DNA from: Acidobacteriaceae bacterium
GTDB lineage: Bacteria; Acidobacteriota; Terriglobia; Terriglobales; Acidobacteriaceae
DNA: 64,000 nucleotides
Direction: 5' to 3'
Assembly: GCA_025352065.1 (NCBI GenBank)
Contig: JANXUC010000157.1
Location: 1-64,000, forward strand
Made by a program: the position numbers and the translations under genes. Below the pieces are notes generated by a model. That model saw nothing but the letters and a program-made list of their open reading frames with translations, did no database searches and had not been told where the DNA came from. This document shows, in pieces, positions 1-64,000 of this stretch. How positions within the stretch are numbered: position 1 is the stretch's first letter; the number at the start of each line of letters is the position of its first letter.

Positions 1-54
1 GTCCCGAGCAAACCGTATCCGCTCTTCCATCACTCCGCTCACTTTCCAAGGCAT
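1..54 (-). mobile_element. IS481-family transposase, N-terminal 18 codons, cut by window edge
   Basis: Reading the minus strand from an ATG at 54 gives MPWKVSGVMEERIRFARD and then leaves the window. The MPWKVS..MEER start is what I know from IS481-family DDE transposases, which continue into a helix-turn-helix and a DDE integrase core. Only this stub is visible, so it cannot be said whether the element is intact. It lies upstream of a duplicated motif (90-134) that fits an IS end. The identification rests on 18 residues plus context. Confidence 0.6.
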
Positions 55-89
55 GCTCTCTTCTACAAGCCTCAGTCCCTCGATCCAAG

Positions 90-134
90 TGTTACCTATG
101 TCCCCGGTCTGTTTTGTTACCCATGTCCCCGGTC
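90..134. repeat. Tandem 20-bp motif at the probable IS481 end
   Basis: A 20-base unit (TGTTACC[T/C]ATGTCCCCGGTC) occurs at 90-109 and again at 115-134, 25 bp apart start to start, with one mismatch. It lies just outside the transposase start at 54, on the side where the element should end. This fits a transposase-binding or terminal region. No target-site duplication can be checked because the other end is outside the window. Confidence 0.55.
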
Positions 135-149
135 CGTACCCGGCTAGAC

Positions 150-204
150 GCGGACAAGAGTGTCCGCGCCACATAAACGCAAACCTAAGCGGAGCAAGCT
201 CCGC
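150..204. repeat. Pair of short palindromes (REP-like)
   Basis: Two perfect hairpins: GCGGACA-AGAG-TGTCCGC at 150-167 and GCGGAGC-AA-GCTCCGC at 189-204, separated by a spacer beginning gccacataaacg. The same two hairpin types recur together at 4641-4765, and the first alone at 8220-8237. They sit downstream of leuD and could act as a bidirectional terminator. Their recurrence argues for a dispersed repeat. Confidence 0.7.
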
Positions 205-219
205 TTCCACACGAGCATT

Positions 220-798
220 TTATTTTGCTGGCGCTATTTGCGAGACTCTTACGTCCGGCTTCACCGCCACGATCGCTGGGTTGTAGACCGTGCCGCGTTT
301 CTTGGCGACCATCGGCAGCAAACCTCCAGCGGCAATCATTTCCTGAACAAATGGCGTCAGCGGAACGAATACATGTTCCGTGCCTTGCGTGTGATTGCGA
401 ATCACGCCTTTCGCTAAGTCCACTTCGAGATCGTCGCCACTTTTCGCTTTATCAGCGAAGCCTGCGCATTCAATCGACAAGAATCCGTTATTGAGCGAGT
501 TCCGAAAAAATATCCGCGCAAAGTTCGATGCGATCACGCAGGAGATTCCAGCCTTACGCAGGGCCCAGACAGCGTGCTCGCGCGACGAGCCGCAACCGAA
601 ATCCTCACCACCTACTACGATGTCGCCGGGCTGCACACGCTTTACGAAGTCGGGATCAATATCTTCCATCGCGTGTTTCGCCAGTTCAACGTGATCGTGC
701 GTGTTGAGATAACGCGCCGGAATAATTTCGTCGGTATTGACATGCGCGCGCGGGTAAACGTGCGCGCGGCCTCGAATTACAGTGTCTACACTCCCCAC
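220..798 (-). CDS. leuD: 3-isopropylmalate dehydratase small subunit
   Basis: Small (swivel) subunit of isopropylmalate isomerase, which with LeuC converts 2-isopropylmalate to 3-isopropylmalate in leucine biosynthesis (cytoplasm). The 192-residue product has the family features [17 protein letters not shown] near the N-terminus and [14 protein letters not shown], the substrate-binding loop. The start is taken as GTG at 798. It has GGAGG seven bases upstream and overlaps the leuC stop, implying translational coupling. The frame is open further upstream, but that part lies inside leuC and is not real. It is the last gene of the leuA-leuC-leuD unit. leuB is not in the window. Confidence 0.93.
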
Positions 799-2153
799 AG
801 GTAATCCTCCTGTTCGCTTCCTGGACCACCGCCGGCGATGGCGCCGACGGGCACGCCCGCTTCCTTGTCGCGGCGCAGTGGACGCTCCAGATATTCGCGC
901 GGATCGACAATGTGTCCCGCAATCGCCGAGGCTGCAACCGTGGCAGGGCTGGCGAGATACACCAGCGCCTCGGGATGTCCCATGCGTCCGACGAAGTTGC
1001 GGTTGGTCGACGAGATACACACTTCCTGTTTGCCCAGCACGCCCATGTGGCCGCCCAGGCAAGCGCCGCAAGTTGCCGTAGAGATAACGCAGCCTGCATC
1101 GGCAAAAATTTCAAACAAGCCTTCCTTCAATGCCTGCCGCCACACTGCGGACGTGGATGGCACAACCAGCGCGCGCACGCCTTGCGCGACGCGGCGTCCC
1201 TTCATGACTTTGGCGGCGATGCGGAGGTCTTCGATACGTGCGTTGGTGCAGGATCCGATGTAGGCCTGATCGATAACGACGTGACCGATCTCACCGATGA
1301 AACGTCCATTCGAAGGCAGGCTCGGCGTGGCGACTACCGGTTCAAGCGCGGAAGCGTCGATCTCGTGCGTCGCAACGTAGTGGGCATCGGCGTCGGATCG
1401 ATAGATGGTATAAGGCTCTTCCGTGCGCGCCTTGAGATAGTTCGTGGTGACTTTGTCAGCTTCCATGATGCCGCTCTTGCCACCCGCTTCCACCGCCATG
1501 TTGGTGATGGTCATGCGAGCTTCCATGGACATCGCGGCGATGGCGCTGCCGTGATATTCCATGGCGCAGTAGCGGGCGCCGTCCACGCCAATCTTGGAAA
1601 TAATGTGCAGGATCAGGTCTTTGGAGTAGACGCCGTGCGGAAGTCTACCTTTTACGTTGAAGCGTATTGTTTCTGGAACGCGAAACCAGAGCTCGCCCGT
1701 GGTAAGCGCGGCGGCGACATCAGTGGAACCGATGCCGGTGGCAAACGCTCCGAAAGCGCCGAGCGTCGTGGTGTGGGAGTCGCCGCATATGGCGGTCATG
1801 CCCGGCAGAATGTAGCCCTTTTCTGGAACCAAGGCGTGGCAGATGCCGTGCTCGCCCAGTTCGTGGTAACGGGCAATTCCCTGCTCCTTCACCCAGTTGC
1901 GAAGTTCTTTGGTCAGCTCGGCGGTCTGAATGTCTTTATTAGGGACGAAGTGATCAGGCGTGACAACGATCTTCGTGGGATCGAAAACCTTGGTGACGCC
2001 CATTTGCGCCATCATGCGGATGGCGGGGGGCGTTGTCACTTCATGGCAGACAATGAGATCGATTGTGGCGTTGACGATTTCGCCGGGACGCACAGTATCG
2101 CGGCCAGAATGGGCGGCGAGGATCTTCTCGGTGATGGTTTGGGGGCTGGGCAT
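786..2153 (-). CDS. leuC: 3-isopropylmalate dehydratase large subunit
   Basis: Aconitase-family subunit that carries the catalytic [4Fe-4S] cluster and pairs with LeuD. The 455 residues contain [15 protein letters not shown] (active-site region), [13 protein letters not shown], and [10 protein letters not shown], whose cysteines (with the one in GSCTN) should ligate the cluster. The length and the LeuC/HacA character are closer to the ~420-residue homoaconitase-like subfamily than to the ~470-residue E. coli type. A homoaconitase or other related role cannot be excluded from sequence, but the leuA and leuD neighbours favour leucine synthesis. It lies 89 bp downstream of leuA and overlaps leuD. 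Confidence 0.92.
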
Positions 2154-2186
2154 ACTGCAAAACTCCTGGGTTTTAGCTATTAGCTC

Positions 2187-2223
2187 TTAGCCATTGGCTT
2201 TTGAGCTAGAAGCTAATGGCTAA
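2187..2223. repeat. Inverted repeat between leuA and leuC
   Basis: TTAGCCATT (2187-2195) and AATGGCTAA (2215-2223) form a 9-bp stem. The 89-bp leuA-leuC gap is built largely of agct/ttagc/ggct words. It could be an intercistronic hairpin that tunes leuA versus leuCD expression, or low-complexity drift. No U-run follows, so it is unlikely to be a full terminator. Confidence 0.45.
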
Positions 2224-2242
2224 AAGCTTATTTTTTCCAATT

Positions 2243-3466
2243 CTACGCTTGGGCGAAGCTTCCGCCCGCTCCGGCGCGGTTGGCGGCGGGAGTTCCGGCG
2301 CGGTCGCCGGCGATTTGGCTATGCACTTCAATGATGAGCGGGAGCAAGTCGTGGTCTTCCACGTGCTTGATCTTGTCGGCCAGCAGCACGAAGCGCCGAT
2401 AGATTTCGTCCAGTTCGCGGCGCTCGAACGTGTAGCCCAGCGCTGTGCAACGAACAGCGAGCGCGTGGCGGCCGGAGTGCTTGCCTAGAACCAGTCTCGA
2501 ATCAGGAACACCGACCGATTGCGGCGTCATAATTTCGTAGGTCAGCGGATTCGCTAACATGCCGTGCTGGTGAATGCCTGCCTCGTGAGCGAATGCATTG
2601 CGTCCGGTAATGGCCTTGTTGGGCTGCACGGGAACATGCGTAATCTCGCTCAGCATCTGGCTGGCGGAAAAAAGTTGCTCGCTCACTACGCCGGTTTCGT
2701 AGGGATAGCGGTCGGGACGAACGCGCACCGCCATGACGACCTCTTCGATGGCGGCGTTTCCGGCGCGCTCACCAATGCCGTTGATGGTGCACTCAATCTG
2801 GCGCGCGCCCGCAGCCACGGCAGCCAGCGAATTCGCTACCGCCATACCAAGGTCATTGTGGCAATGTGCGGAGATGACGATATTCTCTATCCCGCGCGTG
2901 CGCTCGCGAATGGTGCGAATGATGTGCGCGAATTCGTCTGGCGTGGTGAAGCCGACGGTGTCGGGAATATTGATGGTTGTGGCACCTTCGTCGACCACGG
3001 CCTGCACCACCTCGCAGAGGAACTCGAGGTCGGTGCGGGTCGCGTCCTCAGGAGAAAATTCCACGTCTTCAACAAATGTGCGCGCTAAGCGAACCCCTTC
3101 TCGGGCGCTGGCAAGACACTGCTCGCGGGACATCTTAAGCTTGAAGGTCAGATGAATATCGGAGGTCGCCAGAAACACATGGATGCGCGGGCGGGCGGCG
3201 TTTTCCAGCGCTTTGGCGGCGCGCTCAATATCTTCGCGCATGCAGCGCGCCAATGCCGCGATGATGGGACGACGAACTAACTGCGCAATCCTGCGGACTG
3301 CGAGGAAATCGCCATCGGACGCGATGGGGAAGCCTGCCTCGATCACGTCGACACCGAGGCGGTCGAGTTGCTGCGCCATGCGCAACTTCTCTTCCACGTT
3401 CATGCTGCAGCCGGGCGATTGCTCGCCGTCGCGCAGAGTGGTGTCGAAAATAGTGATGTAGGACAT
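2243..3466 (-). CDS. leuA: 2-isopropylmalate synthase, form without C-terminal regulatory domain
   Basis: Condenses acetyl-CoA and 2-oxoisovalerate, the first committed step of leucine synthesis. The HMGL-like catalytic domain starts at once ([13 protein letters not shown], residues 7-19). The metal-binding motif [11 protein letters not shown] and the LeuA-type [12 protein letters not shown] and [12 protein letters not shown] segments follow. The protein ends at residue 407 in an Ala/Gly-rich tail. Full-length LeuA is about 510 residues, with a C-terminal dimer domain that binds leucine. That domain is absent, and only 89 bp separate the stop from leuC. Homocitrate or citramalate synthases can have this shorter length, but the internal motifs and the operon favour LeuA. 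Confidence 0.85.
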
Positions 3467-3560
3467 AAAGGGCTATCGGCTGTCGGCTGGTCGCTTTCGC
3501 CTATGTTTCTATCCTAGGCATCCTCCGAGTTAACGCAAGCTTATAATATTGAAAAAAACA

Positions 3561-3612
3561 TAAGTTTTGCTTACTATAGTGGGCAGCGGTTATGGGGCAG
3601 TAAGTTTTGCTT
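3561..3612. promoter_or_regulatory. Direct repeat TAAGTTTTGCTT x2, candidate regulator sites
   Basis: The 12-mer TAAGTTTTGCTT occurs at 3561-3572 and 3601-3612, exactly 40 bp apart start to start, close to four helical turns. It lies in the 247-bp divergent region between leuA (minus) and lysR (plus). A related inverted word (gcaagcttata) lies at about 3536. LysR-type regulators usually bind phased sites in such regions, so these are candidate operators. No clear -35/-10 pair could be assigned. Confidence 0.5.
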
Positions 3613-3642
3613 GCGTCGCATTCCCGTGATGCGCGGAAAACA

Positions 3643-3664
3643 TAACAGAACGATCGTTCTGTTA
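3643..3664. promoter_or_regulatory. 22-bp perfect palindrome upstream of lysR
   Basis: A perfect 22-bp palindrome with half-site TAACAGAACGA is centred at 3653/3654, 50 bp before the lysR ATG. The core GAACGATCGTTC resembles dyads bound by TetR-type dimers. It lies closer to lysR than the direct repeats do, so it may control lysR, or may be read as a 5' UTR hairpin. No tetR gene is nearby. Confidence 0.6.
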
Positions 3665-3713
3665 AACAATTGAGGGTGCGCTCAAAAGCGCGCACAAGCT
3701 CAGAGGGAAATCC

Positions 3714-4628
3714 ATGGATCTCGGCGAACTCGAAGTATTTCTTGCAGTTGCGCGGGAAGGACGTTTTTCACGCGCGGCGGAGAAGTTGTTTCGCACGCAG
3801 TCGGCGGTAAGCCAGACCATTCGTAAGCTGGAAGAAGAGTTGGGCGAGCCGCTGTTCGACCGGTCGTCGCGAGAAGGTGTGCTGACAGACGCTGGCACCG
3901 TGCTGCGCGAGTACGCCGAGAAGTTGGTCAATCTGCGGACGGATGCGCGCGAGGCGCTGACGGAGTTGCGGGAAGTCCAGCGCGGCAAGCTGGTGATTGC
4001 CGCTAACGAATTTACGGCGCTGTATTTGCTGCCCGTACTGGGAGAGTTTCGGCGGCTGCATCCGATGATTAAGATCACTGTTTTGAGGTCGTTAGGGAGC
4101 CGGATTGGCGATCAGGTGCTGCGCCATGCGGCGGAATTTGGCGTGCTTTCCTACGATCCACAGGAGCCTCTGCTGAGTTCCGTGGTCGTCTATTCGGATG
4201 AGCTGGCGTTCGTGGTGCCACCGACGCATCCGCTGGCGCGAGCTGGCGAGATCAGCATCAAGCAACTAGGGGCGGAGACTTTCGTCGCTCACAACGTACC
4301 ATCACCCTACCGCGACAAGGTGATTGATTCTTTCCGTAAGTACAAGACTCCATTGCACATGGACGTGGAACTTCCAACGTTGCAGGCCATCAAGCGCTTT
4401 GTGGCCATGGGCAATGGCGTGGCTTTTGTGCCACACATTAGCGCGGAAAGCGAGCTGGCGGATGGAGAGCTGATTCGCATCAAGGTGCGGGAGCTGGATT
4501 TCAGCAGGAAGTTACGGTTGGTCTATCGGAAGAAGGCCAACCTGTCGCACGCGGCACAGGCATTTTTAAAAGTGGCGGAAGCCTATGCTCGGGAGAAGGC
4601 TGGGAATTACAGATTTCAGCGAAAGTAG
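3714..4628 (+). CDS. LysR-family transcriptional regulator, divergent from leuACD
   Basis: A 304-residue LysR-type regulator. An N-terminal winged helix-turn-helix (ELEVFLAVAREGRFSRAAEKL, then TQSAVSQTIRKLEEELG) is followed by a linker helix and a periplasmic-binding-like effector domain (about residues 90-290). A purine-rich AGAGGGA precedes the ATG. Divergent orientation from leuACD suggests that it controls the leucine genes and itself, but the effector is unknown. LeuO-like or CysB-like roles cannot be distinguished from sequence. Confidence 0.9.
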   Translation: MDLGELEVFLAVAREGRFSRAAEKLFRTQSAVSQTIRKLEEELGEPLFDRSSREGVLTDAGTVLREYAEKLVNLRTDAREALTELREVQRGKLVIAANEFTALYLLPVLGEFRRLHPMIKITVLRSLGSRIGDQVLRHAAEFGVLSYDPQEPLLSSVVVYSDELAFVVPPTHPLARAGEISIKQLGAETFVAHNVPSPYRDKVIDSFRKYKTPLHMDVELPTLQAIKRFVAMGNGVAFVPHISAESELADGELIRIKVRELDFSRKLRLVYRKKANLSHAAQAFLKVAEAYAREKAGNYRFQRK

Positions 4629-4640
4629 GATTGTGTGGCA

Positions 4641-4765
4641 GCGGAGCTTGCTCCGCTTGCGCTCGACTGCTCGAACTCGCCCTGGAGATCAAAGACTCGA
4701 CGGAGCAAGCTCCGTCGCCACACGAGCCTATTTCGCTCCAGCATTTCGCGGACAAAAGTGTCCGC
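4641..4765. repeat. Composite palindromic repeat cluster
   Basis: Three perfect hairpins: GCGGAGC-TT-GCTCCGC at 4641-4656, GACGGAGC-AA-GCTCCGTC at 4699-4716 and GCGGACA-AAAG-TGTCCGC at 4748-4765. They have shared flanks (gccacac, cacgagc). The same units occur at 150-204. They fill the gap between the convergent lysR and the secreted protein gene, so they may also end transcription from both sides. Confidence 0.7.
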
Positions 4766-4833
4766 GCCACACTCACCAGCGGTTAGCCAGTGAATCCCGC
4801 TTCTGTTGGTAAGGGCGCCGAAAGTCACCTTGG

Positions 4834-5397
4834 CTACTGACGTACCGCGATCCCGCTCCCGATCGATTTGCCATTGGTCTGAGCATTAGTCAACAAGGCT
4901 GTGGCGCTAATGCCGACACTGTTCGTAGCCGCCAGTATGAAGGTGATCGGGGGCGTTATGCTTGCCGAAGTCAGCGACCCCGTCCCATTGGGCTTAACGG
5001 AATACGTCCCTGTCCCAGTCTTGGCGGTAGGAGCCAGGTAAACAATGGAGCCGCCATTGACGCTAACGATCTGGCACGAGCTGTTCCACGTCACGCTCAT
5101 GGTGTTGGCACTAGCAGTCTGGTCAGGCCTGCCGATACCCGTACCGCTGAAGCTGAAGTTTCCTTTGCCGTCAAACGTAAATGTACCGTAGACCCCGGTC
5201 CAACTGTTCCCGGAGTTGCTCGCCGTGAAAGTGATGGTTAAGTTGGCGGGACAAGCAAAGGTCTTAGACCACGTGTTAGTTTCAACGAGGCCAAACTGTG
5301 TCGAATACTTCCCGTTCAAGTTCGCATTGGAATAAGTCTGAGCCAATGCAGAGCCGGACAGCAGCATTGAAAGAATAACGAGTGTGGCGCGTTTCAC
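4834..5397 (-). CDS. Secreted protein of unknown function
   Basis: A 187-residue exported protein. The start is GTG at 5397, preceded by AAGGAGG at proper distance; an upstream ATG lacks this. Residues 1-20 form a Sec signal peptide (KR, then LVILSMLLSGSALA) cut at ALA-QT. The mature part is rich in Gly, Ser, Thr and Asn, with alternating beta-strand-like stretches (GVYGTFTFDGKGNFSFSGTG). It has two Cys (in FACPAN and SSCQIV) that could form a disulfide. Such beta-rich secreted proteins are frequent in Acidobacteriota. I recognise no catalytic motif and assign no function. Confidence 0.7.
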   Translation of the reverse strand: MKRATLVILSMLLSGSALAQTYSNANLNGKYSTQFGLVETNTWSKTFACPANLTITFTASNSGNSWTGVYGTFTFDGKGNFSFSGTGIGRPDQTASANTMSVTWNSSCQIVSVNGGSIVYLAPTAKTGTGTYSVKPNGTGSLTSASITPPITFILAATNSVGISATALLTNAQTNGKSIGSGIAVRQ

Positions 5398-5743
5398 AAG
5401 TCCTCCTTGATATTCGCGACTGGGTGATTTATGCACACCAGCGAATCGGCGACGGCATTATCCCTCCCGGCTAGGGCAGCGTCAATGTGCATCTTTTTGC
5501 GTATTCAGTGGGGGCGCCGCGACTGGCAGAAACCCTCTCAAGAGCTTGTGGAAAAGGAATTTTTCTAAAGGCTTTCTAAGCTTTTCAAGAGACTCGCATC
5601 CGCGAAAACCCCGAAAAAGCAGATTCCTCACGATAAAGCTATTCGGAATGACAAAATTTAGAGTTTTTCAAAAGCTCCTAAAGTTTGGCGGTCCCACCGC
5701 CGCACCCGTAGAATGGAGGACGCACCACGGCCGGGAGCCAACC
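5398..5743. other. Intergenic region with dispersed repeat copy A
   Basis: 346 bp between divergent genes. It contains a copy of the dispersed element (cagattcctcac, ggaatgacaaa) at 5615-5657, 86 bp before the flavoenzyme start. The promoters of both flanking genes must lie here, but I could not pick convincing -35/-10 pairs. The frame of the plus-strand gene is open upstream to 5546, but that stretch runs through the repeat and has no ribosome-binding site, so it is not taken as coding. Confidence 0.6.
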
Positions 5744-7753
5744 ATGAGCGATACCAGCGATCAAGAAAAATCTCGCAAAGACAGGGTACGTGCAGATCAA
5801 GAACTGGGAATGAACCGCGGAATTACGCGGCGGGATTTTGTGAATGGCGTGGCGGTTGGGATTGGAGCACTGGTGCTACCGGACTTGGCGACTGCTCTGG
5901 ATTACGCGGCAGACGGAGCTACTGGCAAGAGCAAACCCGTGGGGGCAGAATTCTCTCCTGAAAAGGCTGCCGACTACTACCCGCCCGCGAAGATGGGGAT
6001 GCGCGGGAACCACGACGGCACGTTTACGTTTGCGCACGAGTTGCGAGATGGAAGTTTTTGGGATGGTGCCGGTAAGCCCGAAAAGTCAGGTGAGACTTAC
6101 GATCTAGTCGTCGTGGGCGGCGGGATTAGTGGGCTGGCGGCTGCGTACTTTTATCGCAAACACGCAGCGGATGCACGCATTCTGATTCTGGATAATCACG
6201 ATGATTTTGGCGGGCACGCCAAGCGCAACGAATTCGAAGTGGCTGGGCGCAAAGTCCTGTGCTATGGCGGAACGCAGGCGCTGGAAAGCCCGTCGAAGTA
6301 TAGCGCGGTGTCGAAAGCTTTGCTGGCGGATCTCGGAATTGACGTACAGAAATTCTACAAATACTACGACCAAAACCTTTTTTCCTCGCTGAAACTCGGC
6401 ACGGGCGTGTTCTTCGATAAAGAGACGTTTGGTGAGGACCGCTTCGTAGCGGGCAGAAATACATTGCCATGGCCGGAGTTTATTGCGAAGACGCCACTGT
6501 CGGATGTGGCAAAGAAAGATTTGACGCGGCTTTATACGGACAAGGTGGACTACCTGCCGGGACTTTCGGCGGACGAGAAGCGTAAGCGGCTGCGGAAGAT
6601 GAGTTACTCCGACTTCCTGACCAAAATCGTGAAGGTGCATTCGGATGTGCTGCCTTTCTTCCAGAAGAAGACGCACGATCTTTTTTGTGTGGGAATTGAA
6701 GCGGTGCCGGCACTGACCTGCTACCTGGAAGGCGACGACTACGATGACTTTGGCTATCCGGGATTTCAGGGTATGGACCTGGGCGAAGCCGAAGGGCGCG
6801 GAAACGATGTGAAGCCGGATCCATACATTTTTCATTTTCCGGACGGCAATGCATCCATTGCGCGACTACTGGTGCGGTCGCTGATTCCGGGATCGATTCC
6901 TGGAAGCACGATGGAAGACGTTGTACTTGCGAAGGCGGACTACCGCAAACTGGACCCGCTTAGTTCAGAGCAGGCGTCTTTAAAAGCAAAGATTCGTCTG
7001 AACAGCACGGTGGTGCAGGTACGCAACGTTGGCGACCCGAAGACGGCCAAAGAGGTGGAAGTTGCGTATATGCGCGGCGGCAAGTTGCACTCCGTCAGCG
7101 CGAAGGCCTGCGTGATGGCCTGCTACAACGGGATGATCCCGTATCTGTGCCCCGAGTTGCCGGAGAAGCAGCGAAACGCGCTGTCACTGTTGGTAAAAGC
7201 ACCCTTGGTTTACACGCATGTGGCGATCCGCAACTGGACGGCTTTTCAAAAGCTAGGAGTGTTCCAGATTGATGCTCCGGGCAGTTATCACAACTATATT
7301 GCGCTGGATTTTCCGGTGAGCATGGGAGGGTATCAGTTTCCCAGCAAGCCGGAAGAGCCAGCCGTGCTGTTCATGCTGCGCACACCGTGCAAGCCGGGGT
7401 TGCCGCAGCGGGAACAGAATCGCGCGGGGCGCGGCGAGCTGATGCGGACGCCCTTCTCGGTTTTCGAACGCAATATTCGCGAGCAACTTGGGCGGATGCT
7501 GGGTCCGGCTGGCTTTGATCCGGCCAAGGACATCGAGGGCATTACGGTGAATCGTTGGGCGCACGGATATGCGTTCCATGACAATCCTCTGTTCGATCCC
7601 GACTGGTCTGAAGACGAAAAGCCCTGGGTGCTGGGGCGGAAGCCGTTTGGACGAATTGCGATCGCGAACTCGGATGCTGGCGGAGAAGCTTATACGGACA
7701 GCGCGATCGATCAGGCTTATCGGGCGGTGGGGGAGCTTACGAGCACCACGTAG
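5744..7753 (+). CDS. Tat-exported FAD-dependent oxidoreductase, spermidine dehydrogenase (SpdH)-like
   Basis: A 669-residue flavoprotein. Near the N-terminus a twin-arginine signal ([20 protein letters not shown]) marks export as a folded protein to the periplasm. An FAD-binding Rossmann start ([19 protein letters not shown]) follows, then the glutathione-reductase-like cue [15 protein letters not shown]. The layout [12 protein letters not shown] ... [11 protein letters not shown] ... [10 protein letters not shown] is what I recall from bacterial spermidine/putrescine dehydrogenases (about 620-680 residues), which oxidise polyamines and pass electrons to the respiratory chain. The start at 5744 is chosen because it opens the Tat signal region. 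Substrate is inferred from family resemblance only. Confidence 0.72.
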
Positions 7754-7786
7754 AGTCTGCCAGCCTTTCGCAGCATGGGCAGGCAA

Positions 7787-7830
7787 CAGCAGATTCCTCA
7801 CGGTAGAGCTGTTCGGAATGACAAATTTTG
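7787..7830. repeat. Dispersed repeat, copy B
   Basis: Element of the cagattcctcac...gttcggaatgacaaa family, plus orientation, 33 bp after the flavoenzyme stop. See copies at 5615, 11116, 11297 (inverted), 12475 and 27395 (inverted). The ends cagattcct and ggaatgac are partly self-complementary (attcc / ggaat), allowing a weak hairpin. Confidence 0.8.
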
Positions 7831-7861
7831 TGGCGAGCAGGAATGCTCGTCCTACATGTGC

Positions 7862-8063
7862 TTACGCGCTCCAGTATTTGTGATCGCGCAGGTAGAAGCG
7901 TTGGTTGTGGGTGTTGAACGCTGTACGAAAGAAGAGCAGGAAGACGCCGCCGAGGAGGATCTGGCGACGGAAGGACTGGGTCTCCAGCATGCGAACTGCT
8001 TCGCGTGCGTGACAGACATCCGAACCCCAGGTGGAGATCGGAGAGAATTAAGGTATCCGTCAA
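7862..8063 (-). pseudogene. Decayed metallophosphoesterase (UDP-2,3-diacylglucosamine hydrolase-like) fragment
   Basis: From a TTG at 8063 the minus strand reads LTDTLILSDLHLG, the first metal-binding block of calcineurin-like phosphoesterases (D and H of SDLHLG). After a run of four G the frame is lost. If one G is dropped, translation continues as SDVCHAREAVRMLE, SFRRQILLGGVF and on to a stop at 7862, which is recognisable family sequence (the expected block is LLGD). The GD and GNHD metal sites and the rest of the domain (over 200 residues) are missing. It is therefore a frameshifted, 3'-truncated relic. Confidence 0.65.
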
Positions 8064-8250
8064 AACCTTGACCTCTGCCCGAGGTTACGGATTGGTTATT
8101 ACAGGATGATGAATGGCGTACGAATGTACGGAGAACGAACCAAAGTAACCAATGGATTGCGGCGAAGAGAGGACGCCCCTTTGTTCTCAGCAGTTTTCGC
8201 GGCGTGAGGCCTAACAGCGGCGGACAAGAGTGTCCGCCCTACCTTTCGGC
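8064..8250. other. Intergenic sequence with one palindrome
   Basis: Upstream of the phosphoesterase relic and downstream of yggX. It holds a third copy of the GCGGACA-AGAG-TGTCCGC hairpin at 8220-8237, just after the yggX stop, where it could terminate transcription. Nothing else was recognised. Confidence 0.6.
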
Positions 8251-8523
8251 TCAGCTGGCGGGCGGAACGTACTGAGCGGGCGCTTGCGCGCCTTCTCCGA
8301 AAAAGTATTGTTCCAACTGCTTAACGATCACTTCCTGATCCTCGCGGCGGGCGGGGTTCAGGCGGTATTCGTTGAGTAACATCTTGCAGTGTTCGACCCA
8401 CATGCCCCAGGCCTGCTGGGACACGTTGTCGTACACGCGCTTGCCAAGATCGGTATCGAAGGGCGGCTCATCGAGCCCGGGTAGCTCCTGCTTCAACTTT
8501 ACGCACATTACTTTGCGGCTCAT
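8251..8523 (-). CDS. yggX: Fe(2+)-trafficking / oxidative-damage protection protein YggX
   Basis: A 90-residue protein matching the YggX family in full. It has the N-terminal VMCVKLKQELPGLDEPPF with its single conserved Cys, GKRVYDNVSQQAWGMWVEH, and MLLNEYRLNPA. The last family block (QYFFGEG) is also present. YggX proteins are implicated in handling ferrous iron and protecting Fe-S enzymes from oxidants. The gene is monocistronic and divergent from the esterase gene. Confidence 0.93.
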   Translation of the reverse strand: MSRKVMCVKLKQELPGLDEPPFDTDLGKRVYDNVSQQAWGMWVEHCKMLLNEYRLNPARREDQEVIVKQLEQYFFGEGAQAPAQYVPPAS

Positions 8524-8652
8524 TTGCTATTTTCCCTTGAATAAATACGTATGTTTTCGACCCTGATTATCTCACAGCGGGAGTGCCGCTTGAGGAACAG
8601 CACCCTTGAGTTACCTTGGAAAGGCAAAACGCGGCGCATACAATCTGTGCAT

Positions 8653-10197
8653 ATGAAAAGCCACTGGATTCGTGGTTTACTGCTGCTGACGCTGCTAACC
8701 GTCGGTATACAAATTGCTGGAGCGGATTCCGAAGGCGGGCCGCTTCGTTTTAGCGTGCGTGTAGGGGCGGGGGAAAAATCTCCGGTTTCAGGCAGATTAT
8801 TGATCTTTTTTGGGCCCCTGCAATCGGCTTCCGAGGAAATGACTCCGGGATTTGGCGTCGATACGGAGAAGATTTGGATTGCCGCCCGCGAGGTTACTGA
8901 CATTGCGCCGGGATCGACGATTGAGTTCAATCCCGACGAACTAGTCTTTCCGGCTCCGTTCCCGACTCGGAAATACGGCGACTACCAGGTAATGGCGCTA
9001 TTAGATATAAACCACGACTATGCCTACTCGGGCAGCGCTCCGGGCGACATTCGCAGTCCTGTAATTTCCTTGCCGGGGCTGGACCCAGCCCACGCAGGAA
9101 CCATGGAACTGGTGCTGACTACCCGTATTCCAGAAACGAAATACAATCTGCCGCCGGGTGTGGAGATGGTGGATTTTGTTAGCCCGCTACTTTCGGCATT
9201 TTGGGGCAGGCCGATCCACATGCGCGCGGTGGTCGTGCTGCCGCCCAGCTACAGTGTCGATTTGAAGACTACGTTCCCGACCGTGTATTGGACCCATGGT
9301 TTTGGCAACAGACTCAATGGAATTGCCAGTTCCGACGGCGCGCAGGTACAGAAGAAAATGGCGGATGGAAAATATCCCGCAATGATTTGGGTGATGCTGG
9401 ATGAATCCTGCGCTGGCGGCACACATGAATTTGCGGATTCCGTGAACAATGGGCCGTGGGGCCAGGCGCTGGTGCAGGAATTTGTTCCTTACATAGAATC
9501 TAAATATCGTACCGACGCCAAGCGCGACAGTCGGCTGCTGACCGGGCATTCCTCCGGCGGCTGGGCCGTGCTGTGGCTAGAAGTCAATTACCCGGACGTG
9601 TTTGGGGCGAGTTGGCCGGTGTCTCCGGATCCATCCGACTTTCGCAACTTTACCGGGCCGAACTTGCTGACCAAGCCACTGCCAAATTTCTATCGGCAGC
9701 CGAATGGCAGGCCTTGGCCGCTGGTGCGCGAGCACGGCAAGGACACTATGTCGTGGGAGCAGAGCGCAAAGCAGGAACGTATTTTAGGCGAGTATGGCGG
9801 GCAAATGGCGTCGTTTGAGTGGGTCTTCAGTCCGCGCGGCAAGGATGGGCGGCCTATGCCGTTATTCGACCGGCAGACTGGCGTGATTGATCCTGCCGTG
9901 GCTAAGGCGTGGGAGGCCTACGACATCGCTGAAATCTTGCGCAAGAACGCAGACCGGCTACGTCCTCTACTCGATGGCAGAATTCATTTGACGGTGGGGA
10001 CGGAGGATACGTTCCATCTCGACGAGTCCGCCCGGCTGCTGGAAGAGACCGCGAAGGAACTGAATATGAATATCCAGTTCACGTACGTTCCAGGCAAGGA
10101 CCACATGTCGGTGTACGACGACAATCTGGATGAGAAGATCGCGGCGGAGATGGACGCGGTGGCGAGGCCGAAGGCGAAGGCGGTTGCTGCGCCGTGA
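8653..10197 (+). CDS. Secreted alpha/beta-hydrolase, enterochelin-esterase (esterase D/Fes)-like
   Basis: A 514-residue protein. ATG at 8653 begins a signal peptide (HWIRGLLLLTLLTVGIQIAGA). After a roughly 150-residue N-terminal beta domain comes a PF00756-type esterase domain. The nucleophile elbow is GHSSGGWAVLWLE, with Ser as nucleophile. An acidic residue follows (TVGTEDTFH) and the His is near the end (PGKDHMSVYDD). Fes-type members hydrolyse siderophore esters or act on other acyl esters; the substrate here is unknown. The frame is open back to 8551, but that would place a hydrophilic stretch before the signal peptide. Confidence 0.8.
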   Translation: MKSHWIRGLLLLTLLTVGIQIAGADSEGGPLRFSVRVGAGEKSPVSGRLLIFFGPLQSASEEMTPGFGVDTEKIWIAAREVTDIAPGSTIEFNPDELVFPAPFPTRKYGDYQVMALLDINHDYAYSGSAPGDIRSPVISLPGLDPAHAGTMELVLTTRIPETKYNLPPGVEMVDFVSPLLSAFWGRPIHMRAVVVLPPSYSVDLKTTFPTVYWTHGFGNRLNGIASSDGAQVQKKMADGKYPAMIWVMLDESCAGGTHEFADSVNNGPWGQALVQEFVPYIESKYRTDAKRDSRLLTGHSSGGWAVLWLEVNYPDVFGASWPVSPDPSDFRNFTGPNLLTKPLPNFYRQPNGRPWPLVREHGKDTMSWEQSAKQERILGEYGGQMASFEWVFSPRGKDGRPMPLFDRQTGVIDPAVAKAWEAYDIAEILRKNADRLRPLLDGRIHLTVGTEDTFHLDESARLLEETAKELNMNIQFTYVPGKDHMSVYDDNLDEKIAAEMDAVARPKAKAVAAP

Positions 10198-10258
10198 CGC
10201 ATGGCTCCTTAAACTTCAGAAAATAAAGGGTTAATCGCGGATGGCTCCAAATTTCCAT

Positions 10259-10285
10259 TAAACTAAACTAATAAAACTTAGTTTA
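10259..10285. promoter_or_regulatory. Candidate autoregulatory operator of the toxin-antitoxin pair
   Basis: TAAACTAA occurs at 10259-10266 and 10264-10271, and its reverse complement TTAGTTTA at 10278-10285. These are 18 to 44 bp before the antitoxin ATG at 10303, in an AT-rich promoter region. Phd/YefM antitoxins typically repress their own operon through such short dyads. The tightest dyad (10264-10285) has a 6-bp spacer. Confidence 0.5.
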
Positions 10286-10302
10286 TGCTAAAATAATGCC
10301 AT

Positions 10303-10548
10303 ATGCAGACAGTTAACATTCACGAAGCGAAAACGCACCTATCCCGGCTTGTTGAACAAGCCGCAAAAGGGGAGTCGTTCGTAATTGCCAAGGCAGGCAA
10401 GCCCCTCGTCAAGGTGACCGCCTTAGATACGCCGGCATCGGGTCAAATCCGCCGCCTAGGCTTCCTTGCGGGAGAAATCTCCGTACCCGACGATTTTGAT
10501 CACATGTTCAGCGATGAAATCGAACACATGTTCGGTAGTGGCGATTGA
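10303..10548 (+). CDS. Phd/YefM-type antitoxin
   Basis: An 81-residue antitoxin. The N-terminus VNIHEAKTHLSRLVEQAAKGESFVI is the DNA-binding dimer domain of the Phd/YefM family, including the usual AKAGKPLVKV strand. The acidic C-terminal part (PDDFDHMFSDEIEHMFG) should wrap and inhibit the toxin. It overlaps the toxin start by four bases, so translation is coupled. The antitoxin probably represses its own promoter. Confidence 0.88.
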   Translation: MQTVNIHEAKTHLSRLVEQAAKGESFVIAKAGKPLVKVTALDTPASGQIRRLGFLAGEISVPDDFDHMFSDEIEHMFGSGD

Positions 10549-10931
10549 AACTGCTTCTGGATACGCACTTGCTTCTGAGGGCCGCTGGCCAGCCAGAACT
10601 GTTGTCTGCTGCTGCGCGGTCGCTGATGGAGGACCCGCAGAATGAGTTACTTTTCAGTTCAGCGAGTCTGTGGGAAGTGGCGATTAAGCGAGGGTTGGGA
10701 CGGCCGGACTTCCGCGTAGACCCCCGCCTGCTTCGACGCGGGCTACTTGATAATGGCTATAGCGAATTGCCCATCACCAGCGAACACGCTGTAACTGTGG
10801 ACGGTCTGCCGGCAATCCACAAAGACCCTTTCGACAGGATTCTTGTCGCTCAATCCATTGTTGAAGGTATCGCGTTGCTAACCGCCGATCCGATGGTGGC
10901 GCGATATGCCGGCCCGATACGGAAAGTCTGA
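10545..10931 (+). CDS. PIN-domain toxin, VapC-like
   Basis: A 128-residue PIN-domain ribonuclease, the likely toxin partner. It starts at TTG (10545) inside the antitoxin stop. Acidic metal-binding residues of the PIN fold are visible: LLLDTHLLL (Asp), ASLWEVAIK (Glu), KDPFDRILVAQS (Asp) and LLTADP (Asp). VapC-type toxins usually cleave initiator tRNA or rRNA loops; the target is unknown. The PIN domain of this group is often paired with Phd-type antitoxins. It ends 7 bp before a tRNA gene on the other strand. Confidence 0.88.
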   Translation: MKLLLDTHLLLRAAGQPELLSAAARSLMEDPQNELLFSSASLWEVAIKRGLGRPDFRVDPRLLRRGLLDNGYSELPITSEHAVTVDGLPAIHKDPFDRILVAQSIVEGIALLTADPMVARYAGPIRKV

Positions 10932-10938
10932 AGGAATC

Positions 10939-11014
<76 letters not shown>

Positions 11015-11115
11015 GTTCGAACGCCCGGGCGGCCCTTTCAGTCTCGCATATGGCGGGGGCGCTGCCAAATAGATGGAGTCTGTCTGTCGGTTTTCCGATT
11101 TCTCCCCGACAGAAA

Positions 11116-11338
11116 ACAGCAGATTCCTCACAATAGAGCCGTTCGGAATGACAATCTTCATTGCCTGAGTGGGAGCCTTTCGTGGACTGTCGTCACCTCT
11201 CAGAAGCGCCTAAACTCTTGAAGATTTGTCACCACCCCTGAGTTTGTCGTGTCTTTACAGGCGGGCCAACTGATCGAGAGCTCATCCCTCTAAAAATTTG
11301 TCATTCCGAACGGCTCTATTGTGAAGAATCTGCTGTTT
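11116..11338. repeat. Inverted pair of dispersed repeats (copies C and D) flanking 140 bp
   Basis: Copy C (11116-11154, plus) and copy D (11297-11338, reversed) are near-identical over about 38 bases and face each other across about 140 bp. The interval has no open reading frame of note. Copy D abuts the stop of the next minus-strand gene. A pair in this orientation could form a long stem or a MITE-like unit. Confidence 0.75.
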
Positions 11339-11910
11339 CATTTTGGCGGAGCCTCTTGCTTGGTTTTGGGTTCTAGTTTGTCGAGATCCCGTAAAAGCTG
11401 ATTCACGACTTTCTCTACAGCGTCGGTGCTCGCGCCTTTGTACTTGGCGCCCTTGCTCTCCTGTGTGGTCGACCAAAGTACGTCACCATCGTTAGAAACC
11501 AATCGAACAGCTATGTGGGCTTCGCGCGTGGTTTGAGTCGAGGCCTCAGAATCCTCGATTGCAGCTCCCCTCACCGCCGTTCCTTCAGAAGTGGCATGGA
11601 TCTCCTGGGAACTCTTCTCAATAGCAACGCCCTTGAAGATCGCATCTGCCTTTTCCTTGGTTTCGGTCACAATGAAACGATGCGACTTAGTTAACGCGTC
11701 AATGACGTTTGCTTGCGCTTGCTTGGAGACTGCATCTTCTCCGAAGCTGTCTACATAGACGCGCTTAACTTGACCAAGTTTCGATGCAACCTCCGCGTCA
11801 GCGTTCGCAGCAGAGGCTGCAGATTGTTGGTTAGCCGTCTGCGGCTGTACCGGCATCGTCAGCGATACGGCAATGCCGATTAAACGGACAAACTTCGTCA
11901 TAAGTGCCAT
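11338..11910 (-). CDS. Exported protein of unknown function
   Basis: A 190-residue protein with an N-terminal hydrophobic segment (VRLIGIAVSLTMPV) followed by QPQTANQQSAAS, so probably secreted. The mature part has an alternating alpha/beta look: KRVYVDSFG, DALTKSHRFIVTE, KADAIFKGV, HIAVRLVSNDGDVLWSTTQES and a lysine-rich tail. The 'compute a parameter, then VNQLLRDLDKL' style resembles periplasmic CsgG/LpoB-like proteins, but I see no decisive motif. Its ATG overlaps the stop of the upstream gene by one base (TAATG), so the two are co-translated. Confidence 0.7.
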   Translation of the reverse strand: MALMTKFVRLIGIAVSLTMPVQPQTANQQSAASAANADAEVASKLGQVKRVYVDSFGEDAVSKQAQANVIDALTKSHRFIVTETKEKADAIFKGVAIEKSSQEIHATSEGTAVRGAAIEDSEASTQTTREAHIAVRLVSNDGDVLWSTTQESKGAKYKGASTDAVEKVVNQLLRDLDKLEPKTKQEAPPK

Positions 11911-12377
11911 TAGTTGCCCAACCCACTCTTGCGGGCTTCATCGTCCTGGTAATCAATTTTTTTTCCGGTGCGTGCCTCCATCGAGGCCAACGTGGTGCGT
12001 ACGATGTCTTTTCCAAGCTGGAAGACGGCAGCCTGTTGCTTGTCATTCTCGTCTTTGTAGCCAATAGTGAGAAAATGCTTCCGCTTCTTAGACAGAAGCA
12101 GCCATGGCGAGATGGCTATCGCAAGGCCAATTCGTCTGCCAGCCTTTTGGCCATATTCCAAGTCATTGATTCGGTCATACGGAACGACCAACTTTCCATC
12201 TTTATGAGTGAACGAGAATGTCTTTTCATCGGCAGTCGAGGTGTTCCCCTCGGTTTGTTCCTTAATCGAAGTTACAGTTCCACCCATGTACATGGCCTTA
12301 TTGCTGCCAAGTCCCGCCTGCGCTGGAATCGAAATAACAAACAGAACCGCCAGAATTGCAGCAATGCCACGTTTCAT
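11910..12377 (-). CDS. Exported protein of unknown function, coupled to the downstream secreted protein
   Basis: A 155-residue protein with a clear signal peptide (MKRGIAAILAVLFVISIPAQA). The mature part begins GLGSNKAMYMGGTVTSI. It contains a beta-rich PVDRIND-like stretch (LVVPYDRINDLEYGQKAGRR) and a hydrophobic stretch (IGLAIAISPWLLL) that could be a membrane segment. KRKHFLTIGYKDENDKQQAAVFQLGKD resembles a PH-like strand pattern. Function is unknown. The TAATG junction with the next gene suggests that both products work together at the envelope. Confidence 0.7.
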   Translation of the reverse strand: MKRGIAAILAVLFVISIPAQAGLGSNKAMYMGGTVTSIKEQTEGNTSTADEKTFSFTHKDGKLVVPYDRINDLEYGQKAGRRIGLAIAISPWLLLSKKRKHFLTIGYKDENDKQQAAVFQLGKDIVRTTLASMEARTGKKIDYQDDEARKSGLGN

Positions 12378-12474
12378 TTTGAACTACCTCCGGCCAAATT
12401 ATGGCCCCTTGACTCGCATTCGTCAACTGATGGCATTTCGAATGCGGAAGTATGAGGCGAACGGGCACGAAAAT

Positions 12475-12512
12475 AGCAGATTCCTCACGATAGAGCCGTT
12501 CGGAATGGCAAA
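12475..12512. repeat. Dispersed repeat, copy E
   Basis: Plus-orientation copy of the cagattcctcac...gttcggaatggcaaa element, just downstream of the radical SAM gene stop. It has one change from the usual ggaatgaca. No gene was recognised in the 145-bp gap that holds it. Confidence 0.8.
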
Positions 12513-12522
12513 CTTTAGTGTG

Positions 12523-13638
12523 CTACAACCCTTGAACTAACGCGGGAGCAATCTGCACCAGCTGCTGCATAGGGTGTGGCGCGGGAACCTCAAGACCCCG
12601 CCGACGCATGTTCGCCGACGGAACTCCCGTGCGATAAAAAGACTTCTCGCAATCCACAGTGGACGGGCCGCGCATGTCGCCTTCCATGAAAGCCAGGCCC
12701 GGGCAGCGCGAACAGGTACCCACGTGGCCGCAACCGGAACAGGTTGGCAGATCGCGGGCGCGGATGGAACGGACATCTTCCAACTGCGTCGAATTCCTCC
12801 AGATATCCAGGAACTTTTGCTGGCGCAGGTTACCGCTCGGCAGTGGAAACTGCACGCAGGGGAAAACGTCGGCGTAGGGCGTGATGTAGCAGGATGTGTG
12901 GCCAGCGCTGCAGGGGTAGCCGTTGAGAACATCCTCGCCGGGAGCTGAGGGTGGGGCGCAATATTCGGCGACATCGCCTACCAGCGAGGGATCGTGAAAA
13001 ACCGTTGGCAGAGCCGTTCCTGGAACACGCAGACTTAGGATTGAGTGATCGCCGTCCATCTTGGGAGAAACGGTTGGGTCCAATGTGTAAGAAACGCCAA
13101 GCTCCTCCGCCAGAGCCTGCGCGCCCTTGTAGTCGTCAAAATTATCGTTCATCAGAACGTTGGCGATGGTGACCTTCAGGCCTTGATCTTTTAAGAAGCG
13201 GATGGCGCGCGTGGTTCTGGCCCACGAGCCGGGCAGCTTGGTGATGGCATCGTGAACTTCCGCGCGGTGCGAGTAGACGCTGATTTGAATCTGCTCGACA
13301 CCCAGGCGGCGCAGCTCCTGGGCCTCGCGTTCGCGGATCATAACAGCGTTCGTTTTAACCTTTACGTTGAAGAGAAGTTTGCGCGCGTGAGCTACGAGTT
13401 CAAGGAAGTCACGGCGCAGGAAGACCTCACCGCCACTGAAGGTCAGGAAGAACGTGCCTGCCTCGGCCAGCTGATCGATAATCCCTTTGATTTCGGCGGT
13501 GGTCATCTCGCCGTGATCGTCGTGGTCGAGGTAACAATGCACACAGCGCTCGTTGCAGCGATACGTCACGTCCATGTGAACGCTGAGGGGCACGCCGTGG
13601 TCGAATGCCTTATTGTTCATTTCATACATCAAGCTCAT
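12523..13638 (-). CDS. Radical SAM/SPASM maturase of a RiPP-like cluster
   Basis: A 371-residue radical SAM enzyme of the PqqE/SPASM type. The SAM cluster motif CNERCVHC has Cys 28, 32 and 35. The GGE motif (FSGGEVFLRRDF) follows. The C-terminal third is Cys-rich (GYPCSAGHTSC, FPCVQF, CSGCGHVGTCSRC, DCEKS), as expected for auxiliary [4Fe-4S] clusters. Enzymes of this class install C-S or C-C crosslinks in peptides. It overlaps the PqqD-like gene by four bases. Kinase, peptidase, precursor-like peptide and exporter genes are upstream in the same direction, so a peptide substrate is likely. The crosslink type is not predictable. Confidence 0.88.
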   Translation of the reverse strand: MSLMYEMNNKAFDHGVPLSVHMDVTYRCNERCVHCYLDHDDHGEMTTAEIKGIIDQLAEAGTFFLTFSGGEVFLRRDFLELVAHARKLLFNVKVKTNAVMIREREAQELRRLGVEQIQISVYSHRAEVHDAITKLPGSWARTTRAIRFLKDQGLKVTIANVLMNDNFDDYKGAQALAEELGVSYTLDPTVSPKMDGDHSILSLRVPGTALPTVFHDPSLVGDVAEYCAPPSAPGEDVLNGYPCSAGHTSCYITPYADVFPCVQFPLPSGNLRQQKFLDIWRNSTQLEDVRSIRARDLPTCSGCGHVGTCSRCPGLAFMEGDMRGPSTVDCEKSFYRTGVPSANMRRRGLEVPAPHPMQQLVQIAPALVQGL

Positions 13639-13964
13639 GGGGCACCCGCGCCGGAGCTTTGATTTAAGACGGCTTGAGCCAACATGGGGTGATCGGAGAC
13701 TTGCAGGATTCCGTGGGTGGCCAGTTCGCGCACAAATTCTTCCGCGTCGGCGAAGGCTTCTTGTGGCGTGATTTCAAAGTTGGGACAAACATTGCGCGTG
13801 ACAATTTCCGCGAGTGGAGTGACGCCGTCGGCAGCGTGCCAGATCGCAGTGGCGACTTCGTTGAGTGTGAAGAAAGTCGAGTCGGTCACGTGCATGACCA
13901 TAGTCTCCCCGGCGAGTACGCGGGAGGCAATGGCGGAACTTCGAGCTATGTAGACGTCACGCAT
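13635..13964 (-). CDS. PqqD-like peptide chaperone (RRE)
   Basis: A 109-residue PqqD-family protein. ATG at 13964 is chosen because GAAGGAGA precedes it. The frame is open 34 codons further, but that part comes from a repeat-like sequence. Winged-helix PqqD features are visible: VLAGETMVMHVTDSTFFTLNEVATAIWHAADG, read in parts, followed by helices to HGILQV. PqqD domains bind the leader peptide of a RiPP precursor and deliver it to the radical SAM enzyme. The four-base overlap with that enzyme's gene agrees with this. The likely client is the 59-residue peptide at 15621-15800. Confidence 0.87.
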   Translation of the reverse strand: MRDVYIARSSAIASRVLAGETMVMHVTDSTFFTLNEVATAIWHAADGVTPLAEIVTRNVCPNFEITPQEAFADAEEFVRELATHGILQVSDHPMLAQAVLNQSSGAGAP

Positions 13965-13980
13965 GCAATCTCCTTCAACC

Positions 13981-14033
13981 CCCACCCTCTTTCGCACAGA
14001 ACGCGAAAAAAGGATGGGGCACCCGCTCTGTTT
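13981..14033. repeat. Inverted-repeat element between kinase and PqqD genes
   Basis: CACCCTCTTTCGC and GCGAAAAAAGGATGGG form an imperfect stem, followed by gcacccgctctg. The word tggggcaccc is seen again at 13638-13648. It looks like a short REP element inserted between two co-directional genes. It may form an intercistronic hairpin. Confidence 0.5.
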
Positions 14034-14084
14034 CGAGCCGCTATGATTCCTGCTCTCGTTTCTCATCTCAGTGAGATCGAGAAC

Positions 14085-15056
14085 TCATCCAATCAAGTCC
14101 CACACTGAGGCGTCGAGACGGAAGGTCAGACGCCGCACAGGAACACGCTCGACAAACCTGCACGCAGCTTCGAAAACGCAGTGCACCAGATCGGCATCGT
14201 GCGCGAAAAACAGAATGTTGCGCATCAGCATCTGAGTAGCTTCTGCGGGGCGAATGTCGTCGATACGGTTCTCCGGACCTTGCGTCAGCATGTATAAGGT
14301 GTCGAGCGGGGCTGAGCAATTCACGCCGAGACGCGCAAGCTCGCCCGCAAAAGGCGTGCCGTAGGCGCGGTAGTTTGGCATTGGTTGTTGCGTTCCATTT
14401 GCCAAACTAATTTGGGAAGCGTTTTTGCGAACGTAAGAAATTTCATCTGTCAGCAAAGTTGTATCGGGCGGCGCAAGGCGTGAAATCGTAGTTTTCCCCG
14501 CTCCCGAAACCCCTGAGAACAGGAACGCCCGACCGTTGCGGATTGCGCTGGCGGCGTGGATCAGAAAAGCTCCCTGCTGCGCCAGCACCAGCGAATGGAC
14601 GATGCGGAGCACGGAGTCCAGCGCGTATGGATTGATGGTTTGACGAATATGACCGCGCCCGGTCAGCGGATCCCAGTGTGCATCGAAATCGCCACGATGA
14701 ATGTGCCAGATGCGGTTCTCGTAAGTTACGGCAAGATCGTCTGGGGGAGGATCGTCCGATAGAGGATCGTCTGATAAAAGATCGTCGTGAGAATTGGCAA
14801 AGGAACCTTCCAGAGTGCTCGTCAGGCTCTCGAATTCGCGCTTAGTGTCGCCACGCTCATTGTCGTCACACTCATTGTCGTCGAAGAGCTCGACGTCAAA
14901 GGACAATTCCGCGGAACCATCTTGGATTACAAAACCGTCGTAGCGGTCTTCCACCATACTTGCGAATCGTGCGCTGGAGGTGCGCAGCGCAATACCGACG
15001 CCACCGATCCGCACGACGGGAATGTGTAGCCTGACTTCATCCAGAACCGGTGTCAT
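14085..15056 (-). CDS. HPr kinase-like protein of a RiPP cluster
   Basis: A 323-residue protein. ATG at 15056 overlaps the stop of the peptidase gene by four bases. The C-terminal half has the HprK-type P-loop FLFSGVSGAGKTT, preceded by FLIHAASAI and followed by LTDEISYV. The N-terminal half is variable, with a long acidic Asp/Asn/Glu stretch (about residues 60-110). In paeninodin-type lasso clusters an HprK homologue phosphorylates the C-terminal Ser of the precursor. The peptide encoded next door ends in Ser-Ser, so a similar role is plausible. True HprK acts on HPr; no PTS gene is here. Confidence 0.82.
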   Translation of the reverse strand: MTPVLDEVRLHIPVVRIGGVGIALRTSSARFASMVEDRYDGFVIQDGSAELSFDVELFDDNECDDNERGDTKREFESLTSTLEGSFANSHDDLLSDDPLSDDPPPDDLAVTYENRIWHIHRGDFDAHWDPLTGRGHIRQTINPYALDSVLRIVHSLVLAQQGAFLIHAASAIRNGRAFLFSGVSGAGKTTISRLAPPDTTLLTDEISYVRKNASQISLANGTQQPMPNYRAYGTPFAGELARLGVNCSAPLDTLYMLTQGPENRIDDIRPAEATQMLMRNILFFAHDADLVHCVFEAACRFVERVPVRRLTFRLDASVWDLIG

Positions 15057-15601
15057 GATACTTCCGTCAGTTTTTTCTGCTTTGGAACAAAGACTGTGCG
15101 CCGCCCGTAGGCCAGCAAAAGCAGGCGCGAGAATTGCGAGGATCGACGAACCAGCGCAGCCAGCACTCGGGCAATTGCGGGCATGCGCAACGGCCAGGAC
15201 AACCAATCGCCATCGCGTTGCACGCCAGCCAAAACACCCAGAAAGTGAGCACTCGAAAACGGCGGATCCCGCTGTGGCATCGCATCGCCGCGGGTCACGA
15301 AATGGACACGGTTGCCATGCGTCTGGCAGCTCTCCAGGCGATGCAGGAAAAAGCGGCCATCGCTCTGATGTAGCACAACATCTCCGACAACTAATTGCTG
15401 GAGCGGCCTGCGCTGTATCAAAACGAGATCGCCTGGCCACAAAGTGGGCAACATGCTGCTGCCGGAGACCTGAAAACGACAGGAACCGTGCTCCAATAGC
15501 GCCTGTACGAGCAAGGATTGCTTGGGGTTCGTCGCACAATTTTCCTGAGCGATTTCTACCCAGTTCAGCGGATTTTGAGGTCTTGCGCTGGAATTGCCCA
15601 T
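15053..15601 (-). CDS. S24/S26-family (signal peptidase I-like) protease
   Basis: A 182-residue protein from ATG at 15601 (an upstream start at 15697 would run into the precursor gene). The catalytic Ser lies in VSGSSMLPTLWPGDLVLI. HQSDGRFFLHRLE holds a His where bacterial signal peptidases have Lys, as in the archaeal/ER-type Ser-His enzymes, and FVTRGDAMPQ is the conserved GD box. A hydrophobic C-terminal segment could anchor it. Placed 19 bp after the precursor-like peptide, it may cut the leader. A single-gene housekeeping signal peptidase is less likely given this context. Confidence 0.82.
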   Translation of the reverse strand: MGNSSARPQNPLNWVEIAQENCATNPKQSLLVQALLEHGSCRFQVSGSSMLPTLWPGDLVLIQRRPLQQLVVGDVVLHQSDGRFFLHRLESCQTHGNRVHFVTRGDAMPQRDPPFSSAHFLGVLAGVQRDGDWLSWPLRMPAIARVLAALVRRSSQFSRLLLLAYGRRTVFVPKQKKLTEVS

Positions 15602-15620
15602 AGAATCCGCGGAAAACGCG

Positions 15621-15800
15621 TTACGAGCTCCTTGGATTGAAGCGACATTGGTTTTGGACCTTGCTAATCTTGCCGCAGGAAAGAGCCATCGTCTCAAAAA
15701 CGCGCTCGTGCCGGAACGCTGGCTTGTGATACTTCTTTTTTGGAACTACAAAGGGCCGATTTTCAAGCTTTTTCGAGCTATTCCGATCTTTGTCATCCAT
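15621..15800 (-). CDS. Short RiPP precursor-like peptide (59 residues)
   Basis: The minus-strand ATG at 15800 opens a 59-codon frame ending TAA at 15621, 19 bp before the S26 peptidase start. The peptide is very basic and hydrophilic (MDDKDRNSSKKLENRPF...). It carries a YHKPAFRHERVFETMAL segment that looks like a leader-recognition motif, then SCGKISKVQNQC with Cys 42 and 52, and ends FNPRSS. No hydrophobic core is present, so it is not a signal peptide or toxin. From memory, short peptides with KPxFRxERVFETxALxCGK occur beside PqqD genes in Acidobacteriota; unverified. No strong Shine-Dalgarno is seen, so the exact start is uncertain. Confidence 0.72.
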   Translation of the reverse strand: MDDKDRNSSKKLENRPFVVPKKKYHKPAFRHERVFETMALSCGKISKVQNQCRFNPRSS

Positions 15801-15968
15801 CGGTTCTTACGCTCCACGAACCCGGCCTGCTGCAATTCCGTTACCGCTGCTGGGAAGAAAATCTCAAACTTAGACACGAGTATAGCCCGATAGTTGGCAC
15901 TTCCTTCCCCCACGATCTGGCTTATGAACCAGCGAAGGAAACAGGCGAATGCTGCTAAGTAGAGAGGT

Positions 15969-16775
15969 TTAGTAGAAGGACAGCGTACCGGCGCGACGGC
16001 CTCGGCGCAGCACCCAAGACAGGATGAAGAGGCTGGTTGGAAGCAGCAGGAGCGCCGCTAGGCTGAGCCAAAGAATTTCTGGCGCAAGCTGGCTGGTGGA
16101 TTGTCCTAGAAGCAGTGCGCCGCGCATGCCGCTGAGCGAATGTGTGATCGGAATCAGCCATGCGGCCCATTGCAATGGGAGCGGCAGAACATTGACAGGA
16201 AAGAGTGTACCCGTCAGAAATCCGACGGAACTCAGCAGCCAAAGCACTGCGGAACCCTTCTGCAAGGCTATTTGCAGCGATGCGGCTAAGACACCCAACG
16301 CTAGCGCGACCGCGAGAGACAGCAGGAATATCACGGCGGTGCCCGCGAGATTCGGGTGCGGCAAAACGACGCGAAACACAATGAGCCCAATCACCAGATC
16401 GAAGACAAGTTTTGCGGCCTTGCCCGCGAAGGCGGAGAATGCGCTCAAGAAGATCAGGACTGGGGCTGGCGTGGAGGTGGTTAGGAGCACTTCAATGGTG
16501 CCAGTTTGCTGAGCCTCCTGCACCGTGCTGAGAAAGGCTTGAACGCCGGAGATTAGAAATGTATAAAAGCCGATGCCGACGACAAGAAAAGCAAAAAAAC
16601 TGACGCCCTCGGGACGGAATGACGGCCCGATGGCACGTGCCAAGTAGAAGAATGCCAGCATTTCGGCAAAAGTGCCCAAGAGCCCTAAGATAAATCCGTT
16701 GCGATAGCGCACCGCCGTGAGTACGTCGCGACGGGCGATGGCGATCAGTTTTTCCAGCAGTGACACCTGGCTCAA
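15969..16775 (-). CDS. ABC-2 type exporter permease
   Basis: A 268-residue integral membrane protein with about six hydrophobic segments (for example GFILGLLGTFAEMLAFFYLA, FFAFLVVGIGFYTFLISGV, AVIFLLSLAVALALGVLAAS, SAVLWLLSSVGFLTGTLF). The ABC-2 feature PITHSLSGMRGALL lies near the end. Its ATG overlaps the ATPase stop by four bases, so the two form one transporter. The gene ends 168 bp before the precursor-like peptide on the same strand. Export of the matured peptide, with possible self-immunity, is the likely job. The polysaccharide or drug substrates of other ABC-2 systems remain possible. Confidence 0.85.
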   Translation of the reverse strand: MSQVSLLEKLIAIARRDVLTAVRYRNGFILGLLGTFAEMLAFFYLARAIGPSFRPEGVSFFAFLVVGIGFYTFLISGVQAFLSTVQEAQQTGTIEVLLTTSTPAPVLIFLSAFSAFAGKAAKLVFDLVIGLIVFRVVLPHPNLAGTAVIFLLSLAVALALGVLAASLQIALQKGSAVLWLLSSVGFLTGTLFPVNVLPLPLQWAAWLIPITHSLSGMRGALLLGQSTSQLAPEILWLSLAALLLLPTSLFILSWVLRRGRRAGTLSFY

Positions 16776-17581
16776 GGCATCTCCTGAGGGGAGGGGGCGG
16801 AGATGGCCTCTGCATATTCCGGCTCACCCACGGATTGGAAGTAGAAGGCACGCATCACATCCAAACTTGAACCGGGAACCGAGGGCCGCCCTGCGACTAG
16901 CACTCCGCGCTGCAGGATCGCGACGTGGTCACCGACAGTGGCCGCCTCCTGAAAATTGTGCGTGGCGAGGATAACCGTGGTTCGAGTGACAGGCAGCTCT
17001 CGAACAAAATCCCAAAAATGCAATGCCGAACCGGGATCGAGTGAACGCGTCGGTTCGTCGAGCAAGAGTACTTCTGGGTTCTTGAGCAAGGCCCGGGCGA
17101 CGCCCAACCGCTGGTACATTCCTGTGGAAAACTTCATGACCAGCGTATCCGCGGCCGCAGTCAGCCCCACTCGTTCCAGTTTCTCGTCCACTCGCTTGGA
17201 GCGTTCGTTTTTGGAAACGTTTTCCAGAGTGGCAAAGAAATCGAGGTTCTCGCGCGCAGTGAGGCGGGGAAAGAAAGTGCGTTCGTGAGCCATGGCGAAT
17301 CCTACTTTGCAGCGTACGGTATCGCCGTCGAGGAGAGTGTCGGAGCCGCACACGATTACGTTGCCTGCGTCCGGAATCAACATGGTGGAAATCAGCTTGA
17401 GGGCAGTAGTTTTGCCACTGCCATTTGGGCCCAACAGCACGAGAACGCCGCCAACTGGGAGGCGCAGCGAGACGCCGCGCAGAGCTTCCGTCGAGCCTGC
17501 GCGCTCGCGCCCCACCCAATTAAACAGGGCTGGACGGTGCTGGAAGACCTTGCTGACCGAGTTGAAGACCACTGCATCCAT
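16772..17581 (-). CDS. ABC transporter ATP-binding protein
   Basis: A 269-residue ATPase, with the start placed at ATG 17581 (ATG 17614 is an alternative; neither has a good ribosome-binding site). Walker A is GPNGSGKTTALK, the Q-loop region is GFAMAHERTFFPRLTARENL, the signature KFSTGMYQRLGVARAL is a modified LSGGQ, Walker B is VLLLDEPTRSLD, and the H-loop is ILATHN. The signature, FSTGM, is as in CcmA-like ABC-2 ATPases. It drives the permease encoded next. The 147-bp gap to the divergent NTP_transf_5 gene should hold both promoters. Confidence 0.9.
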   Translation of the reverse strand: MDAVVFNSVSKVFQHRPALFNWVGRERAGSTEALRGVSLRLPVGGVLVLLGPNGSGKTTALKLISTMLIPDAGNVIVCGSDTLLDGDTVRCKVGFAMAHERTFFPRLTARENLDFFATLENVSKNERSKRVDEKLERVGLTAAADTLVMKFSTGMYQRLGVARALLKNPEVLLLDEPTRSLDPGSALHFWDFVRELPVTRTTVILATHNFQEAATVGDHVAILQRGVLVAGRPSVPGSSLDVMRAFYFQSVGEPEYAEAISAPSPQEMP

Positions 17582-17728
17582 GCTAATTGGTAGGCCAACA
17601 GGGCCCATGTACATTTTTGTGGCGAAAACACAGGGAAGCTTTGTATTATAGAGGCTCCTCCCCAGGAGCCGTTTTGTACGGCCCGGCTCAACCCAGCATA
17701 ATGCACCAATCTTGACCCAACCACTCCT

Positions 17729-18937
17729 ATGCCGCTGATGACGCCAATCTCGTCGCCCACAGAGAGCGCTGGACACTCCCGTAAATTGATGGGCAATCTG
17801 GTTAGTCCAGAATGGGAAATGCTGTTGGCGGCGGCCTCTCCGGCGGACGCGACGGCGACGATGAACCGCCTCATCGAGCAACATTTCGATTGGGTGCTTT
17901 TCGAGCGACTGGCTGAGACCCATGGGCTGCTGCCCATGGCAGCCTCCAAACTAAGCTCGTTATCTGGAATTCCCGAGGCGATGATGGCCGAGTTGCACAA
18001 GATTTGCCAGGAAAACGCCCGCCGTGGCCTGTGGTTCGCGGGTGAGCTGTTTTCCATACTTGAAACGCTATCGGCGGCGGGAATCTTGGCAATCCCTTAC
18101 AAAGGCCCCACTCTTGCCGCTACCGCGCAAGGCGATTTGGTGTTGCGTCAGTTTCACGACCTGGACATTCTGATTTCGCGCAAGGATTGGCCGCGATCCA
18201 AGAAGGCTCTGATCGACGCAGGATTTTCTCCTAAGCTTGAGTTGACTGCACGAGAAGAGAGGGCTTATCTCAAGTCTGCCTGTGACTTTACGTTTCACCA
18301 TCCTCCTGTCAAGAATATTTTGGAAATCCACTGGGATCTGGTGCCGAACTTCTACAGTGTACAAATTCCTTTGGATCACATGGCAGCGCGGGCAACGCTT
18401 GTGGAATTGTGTGGACGAGCTGTACCGTCGCTGTCGCCCGAAGACTTGCTGCTGTGCCTAATGGTGCATGGAGCCAAACATGCGTGGTCACGGCTCTGTT
18501 GGGTCTCGGACATTGCGTACTTAATCCAGCGGGTGGAGATGGACTGGAAAACCGTGCGTCGGCGCGCCGAGCGTTGGCACATTGCGCGCATTACACGCAT
18601 CGGCCTCTTCCTGACGCGGTGGATGCTGGGAGCCGAACTACCGCAGGCGGTCGAGGCCTGGATGCAACAAGATTCCGAGACTTCTGTGCTAGCGGAAACA
18701 CTTTCGCGCAATGTGTTCCATGACTGCAAGCTTGTTACCGAGTCGCTGGCGTATTTCCGGCTTTTTGCGCGCCAACGGGAAGACATACGCGACCGAGTGC
18801 GGCTGTTTGCGCGCCTCGCAACCACCTCCACCCTAAGCGAGTGGAGAAGCGTGCGGCTACCGGAGCCGTTATTCCCGCTCTATGGCGCGGTGCGCGCGTG
18901 GCGCCTTGGGCAAAGATTTGTGCGCGGCGGAATGTAA
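17729..18937 (+). CDS. NTP_transf_5-type nucleotidyltransferase family protein
   Basis: A 402-residue protein with the core IPYKGPTLAATAQGDLVLRQF-HDLDILI, where the DLD acts as the metal-binding pair of the nucleotidyltransferase fold. EIHWDLVPN follows and then a helical C-terminal half. This matches the uncharacterised PF14907 family. In several lasso-peptide and PqqD-linked clusters such a gene accompanies the HprK-like kinase and may modify the phosphorylated peptide; that role is inference. It is divergent from the exporter and peptide genes and shares their promoter region. Confidence 0.82.
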   Translation: MPLMTPISSPTESAGHSRKLMGNLVSPEWEMLLAAASPADATATMNRLIEQHFDWVLFERLAETHGLLPMAASKLSSLSGIPEAMMAELHKICQENARRGLWFAGELFSILETLSAAGILAIPYKGPTLAATAQGDLVLRQFHDLDILISRKDWPRSKKALIDAGFSPKLELTAREERAYLKSACDFTFHHPPVKNILEIHWDLVPNFYSVQIPLDHMAARATLVELCGRAVPSLSPEDLLLCLMVHGAKHAWSRLCWVSDIAYLIQRVEMDWKTVRRRAERWHIARITRIGLFLTRWMLGAELPQAVEAWMQQDSETSVLAETLSRNVFHDCKLVTESLAYFRLFARQREDIRDRVRLFARLATTSTLSEWRSVRLPEPLFPLYGAVRAWRLGQRFVRGGM

Positions 18938-19001
18938 CGCCAAGGTTTGTTTGCACTGCCAACCTCGAATATGCTTGTTGGACGCACATACGCCCTGAAC
19001 C

Positions 19002-19784
19002 TTGAGCTTTCCAATCTATCTCCGCATTGGTTCAATCTCGCTGCATCCGCATCTTGTTTTTGAAACCCTCGCGTACTTCATCGGATTCCGGCTGTACCTA
19101 TGGCAACGTCGGAAATATGGGGACGCCGTTTCAGGCCACATGCGCTGGTGGGCGATTTCCGCTGCGGCCGCGGGCGGAGCGCTGGGAAGTAAGATGCTTT
19201 ACTGGTTGGAAACCCCTGCACTGACGTTAGCGAAATGGAACGATTGGGCCTACATGCTTGGGGGAAAGACGGTGGTTGGAGGCCTACTGGGAGGGCTGAT
19301 CGCCGTCGAGCTGACCAAAGAACTGGTTGGGGAATCGCGCTCGACGGGCGATCTGTTTGCGTTGCCGCTCGCAGCCGGAATAGCCATCGGGCGTGTTGGC
19401 TGCTTCCTGACTGGACTCTCCGATCAAACTTTCGGTCTGCCAACGCGACTGCCGTGGGGTATTGATTTCGGGGACGGCATTCGGCGGCATCCTGCCCAGC
19501 TTTACGAAATACTTTTTCTGGTTGCTTTGATTGCGCTACTCACGTGGCTGCAACCCAAACTGCCGCAATCGGGTGACTTGTTCAAGCTATTCATGATCTT
19601 GTATCTCGCCTGGAGACTGTGCATTGATTTTCTTAAGCCAGCCGCTCAATTCGCGGGACTTGGTTCAATCCAATGGGCTTGCGTGCTCGGATTGCTGTAC
19701 TATGGCCGGGACGCTGTGCGCATTGCACATGATGTTATGCTGCCGTTCGCGCGGATGCCGCAGACCAAAGTGTCGGAGGACTAA
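19002..19784 (+). CDS. Lgt-like (prolipoprotein diacylglyceryl transferase family) membrane protein
   Basis: A 260-residue protein with about seven hydrophobic segments, starting at TTG 19002 (a stop lies two codons upstream). The family block GRVGCFLTGLSDQTFGLPTRLPWGIDF is recognisable, read in parts, with HPAQLYEILFL near the end. In E. coli Lgt the block is GRLGNFINGE, with Arg143 and Glu151 catalytically important. The Arg is kept here but the Glu position appears to be Leu. It may therefore be a divergent transferase not acting on lipoproteins. Canonical Lgt is expected elsewhere in the genome. The next gene overlaps by one base. Confidence 0.7.
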   Translation: MSFPIYLRIGSISLHPHLVFETLAYFIGFRLYLWQRRKYGDAVSGHMRWWAISAAAAGGALGSKMLYWLETPALTLAKWNDWAYMLGGKTVVGGLLGGLIAVELTKELVGESRSTGDLFALPLAAGIAIGRVGCFLTGLSDQTFGLPTRLPWGIDFGDGIRRHPAQLYEILFLVALIALLTWLQPKLPQSGDLFKLFMILYLAWRLCIDFLKPAAQFAGLGSIQWACVLGLLYYGRDAVRIAHDVMLPFARMPQTKVSED

Positions 19785-19998
19785 TGAATCAGCCCCCTGG
19801 CAAATCCCGGCCAACTTGGAAGCAGGGTCTGCTTATTTTTTTCGGCGGCATTGTCTTGGCGGCTTCCTGTTGCGCTGGGGCTATCGCTTTTGACGGAAAA
19901 CTTTGGGAAATGTTCTAGTCATCGGTTTTTTTGCTTCACTCTTTTTACTTTTATGGGGCCTCGTGTCTTTGTTCATTCGGATGACGCGCGGCAGCTAG
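19784..19998 (+). pseudogene. Small two-helix membrane protein, frameshifted
   Basis: ATG at 19784 overlaps the upstream TAA by one base. Frame 0 gives a 44-residue product (TWKQGLLIFFGGIVLAASCC ... KLWEMF) that stops at 19918. Shifting by one base at the AAAA run near 19898 continues as KTLGNVLVIGFFASLF, LLLWGLVSLFIRMTRGS to a stop at 19998. The joined 71-residue protein matches the next gene in layout (PSWKQVLVLIFGG ... second helix ... VIRVVRN), so a one-base indel is the simplest explanation. A sequencing error is equally possible. Confidence 0.6.
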
Positions 19999-20022
19999 CG
20001 CTGGACTGCCAGAATAAAACCC

Positions 20023-20277
20023 ATGAGCGAACAACCTAAGCAAGCTTGGCCCAGCTGGAAACAAGTTCTGGTTCTTATCTTTGGAGGTTTGGGACTGACC
20101 TTCGGAGGGGTCGGCCTGGGACTGTTTGCGTGCTCGGGAGCGCAGCCCTCGCAGCACTTCGCTATACTCTCTCAGATCGCGATTGTTGTGGTCCTGATTT
20201 CCGTTGGTGTATTTCTGACCGGCCTCATAGGAATGGTGATTCGCGTCGTGCGAAACATTGTTGGAAAGCAGCCCTGA
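20023..20277 (+). CDS. Small two-helix membrane protein, paralogue of the previous gene
   Basis: An 84-residue protein, MSEQPKQAWPSWKQVLVLIF then GGLGLTFGGVGLGLFACSG, followed by a second hydrophobic stretch (IAIVVVLISVGVFLTGLIGMVI) and a basic tail. The N-terminal pattern P[ST]WKQ-x-L-x-x-x-FGG is shared with the frameshifted gene at 19784, so they are tandem duplicates. No known domain. It is part of the run lgt-like, small membrane proteins, radical SAM gene, all on the plus strand with short gaps. A membrane partner role for the radical SAM protein is possible but unproven. Confidence 0.65.
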   Translation: MSEQPKQAWPSWKQVLVLIFGGLGLTFGGVGLGLFACSGAQPSQHFAILSQIAIVVVLISVGVFLTGLIGMVIRVVRNIVGKQP

Positions 20278-20286
20278 GGAGAGATT

Positions 20287-20496
20287 GTGTCCTCAAAATC
20301 CCAACTCAATTGGCGCCTCGCGCTAATTCTAACAATCGTGGCATTCCTGATTGGAGTGGCATTGGGCGCGGCGGGATTGGTTGCGAGCGGTGGCTTTTCA
20401 CAAATCGTTCTTTTAGGTCTCGGGACCATTTTTCTCTTTCTATCTTTTGCGGGAGTCTACGTAACGCTGGTAGGCCGTTACTACTATAAAAGCTAA
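20287..20496 (+). CDS. Small two-helix membrane protein
   Basis: A 69-residue protein starting at GTG 20287 with GAGGAGA just upstream. Two hydrophobic segments (LALILTIVAFLIGVALGAAGLVA and IVLLGLGTIFLFLSFAGVYVTLV, read in parts) flank a short SGGFSQ loop. A basic YYYKS end follows. It is 9 bp after the previous stop and 20 bp before the radical SAM gene, so it is very likely co-transcribed. No homology recognised. Confidence 0.65.
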   Translation: MSSKSQLNWRLALILTIVAFLIGVALGAAGLVASGGFSQIVLLGLGTIFLFLSFAGVYVTLVGRYYYKS

Positions 20497-20516
20497 GTCT
20501 TTTTTCAGGAGGCCCT

Positions 20517-21956
20517 TTGCCTGCTCGCGTTCGCCCTTATCTTTATTACGATGTTTGCCTCAGCCTTTGTTCCACCTGCCTTGTCAAGATAGAAGGTAAG
20601 ATTGTGTTCCAGGATGGCAACGTATTCATGTTGAAGCGTTGCCCGGAACACGGCAGCGAACGGGTGCTCATTGCCGACGACATCGACTACTACCGCCGCT
20701 GCCGCGAAGTATTTATCAAGCCTCCGGAAATGCCGCTGGCGTACAACACGCCCGTGCGCTGGGGATGCCCCTACGACTGCGGCCTCTGCACGGATCACGA
20801 ACAGCACTCCTGCCTCTCCTTGATTGAGGTTACTGACCACTGCAATCTGAGTTGCCCAGTTTGCTACGCGGAAAGTGGACCGTCGCGCACAAGCTTCCGC
20901 TCGTTGGCTGAAATCGAACGCATGATGGATGCGGTGGTGCGCAATGAAGGTGAGCCCGACGTAGTACAGATTTCTGGCGGCGAGCCTACGATCCATCCCG
21001 ATTTCTTTGCCATTCTCGATATGGCAAAAGCCCGTCCGATAAGGCATTTAATGGTGAACACGAACGGCCTCCGCATCGCGCAGGAGGAAGAGTTCGCCAA
21101 GCGTCTGGCAGACTATATGCCGAATTTTGAAGTCTATTTGCAGTTCGATTCTTTCGAACGCGAGGCATTGCTGGAATTGCGAGGCTCGGACTTGCGGCGT
21201 GTGCGCGAGGAAGCTCTGGAACACCTGAACCGTTACAACATTTCCACCACGCTGGTCGTCACGCTTAAAAAAGGGCTGAATGATGGCGAAATCGGCAAAA
21301 TCATCGACTACGCCTTGCAACAGCCTTGCGTACGAGGTGTAACTCTGCAGCCGATTCAAGCCGCCGGACGCGTCGAGAATTACGACCCCGCGCGCGACCG
21401 ACTAACGCTGACGGAAGTTCGGCGCAAGATTTTGGAACAGAGTACGGTGTTTCGTTCTGAAGACGTGATCCCAGTGCCATGCCATCCCGACAGCCTAGCC
21501 ATGGCTTACGCGCTCAAGGTGGGCGGCAAGATTGTTCCACTTACAGGAATGATCGACCCCAAGATTCTACTGGAAGGTGGCCGCAACACCATTGTCTATG
21601 AAGAAGAAAATGCAATCCGCGACCACGTGTTCAAACTATTTTCTACAAACCATTCACCGCAGTCCGGCGCTACCAGCCTTCGCGATCTGCTTTGCTGCCT
21701 GCCCCACGTAGCGGCTCCAGCCAACTTGAGTTATGAAAACCTCTTTCGCATTCTCATTATCCAATTCATGGACTCGTACAGCTTCGATGTCCGCTCAGTG
21801 AAGAAGAGCTGCATTCATATGGCGCAGCCGGACGGGCGATTGATCCCATTCGATACTTACAACATTTTTTATCGCGACGAATTGGCGCAGACACGCCTGG
21901 CGCCGATCCGCGAGAAGACGCGTCCGGAACTGGTTCAGCTTCACGGTTCGATTTAA
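20517..21956 (+). CDS. Radical SAM protein resembling tetraether/membrane-spanning lipid synthase (Tes family)
   Basis: A 479-residue protein. The N-terminus has SLCSTC (Cys 18, 21) and a CPEHG motif (Cys 42), as in a rubredoxin-like site. GCPYDCGLC (Cys 84, 88, 91) is a second cluster-like motif. The radical SAM motif CNLSCPVC has Cys 109, 113 and 116, with the ISGGEPT block next. This Cys layout is what I recall from archaeal Tes (MJ0619), which joins two lipid chains tail-to-tail by C-C bonds. Acidobacteriota make membrane-spanning iso-diabolic acid and branched GDGT-type lipids, so a lipid role fits. Start codon is TTG at 20517, after an AGGAGG-like sequence. Confidence 0.75.
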   Translation: MPARVRPYLYYDVCLSLCSTCLVKIEGKIVFQDGNVFMLKRCPEHGSERVLIADDIDYYRRCREVFIKPPEMPLAYNTPVRWGCPYDCGLCTDHEQHSCLSLIEVTDHCNLSCPVCYAESGPSRTSFRSLAEIERMMDAVVRNEGEPDVVQISGGEPTIHPDFFAILDMAKARPIRHLMVNTNGLRIAQEEEFAKRLADYMPNFEVYLQFDSFEREALLELRGSDLRRVREEALEHLNRYNISTTLVVTLKKGLNDGEIGKIIDYALQQPCVRGVTLQPIQAAGRVENYDPARDRLTLTEVRRKILEQSTVFRSEDVIPVPCHPDSLAMAYALKVGGKIVPLTGMIDPKILLEGGRNTIVYEEENAIRDHVFKLFSTNHSPQSGATSLRDLLCCLPHVAAPANLSYENLFRILIIQFMDSYSFDVRSVKKSCIHMAQPDGRLIPFDTYNIFYRDELAQTRLAPIREKTRPELVQLHGSI

Positions 21957-22525
21957 GGAGTCAACTTGCCAGCCGCCATGTAGTTTTGCGAAGCAATACC
22001 AAACGCGTCAGCGACACGATTGAAGAAAGCGAACAACCCTGTGATGTAAACGGCCTCTGCGATCTGATCTTCCTTCCAACCCGCATCGCGCAGCTTCTGC
22101 ACATCTTCCGTAGTCGAACGGTAGGCTGCTTGTGTAATCAGCTCGACATAATCAAGCAGAACGCGCTCCGCCGCTGTCAGGCCCGCTTCGTCGAGCTTAC
22201 CCTTCAGAACCGCTGCAACACATTCATCGGTCGCTCCCTGAACACGCAGGAAGTAAGCATGGCTGTCCAGTCAATACGGGCAGCGGTTCAAATACGAAAC
22301 ATGGCTGGCGATCATTTCCTTGGTACGTCGAGAGAGATGCCCTTCGGAAAAATGAACGGTGTTGGAGAAGTCAACAACCTGCCGAAGGAAGTCCGGCCGT
22401 GCCCCAAAGCACTGGATGATGCCCGGCACCTGCTGGCGTCCGGAACCAGCGCGCCAATAGTCATAGGCGGCGGCGGTTTCGCCTGTCGCTTCGTGGTCTT
22501 CGATGATTCTAATTTTCGTTTTCAT
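21953..22525 (-). CDS. AhpD-like alkylhydroperoxidase, probable selenoprotein (CxxU)
   Basis: ATG at 22525 opens a carboxymuconolactone-decarboxylase/AhpD-fold protein. The frame meets TGA at codon 85, within C-P-Y-TGA, where relatives have CPYC. Past the TGA it stays open for 105 more codons of clear family sequence (LDSHAYFLRVQGATDE, LLDYVELITQAAYRST, VYITGLFAFFNRVADAFG) to TAA at 21953. The whole is 190 residues, the usual length. The TGA therefore replaces the catalytic resolving or peroxidatic Cys, and a stem follows it at once. The enzyme should reduce organic hydroperoxides. It overlaps the permease gene by 17 bases and the Tes-like gene by three. Confidence 0.82.
22238..22270 (-). promoter_or_regulatory. 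Candidate bacterial SECIS stem directly after the TGA codon
   Basis: On the minus strand CTGGACA (22264-22270) follows the TGA and can pair with TGTTCAG (22238-22244), giving a 7-bp stem with one G-U and a 19-nt interior (GCCATGCTTACTTCCTGCG). Bacterial SECIS hairpins lie immediately 3' of the UGA and bind SelB. The apical loop does not clearly match the E. coli fdhF loop, but SECIS sequence varies widely between species. Confidence 0.5.
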
Positions 22526-23891
22526 ATCGAAAGATGAGCTTGCTTTGTTCCGCCCACTTCTTTGAGAACAGCGCATGAACCGGGAGGCCCGTCATTACGA
22601 CAACCGATCCCAAAACAACTTCTCTAGGGTTATGCCCCGCTAGTAGGACGAGAAGCAGCGCCACGAGCAAGAGAAACACCAGCGGCGTAAAAGGATATCC
22701 CGCCGTCAAGATCACGGACTCCGCACTCGTTGGGCGTCGACGAATCACAAACAATCCAGCGACAGTCAACCCTATAAAAGCCACGGCGGCAAAAACAAAG
22801 TATCCCAGAATTTGCTGGAAACTGCCCAGAAAAATCAGCGCACAAGCAATTGCGCTTTGCAGTAGGATTGCGTTCGCGGGAGTTCCAAAACGTGGATGGG
22901 TACGCGCGAAAACCGGCAAGAATAGGCCATCGTTCGCCATCGCGTAGTAAACCCGGGGAGCGGCCATCATAAAAGCCGCCAGGCTTCCGACCACACACAG
23001 AATTACGACTGCCGCAAATGCCGTGCCGCCAGTGGCGCCGAAGAGCTGTTCTCCGGCTTGGGCAACAAAGGTCTCGTCGGAGGTTACCTTCTCAATCGGA
23101 ACAAGATAGAGAAACGCTGCGCTTACCGCAACGTAAACGATAGTCACAATAAGCACTCCCAGAACGAGCGCTCGCGGCAATGTGCGACCTGGATCGCGAA
23201 CTTCGCCAGAAATCTTTGTGACATCCCACCAGCCACCAAACGAGAAAAACGCTCCAACCAAAGCCGCCGCCAGCGCTGGTCCGAGCGGCATCGCACCGGA
23301 ATGTTGCGCTGCGAAGGGAACAAAATTCGACCATGATCCCAAGCGAAATGCAAAGGCCCACACCACAAGCACACCCAGCACTCCGAGCTTGAGCCATGTC
23401 ATTCCACGCATGAACCCAGCGCTTAAAGGCAAACTGCGAACGTTCATTCCCCCAAGAACTAAGACCATGCTGACCGCCGCCAGCTTGGTGACCAGCGGAG
23501 GCCAGTGGAAAATATAGGCGGCATAGCTGCCAACCCCGGTCGCCAGCGCCGCCGTCAGCCCAGGGTCCATCACCAGCAGAGACATCCAGCCATAAAGAAA
23601 GGCGATGCGGTCGCCAAAAGCCTCTCGCAGATAGGCATACGAGCCGCCAGCACGCGGGAATCGCCCAGCGAGCTCGCCATAACACAAGGCGCCGCTCACG
23701 GTCATGGCACCCATGACGAGCCATGCAATGAGGATCCACATTGGAGATCCTAGCGATTTCGCCATGCCCGCGGGGGTCAGGAAAATGCCTACCGCGATGC
23801 ATTCTCCCGTGACGACGGCGATGGCAGAGGCCAATCCCAACTCGCGCCGCAAACCTGTTTTGCCAGCTGTAGGTGCGATTTCAGTCTTCAT
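22509..23891 (-). CDS. APC-family amino acid permease
   Basis: A 460-residue membrane transporter with about 12 hydrophobic segments. The N-terminal helix contains AVVTGECIAVGIFLTPAGMA, the substrate/ion-binding TM1 type of the APC/LAT group (GIFLTP). GELAGRFPRAGGSYAYL is the conserved loop after TM2-TM3, and FFSFGGWWDVTKISGEVRDPGRTLPRAL is the TM6-7 signature, read in parts. It imports or exchanges amino acids. The exact substrate is unknown. Its end overlaps the selenoprotein gene start by 17 bases. Confidence 0.88.
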   Translation of the reverse strand: MKTEIAPTAGKTGLRRELGLASAIAVVTGECIAVGIFLTPAGMAKSLGSPMWILIAWLVMGAMTVSGALCYGELAGRFPRAGGSYAYLREAFGDRIAFLYGWMSLLVMDPGLTAALATGVGSYAAYIFHWPPLVTKLAAVSMVLVLGGMNVRSLPLSAGFMRGMTWLKLGVLGVLVVWAFAFRLGSWSNFVPFAAQHSGAMPLGPALAAALVGAFFSFGGWWDVTKISGEVRDPGRTLPRALVLGVLIVTIVYVAVSAAFLYLVPIEKVTSDETFVAQAGEQLFGATGGTAFAAVVILCVVGSLAAFMMAAPRVYYAMANDGLFLPVFARTHPRFGTPANAILLQSAIACALIFLGSFQQILGYFVFAAVAFIGLTVAGLFVIRRRPTSAESVILTAGYPFTPLVFLLLVALLLVLLAGHNPREVVLGSVVVMTGLPVHALFSKKWAEQSKLIFRYENEN

Positions 23892-24042
23892 CGTGGTCGC
23901 TCATCGGGTATGAATTTCGAATAATACATGTGGGTGTGCGAGGAAGCTCTAATCTTTTTGCAGTATTGCCAGTTGTGATCGTGGTCACTAGGTTATGGTC
24001 TGCTCCAACACATCAACCGCATTTGGAAGGCGAATCAGACTC

Positions 24043-27000
24043 ATGAGGGTTGTCTCGAAGCTAATAGGGCGCGTCGCTGGACTAGAGATGGTTCTGGGCA
24101 TGGTTTTCGGCCTCGTTTTGACCAGTGGAAGCGCTTTTGCGCAGCAAATCACGGGAAAAATACGAGGCACGGTCACCGATCCTGCCGGAGCCGTGGTGCA
24201 GTCCGCCACGGTCATTGCGAAACAGGCTGAGACCGGACTGACCCGCACAACGACCACAAGTGCCGACGGGTCGTATCTGCTAATCGAGCTCCCCGTAGGC
24301 CACTACCGAGTCGAAACGGCGGCCAAGGGCTTTCAGAAGTACGTTCACGACGGTGTGACCCTAAATGTGAATGAGACGGTGGTCGTGCCGGTTCACTTGA
24401 TGGTGGGCGCAGAAACGCAGGTCATTCAGATTTCCGGAGACGCCCAGCTGATCCAGGACACCGTCACCACTCTGGGGAAAGTCGTTTTGGAAAAAGAGAT
24501 TCTGGATCTTCCGTTGGACGGTCGCAACTTCAGCCAGCTCGGGACGCTGCAGCCCGGCGTTGTGCCTCTAACTCCCGGGCTGAAGGAAGCGGGATCGTCT
24601 CTCCGCGAAGGACAGGGCTACGCCGTCAACGGCCAGCGTCCGGAATCCAACAACTTCCTGATCGACGGCGCCAATAACTTCAACGGTGTGGATGGCGGCT
24701 TTGTCTTGAAGCCACCGGTGGATGCGATCAGCGAGTTCCGAATTCTTACGCACAATTCGAATGCCGAATTCGGTAACAGCCTGGGCTCCACGACAAACAT
24801 CATCACCAAGTCTGGAACCAATCAGCTCCACGGAGCGCTCTGGGAATTCCTGCGAAATGACGTTTTCGACTCAAAAAACTATTTCGCATCGAAGGTCGAG
24901 CCGCTGAAACAGAACCAATTCGGCGGTACCATCGGCGGTCCGATTCGCAAAGATAAGACTTTCTTCTTTGGGTTCTATGAAGGCTTTCGCAACCGCCAGG
25001 GTGTAACTGCGGGGTCAACTGTGCCTTCGTTGAAACAGCGGACTGGGGATTTCTCCGAACTGAAGGGCCCGTTACTTCTTTTATTCACAAATCCGCCCCA
25101 TCCGTTCCCGAACAACCAATTGCCTTTCATCAACCCACTTTCTCAAAAGCTACTGAGCCTTTTTCCTCTTCCCAACAACGGTCTCAATACCTATACATCA
25201 ACGCAGACCAAGCGAGAAGATTTCAACGAGCATGGAGCCAAGCTGGATCACTATCTCTCTGTCAACGATGTATTCAACTTCCGCTACACAATCAATGACG
25301 GCACGCGGTTCGACCCCCTATCGCCAGCGGGTGCCAGTGTGCCGGGATTCCCGGTGGGGGAGGATCAACGTGCCCAAAGTTTCGCAGCACAGGAAACCCA
25401 TACTTTCTCGCCGTCCATGGTGGGCGTGTTCCGATTCTCCTTCTTGCGGAATAAGTTCCTCTTTGGCCAACACACGAATCACACCACGCCCGCAAGCCTG
25501 GGCTTCCAGTACCAACCCAGCCTGGATATCGCGATCGGCCCCCCATTTCTGCAGGTCAGAGGCTACACTACCGTCGGAGATCCCATTACCGGGCCGCGTG
25601 ATAGCTACGAAAATGCGTACGACTACAGCGGGTCGCTGAGCTGGGTTCGCGGCAAGCACGAACTTAAGTTTGGTGGCGGATTCCAGCATCTGCATGTGAA
25701 CGCGCTACAGGGCATTGCGACCAACGGTTTTTTTGTCTTCTCCCAGTTCCCAATCAACGATTCTTTCGCCAGCTTCCTTTTTGGCGACCCCGTCTTCTTC
25801 CTGCAGGGCCGGGGCGACTTCTCGCGTGGTATCAGCGGCAAATCGCTCAATGGGTATGTGCAGGACACCTACAAGGCCTCGTCCAAGCTAACTCTGAATC
25901 TCGGGTTACGCTACGAGCTTCCCTTCCCCTACACCGAAGCCAAGAACCGACAAACACTGTGGATTCCAGGCAGGCAGTCCACCGTACTTCCGAGCGCGCC
26001 TCCGGGGCTGCTCTATCCGGGAGATAGGGGCGTACCGGATGGGCTGATTCCCACCTTCAAGAAGGGCTTTGCACCGCGCGTGGGCGTGGCGTGGGATCCC
26101 ACCGGAAGCGGAAAATGGCTGGTTACTTCCGCCTATGGAATCTTCTACGAGCCTTACTACACAGGGCAGGGTGGCCCACTGCAGTCGCCAATCAGCGCCC
26201 CTCCCTATCTGCAAACGGCGCAGGTCAGCGGCACGTTTGCTCCAAATTTCTTTGCTGACCCTTACAATGGCAACCCGCCTCCTCTCAACACATTTGCGAC
26301 GCCTTTGACCAATCTGACGCTGGCTCCGAACTTGCCGCTGCCTTATGCGCAGGATTGGGATCTAAATGTGCAAAGGTCTTTGGGCCAAGATCTGCTGCTC
26401 GCAGTCAGCTACGTCGGAACGAAAGGAACGAAGCTGCCGCGCTTCATTGAAGCGAACCCGGCCGTTTACATTCCCCTCTTCGACAAAAGTGGAAATCCGA
26501 ACTCAACCACAAACAACGCCGACCAACGTCGCATTCACTCCGGATGCACGCTCGCCGATCCGCCCAGCAGTTGCCAGTTTTCCTCGACAGGTCTGATTAC
26601 GGGCATCGCGAATTCCTCCTACAACGCGCTGGAAGCCAGCCTGCGAAAGCGCTTCAGTCACGGATTGTCTTTCCTGGCTGCCTACACCTACTCGAAGGCG
26701 ATTGATGATGTGTCGTCGTTCAACATCTCGGGGTCGGGCTCCATCGAGACGGCGGGCGAGAATGATCTGGCGCAAAACCCGGCCAACCTCGCAGCGGAGC
26801 GCGGGCCTTCGCTTTTCGACGCTCGTCATCGGCTCGTCTTTAGCTACCAGTGGAGCCTCCCCTTCTGGCAACGTCCGCAAAACTGGTATCAGAAGGCTCT
26901 CGGGGGTTGGCAGCTCAACGGAATCGCAACCATGATGAGCGGAACGCCGTTCACGGTGTTCGATTCGAATGATGTTTCCGTGCAAGGCGGCTCACCGGAA

Positions 27001-27381
27001 ATTACGGGGTTTTCCGCCAATCGTCCGAACCTGGTGGCCGGACAGAAGCCGAATTCCGGTCCGCGCAGCGTCAACGCATGGCTCAATGCGAGCGCTTTCG
27101 CAAGAATCACACAGGACCCGAAGTCGCCAGTGCAGCAATTTGGGAACGAAGGCCGCAATGCCGCGCTGGGGCCTCAGTACGCGAATTGGGACTTCTCCAC
27201 TTTCAAGGACATTCACCTGACGGAATCGAAAGAACTGCAATTCCGGGCGGAGTTCTTCAATATCCTGAACCACACGAACTTCCATCTACCGAACAGCGAC
27301 ATCAGCTCGCCCACCTTCAATTACATTTTGAAGGCGGAGAACGCACGACGGATTCAGTTTGGATTGAAGTTCCGGTATTGA
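24043..27381 (+). CDS. Oar-like TonB-dependent outer-membrane receptor with carboxypeptidase-regulatory domain
   Basis: A 1112-residue protein. A signal peptide (about residues 1-35, ending FAQQ) is followed by a carboxypeptidase-regulatory-like beta-sandwich (GKIRGTVTDPAGAVVQSATVIA ... DGSYLLIELPVGHYRVE, read in parts). A plug-like region (LPLDGRNFSQLGTLQPGV, NGQRPESNNFLIDGANN) and a long outer-membrane barrel come next. It ends RRIQFGLKFRY, with the terminal aromatic typical of barrels. This architecture is greatly expanded in Acidobacteriota. The ligand, presumably an oligosaccharide or siderophore, is unknown. An earlier start at 23995 is possible, but it places a hydrophilic stretch before the signal. 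Confidence 0.9.
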   Translation: MRVVSKLIGRVAGLEMVLGMVFGLVLTSGSAFAQQITGKIRGTVTDPAGAVVQSATVIAKQAETGLTRTTTTSADGSYLLIELPVGHYRVETAAKGFQKYVHDGVTLNVNETVVVPVHLMVGAETQVIQISGDAQLIQDTVTTLGKVVLEKEILDLPLDGRNFSQLGTLQPGVVPLTPGLKEAGSSLREGQGYAVNGQRPESNNFLIDGANNFNGVDGGFVLKPPVDAISEFRILTHNSNAEFGNSLGSTTNIITKSGTNQLHGALWEFLRNDVFDSKNYFASKVEPLKQNQFGGTIGGPIRKDKTFFFGFYEGFRNRQGVTAGSTVPSLKQRTGDFSELKGPLLLLFTNPPHPFPNNQLPFINPLSQKLLSLFPLPNNGLNTYTSTQTKREDFNEHGAKLDHYLSVNDVFNFRYTINDGTRFDPLSPAGASVPGFPVGEDQRAQSFAAQETHTFSPSMVGVFRFSFLRNKFLFGQHTNHTTPASLGFQYQPSLDIAIGPPFLQVRGYTTVGDPITGPRDSYENAYDYSGSLSWVRGKHELKFGGGFQHLHVNALQGIATNGFFVFSQFPINDSFASFLFGDPVFFLQGRGDFSRGISGKSLNGYVQDTYKASSKLTLNLGLRYELPFPYTEAKNRQTLWIPGRQSTVLPSAPPGLLYPGDRGVPDGLIPTFKKGFAPRVGVAWDPTGSGKWLVTSAYGIFYEPYYTGQGGPLQSPISAPPYLQTAQVSGTFAPNFFADPYNGNPPPLNTFATPLTNLTLAPNLPLPYAQDWDLNVQRSLGQDLLLAVSYVGTKGTKLPRFIEANPAVYIPLFDKSGNPNSTTNNADQRRIHSGCTLADPPSSCQFSSTGLITGIANSSYNALEASLRKRFSHGLSFLAAYTYSKAIDDVSSFNISGSGSIETAGENDLAQNPANLAAERGPSLFDARHRLVFSYQWSLPFWQRPQNWYQKALGGWQLNGIATMMSGTPFTVFDSNDVSVQGGSPEITGFSANRPNLVAGQKPNSGPRSVNAWLNASAFARITQDPKSPVQQFGNEGRNAALGPQYANWDFSTFKDIHLTESKELQFRAEFFNILNHTNFHLPNSDISSPTFNYILKAENARRIQFGLKFRY

Positions 27382-27394
27382 CAGGTGAACTCTA

Positions 27395-27440
27395 GATTTG
27401 TCGTTCCGAACAGCTCTATCGTGAGGAATCTGCTATTTTT
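27395..27440. repeat. Dispersed repeat, copy F (inverted)
   Basis: Reverse-orientation copy of the dispersed element (tttgtcgttccgaacagctctatcg, then tgaggaatctgct) directly after the receptor stop. It again lies at a gene's 3' end. Confidence 0.8.
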
Positions 27441-27473
27441 CTTTGCGTTTTTCCGTGCGATCCACAAAACACA

Positions 27474-27501
27474 AAGCCCCTTCCAGTATTGGAAGGGGCT
27501 T
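27474..27501 (-). terminator. Intrinsic terminator
   Basis: AAGCCCCTTCC and GGAAGGGGCTT form a perfect stem of 11 bp with a 6-base loop. On the minus strand it is followed by TTGTGTTTTG. It lies 27 bp past the stop of the small secreted-protein gene at 27528. Confidence 0.75.
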
Positions 27502-27527
27502 CCCAATTTCAAACAAAACCAGTGCGA

Positions 27528-27866
27528 TTACTTCTTTTTATCGGCGGGCTTTTCTGTCTTCATTTTCGGCTCTTCCATCTTGGCTTCGCGGAAACCGGCC
27601 TTGGCAGCATCGGCTTCGCTGGCATATTGGCCATGCTTGGTCTTGCCGTAAAACTTGTCGCCCTCTTTGTGGTAGACCTTGGTGTTGAAGTTCACCCATA
27701 CCGAGCCATTGCCGGGCTGCGCCACGGGAATGCTGGGCGCTTCCATCTTGGCCTTCTTTCCCTTGGCTGCAGGAGCCGGTGCCGCCGCTGGCGCAGCTTG
27801 GCCAAAGCTCAGCGCGCTTGCCAAAACGATCAGCGTCAAGAACGAAATCAGTTTGCTAATTTTCAC
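27528..27866 (-). CDS. Small secreted protein with C-terminal VWVNxxxxVYH domain
   Basis: A 112-residue protein. The GTG at 27866 is preceded by AGGAGA and opens a signal peptide ([18 protein letters not shown]). An Ala/Pro linker and a [10 protein letters not shown] stretch follow. A short conserved-looking domain, [27 protein letters not shown] with [11 protein letters not shown], comes next, then a Lys-rich tail. Similar small domains occur in many acidobacterial proteins; their function is unknown to me. It is transcribed alone and ended by the hairpin at 27474-27501. Confidence 0.72.
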
Positions 27867-27998
27867 GAAAGTTCTCCTAGGGATGCAGCTCCGTTCTCTT
27901 ACGTCACGCCGACGGGCCACTGCCGAAGAGAATTCTACCATTTTCTGGAACTTGGGAGACCGCAGGAAAGGGGTGCAGTCACAGACAGCGCAATCGAC

Positions 27999-29210
27999 TT
28001 AGATGGGTTTGTATCCGCGGAACAAATAAACCAGGTCGATGATCAGGATAATCACGACCATCAATTCCAGCACGAACGCGCGGCTCTGATGGAATTGGTC
28101 AACCATGAACCGGTAGAGATCTTCCGCGGTATCCAGCTTTTTCTGAACGAGGTTCTTGTAATCTGGAACACCAACCTTGGCCGCAGCCAGCTTGTACAAA
28201 CGCGCGGAGAACATGTCGCTCAAGAACTTAATGGCATTGTCGGCACGCTCGGTCAGTTCGGTCACATCGAGCAGCACGGTATGCAGACGCGACGCGGCTT
28301 TGGCCAGGCGCCAACGAGAAAACCATCCCGTCCCCTGTTCCAAAACCTTGTATACCGACGCCAGTTGCAGCGTCAACAACTCGTCGTAATGGCGGAATTC
28401 AAGCAACTGCGAATTGGAATACTCCAGCAGCTGAATAGCAGTCTCCGCGCCAGCGACGGTGTCATACAAAAACGCCCCGTTCCAGCCGATGACGGCAATA
28501 TCATTCGGGTAATAAGACATGCGCGATTGCAAAATCTCCGAGCGCTCGCCTTCCGACAGGCGTGAAGTCTCTCCGCGAACTATTTGCGCCACCTGATCGC
28601 CGTACTTCGCCAGTAGCTCTTCTGGCGTAGGATTCCCCTCCACTTCGCGCACGTGAAAAATGAAATAGTCCTCAGTGAGCCAATCTTCGTAGGGCTTCAC
28701 GAGAGCGGGCTCGGCGCGCTTTAGCTTTTCCTTGGCAATTTTCCAGGCGCGGCTTTCAAAATCCGTGTCCCATTCCCAGCGGCTGGCCAACTGCACCAGT
28801 GCGTCCCAATCACCTTGGAACGGCAACTCGAAAATCACGCTGACCACGCCGTAGTCGTAATACTTGATCTGGCCTTCCAGCTTTTCTCCAGTATCGAGAA
28901 CCAGCGGCTCCAGCCGCTCGACCACGGGAGGCTGTCGGAATCGGGCATAGGTCGGAGCCAGGTGCTTGAAGCCCAAGTCTGCCCGGCGCGCGTCCAAGAG
29001 GTTGCGGACATCGTCCAGCCGAATCTCCTCCGCGACGTCGAACTGCATCAGGACCATGGCAGAGCCTTGCACAACGGTTCCGGGCTCGCGCGCGCCGACC
29101 TGGGGCTCGGGAAGAGCCCCGGCAACGGTCGTACTGGTAGAGGTCAGACTCATAACGGGACTTTGTGTCGGGAACCCGGACCGGGACCCATAATGCACAG
29201 GCTGTCTCAT
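27999..29210 (-). CDS. Tail-anchored protein resembling the RMD1/YagE (DUF155) family
   Basis: A 403-residue protein with one transmembrane helix at the extreme C-terminus (FVLELMVVIILIIDLVYLF), preceded by long helices (DTAEDLYRFMVDQFHQSR). The middle has VLMQFDVAEEIRLDDVRNLL and YYDYGVVSVIFELPF, as I recall from DUF155 proteins, which also end in a membrane segment. The mitochondrial member RMD1 is linked to organelle translation and morphology; the bacterial role is unknown. The start at 29210 is preceded by AAGGG; an alternative ATG lies at 29153. It is 57 bp downstream of the dehydrogenase gene, perhaps co-transcribed. Confidence 0.6.
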   Translation of the reverse strand: MRQPVHYGSRSGFPTQSPVMSLTSTSTTVAGALPEPQVGAREPGTVVQGSAMVLMQFDVAEEIRLDDVRNLLDARRADLGFKHLAPTYARFRQPPVVERLEPLVLDTGEKLEGQIKYYDYGVVSVIFELPFQGDWDALVQLASRWEWDTDFESRAWKIAKEKLKRAEPALVKPYEDWLTEDYFIFHVREVEGNPTPEELLAKYGDQVAQIVRGETSRLSEGERSEILQSRMSYYPNDIAVIGWNGAFLYDTVAGAETAIQLLEYSNSQLLEFRHYDELLTLQLASVYKVLEQGTGWFSRWRLAKAASRLHTVLLDVTELTERADNAIKFLSDMFSARLYKLAAAKVGVPDYKNLVQKKLDTAEDLYRFMVDQFHQSRAFVLELMVVIILIIDLVYLFRGYKPI

Positions 29211-29267
29211 TGTAACCCTTGGGGGAGGTTGAGGACAGAGAGTAAACTCTAGAAGTCTATGTCGGAG

Positions 29268-32200
29268 CTAAGTCCTTTTATATAAATAGCTTAGGACGCC
29301 AGCCGCGGCTCCCAGCAACGCCAACGACCCAACCGCCTTCTGCATGGATCGACGGATTTCCTGGTCGCGCCGGGCCACGCTGGGCGTCTCGGGATAAGCA
29401 TCCTGAGAAGGCGTTAGAGGGTCCCCAGCACCCTCCTGCAGCGCCATCTGCAGGACCTCGGCCAAGTGGAGAGCGTGGCGGTCGGTGCCTTGCGCGATCT
29501 GTTCCCGGCAACTGAAACCATTGGCGATGATGATCGTGTCGGGGGTAGCTAGGCGGACCGCAGGCAACAGCTCAAGCTCTCCAACTTGTTGAGAAATTTG
29601 ATACTTTTCCTCCTCGAAGCCAAACGGCCCAGCCATACCGCAACACCCTGGAGCGGGAGCGTGGAAATCGAGGCCCATGCGCGTGAGGACCGCCTCTTCG
29701 TCCATCATCTTCATGATGGCTTTGTGATGGCAGTGCCCGTGAACTAGAGCCTTTCGGCGAAGCTGCGGAAGAACGAAATGCTGCGCCTTCTTTTCCAGGA
29801 ACTCGCTAAGCAGGTAAGTCTGTTTGGCCAGACGGTGGGCGCGATCATCGTGGGGAAACAGATTGCAGAGTTCGTCGCGGAAGACGGCCACGCAGCTGGG
29901 CTCGAGGCCAACCACGGGGATTCCGGCGGCGATCTTTGGGCCGAGCACATCGAGCGTTTCGAGGAGTAGCCGCTTAGCTCGATCCAGCATGCCGAAGTCG
30001 TACAGCGGCCGACCGCAGCAGAGGCTCGCTTGCGGAACCAGGACTTCATAGCCAGCCGCTTCCAGAACTTCGACCGCTGCGCGCGCGGTTTCCGGATGGA
30101 AGTAGTTATTGAAGGTATCCGCCCACAGGATGACCTGCGGACGAGCCGGAGCTTGAGCCGACGATTGAGCGGGCGGATGCTTCCTGAACCACGCTCGAAA
30201 AGTCTCTGCGGCAAACGCGGGTATTTTGCGTTCGGGCGAAACTCCTGCCAAAAACTTTGTCACATCTCCTACCAGCGGAAGTTGCGTAAACAAGTTCGCC
30301 AGCCCAGGCATATGAGAAGCAAGGCGCGCGAAGAAATCGACATTCCCGAAAGCATAGTCACGCAGCGGGCGCGAGCGGCCTTCGTAGTAGTGGGAAAGAA
30401 ACTCCGACTTGTATGTGGCAACATCTACACCAACCGGGCAATCGCTCTTGCAACCCTTGCAGGAAAGGCAGAGGTCGAGCGAGCGCTTTACCGTTTCATC
30501 GCGCCAGCCATCTTTCAGGACATCGCCGTTCATCAACTCCCACAGCAGGTGCGCGCGGCCGCGCGTCGAATGCTCCTCATCGTGCGTAACGCGGTGGCTC
30601 GGACACATCAAGCCACCTTCTTCGCGACGGCATTTTCCTACACCCACGCAGCGCAAAGTAGCGTGCGCCATGCTGCCGTGATCGTCCGGGAACTGAAAAT
30701 GCGTCGGCGGCTGCCACACCTTCAGCTCTGGATGCACGCGAAGATTTTCGTCCATCCGGTAGGGCTCGACGAGTTTGCCGGGATTCATACGCCATTCCGG
30801 ATCCCACAGCGCTTTAAATTCACGGAAAGCCTGGATTAGCTCCGGGCCGAACATTCTTGGCAGCAGTTCGGCGCGCGCCTGGCCGTCGCCATGTTCGCCG
30901 GAGATTGAGCCGCCCAGCCCGACGCAAAGATCCGTAGCCTCTTCCATGAACTGACGGAACTTCTGCACGCCGTTATGCGTTTCGAAATCGAAATTTATGC
31001 GCATGTGCACGCAGGCATGGCCAAAGTGTCCATAGAGAGCGCTGCGATAACCGTAGCGTCCATGCAGTTTGCGAATCTCGCGCAGATAGAAGCCGAGCTT
31101 CTCGGGAGGGACTCCGGCATCCTCCCAGCCTTCCCAACTCAGCGGCTCCCCGGGGACGTGAGAAACCGCGCCCAGAGCGCTTTCTCGCACTTGCCACACA
31201 CGCTGCGCCTGACGTTTATCGGGATAAAGACGGACTTTGGGAGCTGGCGAACCGCGGCTGAGGCCTTCGACCATACTCCGCGCTTTGTCGTCGGCTTCCT
31301 TTTGCGTATCGCCGCCGAATTCCGCCAGCAGCCATCCACCGCCTTCGGGAAGAAGCGCCAAGCCTTCCGCGTTCATTTTTTGACGGCGGGTAAAATTCAC
31401 CAGAACTTCGTCGATGCCTTCGAGGCCAATCGGTCCGTAAGACATCAATTCTGGAACATGATCGCCACATTGATAGATGTCGGGATAAGCGACGACAGCT
31501 AGCGAGCGAAACTGCGGACTCTCGATGAGGCGGCACGTGGCTTGCAGCACGGTGACGCACGTCCCTTCGGAGCCGACCAGCGCACGCGCAACGTTGAATC
31601 CGTTCTCGGGCAACAGGTAATTCAGGTTGTAGCCGGAAACGCGGCGCGGAATATTCGGGTACTTCGTGCGAATAAGATTCCCGTAGCGATCTCGCAGCAA
31701 TCGTAGGCCAGCGTAAATCTCGCCGCGACGTCCACCTTGGCGGATGACTTGTTCCAATTCGACTTCGGTAGTCGCGCCAACGTTCATGCGCACGCCGTCG
31801 TAGGTCAAGACATCGAGTTCTTCGATGTTGTCATCCGTCTTGCCGCCCATGACCGAATGCACGCCGCAGGAATTGTTGCCAATCATGCCGCCGATGGTGC
31901 AGCGGTCGTGCGTGGCGGGATCCGGAGCGAACGTAAGATGCCGAGTTTCGGCGGCGTTGCGCAGAGAATCTAAAACAACGCCGGGCTGCACGCGGGCTCG
32001 ACGCTCGTTGAAGTCGATTTCAAGGATGTTGTTGAGGTATTTCGAAAAGTCCAGGACTACGGCGACGTTGCAGGTTTGCCCCGCGAGCGAGGTGCCTCCG
32101 CCACGACACAGCAGCGGCGCGCCATGTCCACGGCAAATTGCAATGGCTGCGACGACATCCTCGATGTCGCGCGGTACAACCACGCCGATGGGGGGCTGGC

Positions 32201-32354
32201 GATAATTCGACGCGTCCATCGAATAGAGCGCGCGGCTGCCATCGTCAAAGCGAATTTCTCCGCGAAGGTGACGGCGTAACGCCGCTGCGAGAGATTCCGC
32301 ATCGACATTCGCGGATTTGGCTGCACGGGCGAGTTCGGCAAGGCGGTCGGTCAT
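29268..32354 (-). CDS. FAD-linked D-2-hydroxyacid dehydrogenase fused to Fe-S/CCG domains (YdiJ-like)
   Basis: A 1028-residue fusion. An N-terminal FAD_binding_4 domain (CRGGGTSLAGQTCN, GGMIGNNSCG near residues 90-170) and an FAD-oxidase C-terminal domain (SGEHGDGQAR) form the GlcD-like half. A [4Fe-4S] ferredoxin motif CLSCKGCKSDCP and two CCG blocks (SLCCGRPLYDFG, APGCCGMAGPFG) form the GlpC/GlcF-like half. It ends in a hydrophobic helix (GSLALLGAAAGVLSYLY) that may hold it at the membrane. It should oxidise D-lactate or D-2-hydroxyglutarate and pass electrons to quinone. Family length for YdiJ is about 1000, so it is complete. Confidence 0.87.
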   Translation of the reverse strand: MTDRLAELARAAKSANVDAESLAAALRRHLRGEIRFDDGSRALYSMDASNYRQPPIGVVVPRDIEDVVAAIAICRGHGAPLLCRGGGTSLAGQTCNVAVVLDFSKYLNNILEIDFNERRARVQPGVVLDSLRNAAETRHLTFAPDPATHDRCTIGGMIGNNSCGVHSVMGGKTDDNIEELDVLTYDGVRMNVGATTEVELEQVIRQGGRRGEIYAGLRLLRDRYGNLIRTKYPNIPRRVSGYNLNYLLPENGFNVARALVGSEGTCVTVLQATCRLIESPQFRSLAVVAYPDIYQCGDHVPELMSYGPIGLEGIDEVLVNFTRRQKMNAEGLALLPEGGGWLLAEFGGDTQKEADDKARSMVEGLSRGSPAPKVRLYPDKRQAQRVWQVRESALGAVSHVPGEPLSWEGWEDAGVPPEKLGFYLREIRKLHGRYGYRSALYGHFGHACVHMRINFDFETHNGVQKFRQFMEEATDLCVGLGGSISGEHGDGQARAELLPRMFGPELIQAFREFKALWDPEWRMNPGKLVEPYRMDENLRVHPELKVWQPPTHFQFPDDHGSMAHATLRCVGVGKCRREEGGLMCPSHRVTHDEEHSTRGRAHLLWELMNGDVLKDGWRDETVKRSLDLCLSCKGCKSDCPVGVDVATYKSEFLSHYYEGRSRPLRDYAFGNVDFFARLASHMPGLANLFTQLPLVGDVTKFLAGVSPERKIPAFAAETFRAWFRKHPPAQSSAQAPARPQVILWADTFNNYFHPETARAAVEVLEAAGYEVLVPQASLCCGRPLYDFGMLDRAKRLLLETLDVLGPKIAAGIPVVGLEPSCVAVFRDELCNLFPHDDRAHRLAKQTYLLSEFLEKKAQHFVLPQLRRKALVHGHCHHKAIMKMMDEEAVLTRMGLDFHAPAPGCCGMAGPFGFEEEKYQISQQVGELELLPAVRLATPDTIIIANGFSCREQIAQGTDRHALHLAEVLQMALQEGAGDPLTPSQDAYPETPSVARRDQEIRRSMQKAVGSLALLGAAAGVLSYLYKRT

Positions 32355-32391
32355 GGTTTGCTATCTAGAACCGAATCGACATTCTCACGCT

Positions 32392-32479
32392 TTGTCATTC
32401 CGAGCGAAGAGAGGAATCCCTTTTACTGGAAAGACTGTTGACGACGAAAGGGATTCTTCGCTGCGCTCAGAATAACAAT
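32392..32479. repeat. MITE-like inverted repeat
   Basis: Arms tttgtcattccgagcgaag...aatccc and gggattcttcgctgcgctc...taacaa are inverted copies around a 30-base centre. It is one of three such units in the window (also 48051 and 48342). It lies between two minus-strand genes. Confidence 0.75.
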
Positions 32480-32490
32480 ACTGTGCGTAT

Positions 32491-33144
32491 CTACTTCGTT
32501 TCGTTTATGACGTTTTTGACTCCGCCTACGACCGCGAAATTAATGTGCGTCTTGCCATCCTTCGGCTGGATCTCAATCGTTGTCATTCCATTATCGCTGG
32601 TTGCGACGATCGAATACTGATCGCCTTCTTTTTCGTTGATCATCGCCTTCGGATAGTGCGACTTGTAAAATTCGTAGACTTTTTGAGGAGGGTCGTCACT
32701 CTCAAATTCAACGCCCGCAGTGTTGATGCCCGCGATCCCCGCAGTGACTGCTCCACTCTCTGTCACCTTGGCCCCAGGATAGAGATCGATGCCCAGGCGT
32801 TTCGCGATTTCCGGCGTCAGTTGATTGGCCTCGACCTTCCCCAAAGGGCTTACGATGCGAACCTTTTCACCATTCTGCTCAATACGGGACGCACTGATAA
32901 TTTTCGCTGCGCGGTAGGCGAAGAAGGTTACTGCGACAATTCCAAGGACAAAGACGGCAGCCAGGGCTCCCAGTGCGATGAGGATTGGCTTGAGATTGCT
33001 CTTCCGAGGAGTTGGCGGCACAACAGAAGGGGCAACAAACGATCCTGGTCCAGCCTGCGCGCCCGAAGTTGCTGGCGCTCCACACTTAGCGCAGAACTGC
33101 GCGGTTGCATCTAGATTCGAACCACATGCGTTGCAGAAGGCCAT
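32491..33144 (-). CDS. Zinc-ribbon membrane protein of unknown function
   Basis: A 217-residue protein with an N-terminal zinc ribbon, CNACGSNLDATAQFCAKCG (four Cys). A Pro/Ser-rich linker, one transmembrane helix (PILIALGALAAVFVLGIVAVTFFAY) and a roughly 130-residue outer domain follow (EKVRIVSPLGKVEA ... KVYEFYKSHYP ... TTIEIQPKDGKTHINF). Zinc-ribbon plus single-helix proteins of this kind are common in Acidobacteriota. No catalytic motif seen. A domain resembling those that predict a 'YKSHYPKA' folding unit may bind a ligand, but I cannot say which. Confidence 0.75.
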   Translation of the reverse strand: MAFCNACGSNLDATAQFCAKCGAPATSGAQAGPGSFVAPSVVPPTPRKSNLKPILIALGALAAVFVLGIVAVTFFAYRAAKIISASRIEQNGEKVRIVSPLGKVEANQLTPEIAKRLGIDLYPGAKVTESGAVTAGIAGINTAGVEFESDDPPQKVYEFYKSHYPKAMINEKEGDQYSIVATSDNGMTTIEIQPKDGKTHINFAVVGGVKNVINETK

Positions 33145-33333
33145 GGCTTTATCCTTTAATCTTGCTGTGGCTCGGCATTACGACAGGCTGCGGCCTCACC
33201 AGCCTCGCAGTATATCGCAGGGAGGGAGTGCTTCTCGCTAAGAAAACGGGAATCTGGCAGGGCGGAGAAGTTGCTGGAAATCCGATTGGGACTACTGGGC
33301 AAAGGCGAGGACGCCCGCGCCTCCATCTACGAG

Positions 33334-33630
33334 TTAGAGCCAGGCTCGGGTGCCAAAGTCGGCGAGTGAAAGCGTTAGGAGGAGACCCAGAAAGAAGATT
33401 GCTGCTATGATCGCGGCTTTGGTCATCTTTTCGCTGGTGTACTTCACATGCATGAAGATGAGGACTACCAGCGTAGCCTTAAAGCTGGCGATGGCAAGCG
33501 CGACGATGGTATTGAACGGACCGAGATCCAGCGTGGCCACAAAGTAAGTGACACCGGTCATCACGAGAAGTGTGATGCCGATCGTCGCATACAGCCACAA
33601 CGGAACGACATGATGTTGATTTTCAGACAT
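33334..33630 (-). CDS. ctaF: Cytochrome c oxidase subunit IV (prokaryotic type)
   Basis: A 98-residue protein with three hydrophobic helices (YATIGITLLVMTGVTYFVATL, IVALAIASFKATLVVLIFMHV, AAIIAAIFFLGLLLTLSLADF, read in parts). The SFKATLVVLIFMHVKY motif is typical of prokaryotic cytochrome oxidase subunit IV, a structural subunit. It is the last gene of the act-cta operon, 12 bp after ctaE. No terminator was recognised after it. Confidence 0.85.
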   Translation of the reverse strand: MSENQHHVVPLWLYATIGITLLVMTGVTYFVATLDLGPFNTIVALAIASFKATLVVLIFMHVKYTSEKMTKAAIIAAIFFLGLLLTLSLADFGTRAWL

Positions 33631-33642
33631 AAAAATTCCGTG

Positions 33643-34341
33643 TCACTTCCGGCTAATTAAATACAACAGTGGAAACAAATAAATCCAAACCACGTCGACG
33701 AAATGCCAATAAAGGCCGATGTTCTCAACCGGCGTGTAATATGCTGTGCTGAACTTGCCGCGGGCCGTCGCGACGACCAGATACGCCATCAATCCAAGGC
33801 CGATGACCATATGCAGCGCATGCATTCCGGTCATGGCAAAGTAAATCGAGAAGAACATCTGCGCGTGGTACTGGTTGACGACGTAGTCCGGATGGCCGAG
33901 AAGCTTTTCCGTAAATGAAAAGTCAGCGCCAGGCACGTGATGTTCCACGAACTTGTCGTGGTATTCCTTCGCCTTGACACCAAGAAAAGCCGAACCAAAC
34001 AGCATAGTGAAGAGAAGGAAGACGATGAGCAGCTTCTGCTTACCGAGCTGCGCGCAGCGCACAGCCATAGCCATCGTCCAGCTGCTGACAAGAAGTACGG
34101 CGGTGTTGAAAGCTCCCCAGCCCACGGCAATTGACTGACTGGCTGCGGCGAAATCATTGAAATACTTGAGGCGGTACACCAGGTAGGCGCAGAACATGCC
34201 GCCAAAAAACATGACTTCCGTGACCAGAAAAAGCCACATCCCCAGCGAGGCGGTATTCTGCTGCTGCTCCATGGTCATGAAGTGGTGGCGGAGCTCGGGA
34301 TGATGGTCAGGAGAATGGACCGCGGCGTGACTATCGCTCAA
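33643..34341 (-). CDS. ctaE: Cytochrome c oxidase subunit III
   Basis: A 232-residue membrane protein of the subunit III family. It has [24 protein letters not shown] in the first helix, [19 protein letters not shown] with the conserved His/Glu region, and the last helix [23 protein letters not shown], read in parts. Subunit III stabilises the oxidase and guides proton uptake. Its start overlaps the end of ctaD by 11 bases. Confidence 0.92.
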
Positions 34342-35959
34342 CGGGGATCTCCTTCAATTCGTCGTAGTTGTAAGCTTCGAAGTCCACAACCGGGTCCACA
34401 TCGAAATTAAATGTTGGCGGCGGAGACGAGGTCTTCCACTCCAGGCCGGCGGCGTTCCACGGATTGTCGCCCGCCACTTCACCGTAACGCAAAGACCAGA
34501 GCAAATAGACCAAGGGGAACAAATATCCGATACCCAGGATGGTGGCACCCGCCGTCGACAACACGTTCAAAACCTGGAATTCGGGCGGATATTGATAGTA
34601 CCGTCTCGGCATACCCACATAGCCGAGGATAAACTGCGGGAAGAACGTCAGGTTGAAGCCAACGAACCCGATCAGAGCCGCCAGCTTACCCATGCTTTCG
34701 GGATACATGCGGCCCGTGATCTTGGGCCACCAAAAATGGAGTCCCCCTAAGTATGCCATGACCACGCCGCCGACCATGACGTAGTGGAAATGCGCGACCA
34801 CAAAGTAGGTATCCGTAACGTGAATGTCGACACCCAGCGTCGCAAGGAACAACCCGGTCAATCCGCCAATGGTGAACAGTCCGAGAAAACCGAAGGCATA
34901 AAGCATTGGAGTCTCATAGGTGACCGACCCTTTGTACATGGTCGCCGTCCAGTTGAAGACCTTGATGGCGGAAGGCACACCGATGAAGAACGTGAGAAAC
35001 GAGAAGATGAGCGCAGCGTAGACCGACATTCCGGCGACAAACATGTGGTGCGCCCAAACCAGGAAGCCAAGCACAGCAATGGCAACGCTGGAGAGCGCCA
35101 CAAAATTGAAGCCGAAGATGCGTTTGCGCGAAAAGCACGCAATCAGTTCGCTGATGATGCCCATGGAGGGCAAAATCATGATGTAAACGGCAGGGTGACT
35201 GTAGAACCAGAATAAGTGCTGAAAGAGGAGCGGGTCGCCGCCAAGTTTAGGATCGAAGATGCCGAGGTGGAATACTCGCTCAAGAACCAGCAGCACCAGA
35301 GTGATAGCGATTACGGGCGTGCCCAGAACCATGACCAGGCTGGTGGCGTAGTGCGCCCAGATAAATAGCGGCAGCCGCGACCACGTCATACCGGGTGCCC
35401 GCATGCGGTGGATGGTGACAATGAAGTTCAGTCCGGTAAAGATGGACGAGAAGCCGTTAATGAAAGCCGCCAAGCCCGCTTCGATTACCTTAGGACTGGC
35501 GAAGGCCGTGCTGTAAGGCGTATAGAACGTCCAGCCTGTATCGACGCCGCCGGTGATGATTACGTGCAACATCAGAGCACCAGCAATCACATACAGATAC
35601 CAGCTCAATAAGTTAATGCGCGGGAACGCGAGATCCTTGGCTCCGATCATGAGCGGAACCAGGAAATTGCCGAGAATCGCAGGCACGACAGGGATCAGAA
35701 AAAAGAACACCATCACGATGCCATGGCCCGTGAAGAGCCGGTTGTAGGTATCGGCCTGCACCAGGTCGCCCGCTGGCGTCAGCAGTTCAAGGCGAATCAA
35801 TAGCGCGTAAATGCCCCCGATAAAAAAGAAAAATGTAATCGAGAGCATGTAAAGGATGGCAATGCGCTTGTGGTCGACTGTAAGCAACCACGACTTCACG
35901 CCATGCTCCGCGTTGAGGTAGTTCGTTCGCTGTTGTGGTGGTAGTACTGCGGTCGCCAT
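34331..35959 (-). CDS. ctaD: Cytochrome c oxidase subunit I (caa3-type)
   Basis: A 542-residue heme-copper oxidase catalytic subunit. It reduces O2 to water and pumps protons. Key marks are [12 protein letters not shown] (low-spin heme His), [21 protein letters not shown] (Cu-B His and Tyr cross-link region), the HHMF pair ([11 protein letters not shown]) and [14 protein letters not shown] (heme a3 and Cu-B ligands). Length is normal for the A-type family. It is preceded by ctaC 61 bp upstream. Confidence 0.95.
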
Positions 35960-36020
35960 ATTTATTGCACCCGTCTTATTTCGAACTTCTTAGCTGCCAG
36001 CCTCTTAGCTGCAATCATCA

Positions 36021-37022
36021 TTATCGCGAACGTCCAGACTTCATTTGCGGCGGGCCCTTCTCGGCCTTCGCCGGGGCCGCACCTGCAGCCTGACCGGACG
36101 AAGGAGTGAGCGATTTTACGTAAGCCACCAGCGCCGCGAGTTGCTCTTCGCTGATGATTCCCTGGAAGGTCGGCATCACTGGCCTGAATCCGGCAACGAC
36201 CTTGGCTCCGGGATCCAGAATCGATTCGCGAAGATAGTTTTCATCCACCATCACGCTGCGACCATCTTCCAAGGCAACCGGTCTTCCGTAAATGCCTGCG
36301 AGCAATGGACCGCGACCTTGCGTATCCGAGCGATGGCAGGAAGCGCAGCCGAGTTCGGCAAAAGCCTTCTCGCCGGTTTGCGCCAGTGGCACGCTGGAAC
36401 TGCCGCCATTCAGCCAGGTCTGATACTCCGCTTCCGGCTGGACAATGATGCTGCCGATCATGCCGGAATGCTGGGTTCCGCAATATTCCGCGCAGAACAG
36501 ATGGTAGGTTCCCGGCTGTGTGGCGCGGAACCACATGATGGTATAACGACCTGGCAAAACGTCTTGCTTAATTCGAAATGCGGGAACGTAGAAGCTGTGA
36601 ATCACGTCCATGGAGGTCATGATCAGCTTTACATCTTTACCGAGCGGCACATGAAGCGTATTGATCTCGCGCGGCCCCTCGGGATGCTCCATCTTCCACA
36701 TCCACTGTTTTGCAACTACATAAATTTCGCTGGCATCCTGGGGTGGTGTACGTTCGTGGAAAAAGATGAGCGCGCCGCCGAGAAAGAAAGCGAAGAAGAA
36801 AAACATGGGGAGCACCGACCACGTGATCTCCAAGAAATGTGAGCCCTCAATCGCCGTGGGTTGCACCCCGGGCTTACGGCGGAACTTGACCGAAAGAAAG
36901 GCTACAGCACCGAAGATAAGGACGCACATGACGACCGAAACAAGAACCAGAAAGATATAGAGCGCGTCGACGCCTTGCGCCCAGTTGGACGCCGACTCTG
37001 GCCAAAATGGAGTATTTCCCAT
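36021..37022 (-). CDS. ctaC: Cytochrome c oxidase subunit II with fused cytochrome c domain
   Basis: A 333-residue subunit. Two N-terminal membrane helices (LYIFLVLVSVVMCVLIFGAVAFL and SVLPMFFFFAFFLGGALIFF, read in parts) are followed by the Cu-A domain (CAEYCGTQHSGM; Cys, Cys, His, Met ligands). A C-terminal cytochrome c domain has heme motif CASCHRS and a Met region (RPVMPTFQGIISEEQL). The fusion defines a caa3-type oxidase that accepts electrons directly from its donor, here probably ACIII. Its start is only 2 bp after the SCO gene stop. Confidence 0.94.
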   Translation of the reverse strand: MGNTPFWPESASNWAQGVDALYIFLVLVSVVMCVLIFGAVAFLSVKFRRKPGVQPTAIEGSHFLEITWSVLPMFFFFAFFLGGALIFFHERTPPQDASEIYVVAKQWMWKMEHPEGPREINTLHVPLGKDVKLIMTSMDVIHSFYVPAFRIKQDVLPGRYTIMWFRATQPGTYHLFCAEYCGTQHSGMIGSIIVQPEAEYQTWLNGGSSSVPLAQTGEKAFAELGCASCHRSDTQGRGPLLAGIYGRPVALEDGRSVMVDENYLRESILDPGAKVVAGFRPVMPTFQGIISEEQLAALVAYVKSLTPSSGQAAGAAPAKAEKGPPQMKSGRSR

Positions 37023-37024
37023 GA

Positions 37025-37903
37025 CTATCCGATCCGTCCCGTGGCCGTCTGAAGGGACGACTCACGGCGAAACAATATGAGGACAAAGGCACCCAGTACG
37101 AGCACCGTGGCGACGCCTGCCACCCGCAAGACGTTCATAATCACCGCACCATACCGCCCGGTCTGCGGGTTGTAGTGGTAGCAGTACAGCAACACCTGAT
37201 CCACCATCGTGCCGATCTTGTTTTGCGAGGCTTCAATCAGTCCGAAGCGCAAATCTTTGGGTGCGAATTCGATGCCGTAAAAATATTTTGAAATCTTGCC
37301 TTTTGGCGTAAGCACCACCACGGCCGCAGCATGTACCCACTGCATCGAGTGCGGGTCGAATTGATAATCAAAGCCTACCGACTTAGTCAGAGCCTGAATA
37401 TTCTGCTGATCGCCCGTGAGAAAGTGCCAGCCCTGTTCGGCGCCGTCGCGTCGATAGCGTAGCAGCAAGGATTTTTTCTTCGCGGCGGCCATTTCAGGCG
37501 TTTCGCGCGGATCGAAGCTGACCGTAACGATGTCGAAATCCTTGGCGGGAGTGAAGTTCACCGCTTTCAACGATCCGATCACGCCACTCTGCACTTCATT
37601 GCACAGCATCGTACAGTTGAAGTAGGCCAAGTTGAGGATGACCGGCCGCTTGCCAAAATAATCGCCCAGACGCACAGACTTCCCGGTCTCGTCACGAAAC
37701 TGAAGGTCCATCGGGACCTGCGCATCAAGGTGCTGATCCACGCCAATGCCCTTCAGCGTGGGTAAGCGTTCCCCAGATTGCGGCGTGTTCAGCTGAATGA
37801 TGTCACCCTTCATTTGCGCGACGACCGGAAGGGCGCACAAAAACAGCGCAGCCACCAACCCACTCAACTTCGACAGCCACCCGAATTGGAATTCCTTCTT
37901 CAA
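37025..37903 (-). CDS. SCO1/SenC-type Cu-A assembly protein with C-terminal helix
   Basis: A 292-residue exported thioredoxin-like protein. A signal peptide (LVAALFLCALPVVAQ) is followed by the SCO domain with metal-binding Cys pair FNCTMLCNEV (CxxxC) and His in QWVHAAAVVVL. It inserts copper into the Cu-A site of the oxidase. An extra C-terminal helix (VAGVATVLVLGAFVLILF) makes it membrane-anchored at both ends or at the C-end. It lies between the ACIII and oxidase genes. Confidence 0.9.
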   Translation of the reverse strand: MKKEFQFGWLSKLSGLVAALFLCALPVVAQMKGDIIQLNTPQSGERLPTLKGIGVDQHLDAQVPMDLQFRDETGKSVRLGDYFGKRPVILNLAYFNCTMLCNEVQSGVIGSLKAVNFTPAKDFDIVTVSFDPRETPEMAAAKKKSLLLRYRRDGAEQGWHFLTGDQQNIQALTKSVGFDYQFDPHSMQWVHAAAVVVLTPKGKISKYFYGIEFAPKDLRFGLIEASQNKIGTMVDQVLLYCYHYNPQTGRYGAVIMNVLRVAGVATVLVLGAFVLILFRRESSLQTATGRIG

Positions 37904-37931
37904 AGCTCAACCTAATCTCTATAACTTATCC

Positions 37932-37975
37932 GCTTGTCATTCCGAAGGGTTTCAGCCCCGAGGAATCTGCTACTT
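37932..37975. repeat. Variant of the dispersed repeat between act and SCO genes
   Basis: cttgtcattccgaag...gaggaatctgctacttc has the same outer words as copies A-F in reverse orientation but a different centre. It overlaps the last codons of the preceding minus-strand gene (37970). Confidence 0.6.
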
Positions 37976-38500
37976 CTTTTTCTTCGCTGGCGCAGCTTTT
38001 ATCGCTCCGACAAGTTCGCTAGACTCAGGCGGCGTTGCGACTGCCACCCCACGCGTAGGTAATCCGCGCGCAGCGACTAATTCCATCGCACGGTTGATCG
38101 GAATTCGCGCCTCTCCTGAATCCTTATCCACCCAGCCATAACTCTGGAGCTTGGCTTCCTCTCCATACAGCTGTTCGCGCATTTCCTGGACATCGTCACG
38201 TTGCAGCCGCGGCTTCGGAAACGCCTCAACTTCCATCACATCCATGGGATCGTTAGATTTTGGATTCGAAGTCATGTGACGCGTATCCGGCTTCATCGGA
38301 ACCATCGGGTTGGCGGCAACGTGATCCATCTGCGTGCTTTCCAGATAGTGATACATTCCCACCACGATGAAGAAGCTGACGATACACATCACGGCCAGCC
38401 CAATCAGCGAACCGACGATGGCACCCGTGCTGAAGTCCTCATGCTCGTAACCGTCACGCGCGTTGGAACCGTTCGAAGGATTCTTAGGGTGATTACTCAT
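37970..38500 (-). CDS. Conserved small membrane protein of the ACIII-oxidase operon
   Basis: A 176-residue protein. A single hydrophobic helix (GAIVGSLIGLAVMCIVSFFIVVG) follows a short cytoplasmic end (EHEDFSTGAIVG). The outside part contains PRLQRDDVQEMREQLYGEEAKLQSYGWVDKDSGEARIPINRAMEL, read in parts, followed by an Ala/Lys tail. In other ACIII-cox loci I recall a protein with a YGWVD...RIPI.RAMEL segment at this position. It starts 8 bp inside actF, so it is co-translated and is presumably an accessory subunit. Function unknown. Confidence 0.75.
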   Translation of the reverse strand: MSNHPKNPSNGSNARDGYEHEDFSTGAIVGSLIGLAVMCIVSFFIVVGMYHYLESTQMDHVAANPMVPMKPDTRHMTSNPKSNDPMDVMEVEAFPKPRLQRDDVQEMREQLYGEEAKLQSYGWVDKDSGEARIPINRAMELVAARGLPTRGVAVATPPESSELVGAIKAAPAKKKK

Positions 38501-39707
38501 GCGCAGGCTCCAAAACCGCTCCGGTCAACGGAGCATATAGCGGCAGCAGCGGTCGTCCTTGCAGGTTGCGGAAGAACAGGGCCACCCACACCCCTCCTAT
38601 CGCAACCGGGACGACCACATTCAGCCAGTGAAAGTAGAATCCGCCTTTGTTTTCAAAATTTGGCATGATCAGCCAGTACAGGTCCAGATAGCGCATAAAC
38701 AGCATCCAGCACGCGACCTTAACCAGGGTACCCTTGTTCTTTTTCAGTTGTGCCGATAGCAACATCATGAACGGCACTACAAAATGGAACAGCGCCAGGA
38801 ACAGCCCGAAATACTGCCAGCCACCGTGCAGGCGATCTTTGTACCAGGTAATTTCTTCCGGGAGGTTGCCTGCCCACATAATGAGCCACTGCGAGAATGC
38901 AAAGTACGCCCAGACCATCGTAAAGGTCAGCATGAACTTTCCGTAATCATGCAGGTGGTCAATGTGCAGAAGCGCCTTCATGGGCTCGTAACGCGCCAAA
39001 ATCACAGCCACGATTGTGGCCAAGCACAGCGCGGACAGTAACTGGCCAATCAAAAACAGCAGTCCATAGATAGTCGACGTCCAGCCGTACGAAAGCGACA
39101 TGACCCAATCAACTGCCGCAAAGGTTATGGTGAATCCGAACAGAAGTGCGCCCGGTCCGGCCAACGCGCCCAAACGCGAGTGACTGCGATTGCCCGGCGA
39201 GTCTTGTTGCTTCGACCACTCCGTAAAAAAATGAATCAACAGGAGCCAGATCGCGAAGTATACGGCTCCGCGCGCGGCGAACTTGTCCAGCGACAGATAT
39301 TCCCCGTGAATCCAACGAAGGGATTCGCTATTCGCCAGCAAATCCGCTTTAGCCCACGGATAAAGACGCGGCACTCCCAAGCAGAGTGGAATAAACAGGA
39401 AAAACATGATCCAGCAATTCTTGGCGGCAGCTTCCAGAATTCGCCGAATGACCAAGCCCCATCGGCCATTGGTCAAGTGAATAACAAGAAGCAAACCGAG
39501 CGATCCCAGCGACACGCCGAGCCACGCCATGAATCCGAGGAGATAAGCACGGAAGAATGCATCGGGCGAGGTGAAATATCCGATCAAAGCTAACAGCCCA
39601 AAAAACACTCCAACCACAAGCGAACGGCTGCGAATCTTATCCATCGCCGCTGGCACAGCGAAATCAGCGGGATTGAGGCGGCTGAGTGTGCTGACTTCGG
39701 TGCTCAT
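38493..39707 (-). CDS. actF: Alternative Complex III subunit F, NrfD-like membrane protein
   Basis: A 404-residue polytopic protein of the short NrfD/PsrC-like ActF type, with about ten helices (for example [31 protein letters not shown], read in parts). It contributes a quinol-binding or proton-conducting half to ACIII. It overlaps actE by four bases and the next gene by eight. The order actA-B-C-D-E-F supports the call. Confidence 0.87.
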
Positions 39708-40366
39708 TCCACGCCTCCTTCTTTCTTCTCTTCCTTCTTCGGAGGAGCAGGCGTCACGAGAGTCGCTCCCGAAGGCGCGTCGCCCTCAAACTTTGGCAAC
39801 GCAGTCGGCAGGTTCAAGCCCGCCGGAACGTCCGCTGCGCCTGCCTTCTGGCTCAATTGCAGCGCGCGAATGTAAGCAATGATGGCCCAGCGATCTTTCG
39901 CCGGAATTTGCCCGGAGTAGCCTTGCATGATGCCCAAACCGTTTGTGATCACGTCGAAGTAGTAGCCAGCCGGAGCCTTCTGCAAACGCTCAATATGGTA
40001 CGAGGGAGGCATGCGGCTAAAGCCTCTTGACGGAATCATGCCCTTGCCATCGCCAACGCGCGAGTGACACGGTGCACAGAAAATATTGTAGCGCTCCTGC
40101 CCTCGCTCCAGCACATCATGTGTAATGGAAAACGGCATGACTTCACCGGGATTATTGCCGATTTTGCCGGTGTAGAAATAAGAATCTTCATGCAGTTGGC
40201 CGCGCGCAACCGTTCCGTCGATCAGCAAGCGAGCCGAGCGCATGTCCGGGAAAAAATCATTGCGCGCTTGCGGCTTATAGCGCGGCTGGTCGTGCATATC
40301 CTGCCGGCAGGCGGAACAAATCGTTAGGATCAGCAGTGCTGGAACTAAAATCTTCACGCGCGTCAC
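39704..40366 (-). CDS. actE: Alternative Complex III subunit E, mono-heme cytochrome c lipoprotein
   Basis: A 220-residue protein. The GTG at 40366 overlaps the actD stop (GTGA), and it opens a lipoprotein signal ([14 protein letters not shown]) with a lipobox Cys. The heme motif is [17 protein letters not shown]. Further downstream are MPPSYH and [23 protein letters not shown], typical of the C-type domain in ActE. The Pro/Ala/Lys-rich tail is extra. It transfers electrons out of ACIII toward the oxidase. Confidence 0.87.
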
Positions 40367-40893
40367 TCGGGCACCTCCGCGATGGAGATGGGCTTTAAGC
40401 CTTCGAGGAAGCGGCGCGTTTGTGGCGCATCGAACTTCGGATCGGCGGCAAACACACACAGGAAGAAGCGATCCTGCGAAGCTCGCTCGAATTGCGGAAC
40501 GTTAAACACGGGATGATGGGGTCGCGGTAAATCATTGAGAAACAGCATTCCGCCGACCGCCGAGAGCCCGCCAAAAAGCACGGTTAGTTCGAACGTGACG
40601 ATGACAAACGCCGGCCAGGAATTCAGTGGGCGTCCTCCAATGTTGATGGGATACGCAATCGTCGAAACCCAATATTGCAGCCCGAACCCGGTAAACATGC
40701 CAACCAATCCGCCAATAAGGCAGATCAAGCCAACACGATCTTTGTGGAAACCAATGGCCTCGCTCAAGCCATGCACTGGGAATGGGCTGTACGCTTCAAT
40801 ATCGTTATAGCCGGAGCGATGCGTCGCCTTTGCGGCTTCCACCAAATCCGTCGCCGAACCAAACTCCGCCATCAATCCGTTCAGGTCGCTCAT
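40363..40893 (-). CDS. actD: Alternative Complex III subunit D (DUF3341)
   Basis: A 176-residue DUF3341 membrane protein. It has a soluble N-terminal part ([34 protein letters not shown]), two transmembrane helices ([21 protein letters not shown] and [21 protein letters not shown]), and a soluble C-terminal part ([23 protein letters not shown]), read in parts. It is the structural subunit that spans ActB-ActC. It overlaps both neighbours by four bases. Confidence 0.88.
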
Positions 40894-42275
40894 TTATGCT
40901 TCGCCTCCGCTTCCGGCAAAAGCATGCGAATTTCAAAAATGGAGATCATGGGCAGCACACGCACAAACAGGAAAATCAACATCAGGAACAATCCAATGGT
41001 TCCGAAGTAAGTCGCCCAATCCCACTTCGTGGGATAGTACATGCCCCACGAGGACGGCACGAAGTCGCGATGCAAACTGAGAATGACGATGACGAAACGT
41101 TCCAGCCACATGCCGGCGAGAACTACCAGCGAAATCAAGAACAGCAGGAACGGGCTGCGGCGCACGGACTTAATCCAAAGCACCTGCGGAATAATAATGT
41201 TGCAAATCCACAGCGCCCAGTAGGGTCCAGCATACGGACCGAAGAAGCGGTTATGAACAGTGAACCAGTCAATCGACTTCGGCCCGGAATACCATGCCAT
41301 GTAGATTTCGAGAATATAGCCGTAAGCGACAATCAGTCCGGTCGCGAGCATGACCTTGGCGGCGTTCTCAAGATGCCGCTCGGTGATCATGTCTTTCAAG
41401 TTGTAAACGGCGCGCACTGGGATCGCCAGGATCAACACCATGGCGAAGCCGGAGTAAATAGCGCCCGCTACAAAGTACGGCGGGAAAACGGTCGTATGCC
41501 AGCCGGGCATGATGGAAATTGCGAAGTCGAAGCTCACGACCGTGTGGACGGACAGCACCAGCGGCGTCGAGAGACCCGCGAGCAACAGGTAGGCGCTCTC
41601 ATAACGATGCCAGTGACGCGCTTCTCCGCGCCAGCCCAAGGCCAAGGCTCCATAGATGAAGCGCGGTATTGGCGTCGTGGCACGGTCACGCAGCGTAGCC
41701 AAATCTGGAATCAGCCCCGTGTACCAGAACACCGCGGAGATGGTCGCGTACGTGGAAACGGCGAAAACGTCCCACAGCAGCGGACTTCTAAATTGCGGCC
41801 AGACTCCCATTGTGTTCGGGATAGGGAACAACCAATACGCCAGCCACGGGCGCCCGACGTGAATCAACGGAAATACGCCAGCGCACATGACGGCGAAGAG
41901 CGTCATCGCCTCGGCAAAACGGTTGATGGAATTACGCCAGGACTGTCGCAGCAGATGCAGAATGGCGGAGATCAGCGTTCCAGCATGACCGATACCGATC
42001 CACCAGACGAAATTGACGATCGCGAAGCCCCAGCCAACCGGAATATTGATGCCCCAAATCCCGGTGCCTTTGTAGAACAGGTATCCGACGGCGACGCCCA
42101 GCACGCCGACCAGGCTGGCACAGGCAAGAAAGCCTGCAACCCAGCCGATCGACAGGGGGCGGACCAGCACGATATCGCTGATCTTCTCGGTGACGCTGGC
42201 GAGTGTGTGGCCCGGTTCAATGACCGGAACTTCCGCCAGCCCTTCGCGATCGAGAACTATATCTTGCGTACTCAT
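40890..42275 (-). CDS. actC: Alternative Complex III subunit C, NrfD/PsrC-like quinol-binding membrane protein
   Basis: A 461-residue protein with about ten transmembrane helices of the NrfD type (GYLFYKGTGIWGINIPVGWGFAIVNFVWWIGIGHAGTLISAIL, read in parts, and RLLWDVFAVSTY). It is expected to bind menaquinol and move protons. It begins 3 bp after the actB stop and overlaps actD. Confidence 0.9.
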   Translation of the reverse strand: MSTQDIVLDREGLAEVPVIEPGHTLASVTEKISDIVLVRPLSIGWVAGFLACASLVGVLGVAVGYLFYKGTGIWGINIPVGWGFAIVNFVWWIGIGHAGTLISAILHLLRQSWRNSINRFAEAMTLFAVMCAGVFPLIHVGRPWLAYWLFPIPNTMGVWPQFRSPLLWDVFAVSTYATISAVFWYTGLIPDLATLRDRATTPIPRFIYGALALGWRGEARHWHRYESAYLLLAGLSTPLVLSVHTVVSFDFAISIMPGWHTTVFPPYFVAGAIYSGFAMVLILAIPVRAVYNLKDMITERHLENAAKVMLATGLIVAYGYILEIYMAWYSGPKSIDWFTVHNRFFGPYAGPYWALWICNIIIPQVLWIKSVRRSPFLLFLISLVVLAGMWLERFVIVILSLHRDFVPSSWGMYYPTKWDWATYFGTIGLFLMLIFLFVRVLPMISIFEIRMLLPEAEAKHK

Positions 42276-42278
42276 GAG

Positions 42279-45200
42279 TTAGCCGCGCTCCGCGTGCTGC
42301 ATGTGCATTTCGAGTTCTGGATTTGGATTACGAATTTCCGCCAGATACGTGGTCCGTGGCCTCGTGTTCAGTTCGCTCAACATGCCGTAGTTGCGGGCTT
42401 GCGCCTTGAGCTTGGAAACTTTGCTTTCAGGGTTGTTCTGGTCACCAAACACAATCGCCTGCGCGGGACACGCCTGCTGGCACGCCGTCTGAATTTCACC
42501 GTCGCGCACGGCCCGGTCTTCGCGCTCGGAATCGATGCGCGCCACCGTAATGCGCTGAATGCAGTACGTGCACTTTTCCATGACGCCGCGGCTGCGAATG
42601 CTGACGTCGGGATTGCGCATCATCTTGAACTGTGGCGTCTCCCAATCCTGATACAGCAGGAAGTTAAAGCGGCGAACCTTGTAAGGACAGTTGTTCGAAC
42701 AATAGCGTGTCCCGATGCAGCGGTTGTAGACCATATCGTTCAGGCCTTCCGTGCTGTGGACCGTGGCTCCGACCGGGCAAACTTGCTCGCAGGGCGCGTT
42801 TTCGCACTGCATGCAAGGAACGGGCTGGAAGTGCGCGCTCGGATTATCGCGATTGCCCTGGTAATAAGCGTCAACGCGGATCCAGTGCATGTGGCGTCCG
42901 TGGACGACCTGCTCCTTGCCGACGACCGCGATATTGTTCTCGGAATGGCACGCAATCATGCAGGCATTGCAGCCTACGCAGGAACTCATGTCGATGGTCA
43001 TGCCCCAGGCGTAGCCCAGCTTGTTGTAGTTCGGATCTTTGTAGTCGACGTTCGGATACAGCGTGAAATCGCGCTCGGGCGCTTCCGTCATTTCCTGCGC
43101 GAACTTCGGATTGCCCTTGTATTCCTCGAGCGTTCCCTCGCGCATCACAGGACGGTTGACCGTCATGGTCTCAATCGTCTGGTAACCCTGCGTCGTCGCC
43201 AGCTTGTAGGTTGTGCCCACCTTGGAAATCTTGCCGCCCGAAGCCGTCCAGGATACATCGCTGGTGCGAACTTCGTAGAGATTGAAACCCGCTCCAGTGC
43301 CCACGCGTCCAGCAATGCGACGGCCGTAGCCCAGGAAAACGGTAATCGAATTGTCCGGGTGTCCGGCTTGAATCCAAATCGGAACATCAATCTTCTTACC
43401 GCCGACTTCCAGCGTAACGACGTCTTCACTCTTCAAGCCAAGACGCGTCGCCATTGCCGGGCCAATCCATGCCGGATTGTCCCAAGTCATCTTGCTCATC
43501 GGCTTGGGCAGTTCCTGCATCCACCCATTGTTGGAAAAAGATCCGTCGTAGATGCAGGGATCGCGGCGGAAATTCACTTCGACGGCAGCATCGCTGGCGG
43601 CAGCATTCGAAGCAGATCCAAAACTCGCAGCCTTCAGGCTGACAGATTTAGGAGCGAACTGCGTTCCAGTAATAAAACCGTCATGCACGGACTTCCGCCA
43701 GAGAGTCTCAAAATCGCTGGATTTCGACTGGCCCTGCCAGTACGCGCGCACCAGTTCGTAGCCCGTAATCGTGCTCTTTCCCATCAGCGCTGCAAGCAAT
43801 TCATGAGCGCTCTTGCCGTCATAAAGAGGAGCAATCAGAGGCTGCACTAGACAAACCGACCCGTCATAAGCGCGACCATCGCTCCAGGCTTCCAGCGGAT
43901 GCGCGCTGTTGACGTGCCAGTGACAAATTTCCGCAGTCTCATCGCGATAGAGGCCGTGATGGATGTGAATCGTTGTTCCAGAATCCATGATCGCATCATG
44001 CAAGCCCAAGTCGGCGGGCGCGTCATAGACTGGATTGCAACCGAGAACAACAAGAACATCCACCTTCTTGGCACGCAAATCCTGCGCCAGTTCACGTAGA
44101 GAAGCCGTCTGATCGACTGGGCTGGCATAAACCGGGTCTGTGTAGACAACCGTATGGCCCACATTGCCGAGACGCTCGTTCATAGCGTGGGCCAGAGCGT
44201 GAACCACCGCAGGCTGATGCTCGCCGGCAATTACAACGCACGCGCCGCGATGCTTTTCGAGGTCGGCAGCGACCGCCTCCAGATACCGACCCGCCTCGAC
44301 GGAAAGCGACACAACACCAGACGGGCCAGTGCCAAGCGTCCCCGCCAAGCCACGCGCAAACGTCTCAATTTCAGACGCCCGCAGAGGCAAACGATGCTCC
44401 GCCTTCACTCCGGTGGGCGACGGAACGCTCTCGACCACATACAGGCGATTCATGTTCCCATCGGGATTACGGCGCGAAGCGTAATCCCGCGTGTAGCGCA
44501 GCGATCCCGGGAAGCCTGCGGACAGAAAATCCGCATCCAGCGAAAGGATAACGTCTGCGTTTTCAAGCTTGTACTGCGTTTCAACGGCTTGCCCAAACGC
44601 CATCTGCGAACCAGCCAGAACCGTATCGCGATGCAGCGGCGAATACTGATGCCACTTGGCTTTCGGATACATCTGCAGAAGTTGGCGAACCTGATCGGCC
44701 AACGTGGGCGAAGAAATCGGCGGCGTCAACAACCGCAAACCCTCTCCATCGACAGCTTTCTGCCCCGACATCGGAATACGAATGGCTTCGACAAACGCCT
44801 TCCACGAATGCACATCGCCCAAATACGCTGGGGCCTGCGAGCGGTCGGGATCGTACATCTCAAGAACCGTGGCCTGCGAAAAAATGTCGGAAGCGCCGAG
44901 GCTGGCAGGATGATCGGGATTGCCTTCAATCTTGGTCGGCCGTCCCATGTGGCTCTCAACCAAAACGGGACTGGCGTAACCGCCCAGCATGGTTGCCGAT
45001 GCGTAATATTGCGGCCTGCCAGGAACTAAGTCCTCTGGTTGCTTCACATACGGAACAATCTGCTCGAGAGGTTGGCGGGTGCAGGCCGTCATTCCGGCCA
45101 GCGCCATCGACGCGCCCATCATCTGCAGGAATCCGCGGCGGGAGACTGAATCCAGCCACTCCGACGATCCCTTCGGGAATTCGCGATGCATCATGGCACG

Positions 45201-45425
45201 AAATTCGTCGCTGCCAGCCAGCTCTTCCAGGCTCCGCCAGTATTCGGGGCCCTGCGTGGATTCGAGCTCGGCGCGGACCGTCGCCAGATCAAGCGGCGCC
45301 GGAACTGGGGTACCGTTCGCCGCTGAGGCTCGCGCACCCTGCAATTGAATCAAAGGCGTGGCTTCGGCAGGCTTCTTGCCCGGGCAAACGTCTTCGCGTT
45401 TCTTGTTGTCAGCGTCCATCGTCAT
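42279..45425 (-). CDS. actB: Alternative Complex III subunit B, molybdopterin-like/4Fe-4S protein
   Basis: A 1048-residue protein. A Tat signal (SRRGFLQMMGASMALAGMTAC) lies at about residues 93-115, after a long N-terminal region. The middle is a molybdopterin-oxidoreductase-like domain that in ActB lacks the cofactor. The C-terminal 250 residues carry four ferredoxin-type clusters: CVGCNACMIACHSE, CMQCENAPCEQVC, RCIGTRYCSNNCP and CTYCIQR. These relay electrons between ActC and the cytochromes. Length and order match known ActB. Confidence 0.92.
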   Translation of the reverse strand: MTMDADNKKREDVCPGKKPAEATPLIQLQGARASAANGTPVPAPLDLATVRAELESTQGPEYWRSLEELAGSDEFRAMMHREFPKGSSEWLDSVSRRGFLQMMGASMALAGMTACTRQPLEQIVPYVKQPEDLVPGRPQYYASATMLGGYASPVLVESHMGRPTKIEGNPDHPASLGASDIFSQATVLEMYDPDRSQAPAYLGDVHSWKAFVEAIRIPMSGQKAVDGEGLRLLTPPISSPTLADQVRQLLQMYPKAKWHQYSPLHRDTVLAGSQMAFGQAVETQYKLENADVILSLDADFLSAGFPGSLRYTRDYASRRNPDGNMNRLYVVESVPSPTGVKAEHRLPLRASEIETFARGLAGTLGTGPSGVVSLSVEAGRYLEAVAADLEKHRGACVVIAGEHQPAVVHALAHAMNERLGNVGHTVVYTDPVYASPVDQTASLRELAQDLRAKKVDVLVVLGCNPVYDAPADLGLHDAIMDSGTTIHIHHGLYRDETAEICHWHVNSAHPLEAWSDGRAYDGSVCLVQPLIAPLYDGKSAHELLAALMGKSTITGYELVRAYWQGQSKSSDFETLWRKSVHDGFITGTQFAPKSVSLKAASFGSASNAAASDAAVEVNFRRDPCIYDGSFSNNGWMQELPKPMSKMTWDNPAWIGPAMATRLGLKSEDVVTLEVGGKKIDVPIWIQAGHPDNSITVFLGYGRRIAGRVGTGAGFNLYEVRTSDVSWTASGGKISKVGTTYKLATTQGYQTIETMTVNRPVMREGTLEEYKGNPKFAQEMTEAPERDFTLYPNVDYKDPNYNKLGYAWGMTIDMSSCVGCNACMIACHSENNIAVVGKEQVVHGRHMHWIRVDAYYQGNRDNPSAHFQPVPCMQCENAPCEQVCPVGATVHSTEGLNDMVYNRCIGTRYCSNNCPYKVRRFNFLLYQDWETPQFKMMRNPDVSIRSRGVMEKCTYCIQRITVARIDSEREDRAVRDGEIQTACQQACPAQAIVFGDQNNPESKVSKLKAQARNYGMLSELNTRPRTTYLAEIRNPNPELEMHMQHAERG

Positions 45426-45451
45426 TCGCCAGCCAAATCCTTCATCTCGAC

Positions 45452-45508
45452 TCAGGGGCTAAAGCCCTTGATTTCTTTGCCTTAACGCGGCGCTAAAGCC
45501 CCGCTCTA
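45452..45508. repeat. REP-like element in the actA-actB gap
   Basis: The words ggggctaaagccc (45455) and gcgctaaagccccgc (45490) repeat within an 89-bp intercistronic gap and can fold as small hairpins. Such units are frequent in acidobacterial intergenic regions in my memory. It could stabilise or adjust mRNA between actA and actB. Confidence 0.5.
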
Positions 45509-45514
45509 CCACGT

Positions 45515-46213
45515 TTACCGATGGCAGGTGGAACAGCTCGTAATATCGGTCACATTGCGCAAGTGGTACTTGGCGGTCAACGCCTTACCCAGGGCTTCCT
45601 GCTCGGTGTAAGCCACGTTATCGACAGTGACCGGCAGCTCTTCCGTCGGCTGCTTGTACTCCATATTGAAAACCTGATTCCGCGGCCGCAGAAACTTCTC
45701 CGGATTGCGGTGACATTCCAGGCACCACTCCATCTGAAGCGTGTTCGCCTGGTACATCAGAGGCATCTTGTCGACCGGGCCGTGGCAAGTATTGCAGCCC
45801 ACACCCTTGTTGATGTGAATGCTGTGATTGAAATAAACATAATCCGGTAAGTCGTTTAACTTGCTCCATACCAAAGACTTACCGCTGCGATAGCTTTCGC
45901 GCACCGGCTCCAGCATGGCGGCGTTCGTCCAAATCTGCGAATGGCAGTTGAAGCAGGTCTTGGTCGGAGGAATGTTCGCGTAAGCGCTGGTTTCCACGGA
46001 AGCGTGGCAATAGCGGCAATCGATGCCCAAGCCCGCTACATGATGTTGATGGCTGAACGGAACCGGCTGCGGCTTCGTAATACCCTGGTTGGTGATGTAG
46101 GGCGAGCGCTCAAACGCCATAAGCCCGGCAAATGCCGCGCCTCCCAGCACCAGAGCCACCAGGATGCTGGCCTTCGTGTAGAGATTCAGGCTGCGATGAA
46201 AGATCTGCGCCAT
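45515..46213 (-). CDS. actA: Alternative Complex III subunit A, pentaheme cytochrome c
   Basis: A 232-residue membrane-anchored multiheme cytochrome. One N-terminal helix (ASILVALVLGGAAFAGLMAF) is followed by five CxxCH motifs: CRYCH, CFNCH, CNTCH, CLECH and CSTCH (the last at the very end). This is the ActA layout. It begins the long act-cta operon, whose promoter should lie in 46214-46490. Confidence 0.92.
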   Translation of the reverse strand: MAQIFHRSLNLYTKASILVALVLGGAAFAGLMAFERSPYITNQGITKPQPVPFSHQHHVAGLGIDCRYCHASVETSAYANIPPTKTCFNCHSQIWTNAAMLEPVRESYRSGKSLVWSKLNDLPDYVYFNHSIHINKGVGCNTCHGPVDKMPLMYQANTLQMEWCLECHRNPEKFLRPRNQVFNMEYKQPTEELPVTVDNVAYTEQEALGKALTAKYHLRNVTDITSCSTCHR

Positions 46214-46294
46214 ACTTGCAAGAATTCCTGAATTATAAAGTGGGAAACAAGTTCCCGGAACGAGTCCTTATTTATCAACAAGCCCTAGACAGCA

Positions 46295-46362
46295 ATCACA
46301 CCAACTCAGTACTGCAAAATTCGCGTAAAGACCTGTTGTGTATTGGTGTGATCGTCGTCACT
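46295..46362. promoter_or_regulatory. Candidate CRP/FNR-type site and inverted repeat upstream of actA
   Basis: TGTGA-TCGTCG-TCACT at 46347-46362 matches the CRP-family core TGTGA-N6-TCACA at nine of ten bases. It overlaps a 10-bp inverted repeat, ATCACACCAA (46295-46304) and TTGGTGTGAT (46343-46352). Both are 82-149 bp upstream of actA in the 277-bp gap after the aldehyde dehydrogenase gene. A CRP/FNR-like regulator could link respiration to oxygen or redox state. This is motif-level evidence only. Confidence 0.45.
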
Positions 46363-46490
46363 CGAACTGGTGATTATAAACAGGCGCGCAAAGATTTGTC
46401 TTGTGATTTTTCGAAATTAACAAATGTTGTTTTCGCAACGGGAAAGAATTTCTTCTATCGCAGCCCAACCGCGGGCAATTTTGCCGGAAT

Positions 46491-47936
46491 TTATCGCAGA
46501 TTCATTGCTAAAATTCGCGGCTCAGTCATGTCTTCCATCGCGTAACGCAGACCTTCGCGTCCGAGACCGGAATCTTTCACGCCGCCATACGGCATGTGAT
46601 CCACCCGGAAACTGGGCACTTCGCCCGCCATAACCCCACCGACTTCGAGTTCATCGTAAGCCTGAAAAATTCGTTTGGCGTCGCGCGTAAAGATTCCCGC
46701 CTGCAGGCCGTAGTCGGAATCGTTAATACGGCGCAAGGCTTCTTCAAACTGATCGTAAGGTTCGACTGTAACCACAGGTGCAAACAGTTCTTTGCAGTTC
46801 ACCTTCATATCCGGCTGCGTGTTGGTCAGAACGGTCGGCTCCAAGAAAGGCCCCTTGCGGTTGCCCCCGCAGAGCAGGCGCGCGCCTTTAGCGACGGCTT
46901 CCTGCACCCAATCAGCCGCGCGAATCGCATCCGCCTCGCGAATCAGCGGACCTAAATCGGTGGATTCTTCGAGCGGATCGCCGGATCGAAGCTTTTGCAC
47001 GCCCGCGACCAGCAGCTCGGTAAATTTGCCGTACACAGTTCGTTCGACCAGTATGCGCTGCACCGAAATGCATGTCTGACCTGCGTAAGTGTATCCACCG
47101 ACAACACATCGTTCCGCTGCGTAAGCGAGATCGGTGTCGCTGTGAACGATCACGCCCGCGTTGCCGCCCAACTCCAGCGCGACTTTCTTGCGGCCCGAGC
47201 GACTCTTGATGCTCCAGCCCACGGGAGCGCTGCCCGTGAAACTGACCATTTTGAGACGGTCGTCTTCGACCAACGTGCTGGTATCGTCGTTCGAAAGCAG
47301 GATCACATTGAGACCGCCGTCCGGCCATCCAGCCTGCTGTACGACCTCGCCCAGCATCAGGGAGCACATAGGTGTCTGAGGAGCTGGCTTGAGCACCATG
47401 GGGCATCCACACGCGATGGCGGGAGCAACCTTGTGAGCCACGAGGTTGAGAGGGAAATTGAAAGGCGTAATTCCCAAAATGGGACCAATCGGGAATCTTT
47501 TTACAATCGACCAACGCCCCGCCGTGTATTCCTGCCAGTCGAGTGGAAGGTATTCGCCATACTGGCGCGTGCTTTCTTCAGCCGCAACCTGGAAGGTGAA
47601 GACAGCGCGGTCAACTTCGGTTCGCGCGACCTTGATGGGCTTACCTGCTTCCAGGCAGATCATGTGCGCAAATTCTTCTTTGCGCGCCACAATCCCTTGC
47701 GCTATTGCACGCAGCACGCGTTGACGCTCAAAGGCAGGAAGGCGGCGCGTCGTGCCGAAGGCCGCAATGGAGGCGGCAACGGCCTTTTCCGCATGCTGCC
47801 TCGTTGCCATCCAGGTGCGACTGACCACGCTGTGATCGTAAGGGGAGAGGACTTCGTGCGGAGTACCCTCCTCGTACCACTTGCCTCCGATAAGAAATCC
47901 GCGCGTTGAAACGGCAGCTTCCGTGAGCGATGCCAT
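46491..47936 (-). CDS. NAD(P)-dependent aldehyde dehydrogenase
   Basis: A 481-residue ALDH-superfamily enzyme. ATG at 47936 is preceded by GGAGG. Motifs are PFNFPLNLVAHKVAPAIACG, ELGGNAGVIVHSD (general-base Glu) and YAGQTCISVQRILV (catalytic Cys). FAPVVTVEPYDQFEEAL lies near the end. Among ALDHs it is like the glyceraldehyde-3-phosphate/lactaldehyde/succinate-semialdehyde group, but the substrate cannot be fixed. It stands alone. Confidence 0.9.
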   Translation of the reverse strand: MASLTEAAVSTRGFLIGGKWYEEGTPHEVLSPYDHSVVSRTWMATRQHAEKAVAASIAAFGTTRRLPAFERQRVLRAIAQGIVARKEEFAHMICLEAGKPIKVARTEVDRAVFTFQVAAEESTRQYGEYLPLDWQEYTAGRWSIVKRFPIGPILGITPFNFPLNLVAHKVAPAIACGCPMVLKPAPQTPMCSLMLGEVVQQAGWPDGGLNVILLSNDDTSTLVEDDRLKMVSFTGSAPVGWSIKSRSGRKKVALELGGNAGVIVHSDTDLAYAAERCVVGGYTYAGQTCISVQRILVERTVYGKFTELLVAGVQKLRSGDPLEESTDLGPLIREADAIRAADWVQEAVAKGARLLCGGNRKGPFLEPTVLTNTQPDMKVNCKELFAPVVTVEPYDQFEEALRRINDSDYGLQAGIFTRDAKRIFQAYDELEVGGVMAGEVPSFRVDHMPYGGVKDSGLGREGLRYAMEDMTEPRILAMNLR

Positions 47937-48050
47937 GAGAGCCTCCAAAAGTATGAAGATTCATTATAGGCGCGCGTTGACAAGGTCGCAGCGAGAAGAG
48001 CGGCAGCGAAAGTAGACAGGGCGTGTTGCTGCAAATACGTTCAACCGCAA

Positions 48051-48130
48051 TTGTCATTCCGAAGCGCAGCGAGGAATCTCTTTCAACCCCGACACTCATG
48101 CCCGCGATAGGGATTCCTCGCTGCGCTCTT
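48051..48130. repeat. MITE-like inverted repeat interrupting an amidohydrolase remnant
   Basis: Left arm ttgtcattccgaagcgcagcgaggaatc and right arm gggattcctcgctgcgctc are inverted copies around roughly 25 bases. The right arm lacks its outer ggaatgacaa; at that point the sequence becomes codons of an amidohydrolase gene (48269 downward). The junction suggests insertion followed by loss of the gene's remainder. Confidence 0.75.
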
Positions 48131-48269
48131 GATCGGCGAGATATTTTCCCGCACGCACGTCGAGCAAGCGGCCAGCATGAATTAACGCGATCTTCGCTGA
48201 GCTTGACTGGGCTTCGAGAAAAAGCGTCGGAAACAAGAGCAGGGCGAGGAGCAAGCACCTTCGCGGCAT
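48096..48269 (-). pseudogene. Amidohydrolase N-terminus truncated at a repeat
   Basis: ATG at 48269, with AAGGAG upstream, encodes a signal peptide (LLLALLLFPTLFLEAQ). AKIALIHAGRLLDVRAGKYLADQ follows, which I recognise as the start of secreted imidazolonepropionase-like amidohydrolases. Immediately afterwards come ERSEESLSRA and a stop, codons that belong to the MITE-like repeat. The 350 or more residues of the metal-dependent barrel (HxH and so on) are absent here and nearby. It is therefore a remnant, at most making a 57-residue exported peptide. Confidence 0.75.
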
Positions 48270-48341
48270 GAGAACTCCTTAGGATTCGAGGCACTGATGC
48301 TAACAAAGATTCAAGGGGCTACAGCTTGTTTCATCAATATA

Positions 48342-48431
48342 CTTGTCCTTCTGAGAGCGGCGAAGAATCCCTATTGTGGCCAACAGTCTCGGAGTTCATA
48401 GGGATTCTTCGCGGCGCTGAGAAGGACAAAG
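48342..48431. repeat. MITE-like inverted repeat with ~32-bp arms
   Basis: Left arm starts cttgtccttctgag and right arm ends ctgagaaggacaaag. Inner parts are cgaagaatccctat and atagggattcttcg. The arms are almost perfectly inverted around about 23 bases. It is a compact hairpin unit with no coding capacity. Similar units lie at 32392 and 48051. Confidence 0.8.
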
Positions 48432-48452
48432 TCTGTTTGAGGAATGAACTTC

Positions 48453-48489
48453 AGAAAAAAAAGCCTCGGACATAAGTGTCCGAGGCTTT
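48453..48489 (-). terminator. Intrinsic terminator of the helicase gene
   Basis: AAGCCTCGGACA (48461-48472) and TGTCCGAGGCTT (48477-48488) form a 12-bp perfect stem with a 4-base loop. On the minus strand it is followed by a run of eight T. It lies 32 bp past the helicase stop. Confidence 0.9.
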
Positions 48490-48520
48490 GAGTTTGCAGT
48501 CTGGTTAAAACCGAAAATGC

Positions 48521-49951
48521 CTAGTTCGACATTCTGGCTTGCAGAACCTCTCCCGGCATACGCGACATTCTGCCTTTGGGGGCGGAATCGCTGTGTTGCG
48601 CAGGCGCGTGTTGCGCGGGAGCATGCTTGCGAGCCGCGTGACGAGCCGGAGCATGTTCCGATTTCGAACGACGCGACGGCACGGTCCCGGCGTAACCACG
48701 ACGCTCAGAAGAGGGCCGCGCATGCGAAGGTCGTGCGTGCGAGGACCGCTCGTGATCCGTGGGTTCTATTTCAAAACTAGGGCGACCCGAAGCGGTCGAT
48801 CGTTCGCCACCCGACCGTTCACGATCCGAGGCCGCTGAAGCGTGATCGGAAATCTTGCGCTCCATTTTGATACCGAGCGTGCGTTCCAACTGGCTGAGTT
48901 CCGAACGCTGTTCGCGAGCGAAAAGCGTGGAAGCCACACCAGTAGCGCCAGCGCGACCCGTGCGGCCGACGCGGTGAATGAAGTTCTCCGCGACTTCCGG
49001 CAGGTCATAGTTAATGACGTGAACGATATCTTCCACGTGAATGCCACGCGAAGCGAGGTCGGTGGCTACCAATATCTGATAACGGCCTTCCTGAAACCCA
49101 GCCAGAGCTGCGTTACGCTGCGCCTGCGAGCGGTCGCCGTGAATCATAGCGGCGGCAAAACCTTCCCGAGCCAGATTCTTGGCAACGCGCTCTGTTCCGC
49201 GTTTGGTACGGGCGAAAACCAGACAGCGTCCCGACTCCTTCGAGAGGAGGCGTTCGAGAGCTTCCTGCTTGCGGTCGGCGGGCACTTCAAAAGCCTGTAT
49301 GCGAACGCTCTCCGCTGGCTTCGATTGCGATCCGAAGCTGAGGCGAACAGGCTCACGCATGTAGTCGTTCACCAGGCGCGCAGCTGAGGCTTCCAGGGTT
49401 GCCGAAAAGCACATCGTCTGGCGATCCTTCGGAAGAATCGAAACGATGCGCTTGATGGCAGGCAGAAAGCCCATGTCCAGCATGCGGTCCGCTTCGTCCA
49501 GGACGAGCGTGCGCAGCCCACGGAATAGAATCAGGCCGCGATCAAGGAAATCTTCGAGGCGTCCCGGGGTGGCGACGATCAGGCGTGCGCCTTTGCGCAA
49601 GCTGGCAATCTGCGCGCGTTCCGCCAGACCGCCGACGACGAGCGCCGGGGGCGTTAGCTGCGAACCACGTAGTTGGTTATAGACCTCGGTCACTTGCATC
49701 GCGAGTTCTCGGGTTGGAACCAACACCAGCGCGGTAATGCCCGGAGTATTTTTGGCCAGCATCTGCTCGATGATGGGAATGATGAACGCCAGCGTTTTGC
49801 CGGTTCCGGTTTGCGCCAGGGCGAGCACGTCCTTACCTTGCAGCAGGACGGGAATCGCGGCGGCTTGCACCGGGGTTGGGGTTACGAACTTGGCTAGGGC
49901 AATTTGTTTTTGGGTGTAGGGGGAGAGCGGTAGTTCTGAAAAATTCTGCAT
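48521..49951 (-). CDS. DEAD-box RNA helicase, RhlE-like, with basic low-complexity tail
   Basis: A 476-residue ATP-dependent RNA helicase. Helicase motifs in order are AQTGTGKT (Walker A), PTRELA, DEAD, SAT, RGIHVEDIVHVINYD and HRVGRTGRAG. The core ends at about residue 365. The remaining 110 residues are Arg/Ser/His/Ala-rich with near repeats (HARPSHARPSSERRG, HAPARHAARKHAPAQHAPAQH, read in parts) and should bind RNA non-specifically. Such proteins aid ribosome assembly and mRNA turnover, often in the cold. The 385-bp upstream gap allows a long 5' UTR. Confidence 0.9.
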   Translation of the reverse strand: MQNFSELPLSPYTQKQIALAKFVTPTPVQAAAIPVLLQGKDVLALAQTGTGKTLAFIIPIIEQMLAKNTPGITALVLVPTRELAMQVTEVYNQLRGSQLTPPALVVGGLAERAQIASLRKGARLIVATPGRLEDFLDRGLILFRGLRTLVLDEADRMLDMGFLPAIKRIVSILPKDRQTMCFSATLEASAARLVNDYMREPVRLSFGSQSKPAESVRIQAFEVPADRKQEALERLLSKESGRCLVFARTKRGTERVAKNLAREGFAAAMIHGDRSQAQRNAALAGFQEGRYQILVATDLASRGIHVEDIVHVINYDLPEVAENFIHRVGRTGRAGATGVASTLFAREQRSELSQLERTLGIKMERKISDHASAASDRERSGGERSTASGRPSFEIEPTDHERSSHARPSHARPSSERRGYAGTVPSRRSKSEHAPARHAARKHAPAQHAPAQHSDSAPKGRMSRMPGEVLQARMSN

Positions 49952-50336
49952 TGATCCTGTTCTTTACTGGCGGAAGCATGGCAGCGCGCACAGAGGCTTC
50001 CGGGCGAGCGGCAACTAGCAAATGCCAGTCTTAAGTGTTTTAGATTTAGTTACGCTTCAAGACGTACGGTGGGGACTCAGGAGGCGGGAATTCTCAGTCA
50101 CGTGCAAGAACCAGAAGTCTCACCACTCAAACCGCTGAATTAAGCGTGATTACAGCTTAGCATAGGGGATGGCGGATTGCACCTGAAATCGTGCGCTGGG
50201 GATAATCTTTTAGTAACCTTTGGGGAGCGGCCTTTGAAGATTGACGCGATCCGCAATCACGTAGGCTAGCCGCCTCGCCTGGCCTCGGGCGAAGCCCGAG
50301 GCTCATTCAGAAATCCCGCAGTATATAAAAGATCCA
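49952..50336. other. Divergent intergenic region with a strong hairpin
   Basis: 385 bp between the helicase (minus) and amidase (plus) genes. A perfect hairpin, GCCTCGGGC-GAA-GCCCGAGGC, lies at 50282-50302, 34 bp before the amidase ATG. It could be part of the amidase leader or a REP unit. No other feature was found. Confidence 0.6.
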
Positions 50337-51731
50337 ATGCGAATCACCGAAGCCAGCGAACGCTTGCGCAGCCGGGAAATTTCTCCCGTTGAATTGACGC
50401 AGGCGTGTTTGCGGAAGATCGAAGAGTTGAATCCCACATTGAACGCGTTTATTACCGTGACTGCGGAAAGCGCACTGGCCGAAGCTCGCGCAGCGGAGCA
50501 AGAGATGGCTTCCGGCAACTGGCGCGGGCCGCTGCATGGAATTCCGATTGCGCTCAAAGACAACATCGACACCGCCGGAGTTCGGACGACGGCTGGGAGC
50601 AATTTGTTCCAGAATCGTATTCCTACAGAAGATGCGGAAGTGGTCCGCTTGTTGAAAGCCGCGGGAGCTGTGTTCCTGGGCAAGACCAACATGCATGAGT
50701 TCGCTTACGGAGGCAGTTCGGTCATCAGCGCGTTTGGACCGGTGCGCAATCCGTGGAATCCAGAAAAAATCACTGGCGGGTCATCAGGAGGGTCCGCCGC
50801 AGCCGTGGCTTCCGGCATGTGTCTGGCCGCGATTGGAACCGATACGGCTGGCTCGATTCGCGAACCGGCGTCGCTCTGCGGAGTGGTTGGGCTGAAGCCG
50901 ACCTACGGACGCGTCAGCAGTCGCGGAGTGATTCCATTGTCGACATCACTGGATCACACCGGACTGATCACGCAATGCGTGGAAGACGCTGCGATTATTC
51001 TCCAATTCATTGCGGGTTACGATCCTCGCGATCCCACTAGCGCTAATATTCCAAAAAGCAATTTGAACATCGCACAGCTACGCGATATGTCAAGTCTTCG
51101 GATCGGCGTGGCGACAGACTTGTTCTGGAAAGGATTGCCTCCGGAGATCGAAAGCGCTGCAACTTCGGCGCTGAACACGCTCAGCAAGCTCGGCCGCTCG
51201 ACCGAAGAAATCTCACTAACCTGCGATACCGATCGCACCCTGCAGATTGCAGAAGCTTGGCACTATCACAAGGAGTTTGTGGCCAAGTCTCCCGAGCTCT
51301 ATCAGGCGGAGACGTTGCGAAGAATTCGCACGGGCGAGAAAGTCCAGGACTCCGTATATCAGGAAAAACTTGCGGAGCAGCGGGAGATTCGCCGCAGCAT
51401 CGGGAGTGTCTTCGACAAGATAGACCTGCTGGTCACGCCAACCGTGCCCGCGTTCGCAGCAGGCATACAGGGGGTACTCGACCATCCCGAAACCCTGCGT
51501 CCACTGGAAGTCGAACTCCTCCGGAACACTCGACCCTTCAACGTTTGGGGATTGCCCGCCATTTCCCTGCCCTGCGGTTTCACGCAAAATGGCATGCCCA
51601 TCGGCGTTCAGATCAGCGCGGCGCCGTGGCGCGAGGATTTAGTGTTAGCAGCGGCTCAAGCCTACGAACAAGCAACGAACTGGACGCGAACGCTGCCTTT
51701 GATCGGTAGGGGAGTCCGAGTTCAGCCTTGA
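50337..51731 (+). CDS. Amidase-signature family enzyme (GatA-like)
   Basis: A 464-residue amidase with the Ser-cisSer-Lys triad visible: Lys 74 (ALKDN), Ser 149 (TGGSSGGS) and Ser 173 (GTDTAGSIREPAS). The fold and length match the amidase-signature family, including GatA and stand-alone amidases. gatB and gatC are not next to it, so a separate amidase (acyl amide or allophanate type) is as likely as GatA. It runs convergent with purN and overlaps it by 10 bp at the 3' ends. Confidence 0.85.
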   Translation: MRITEASERLRSREISPVELTQACLRKIEELNPTLNAFITVTAESALAEARAAEQEMASGNWRGPLHGIPIALKDNIDTAGVRTTAGSNLFQNRIPTEDAEVVRLLKAAGAVFLGKTNMHEFAYGGSSVISAFGPVRNPWNPEKITGGSSGGSAAAVASGMCLAAIGTDTAGSIREPASLCGVVGLKPTYGRVSSRGVIPLSTSLDHTGLITQCVEDAAIILQFIAGYDPRDPTSANIPKSNLNIAQLRDMSSLRIGVATDLFWKGLPPEIESAATSALNTLSKLGRSTEEISLTCDTDRTLQIAEAWHYHKEFVAKSPELYQAETLRRIRTGEKVQDSVYQEKLAEQREIRRSIGSVFDKIDLLVTPTVPAFAAGIQGVLDHPETLRPLEVELLRNTRPFNVWGLPAISLPCGFTQNGMPIGVQISAAPWREDLVLAAAQAYEQATNWTRTLPLIGRGVRVQP

Positions 51732-52324
51732 ATTAAGCGTCGCCCAGCGACCTTGTAGCGACCGCCGAGCACGATATTGATGGCTTCGCTGTAAGCAACG
51801 TGTTCCTGCTCTAGAATACGCGCTGCAAGCGTACGGTCGTCGTCGGTATCGAGCACAGGAACCGTCTTCTGTAGAATGATCGCGCCATGATCGAGCTGCT
51901 CGTCCACAAAATGCACGGTGCACCCTGAGACTTTTACTCCGTAGTCGAAGGCCTGCTTCTGCGCGTCGAGTCCGGGAAACGCAGGCAACAACGACGGATG
52001 GATGTTGAGAATCCGCTGCGGAAACTGCTGTACAAGCCACGGCGACAGCAGGCGCAAGTAGCCTGCGAGGCAAATCCACTCCACACTATTCTCTTTGAGC
52101 GCCGCAACAACCGCGCGGTCGTGCTCTTCCCGAGGAACGCCCTTCGAAGGAATAACGAGAGCCTTAATTCCTCGCTGCTTCGCGGTTTCAATTCCGGCGA
52201 CATCCGCTTTGTTCGAGATCACCACCGCAATCCGCGCATTCGGAATTCGCACCGCGTCGATGCTATCCGCAATGGCGATGAAGTTGGAACCGCGTCCGGA
52301 AAGGAGAATGCCGAGGTTGTGCAT
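51722..52324 (-). CDS. purN: Phosphoribosylglycinamide formyltransferase
   Basis: A 200-residue enzyme that transfers formyl from 10-formyl-THF to GAR in purine synthesis. It has the N-terminal ILLSGRGSNFIAI, LAGYLRLLS, NIHPSLLPAFPG and HFVDEQLDHGAII (His and Asp of the active site). It is 44 bp downstream of purM in the same direction, as often seen. Confidence 0.94.
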   Translation of the reverse strand: MHNLGILLSGRGSNFIAIADSIDAVRIPNARIAVVISNKADVAGIETAKQRGIKALVIPSKGVPREEHDRAVVAALKENSVEWICLAGYLRLLSPWLVQQFPQRILNIHPSLLPAFPGLDAQKQAFDYGVKVSGCTVHFVDEQLDHGAIILQKTVPVLDTDDDRTLAARILEQEHVAYSEAINIVLGGRYKVAGRRLIQG

Positions 52325-52368
52325 GAGGGAGCTGCTAGCGACTAGCCGCTAGCTCAATTGAAGAATTT

Positions 52369-53508
52369 CTAAACGTACATCACTTTACGGTCGCCCTTTA
52401 CAATCCGCCCAACTGTGTAGTGCTTCTCTCCAGCGCGATCCAGCAAGTCTTCCGCTTTCTTGAATTTCTGTCCTGGAATCACCATCAACATTCCAATTCC
52501 CATGTTAAAGGTGCGGAGCATGTCGTCTTGTGGAACGTTGCCGAGTTTCTGCATGTGTTCGAAGATCGGCTGCGAGGGCCACGAACCCAATTCAATTTCC
52601 GCAGCCACGCCGCGCGGCAAAACACGAGGCAGGTTTTCCGTGATGCCTCCGCCGGTGATGTGGGCCATAGCAGAAACGCAATCGGCATCCACCAGTCGCT
52701 TGATCGCGTGCCAGTAGCTCTTGTGAATCTTCAGCAGCTCATTGCCGACTTTGCCTTTGATTTCATTGACATAGGTATCCGGCGTGTAGCCCGCAACTTC
52801 AAACAGCAGCTTGCGAGCCAGCGAATATCCGTTCGTATGCAAACCGTTCGAGGGCAGGCCGAAAATCACATCGCCCGGCTCCACATTCTTGCCTGTAATA
52901 ATGCGGTCGCGCTCGACTACTCCCACGATAAATCCTGCCAGATCGTATTCGCCCTCGGGATAGAACCCGGGCATCTCGGCTGTTTCGCCGCCAATAAGGG
53001 CGCAGCCGTTTTGCTTACAGGCTTCCGCCAGGCCTTCGACAACCTTCACGGCGACTTCTGGATCGAGATGCCCGGTCGCCAGGTAATCCAGAAAAAACAT
53101 TGGCGTTGCGCCTTGCACGGCAATGTCATTCACACAGTGATTGACCAAATCGGCGCCGACGGTGCGATGAATGCCGGTTTCGAATGCAATCTTGAGCTTT
53201 GTGCCAACGCCATCGGCGCTGGAAACCAGGACTGGATCCTTGTACTTACCGTCCAGCGAGAATAGCCCACCGAAACCGCCAATTTCACTCAATACGCCGC
53301 GGGTAAAAGTCTTCTGCGCCAGATACTTAATGCGCTGCTTGGCGCGATTCCCGCGCTCAATGTCAACCCCTGCATCGGCGTAGGTGATAGACACGGGAGC
53401 ACCCGCTGCGCTCTTGGCGGCGGCTTTCGCTGAAGTCTTGGCTGGAGTTTTAGCTGAAGTCTTAGCTGAAGTCTTGGCTGGAGTTTTGGATGTAGATTTC
53501 TTCGGCAC
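52369..53508 (-). CDS. purM: Phosphoribosylformylglycinamidine cyclo-ligase with Lys/Ala/Ser/Thr N-terminal tail
   Basis: AIR synthase, which closes the imidazole ring in purine synthesis. The core shows SITYADAGVDIERGN, VSSADGVGTKLK, GGETAEMPGFY and HITGGGITENLPRVLP. The 379 residues include about 36 extra N-terminal ones built of AKTSAKTPAK repeats, like a histone H1 tail. The start is GTG at 53508 without a good ribosome-binding site. A GTG at codon 39 (53394) would give a normal-length PurM, so the tail may be a non-translated or optional extension. It is followed by purN. Confidence 0.92.
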   Translation of the reverse strand: MPKKSTSKTPAKTSAKTSAKTPAKTSAKAAAKSAAGAPVSITYADAGVDIERGNRAKQRIKYLAQKTFTRGVLSEIGGFGGLFSLDGKYKDPVLVSSADGVGTKLKIAFETGIHRTVGADLVNHCVNDIAVQGATPMFFLDYLATGHLDPEVAVKVVEGLAEACKQNGCALIGGETAEMPGFYPEGEYDLAGFIVGVVERDRIITGKNVEPGDVIFGLPSNGLHTNGYSLARKLLFEVAGYTPDTYVNEIKGKVGNELLKIHKSYWHAIKRLVDADCVSAMAHITGGGITENLPRVLPRGVAAEIELGSWPSQPIFEHMQKLGNVPQDDMLRTFNMGIGMLMVIPGQKFKKAEDLLDRAGEKHYTVGRIVKGDRKVMYV

Positions 53509-53692
53509 AGATCAACAATCTTTCGCTGCAAAGGGATGCACCGGTTCCACCAAAATCGGCGGGCATGCGTCAGAAGAACCAGTGCTCAAGAGCCGCAATT
53601 GTAGCATGCGAGAGCCGAAGGGTTTCTGCGCGTCCACCCCCACCGCACGCCACTCGAGCGTGATGAAACAGCACGGATGCAGCAGGCACCCA

Positions 53693-53720
53693 AAAGAAAA
53701 ACCCCGGCCGAAGCCGGGGC
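53693..53720 (-). terminator. Intrinsic terminator
   Basis: CCCCGGC-CGAA-GCCGGGG (53702-53719), followed on the minus strand by TTTTTCTTTT. It ends the small His/Lys/Met-rich gene starting at 53938, 20 bp after its stop. Confidence 0.85.
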
Positions 53721-53740
53721 TGGATTCTGCGCCTAACTTG

Positions 53741-53938
53741 TTAGTTCTTGGGCGCGTCCATCTTGTCCATTTTGTCCATCTTGTCCTTCTTGTGATGCTT
53801 GTGGTGCTTCTTGTGCTTCTTTTCCATCTTGTCTTCCATCTTGTCCATCTTCTTGTCGTCGGCGGGTTTGTCTTGCGCAAACGCAGCCATTGAACAGGTC
53901 AGGGCCAGCGCAAACAGCATTGCGATCAGCTTCTTCAT
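53741..53938 (-). CDS. Small secreted His/Lys/Met/Asp-rich peptide, probable metal binder
   Basis: A 65-residue protein. ATG at 53938 opens a signal peptide (KKLIAMLFALALTCSMAAFAQ). The mature 44 residues are almost entirely charged: DKPADDKKMDKMEDKMEKK then HKKHHKHHKKDKMDKMDKM and DAPKN, with repeating MDK/MEDK and HHK units. Met and His clusters of this kind can bind copper or other metals in the periplasm. No disulfide is expected. An alternative is a low-complexity linker-like peptide of no strong function. AAGGAG is 11 bases upstream, and a terminator follows. Confidence 0.75.
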   Translation of the reverse strand: MKKLIAMLFALALTCSMAAFAQDKPADDKKMDKMEDKMEKKHKKHHKHHKKDKMDKMDKMDAPKN

Positions 53939-54242
53939 GGGGTGAAATGCTCCTTCGTTTCTAGCTTCTAGGGATAGAGTTGGACACACATTTCCTGGGT
54001 ATTGGCCAAGAGTGAATCCATCAGGGGAATTGTATTCCAAAGCGGAGGCGTGCGCCAAAAAACGTGTCCCTACGAGGTAGCGAATCTGTTACAAGTACAC
54101 CCGCCCCTGTATTCTCTAAACGGAGGATACGAATCGTTGATATCGTTCCCATGCGGGGTCGCCAAAACCGAGAACTGCAGATGACAGCACTCCGACGTAT
54201 CCACATTTGGCCAGCAACTAAGCTGAAGATGGGGGAAATCCG

Positions 54243-55396
54243 ATGAAAGACGCACCCGAAAACGGACTAGTTCGTCCCATCATGCCGGAACTCGACACCA
54301 TTCGAGGCCTGGCGATTCTTGGGGTACTGTATCTGCACGGTTTCTTTTGGGGCTTCGGTAGCCAATTTCACTTTTCCCCAGCGGCACAAGTTTTCCTGCG
54401 CCTAACCCAGCCGGGTGGCCTTGGGGTCAGCCTCTTCTTCGTCTTATCCGGCTTCCTCATAACGGGCATTCTTCTGGAATCACGGGACGACCCAGCCTAC
54501 TACCGACGCTTCTACATTCGTCGCACGTTGAGAATTCTGCCGGTCTACTACGCGCTGCTCATCTTGCTCCTTGCATTGGGCTGGATTGGCGGCACGTATT
54601 TTGGACTCTGCTTCATCTATTTGTCGAACGTGACAAACCTGTTTGGAGTGCCAGCCAGCTATGGCCCATTGTGGTCGCTGGCGGTAGAAGAGCATTACTA
54701 CATTTTTTGGCCACTAGTTGTGCGCAAGCTGACCCGGAGGCGGTTGACCTGGTTTGCGTTGGGAATCTGCGCCACAGTTCCAATGCTGCGCGCGATATTC
54801 TTCCACTTCGGATTCAAAGATGGACTGCAATCCTACACTTGGTTCATCATCGACGGTTTGGCCGCTGGCAGCCTGCTGGCGATCCTGGTTAGATCTGGAA
54901 TTACAAGGAAACGAGCTGGACAAATCTGCGCGGCGTGCTTTGGCGCGGCACTCTTGGGAGCGACCGCTGCGCCGTTCGGCATCCTTACCGTGAATCGCCT
55001 TTCGGGCGCAGCCTTCAAACAGACCCTCATAAACAGCTTTTTCTCCGGTGTACTCCTGCTCTTCCTCCTTCTGGGAACGAGCCCCGGGAAGAACCTGGTC
55101 AACGCGGGTTGGCTCAAGTTTCTTGGATACATTAGCTATGGTCTTTATCTTTTCCACCTGGCCGTCTTCGCCCTCTACGACCGCTGGGTCGGAAGGCTTT
55201 GGCCTTCCCTCCCCCGCGCAGTTACCGGTTTGATCTTGTGCTACTGCGATTCGCGGTAGCGGGAGCTCTAGCAGTGGGTATTTCCTATCTCTCACGAAAG
55301 TACTTTGAACAAAAGTTTTTGACTTTGAAAGGCCCGCTGGAAGCACGCTATGCCCCCGAACTCATTAAGAAAATCGCCAACAACACTGAGTCTTAG
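54243..55396 (+). pseudogene. Acyltransferase-3 family membrane protein, frameshifted near the 3' end
   Basis: Frame 1 gives 338 residues with TIRGLAILGVLYLHG, GVSLFFVLSGFLITGI, LWSLAVEEHYYIFWPL and YISYGLYLFHLAVFALY, all hallmarks of OafA/YrhL-type O-acyltransferases. It stops after TGLILCYCDSR. Reading from the same place one base earlier continues as FDLVLLRFAVAGALAVGISYLSRKYFEQKF, then LTLKGPLEARYAPELIKK and on to a stop at 55396. That is the usual last helix and tail. So one base is missing at a T run near 55230. It is either a true frameshift or a sequence error. Confidence 0.75.
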
Positions 55397-55436
55397 CCTT
55401 GGCGCGCCTTACCGATATTCCGGCACAGGAGCAGTA

Positions 55437-56459
55437 GTGGAACGTATCCCGCAACTCGATGGTTTGCGCGCGATGGCGATCTTGATGGTCTTTGCCACGC
55501 ATGCTTTCCACGCTCCCCTGCTTTGGACGGGAGTGGACTTATTTTTTGTTCTGAGCGGTTATCTGATTACTCGAATCCTTCTGGGTTTGAAGGAACAACG
55601 GGAACAGCGCGGATATTGGATTCCATTCTATTGGCGCCGCGCTTGCAGAATCTTGCCTCCCTACGCCGTTTTCCTCGTAGTGATCGGCTGTACCTTCGCG
55701 GTGGACAAGCGGCACCTCTGGTACTGGTATGCCTTCTTCATGGCCAACATGGTTGTCGCGTTCCACAAAGGCGGAATCGATGCGATGACTCCCTTGTGGT
55801 CGCTGGCGGTGGAGGAACAGTTCTATTTGTTCTGGCCCTGGGTCGTGCTGTTTTGCCGGAAACGCACCATCATCCGTATCGCCGCTGGAGCGATCCTCAT
55901 TTGCCCAATACTGCGAGCCCTGGCCACGCCCTTTTTTACGAATCACTTCCCGATCTATTGCCTGACTCCGTTCCGCACAGACGCGCTGGCCATGGGCGCG
56001 TTTGTTGCTGTCTCGGAACTTCAAGAACCTGGTTGGATCGCTGGCAAACGACGACTGGCCGTGGGCGTTTCCTGTGCGGCCTTCGCGTTGCTCGGTATTT
56101 TGTCCTTACTCCCTTCTTTTCGTACGGGCGCAAACAGTGTTGTGTTCAACACTGTGGGGTATTCCTTGAGCACCCTGTTCTTTGGAGGAACACTCGTGTT
56201 TGTGTTGGGAATGCGGGGCGGGCTATTGCAGAACCTGCTCTCGTGGGCGCCGGCGCGATATCTTGGCCGCATCAGCTACACGTTTTACCTCTACCACCTT
56301 GCTGTCTTTATCAAAATAGAGCAGTACGTGCATGTCCGCTTTCTCAACCAAGCCGTGAGTTTCGCTATTACGTTCATCCTTGCGGATTTGTCCTGGCGGT
56401 TCATGGAATCACCCATCCTGCGGCGCCGGACCCAGAAGGAAAAAGCTAGTCTGGCCTAA
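55437..56459 (+). CDS. Acyltransferase-3 family membrane protein
   Basis: A 340-residue polytopic enzyme, starting at GTG 55437 with AGGAG five bases upstream. Family blocks are IPQLDGLRAMAILMVFATHAF, GVDLFFVLSGYLITRILLG, TPLWSLAVEEQFYLFWPWVV and LGRISYTFYLYHLAVFI, read in parts. It should acylate an envelope glycan or lipid. It is 41 bp after the frameshifted paralogue and was probably duplicated from it. Confidence 0.88.
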   Translation: MERIPQLDGLRAMAILMVFATHAFHAPLLWTGVDLFFVLSGYLITRILLGLKEQREQRGYWIPFYWRRACRILPPYAVFLVVIGCTFAVDKRHLWYWYAFFMANMVVAFHKGGIDAMTPLWSLAVEEQFYLFWPWVVLFCRKRTIIRIAAGAILICPILRALATPFFTNHFPIYCLTPFRTDALAMGAFVAVSELQEPGWIAGKRRLAVGVSCAAFALLGILSLLPSFRTGANSVVFNTVGYSLSTLFFGGTLVFVLGMRGGLLQNLLSWAPARYLGRISYTFYLYHLAVFIKIEQYVHVRFLNQAVSFAITFILADLSWRFMESPILRRRTQKEKASLA

Positions 56460-56551
56460 CAGGCTGCGGGCATGGCACTGTTCGGACATTGTGTGGAAAC
56501 CTCGGTGCCAACCATGTCCTGGTGCTGATAGTCTGTTGAGAGCGCTCACGC

Positions 56552-56641
56552 GGAGGGATGTGTGAGTGGTTGAAACAGGCGGTCTTGAAAACCGTTGTAC
56601 CTGAAAGGGTACCGGGGGTTCGAATCCCTCTCCCTCCGCCA
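56552..56641 (+). tRNA. tRNA-Ser(UGA)
   Basis: A 90-nt class II tRNA with encoded CCA. The acceptor stem is GGAGGGA/TCCCTCC, the D arm GAGTGGTTGAAACAGGC, the anticodon loop CTTGAAA (UGA), the long variable arm TACCTGAAAGGGTA, and the T arm GGGGTTCGAATCCC, all typical of tRNA-Ser. Confidence 0.95.
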
Positions 56642-56778
56642 TTTTCTTTCTTAGTACTTCACCTTCACGGCGAGCCGACTCGTCAGCTTCCGCCTCTCCG
56701 CTATAATGCTTTTCGCAACGATGGACGATGTTTGCCGTCATCCGGCCAAAAGTTATCTAACTCACCAGGAGAATTCTT

Positions 56779-57624
56779 ATGTCTGAAACCGCCCTTACTG
56801 GCGCCGAATTTAAGCAACAGATGCGCGCTGGCAAGCCCAAGATGGGCTTGTTCCTCAATTCTCATAGTCCGACCGTGGCCGAACAACTGGCGCACAGCGG
56901 CTATGACTGGCTGCTGGTCGATTCCCAGCACGGCCCCATGGGCTACGAAAAACTTTCCGCCATGCTGTGTGCGATTGCCAGCGGCGGAGCAAAGTCGATG
57001 GTGCGCGTCGCCGGATACAGCGACCGTGCCGGAATCCAACAAGCCCTCGACCTGGGCGCGGACGGCGTTCTGGTGCCCTACATCAACACCGCCGAAGAAG
57101 CGCGACAGGCGATTAGCTGCACGAAGTATCCCATGGCGGGTACGCGCTCGGTCTACTTTCCGCAGCGCAGCATGAACAAAGGCGGACTACTCGGCTACGC
57201 TGGCAGCGCCAATGACAACATCATCGTTGCCTTGCAAGTGGAAACCGCTTCCTGCATCGAGCACATGACGGAAATCGCAGCCGTTCCCGGCGTGGATATG
57301 CTGTTCCTCGGGCAGAACGATCTCTGCATGTCGATGGGGCTGTATGTGAAGTACAAGTTCCCGGAAATGTATACGTCTCCCGAACTGCAGACGGCCACCC
57401 AGAAGCTCATCGACGAGGCACGCAAGAACAAAGTAATTCTAGGATTGTTCCTGTTCGGCACATCGCGCGTCGGAGAATTTCTCGACAAGGGCTTCACGTT
57501 CATCAGCGTGGGCAACGATCTGCATCACGTGCTGACGCAGGCAGGCGCTTACGTGAAAGACATGGAAGGCATCGCGAAGGATAAGAAGAAGGATTGGGTC
57601 CGGCGGCCTTCGGCCCTGCTGTAG
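56779..57624 (+). CDS. HpcH/HpaI-family aldolase
   Basis: A 281-residue TIM-barrel metal-dependent aldolase. It shows LLVDSQHGPMGYE (His of the active site), VALQVETASCIEHMTEIAAVPGVDMLFLGQNDL (Glu and Asp metal ligands, read in parts) and an Arg-rich PMAGTRSVYFP. Members cleave 4-hydroxy-2-oxo acids to pyruvate and an aldehyde. The particular substrate is not predictable. AGGAGA precedes the ATG, and a terminator follows. Confidence 0.88.
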   Translation: MSETALTGAEFKQQMRAGKPKMGLFLNSHSPTVAEQLAHSGYDWLLVDSQHGPMGYEKLSAMLCAIASGGAKSMVRVAGYSDRAGIQQALDLGADGVLVPYINTAEEARQAISCTKYPMAGTRSVYFPQRSMNKGGLLGYAGSANDNIIVALQVETASCIEHMTEIAAVPGVDMLFLGQNDLCMSMGLYVKYKFPEMYTSPELQTATQKLIDEARKNKVILGLFLFGTSRVGEFLDKGFTFISVGNDLHHVLTQAGAYVKDMEGIAKDKKKDWVRRPSALL

Positions 57625-57646
57625 GTTAATTAGGCTGGCAACTAAG

Positions 57647-57676
57647 AACGCCCTGGCGCGAAGCCAGGGCGTTTTC
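57647..57676 (+). terminator. Intrinsic terminator
   Basis: AACGCCCTGGC-GCGAA-GCCAGGGCGTT, an 11-bp stem followed by TTC TTT. It lies 22 bp past the aldolase stop and before the convergent regulator gene. Confidence 0.88.
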
Positions 57677-57691
57677 TTTACGATTCTTAAA

Positions 57692-58363
57692 CTACGCGCC
57701 GATATTCTGCGGTGTCGGAACCGGTGGCGCGGTGGTTGCAGCGGCTGCTTCCGCCAAAATGCGGTGGTGAATGGTAAACAACGCCAATTCCAGGCGATCC
57801 GAAACGCCAATCTTGTCATAGACGTTGCGCAGGTAGTTCTTGATGACCTGCTCGGTCGTCCCCAGTTGGGTGGCGATTTCTTTGTTTTTGTAGCCCTGAA
57901 CGATCAGCGCCACGATGCGAAGTTCCTTGGCTGTGAGGCGGTCGCGCACACGCATGCCGACCATATCGTTCTCGGTCAGTTCGCTGGGTACGGCGACATC
58001 CTGAATCCAGGTCTCCCCGCGCGCCACTTTGCGCACACAATCGACCAGAGCGGAGCTGGTGACATTGCGGTAGATAACGCCGTGAGCACCCGCGCCAATG
58101 TACTTTGAGGCGGCTTCTCCCGTGTCGGCCAGCGCGATCAGGCGCGTCTTGGCGTTGTTGGTAGCTTCGGCGACGGAGTTGAAGTCGCTAATGAAGCCTC
58201 CGGCCACGACTAGAACGGCAGCCTTAAATTTGTCGAGAGCCATGAACATCTGCTCGGCCGTCTGTGCCTGCGCCACAATGCGCATCTCGTCTTCGACGGC
58301 GAGAACTTTGGCTATGCCGGCTCGAAATATGGCTTGGTTATCCGCCAGAATCACTTTCAGCAT
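57692..58363 (-). CDS. NarL/LuxR-type response regulator with degenerate receiver
   Basis: A 223-residue regulator. The C-terminal LuxR-type HTH is normal (LTAKELRIVALIVQGYKNKEIATQL, then VIKNYLRNVYDKIGV). The N-terminal receiver keeps its start (VILADNQAIFRAG) but the expected phospho-Asp position reads VLVVAGGF, with no Asp. The acidic pair is D-N instead of D-D, and the conserved Lys near GVIYRN is Arg. It is therefore probably not controlled by normal phosphorylation. A PilZ gene lies 16 bp upstream in the same direction. Confidence 0.85.
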   Translation of the reverse strand: MLKVILADNQAIFRAGIAKVLAVEDEMRIVAQAQTAEQMFMALDKFKAAVLVVAGGFISDFNSVAEATNNAKTRLIALADTGEAASKYIGAGAHGVIYRNVTSSALVDCVRKVARGETWIQDVAVPSELTENDMVGMRVRDRLTAKELRIVALIVQGYKNKEIATQLGTTEQVIKNYLRNVYDKIGVSDRLELALFTIHHRILAEAAAATTAPPVPTPQNIGA

Positions 58364-58379
58364 TCGATTTCCTCTCCGC

Positions 58380-58703
58380 CTAATCTTTGCGTACTAAATC
58401 GTAAGTATCGATCACACAGGCCACGCCGCGCGTTTCGCCTGGTTTGCCGTCATCCAGATGGTCGGTGCGGACGACCCGTCCGCGGCATTGCAGAATCGAT
58501 TCTTTCCCGCCGGTTGCGCTGGCTGGCAGAACTATCTCCAAATCCACTGGGTTGCCTACCTCGAACGACTCGTCGGCGCGAATGTAGACACCCGCCGCGC
58601 TCAGGTTTCCAGTCGTACCTTTGTAATCGGCTGTAGTGTCGCCGCGATGAACCCGGATGGGCAGCTCCAGCGGGAATCGTTTTCCCGTCCGTGCTTCGTC
58701 CAC
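58380..58703 (-). CDS. PilZ-domain protein
   Basis: A 107-residue single PilZ domain, started at GTG 58703 (GAGGAGG upstream). The c-di-GMP motif RTGKRF (RxxxR) lies at residues 5-10 and the second motif NLSAAG (DxSxxG type, with Asn) at about residues 33-38. It should be a c-di-GMP effector. It sits upstream of the degenerate LuxR-type regulator and is probably co-transcribed with it. Confidence 0.85.
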   Translation of the reverse strand: MDEARTGKRFPLELPIRVHRGDTTADYKGTTGNLSAAGVYIRADESFEVGNPVDLEIVLPASATGGKESILQCRGRVVRTDHLDDGKPGETRGVACVIDTYDLVRKD

Positions 58704-59091
58704 GTTGCCTCCTCATGCTGCGTCAATGCGCAGCAAATAGCTCTCACTACTCTAATCCGCCTGCGGCGGAATGCACAGTGGGATTGCAAAACAAATTCCC
58801 GTGCTGAGGGGGGTTATATCACGGGAAGCGCCTCAAAACAAAGCGTATAGAGCCTTTGGGGAGCCGAACTAGGTACCTCTAAGAACCCTAGGTCGCCTGG
58901 TTGCCTACTTTCCCATATTGGGAATTCGCCAATCTGGCACTGATTTGTCTCTTCCTCTGCTTACCCGTTACCCAAGTACCCAGCGGCAATGTTCCAATCC
59001 TTGTCTAGCTTCACAATTTGGTTTGTACTGAAGATGCGGCTTTCCCGGGGCGATTTTCGCCTTAGGGGAGTACTGTCCGCTGGAGTCGCTG
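58704..59091. other. Intergenic region, no gene recognised
   Basis: 388 bp between divergent PilZ and unknown-protein genes. It must contain promoters for both. No ORF longer than about 40 codons with a plausible start, no RNA and no repeat shared with the rest of the window were seen, apart from a 10-base word (tttggggagc) that also occurs at 50219. Confidence 0.5.
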
Positions 59092-60609
59092 ATGGTGGAT
59101 GATCCGAAATGGGAATTGGCGATCTTGGGGTCCGTCCACAGCTTCTATCAGAAGCTGTTGGAGGAGTCCCTCGCGGACCAACTGCTAGTCCCCAAAGGAC
59201 TGGAAGCGGATGCGCTAAGCCAGCCCGACATTGACTTGAACGACACAGTGGAGCGTATGCGGCGCTGGTTGCGCCTGCTGGACCTCGCCGTCACAACGGC
59301 CGCCCTGCGCCATGGAATGGCTGCTGACGGCGACCCTGAGGTCGCAGAGGCCCTGCTGCGCTACTACGCGCGCAAGGAGAACCCCAACGCTGCCGACCGC
59401 GACAAGATTGACTTTGCCGCCACTTTTCTCTACCGCAACCCTCGCGTCGCGGGTCAATGGGAAACCCGTGGCATGGCTCTGGATGGCGTCGTTCCGATGT
59501 CTCCTTTTGAGATTGCGCTGATGGAAATTCTCGGAGACACCGAATCAGTCCAGCTGCAGGAAGAGACGGCTCTTCTCCTCTACGAGCTGGATTCCCTGCG
59601 CGACCAAGCCGAAACGCTCGCGGATTTCGATGAAATCATGGAGCTGGCCATTGTGCAACGCGGCCGCCGCCTGAAACAGCTTCTGGGCGATCACTTCTAC
59701 CATCCCGCGGTACTCAACAGCATTGCAACCTACAACGTTACGCTGGGATCGCGGTTTCAATCGCTGTTCCGTAGCGCGGCACAAGAGATCAAAGGCTTCG
59801 CCAAAAAAATGCAGCGCGAAGGCAACAAATCCGGGAAACGCCTGGACGGCGACGTCACGGTCGACGATGTGGCGGCAATGGAAGAGGATGAGGTCCTCGG
59901 CACGGAATACAACATAGCGCAAGAGCGCTTTCAGCGCATGTTGCAGGTAAAGAAAGCTCTGGAGTCGCAGCAGCCCAACGTGAGCCCTGCGCCGCGCCCG
60001 GCGCGTCCAAGTTATATTCCGGCGCCCAGTTCGGCGCCCTCGATCACGGTGCCTGCCTTTGCGCGCTCCGCAACATCGGCGGCAGCAGCTCCGGCGCTGC
60101 GCCCGGTGGCGCTAGCCTATGAAAGCAAACAAGAGGAATCGCGGCTGCAAAGCGTGGCCGATTCCATCCGCGCATTCATGCTGGCGGCGGATTCTACGGT
60201 GCGGGAAGTGGTCCCCATGCGCTCCTTCAACCTGGTACTGACCCGACCTGAAGCCGAAGCCTTCTGTGCCGACTTTATCGGCGAAGATAGCCTGAGCGGT
60301 GAAACCGTGCGTATGCTAGTCCGCATTGTCGCCATCCTAACCCGCATGGGCACGGAATATGACGAACTCAAGCAACGCAACAAGTCCCCTACTCTCGCCA
60401 AACCGCATGCGGATGCTCTGCGTTACCTGCTGGAAATGGCGAAAACGTCGGGCGAGGAAGCGGACGAAATATTCTTTAAGCTCGAACAAGACAGCCTGAC
60501 CCACCTGGCGGCTGCCATTCTGGAATCGCTGGATCGCCTGCGCGGACGCGCCGAATTCATTCTGGATGTCCTGGACCGCTGGGAACGCCGGGAAAACGCT
60601 CAAGCGTAA
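59092..60609 (+). CDS. Large mostly helical protein of unknown function
   Basis: A 505-residue protein with no signal peptide or membrane helix, so cytoplasmic. It looks strongly alpha-helical and acidic (for example NDTVERMRRWLRLLDLAVTTAALRHG, EEDEVLGTEYNIAQERFQRMLQVKKAL, read in parts). A Pro/Ala/Ser linker (about residues 297-345, PAPRPARPSYIPAPSSAPS) splits it into two halves. The C-terminal half (VADSIRAFMLAADSTVREVVPM) might be a separate domain. I recognise no family. It stands alone with GGAG near the ATG. Confidence 0.75.
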   Translation: MVDDPKWELAILGSVHSFYQKLLEESLADQLLVPKGLEADALSQPDIDLNDTVERMRRWLRLLDLAVTTAALRHGMAADGDPEVAEALLRYYARKENPNAADRDKIDFAATFLYRNPRVAGQWETRGMALDGVVPMSPFEIALMEILGDTESVQLQEETALLLYELDSLRDQAETLADFDEIMELAIVQRGRRLKQLLGDHFYHPAVLNSIATYNVTLGSRFQSLFRSAAQEIKGFAKKMQREGNKSGKRLDGDVTVDDVAAMEEDEVLGTEYNIAQERFQRMLQVKKALESQQPNVSPAPRPARPSYIPAPSSAPSITVPAFARSATSAAAAPALRPVALAYESKQEESRLQSVADSIRAFMLAADSTVREVVPMRSFNLVLTRPEAEAFCADFIGEDSLSGETVRMLVRIVAILTRMGTEYDELKQRNKSPTLAKPHADALRYLLEMAKTSGEEADEIFFKLEQDSLTHLAAAILESLDRLRGRAEFILDVLDRWERRENAQA

Positions 60610-60689
60610 GAACTTTATGGCTTTGAAACAATGGACGCCCGTGCCTCCATTGATTTGGTTGATTGACTGGGGTTTCTTTGCCGACCCAC

Positions 60690-61061
60690 TCATTCCTGAA
60701 ATGTCACACACACGCCGGTGGGGTCTATCGCCGCGAATTCCTTGGTGCCCCAGGGCTTGGTTTGCAATGAGCCGTTGGGATGTACTTTTCCTCCACGTTG
60801 CTGGTATTCGGCATACAGGGCTTCAATGCCTTTTACGGCGAACCGCACCATCGTCTGGTGGCCGACGATCCTCGCCAGCGCCTTGTCGTCCATGCCAGCC
60901 AAGTGAAGCGAAGCCTCTCCGCGATTGATCCCTACGTAGGTTGGAGGAGTATTGTCTCGAAAGATCTCGTCGAAGCCGCACACCTCGGTCCACCAGTTCA
61001 GGGATTCGGTGATGTCGGTAGCAGGAAGAATAGGGATAGCGCCTTTAAAAATCGGTTCCAT
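60690..61061 (-). CDS. VOC-fold (glyoxalase/bleomycin-resistance-type) protein
   Basis: A 123-residue VOC protein: AIPILPATDITESLNWWTEVCGF, GEASLHLAGMDD, RFAVKGIEALYAEYQQRGGKV and FAAIDPTGVCVTF, read in parts. This paired beta-alpha-beta layout typically binds a divalent metal and small substrates or drugs. The substrate is unknown, and some members only bind drugs. It lies convergent with the unknown 505-residue gene. Confidence 0.82.
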   Translation of the reverse strand: MEPIFKGAIPILPATDITESLNWWTEVCGFDEIFRDNTPPTYVGINRGEASLHLAGMDDKALARIVGHQTMVRFAVKGIEALYAEYQQRGGKVHPNGSLQTKPWGTKEFAAIDPTGVCVTFQE

Positions 61062-61140
61062 TGGCGAAGTCTAAAAGAAAATTCAAGCGGCGTCTAGGTC
61101 GGCAAGCCACCGCCAGAGCATCGAAGACGCTGCAAGATTT

Positions 61141-62157
61141 CTACTGCCGTGGAGCGAAATAGCCTTTGCGGGCGCGGATGGAGAGATCTTTTTTCAGCGA
61201 GCTGATTTCAATGCTGCGATAACGGCCATCGGCGTCGAACTGCGCTGGCTTGTACGAAATGATGTATTGGCTGCGGAGCTCGTCCTGAATAGCAGCGAAC
61301 GACCGTGCAACGTCCTTATCCTTGAGCGGAGAGAAAGCACGACCGCCGGTAGCGTCCGCGAGCTGTTGCAACACACGGTCCCCGCGCTGCACCGTTGGGC
61401 TGTCGTCGGTCGAGATGGTGTAGATGATCACTTCTGCGCGCTCCGCCATTTCCATGGCAGCCTCACGAGTCACATCGCTCTGATTGTCGTCCCCATCGGA
61501 GAGGATGATCAGCGCGCGGCGCACAGGATGATCCCCGGATGGGTCCATCAGCTTGTCATGGCAAGCCTTATAAATCGCGTCGTAAAGTGCGGTGCCGCCT
61601 CCAGAACGCAAGCGGTGCACGCCCTGCGAGAGCAGCGTCAAGTTATCGGTAAAGTCCTGCGTCATCTGCCAGTGGCTATTGAAGCCGACTACGAAGGCTC
61701 GGTCCGAGCCCTGCCGCAGTGTGCGGTGCAGAAAATCAATGGCGGATTGCTGTTCAAAACCAAAGCGCGAACGGATCGAGCCGCTTACGTCCACCAGCAA
61801 ACCGACTTCGAGAGGAAGATCGGTTTCATGGCGAAAATTCACCACCGCTTGCGGGGACTTATGATCGTCTAGAATGGAAAGATCGTTCTGTTCCAGCGTC
61901 TTCACAAAATGGCCGTGCTTATCGGTCGCCGTGAACAGAAGATGCACTTCATCCACGCGCTTCTTGATGGTGTAACCCTCGTTATCTACCGAGGTTGAGG
62001 CGACCGACTCCACGACTGCGGCGGGATTGGAAGCGAGCGCGTTGGCCAAAAACGCGTGTCTCGACCCCGACGTACCGGACGATACTTGACCCCAGCCAGC
62101 GGCTGCCGTGGCAGCCAAAACCATGCCCCAGCGCGCGATATGGATTGCGTACTTCAT
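61141..62157 (-). CDS. Secreted VWA-domain protein, acidobacterial VWFA-related family
   Basis: A 338-residue exported protein. A signal peptide (ARWGMVLAATAAAGWGQ) precedes a short beta domain (VDEVHLLFTATDKHGHFVKTLEQNDL). The VWA domain (about residues 115-300) has MIDAS residues DVSGSIRSR, a Thr region (GGGTALYDAI) and SDGDDNQSD. The C-terminal IRARKGYFAPRQ ending is typical of the VWFA-related acidobacterial family (TIGR03436). It probably binds a partner protein in the envelope in a metal-dependent way. This gene is among the best taxonomic hints in the window. Confidence 0.88.
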   Translation of the reverse strand: MKYAIHIARWGMVLAATAAAGWGQVSSGTSGSRHAFLANALASNPAAVVESVASTSVDNEGYTIKKRVDEVHLLFTATDKHGHFVKTLEQNDLSILDDHKSPQAVVNFRHETDLPLEVGLLVDVSGSIRSRFGFEQQSAIDFLHRTLRQGSDRAFVVGFNSHWQMTQDFTDNLTLLSQGVHRLRSGGGTALYDAIYKACHDKLMDPSGDHPVRRALIILSDGDDNQSDVTREAAMEMAERAEVIIYTISTDDSPTVQRGDRVLQQLADATGGRAFSPLKDKDVARSFAAIQDELRSQYIISYKPAQFDADGRYRSIEISSLKKDLSIRARKGYFAPRQ

Positions 62158-62525
62158 TCTTCCAGCTCTTCCTATAACCTAATGAAATTTGCGAGCTTCG
62201 AGACGACCTAAAAAGTTTTAGATGCGCGGACCGAATACGGCGAGTCGACCGGTCCCTGCTCCCCAATCTAGGTGCTTGCACCCGCAGTGCCAAGTTACAA
62301 AGGAACACCCTCCTCCGTTATTCCCTCGGAAGTTCCACAAAACACACGATTTACAGAGCATTTGCGGGCAAGCTTTCGTAACTTTAAATTTTCGCCTTCC
62401 TGACCCCCGTTTGAGTAGACCCACAAGTACACGCCTCCGTGTTTAATTTCCCGGCTTTGGGGTGTTTTCTAGTAGATTGGAGTTTTCCCACGCGGAGTTG
62501 GTCCTAATTCCTTCAGGAGAAACAC
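62158..62525. other. Intergenic region, no gene recognised
   Basis: 368 bp between divergent VWA and SYLF genes. A purine-rich AGGAGA lies just before the SYLF start. No RNA, repeat or operator stood out. A short inverted word occurs in gaccgaatacggcgagtcgaccggtc, but it is not convincing. Confidence 0.5.
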
Positions 62526-63230
62526 ATGAAAAGACTATTTGCGTTGATTTTAAGCCTGTCGCTGGCTGTGCCTGTGCTGGCTGCGGATAAGAGAGAAGTG
62601 GACCGGGTCAAGGCATCCGGGGTCGTGCTGCAGGAAATCCTCGGCATTCCCGACAATATCCCGACCGATTTACTGAAAAAGGCCACCTGCGTTGTGGTGC
62701 TGCCATCGGTCAAGAAACTGGCCATTGGCATTGGCGGCAGCTATGGTCGCGGCGTGATGACGTGCCGTGGCGGTTCGGACTTCAAAGGCCGCTGGTCCTC
62801 TCCGTCGATGGTCGCGCTGGAAGGCGGCAACATTGGCTTTCAGCTGGGCGGCCAGGCCACTGATTTTGTCATTCTGGTCATGAACGATCGTGGAGTGGAT
62901 TCCCTCCTCAGCAGCAAGGTCAAGCTGGGTGCCGATGCCTCCGCGGCGGCTGGGCCTAAGGGGCGCACGGCAGCGGCAGCGACCGACGCCTGGATGCGCG
63001 CGGAAATGCTTTCCTACTCGCGTGCGCGCGGATTGTTTGCTGGAATTTCTCTAGAAGGCTCGACGCTGCGCCCGGACCCCAGCGCCAACGAAAAACTCTA
63101 CGGCAGGAACATTGCTGCCAAAGAAATCGTCCGTGAAGGCAAGGCCGGGATGCCAGCCTCGGCTGCGACCCTGATCGCCGCGCTGAACCGCGCAGTTTCT
63201 GGCGGGGCAGTTCACAAAAAGAAGAAATAG
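62526..63230 (+). CDS. Secreted SYLF (lipid-binding) domain protein
   Basis: A 234-residue exported protein: signal peptide MKRLFALILSLSLAVPVLAA, then the SYLF domain, with KATCVVVLPSVKKLAIGIGGSYGRGVMTCR and VSRARGLFAGISLEGS-like strands (RARGLFAGISLEGSTLRPD), read in parts. SYLF proteins bind phosphoinositides or other lipids; in bacteria they are periplasmic or outer-membrane associated. AGGAGA precedes the start. The next gene (tag) begins 1 bp after its stop. Confidence 0.88.
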   Translation: MKRLFALILSLSLAVPVLAADKREVDRVKASGVVLQEILGIPDNIPTDLLKKATCVVVLPSVKKLAIGIGGSYGRGVMTCRGGSDFKGRWSSPSMVALEGGNIGFQLGGQATDFVILVMNDRGVDSLLSSKVKLGADASAAAGPKGRTAAAATDAWMRAEMLSYSRARGLFAGISLEGSTLRPDPSANEKLYGRNIAAKEIVREGKAGMPASAATLIAALNRAVSGGAVHKKKK

Positions 63231-63231
63231 T

Positions 63232-63792
63232 ATGCCAGAACGCATTCGTTGCGGATGGGCGAAGAACGATTTAGCCATCGGCTACCACGACGAAGAATGG
63301 GGCGTGCCAGTCCATGACGACGGCACGCTCTTTGAATTTCTAATTCTGGAAGGCGCACAGGCTGGGCTGAGTTGGGACACGATTCTTCAAAAGCGTGGAA
63401 ACTACCGCAAAGCCTTTGCAGGGTTCGATCCTAAGAAAGTCGCCCGCTTTGACCAGACCAAGCAAGACAAGCTACTGCTCGATCCCGGCATCGTGCGCAA
63501 CCGACTGAAAGTTGCGTCGGCTGTCGGCAATGCAAAAGCTTTTCTCGACGTGCAGAAAGAATTCGGCAGCTTTGACGCCTATATTTGGCGGTTTGTCGGC
63601 GGCAAGCCCAAAGTAAATGTTGGCAACAAAGTACTGGCGACGACGGCGGAATCGGACGCGATGAGCCAGGATTTGAAGAAGCGCGGGTTTCGGTTTGTGG
63701 GCTCCACGATTTGTTACGCGTTTATGCAGGCGACCGGCTTGGTCAACGACCATGCCCCGGAATGCTTTCGGGGACGGGAGCCGCGAAAATAG
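63232..63792 (+). CDS. tag: DNA-3-methyladenine glycosylase I
   Basis: A 186-residue Tag family enzyme that excises 3-methyladenine from DNA. The N-terminus has RCGWAKNDLAIGYHDEEWGVPVHDD, with Cys and His of the zinc snap. ILEGAQAGLSWDTILQKRGNYRKAF and the last DHAPECF (His, Cys) complete it. Length is standard. It is probably co-transcribed with the SYLF gene. Confidence 0.94.
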   Translation: MPERIRCGWAKNDLAIGYHDEEWGVPVHDDGTLFEFLILEGAQAGLSWDTILQKRGNYRKAFAGFDPKKVARFDQTKQDKLLLDPGIVRNRLKVASAVGNAKAFLDVQKEFGSFDAYIWRFVGGKPKVNVGNKVLATTAESDAMSQDLKKRGFRFVGSTICYAFMQATGLVNDHAPECFRGREPRK

Positions 63793-63859
63793 TCTTCGCA
63801 CCGCGGCGGCGGAAAAGGCCTTGCTTTCCTGCGTCCGCGAGCACATAATCTTTCGCGCA

Positions 63860-64000
63860 TGAATCCAGGAACAGTTCGAGGCGCTGTGGCCACTCCAGAA
63901 GAACGCATCCGTTTCATCGTTCATCGCAGCAAGGTGGTTCTGCTGGCGGACTTGTCGCACTGCTCGCCGAGAGAACTCGACAAGATCGCCAAGTTCGTTC
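63860..64000 (+). CDS. Hypothetical protein, 3' end beyond window
   Basis: ATG at 63860 begins a frame open to the window end (47 codons): MNPGTVRGAVATPEERIRF, then IVHRSKVVLLADLSHCSPRELDKIAKFV. The VVLLADLS start of a beta strand and PREL helix suggest a small alpha/beta protein; it resembles short acidobacterial hypothetical proteins with ADFS-like motifs. Too little is visible for a family call. Confidence 0.6.

Follow-up and report, generated by a model that had tools for sequence, protein, structure and literature searches.

A predicted AhpD-like selenoprotein with a CPYU active site in Acidobacteriaceae

Introduction

Could a TGA codon at the second cysteine position of a CxxC motif encode selenocysteine (Sec) rather than end the protein? 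The question is raised by a frame in the window analyzed here, that is, the whole stretch of 64,000 nucleotides from an Acidobacteriaceae bacterium. The original prediction read this frame as an AhpD-like selenoprotein with a CPYU active site, and both the Sec machinery of the genome and the recurrence of the TGA among homologues, described below, support it. The accompanying statement that AhpD-like CxxU selenoproteins are known in bacteria is borne out by the literature: those of COG2128 were found in 2005 as 27 Sargasso Sea sequences (PMC1088965), and the TIGR01926 family has been listed with CxxU, including MCB9421940.1 (PMC13188914).

Results

The gene, its frame and the predicted Sec codon

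The predicted gene and its features are listed in Table 1. Translation confirmed the coordinates, the placing of the TGA as codon 85 and the stretch of family sequence that follows it for 105 codons, all as originally given. We add that the gene is encoded on the minus strand; translated from the plus strand, the interval does not give this gene. With TGA read as U, the context of codon 85 is ...LNRCPYULDSHAYF.... This TGA is the only one in the frame, it occupies the second CxxC position as had been proposed, and the frame continues beyond it. The expectation that automatic annotation would cut the gene short also proved correct, as the list of open reading frames shows the upstream fragment only. 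In all 36 genomes that carry this form of the gene, automatic annotation would end it at 84 residues and thereby hide the catalytic residue.

Table 1. Positions of the predicted selenoprotein gene and associated features in the window.
Feature	Position	Strand	Details
AhpD-like selenoprotein gene (predicted)	21953..22525	minus	190 codons; ATG at 22525, TAA at 21955-21953; translated with TGA=U
Predicted Sec codon: TGA as codon 85, at the second catalytic position of CPYU	22271..22273	minus	same codon in 36/36 Sec-form homologues
SECIS apical stem-loop CUUCCUG-CGUGUU-CAGGGAG (predicted)	22234..22253	minus	7 bp, 6-nt loop; fold -7.5 kcal/mol; codon freezing
APC-family amino-acid permease	22509..23891	minus	immediately 5' of the selenoprotein gene, with 17 nt of overlap between its end and that gene's start

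The selenocysteine machinery of the genome

Does this genome possess the means to decode such a codon? All four genes that the original prediction proposed to look for were found in the assembly (4.25 Mb, 183 contigs, 98% complete), namely selA, selB, selD and the tRNA-Sec gene selC with the anticodon TCA, each scoring over its curated cut-off. The selD gene (L020, G000:C80:71799-72731) has an in-frame TGA of its own at the catalytic-cysteine position, read as AAGUASKLSP, and we take its Sec to correspond to Cys17, the catalytic residue of E. coli SelD. The SelD of this genome is itself a predicted selenoprotein.

Furthermore, another AhpD-like gene of the same genome (L142, G000:C162:8184-8519) shows a TGA at L142:1576 within a CDYU motif (QINRCDYULASH), with a strong stem-loop directly 3' of the TGA, and it probably encodes another selenoprotein. 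Because the window gene, selD and this CDYU gene each carry an in-frame TGA, Sec is probably used in at least three genes of this genome.

Sec and Cys forms among homologues

We surveyed 398 genomes of the same family, Acidobacteriaceae, at a threshold of E <= 1e-20 and found a homologue in 90 of them. The codon-85 TGA was present in 36 genomes (the window genome and 35 others), with the frame intact downstream in all and with divergence reaching down to 60% protein identity. The matches include copies at 86% and 78% identity in Acidobacteriales and Acidobacteriaceae MAGs, and the TGA form is also carried on contig 1 of genome G216. The more distant copies of the family (about 36-52% identity) have Cys at codon 85. 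When the homologues were aligned at this codon, the residue was U in the 36 Sec forms and C in 21 of the 21 Cys forms sampled, the one exception being a decayed second copy with Gly.

The distribution of the two forms follows the Sec machinery. The selA gene was found in 35 of the 36 TGA genomes compared with 4 of the 44 Cys-only genomes (Fisher p = 5.7e-17, with relatedness ignored), against a background of 183 among the 398 family genomes. On the tree, the Sec forms and the Cys forms fall on opposite sides of one branch, the Sec group being moderately supported (78/20, a rough value). The clade offers a clean natural experiment on the exchange of Sec and Cys: one group has Sec and the other Cys, presence tracks selA, and the SECIS is synonymously frozen.

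Related copies were also seen outside this clade. Beyond the family, in the phylum sample, genome G708 has a TGA within a CHYU motif at 51% identity, and in another family four genomes have CYYU- or CSYU-like copies at 33-36% identity; plasmid records yielded only distant peroxidase-related proteins with less than 60% identity. A second TIGR01926 group within the same bacterial family (L097-L106) has the motif C[VK]YU, its TGA is followed by an invariant hairpin, CGCAGAGUUUCUGCG, and selA was found in 10 of its 10 genomes. It is a separate branch of predicted AhpD-like selenoproteins with a SECIS of a different shape.

The Gly copy mentioned above lies on the minus strand of locus L053 (G222:C328:466-1020), where it adjoins the Sec copy in opposite orientation. 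Gly (GGC) replaces Sec, Gln replaces His89 and the SECIS stem is broken, features by which this copy is a putative decayed or repurposed paralogue.

A candidate SECIS element within the coding sequence

Which element could direct the recoding? The original prediction had placed a 7-bp stem directly after the TGA; the length of the stem is as described, but it is separated from the TGA by 17 nt. The distance from the UGA to the loop is 24 nt, and position 2 of the loop is a G. The bacterial SECIS model specifies a loop of 3-9 nt with a G among its first two positions, a stem of 4-16 bp, a UGA-to-loop distance of 16-37 nt, and an MFE of at most -7.5 (PMC13188914). The window stem-loop agrees with all of these constraints, its energy being borderline (-7.5, for the bare stem-loop). 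Compared with shuffled sequences, the window stem folded no better (z 0.4), and a scan of the element against Rfam returned chance matches only and no matching family. There was no covariation in the stem, because the stem is invariant (99.6% of the alignment cells are paired).

Codon usage was far more informative. Codons 84, 86-87 and 91-97 show synonymous freezing across the 36 Sec forms, with Leu93 encoded by CTG in every one. Codons 91-97 coincide exactly with the most constrained seven-codon stretch of the gene, whose value none of 20,000 column permutations attained. The Cys forms (n = 21), on the other hand, show no synonymous constraint across codons 91-97. It is this codon choice, and not the folding energy, that is the decisive support for the predicted SECIS element.

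Outside the stem-loop, the codon preceding the TGA (window 22271-22276, minus strand) was TAT in 36 of 36 Sec forms and never TAC, which could possibly reflect a context requirement for UGA decoding.

We propose that tRNA-Sec and SelB would read the UGA at codon 85 as selenocysteine, and that this recoding would be directed by the SECIS stem-loop, which lies 17-37 nt past the UGA and inside the coding sequence. From the sequence data, Sec is almost certainly inserted at this codon. Taken as a whole, the best explanation of the window gene is that it encodes a true AhpD-like selenoprotein, and we consider this very probable.

Could the TGA have a more ordinary origin? A nonsense mutation or a sequencing error at codon 85, making the gene a recent pseudogene or an artifact of assembly, would be in keeping with the fragmentation of the assembly into 183 contigs and with the fact that, but for this single TGA, the frame would be that of an ordinary CxxC gene. 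The same TGA recurs, however, in the 35 other genomes, which are independent assemblies, at the divergence given above and with the frame intact downstream. It is therefore not a sequencing error, the objection raised at the outset, and the argument that a chance nonsense mutation would be unlikely has held up as well, since the codon-85 TGA is shared by 36 distinct close homologues, none of which has a TGA elsewhere inside the gene. A pseudogene or an assembly error is thus extremely improbable. The same can be said of a genuine stop, which would leave an 84-residue protein followed by a separate or dead frame: automatic annotation would indeed call the upstream fragment, but conservation is as strong across the 105 downstream codons as upstream of the TGA, H89, N169, R170 and G176 being invariant, and the CMD domain runs across the TGA. 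Equally improbable is a TGA read as some other amino acid, through a genome-wide code change or chance read-through, for which the open frame past the TGA speaks and nothing else. Many homologues end in a TGA stop, the tRNA with the anticodon TCA is tRNA-Sec, the presence of the gene tracks selA, and Cys is the sole residue exchanged for Sec in functional homologues, all of which argue against such a reading.

Family, fold and active site

The protein is a member of TIGR01926 (peroxidase-related enzyme; 90.9 bits, cut-off 81.8) and also matches ahpD_dom (53.7 bits, cut-off 27.8) and Pfam CMD (69.8), the latter domain occupying residues 61-139 of a 207-residue reading. It is not a member of AhpD proper (TIGR00777; 21.2 bits, cut-off 191.95), NF041238 (AhpD_rel_CFYUT; 69 bits, cut-off 175) or NF053654 (GroundWater_YciW; 28.9 bits, cut-off 310). 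The AlphaFold2 model is all-helical with a mean pLDDT of 95, and the nearest solved folds are 2prr, 6k40 and 3c1l (TM about 0.82); PA0269 and the debrominase Bmp8 (6ohi, 6ohj) were also among the fold matches.

Residues E70, C82, Y84, U/C85 and H89 are invariant among the homologues, and the window protein satisfies the relay pattern Glu-x11-Cys-x-Tyr/His-Cys(Sec)-x3-His. In PA0269, for which peroxidase activity has been measured, the relay consists of Glu36-Cys48-Tyr50-Cys51-His55; for AhpD-like proteins in general, no substrates are known (PMC3141380).

Genomic context and apparent loss of Sec decoding

The pair formed by the permease and the selenoprotein gene recurs in six other genomes (L067-L071 and L025). 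A sister branch has 12 genomes (L059-L063, L074 and L111-L116) with the arrangement selA-selB-ahpD(Sec), in 10 of which selC lies within a few kb of selA. In three further genomes (L120, L121 and L122), selA-selB is followed by fdhA with an in-frame TGA (NQARI*HSSTVPGLGT) where related genomes have the AhpD-like selenoprotein.

A radical SAM gene (window 20517-21956, plus strand) is convergent with the selenoprotein gene and has no in-frame TGA. Its closest models are TrsS (321 bits, cut-off 490) and the Tes tetraether lipid synthase (280 bits, cut-off 450), and it scores below both cut-offs. Since its linkage to the selenoprotein gene is not kept at the other fetched loci, we excluded it from the system.

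The clade also includes one genome, G101 (L058, G101:C3:19000-36000), in which Sec decoding was apparently lost very recently. Here, an open TGA copy stands beside a 5'-truncated selB that starts at residue 88 of the window-genome SelB, selA is absent, and no tRNA-Sec was found. The locus looks like a deletion within a former selA-selB-ahpD cluster, with the TGA gene left as a relic of a recent loss; an assembly error is an alternative reading of the pattern. A tRNA-Sec was also not found in eight other selA-bearing TGA genomes, where strict filters were applied to mostly fragmented assemblies.

How might these arrangements be connected? It is conceivable, if rather unlikely in its entirety, that in Acidobacteriaceae this selenoprotein is among the main clients by which the Sec system is maintained; that selA-selB carries a single selenoprotein gene downstream, either ahpD(Sec) or fdhA(Sec); that the Sec trait erodes once the cluster is broken, leaving a TGA relic; and that in the branch of the window the gene moved beside the permease and acts in a hitherto undescribed redox pathway of its own.

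Proposed chemistry

In the mechanism we propose, Glu70 and His89 would activate Sec85, which would attack a hydroperoxide; Cys82 would then resolve the oxidized selenium, and a thiol donor would complete the reduction. Peroxidatic chemistry of Sec85 is reasonably probable from the sequence features, with a hydroperoxide as the presumed substrate and a thiol as the presumed reductant. Might the selenoprotein instead catalyze a different reaction? As Bmp8 shares the fold, another reductive reaction, such as the dehalogenation carried out by that enzyme, is possible, as is a thiol-disulfide reaction tied to the neighboring permease. A generic peroxidase would not explain the conserved pairing with the APC permease in the branch of the window, and the lack of known substrates for AhpD-like proteins (PMC3141380) leaves room for such a role. 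On the other hand, the nearest matches in both sequence and fold are "peroxidase-related" proteins, the entire relay is present, and the sister branch links the gene to selA-selB and not to a permease. A selenoprotein without hydroperoxidase activity is a less probable but by no means remote reading.

Discussion

How does the predicted selenoprotein compare with its known relatives? The CxxU selenoproteins of COG2128 and TIGR01926 have the same family model, the same CxxU motif and the same kind of in-gene bacterial SECIS as the window protein. The window clade seems to differ from them in forming a distinct, well-separated Acidobacteriaceae clade with its own SECIS sequence, and in being linked to selA-selB in one branch and to the APC permease in the other. 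PA0269 and the solved AhpD-like proteins (2o4d, 2ijc, 2prr, 6k40 and 3c1l) share the all-helical fold and the spacing of the Glu-Cys-Tyr-Cys-His relay, but they have Cys where the window protein has Sec, and they are 22-27% identical to it. Sec85 takes the place of the second CxxC cysteine, which is Cys133 in the AhpD of M. tuberculosis and Cys51 in PA0269. In the M. tuberculosis enzyme (1knc, TIGR00777), the CxxC core with Glu118, Cys130, Cys133 and His137 matches the window protein in position, whereas the chain topology around the core differs and the fold match is weak (TM 0.55, E 0.05). NF041238 and NF053654 are models named for (seleno)proteins and describe a related AhpD-core domain, but the window protein falls below the cut-offs of both.

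Within Acidobacteriota, Occallatibacter riparius DSM 25168 was examined with deep-Sep and has three known selenoprotein genes (PMC12013277), among which a member of the window clade may already be included. The CxxU kind of AhpD-like protein has been known since 2005, and the Acidobacteriaceae clade is a solid addition to it, bringing AhpD-like selenoproteins of the Acidobacteriota into a family described mainly from marine data.
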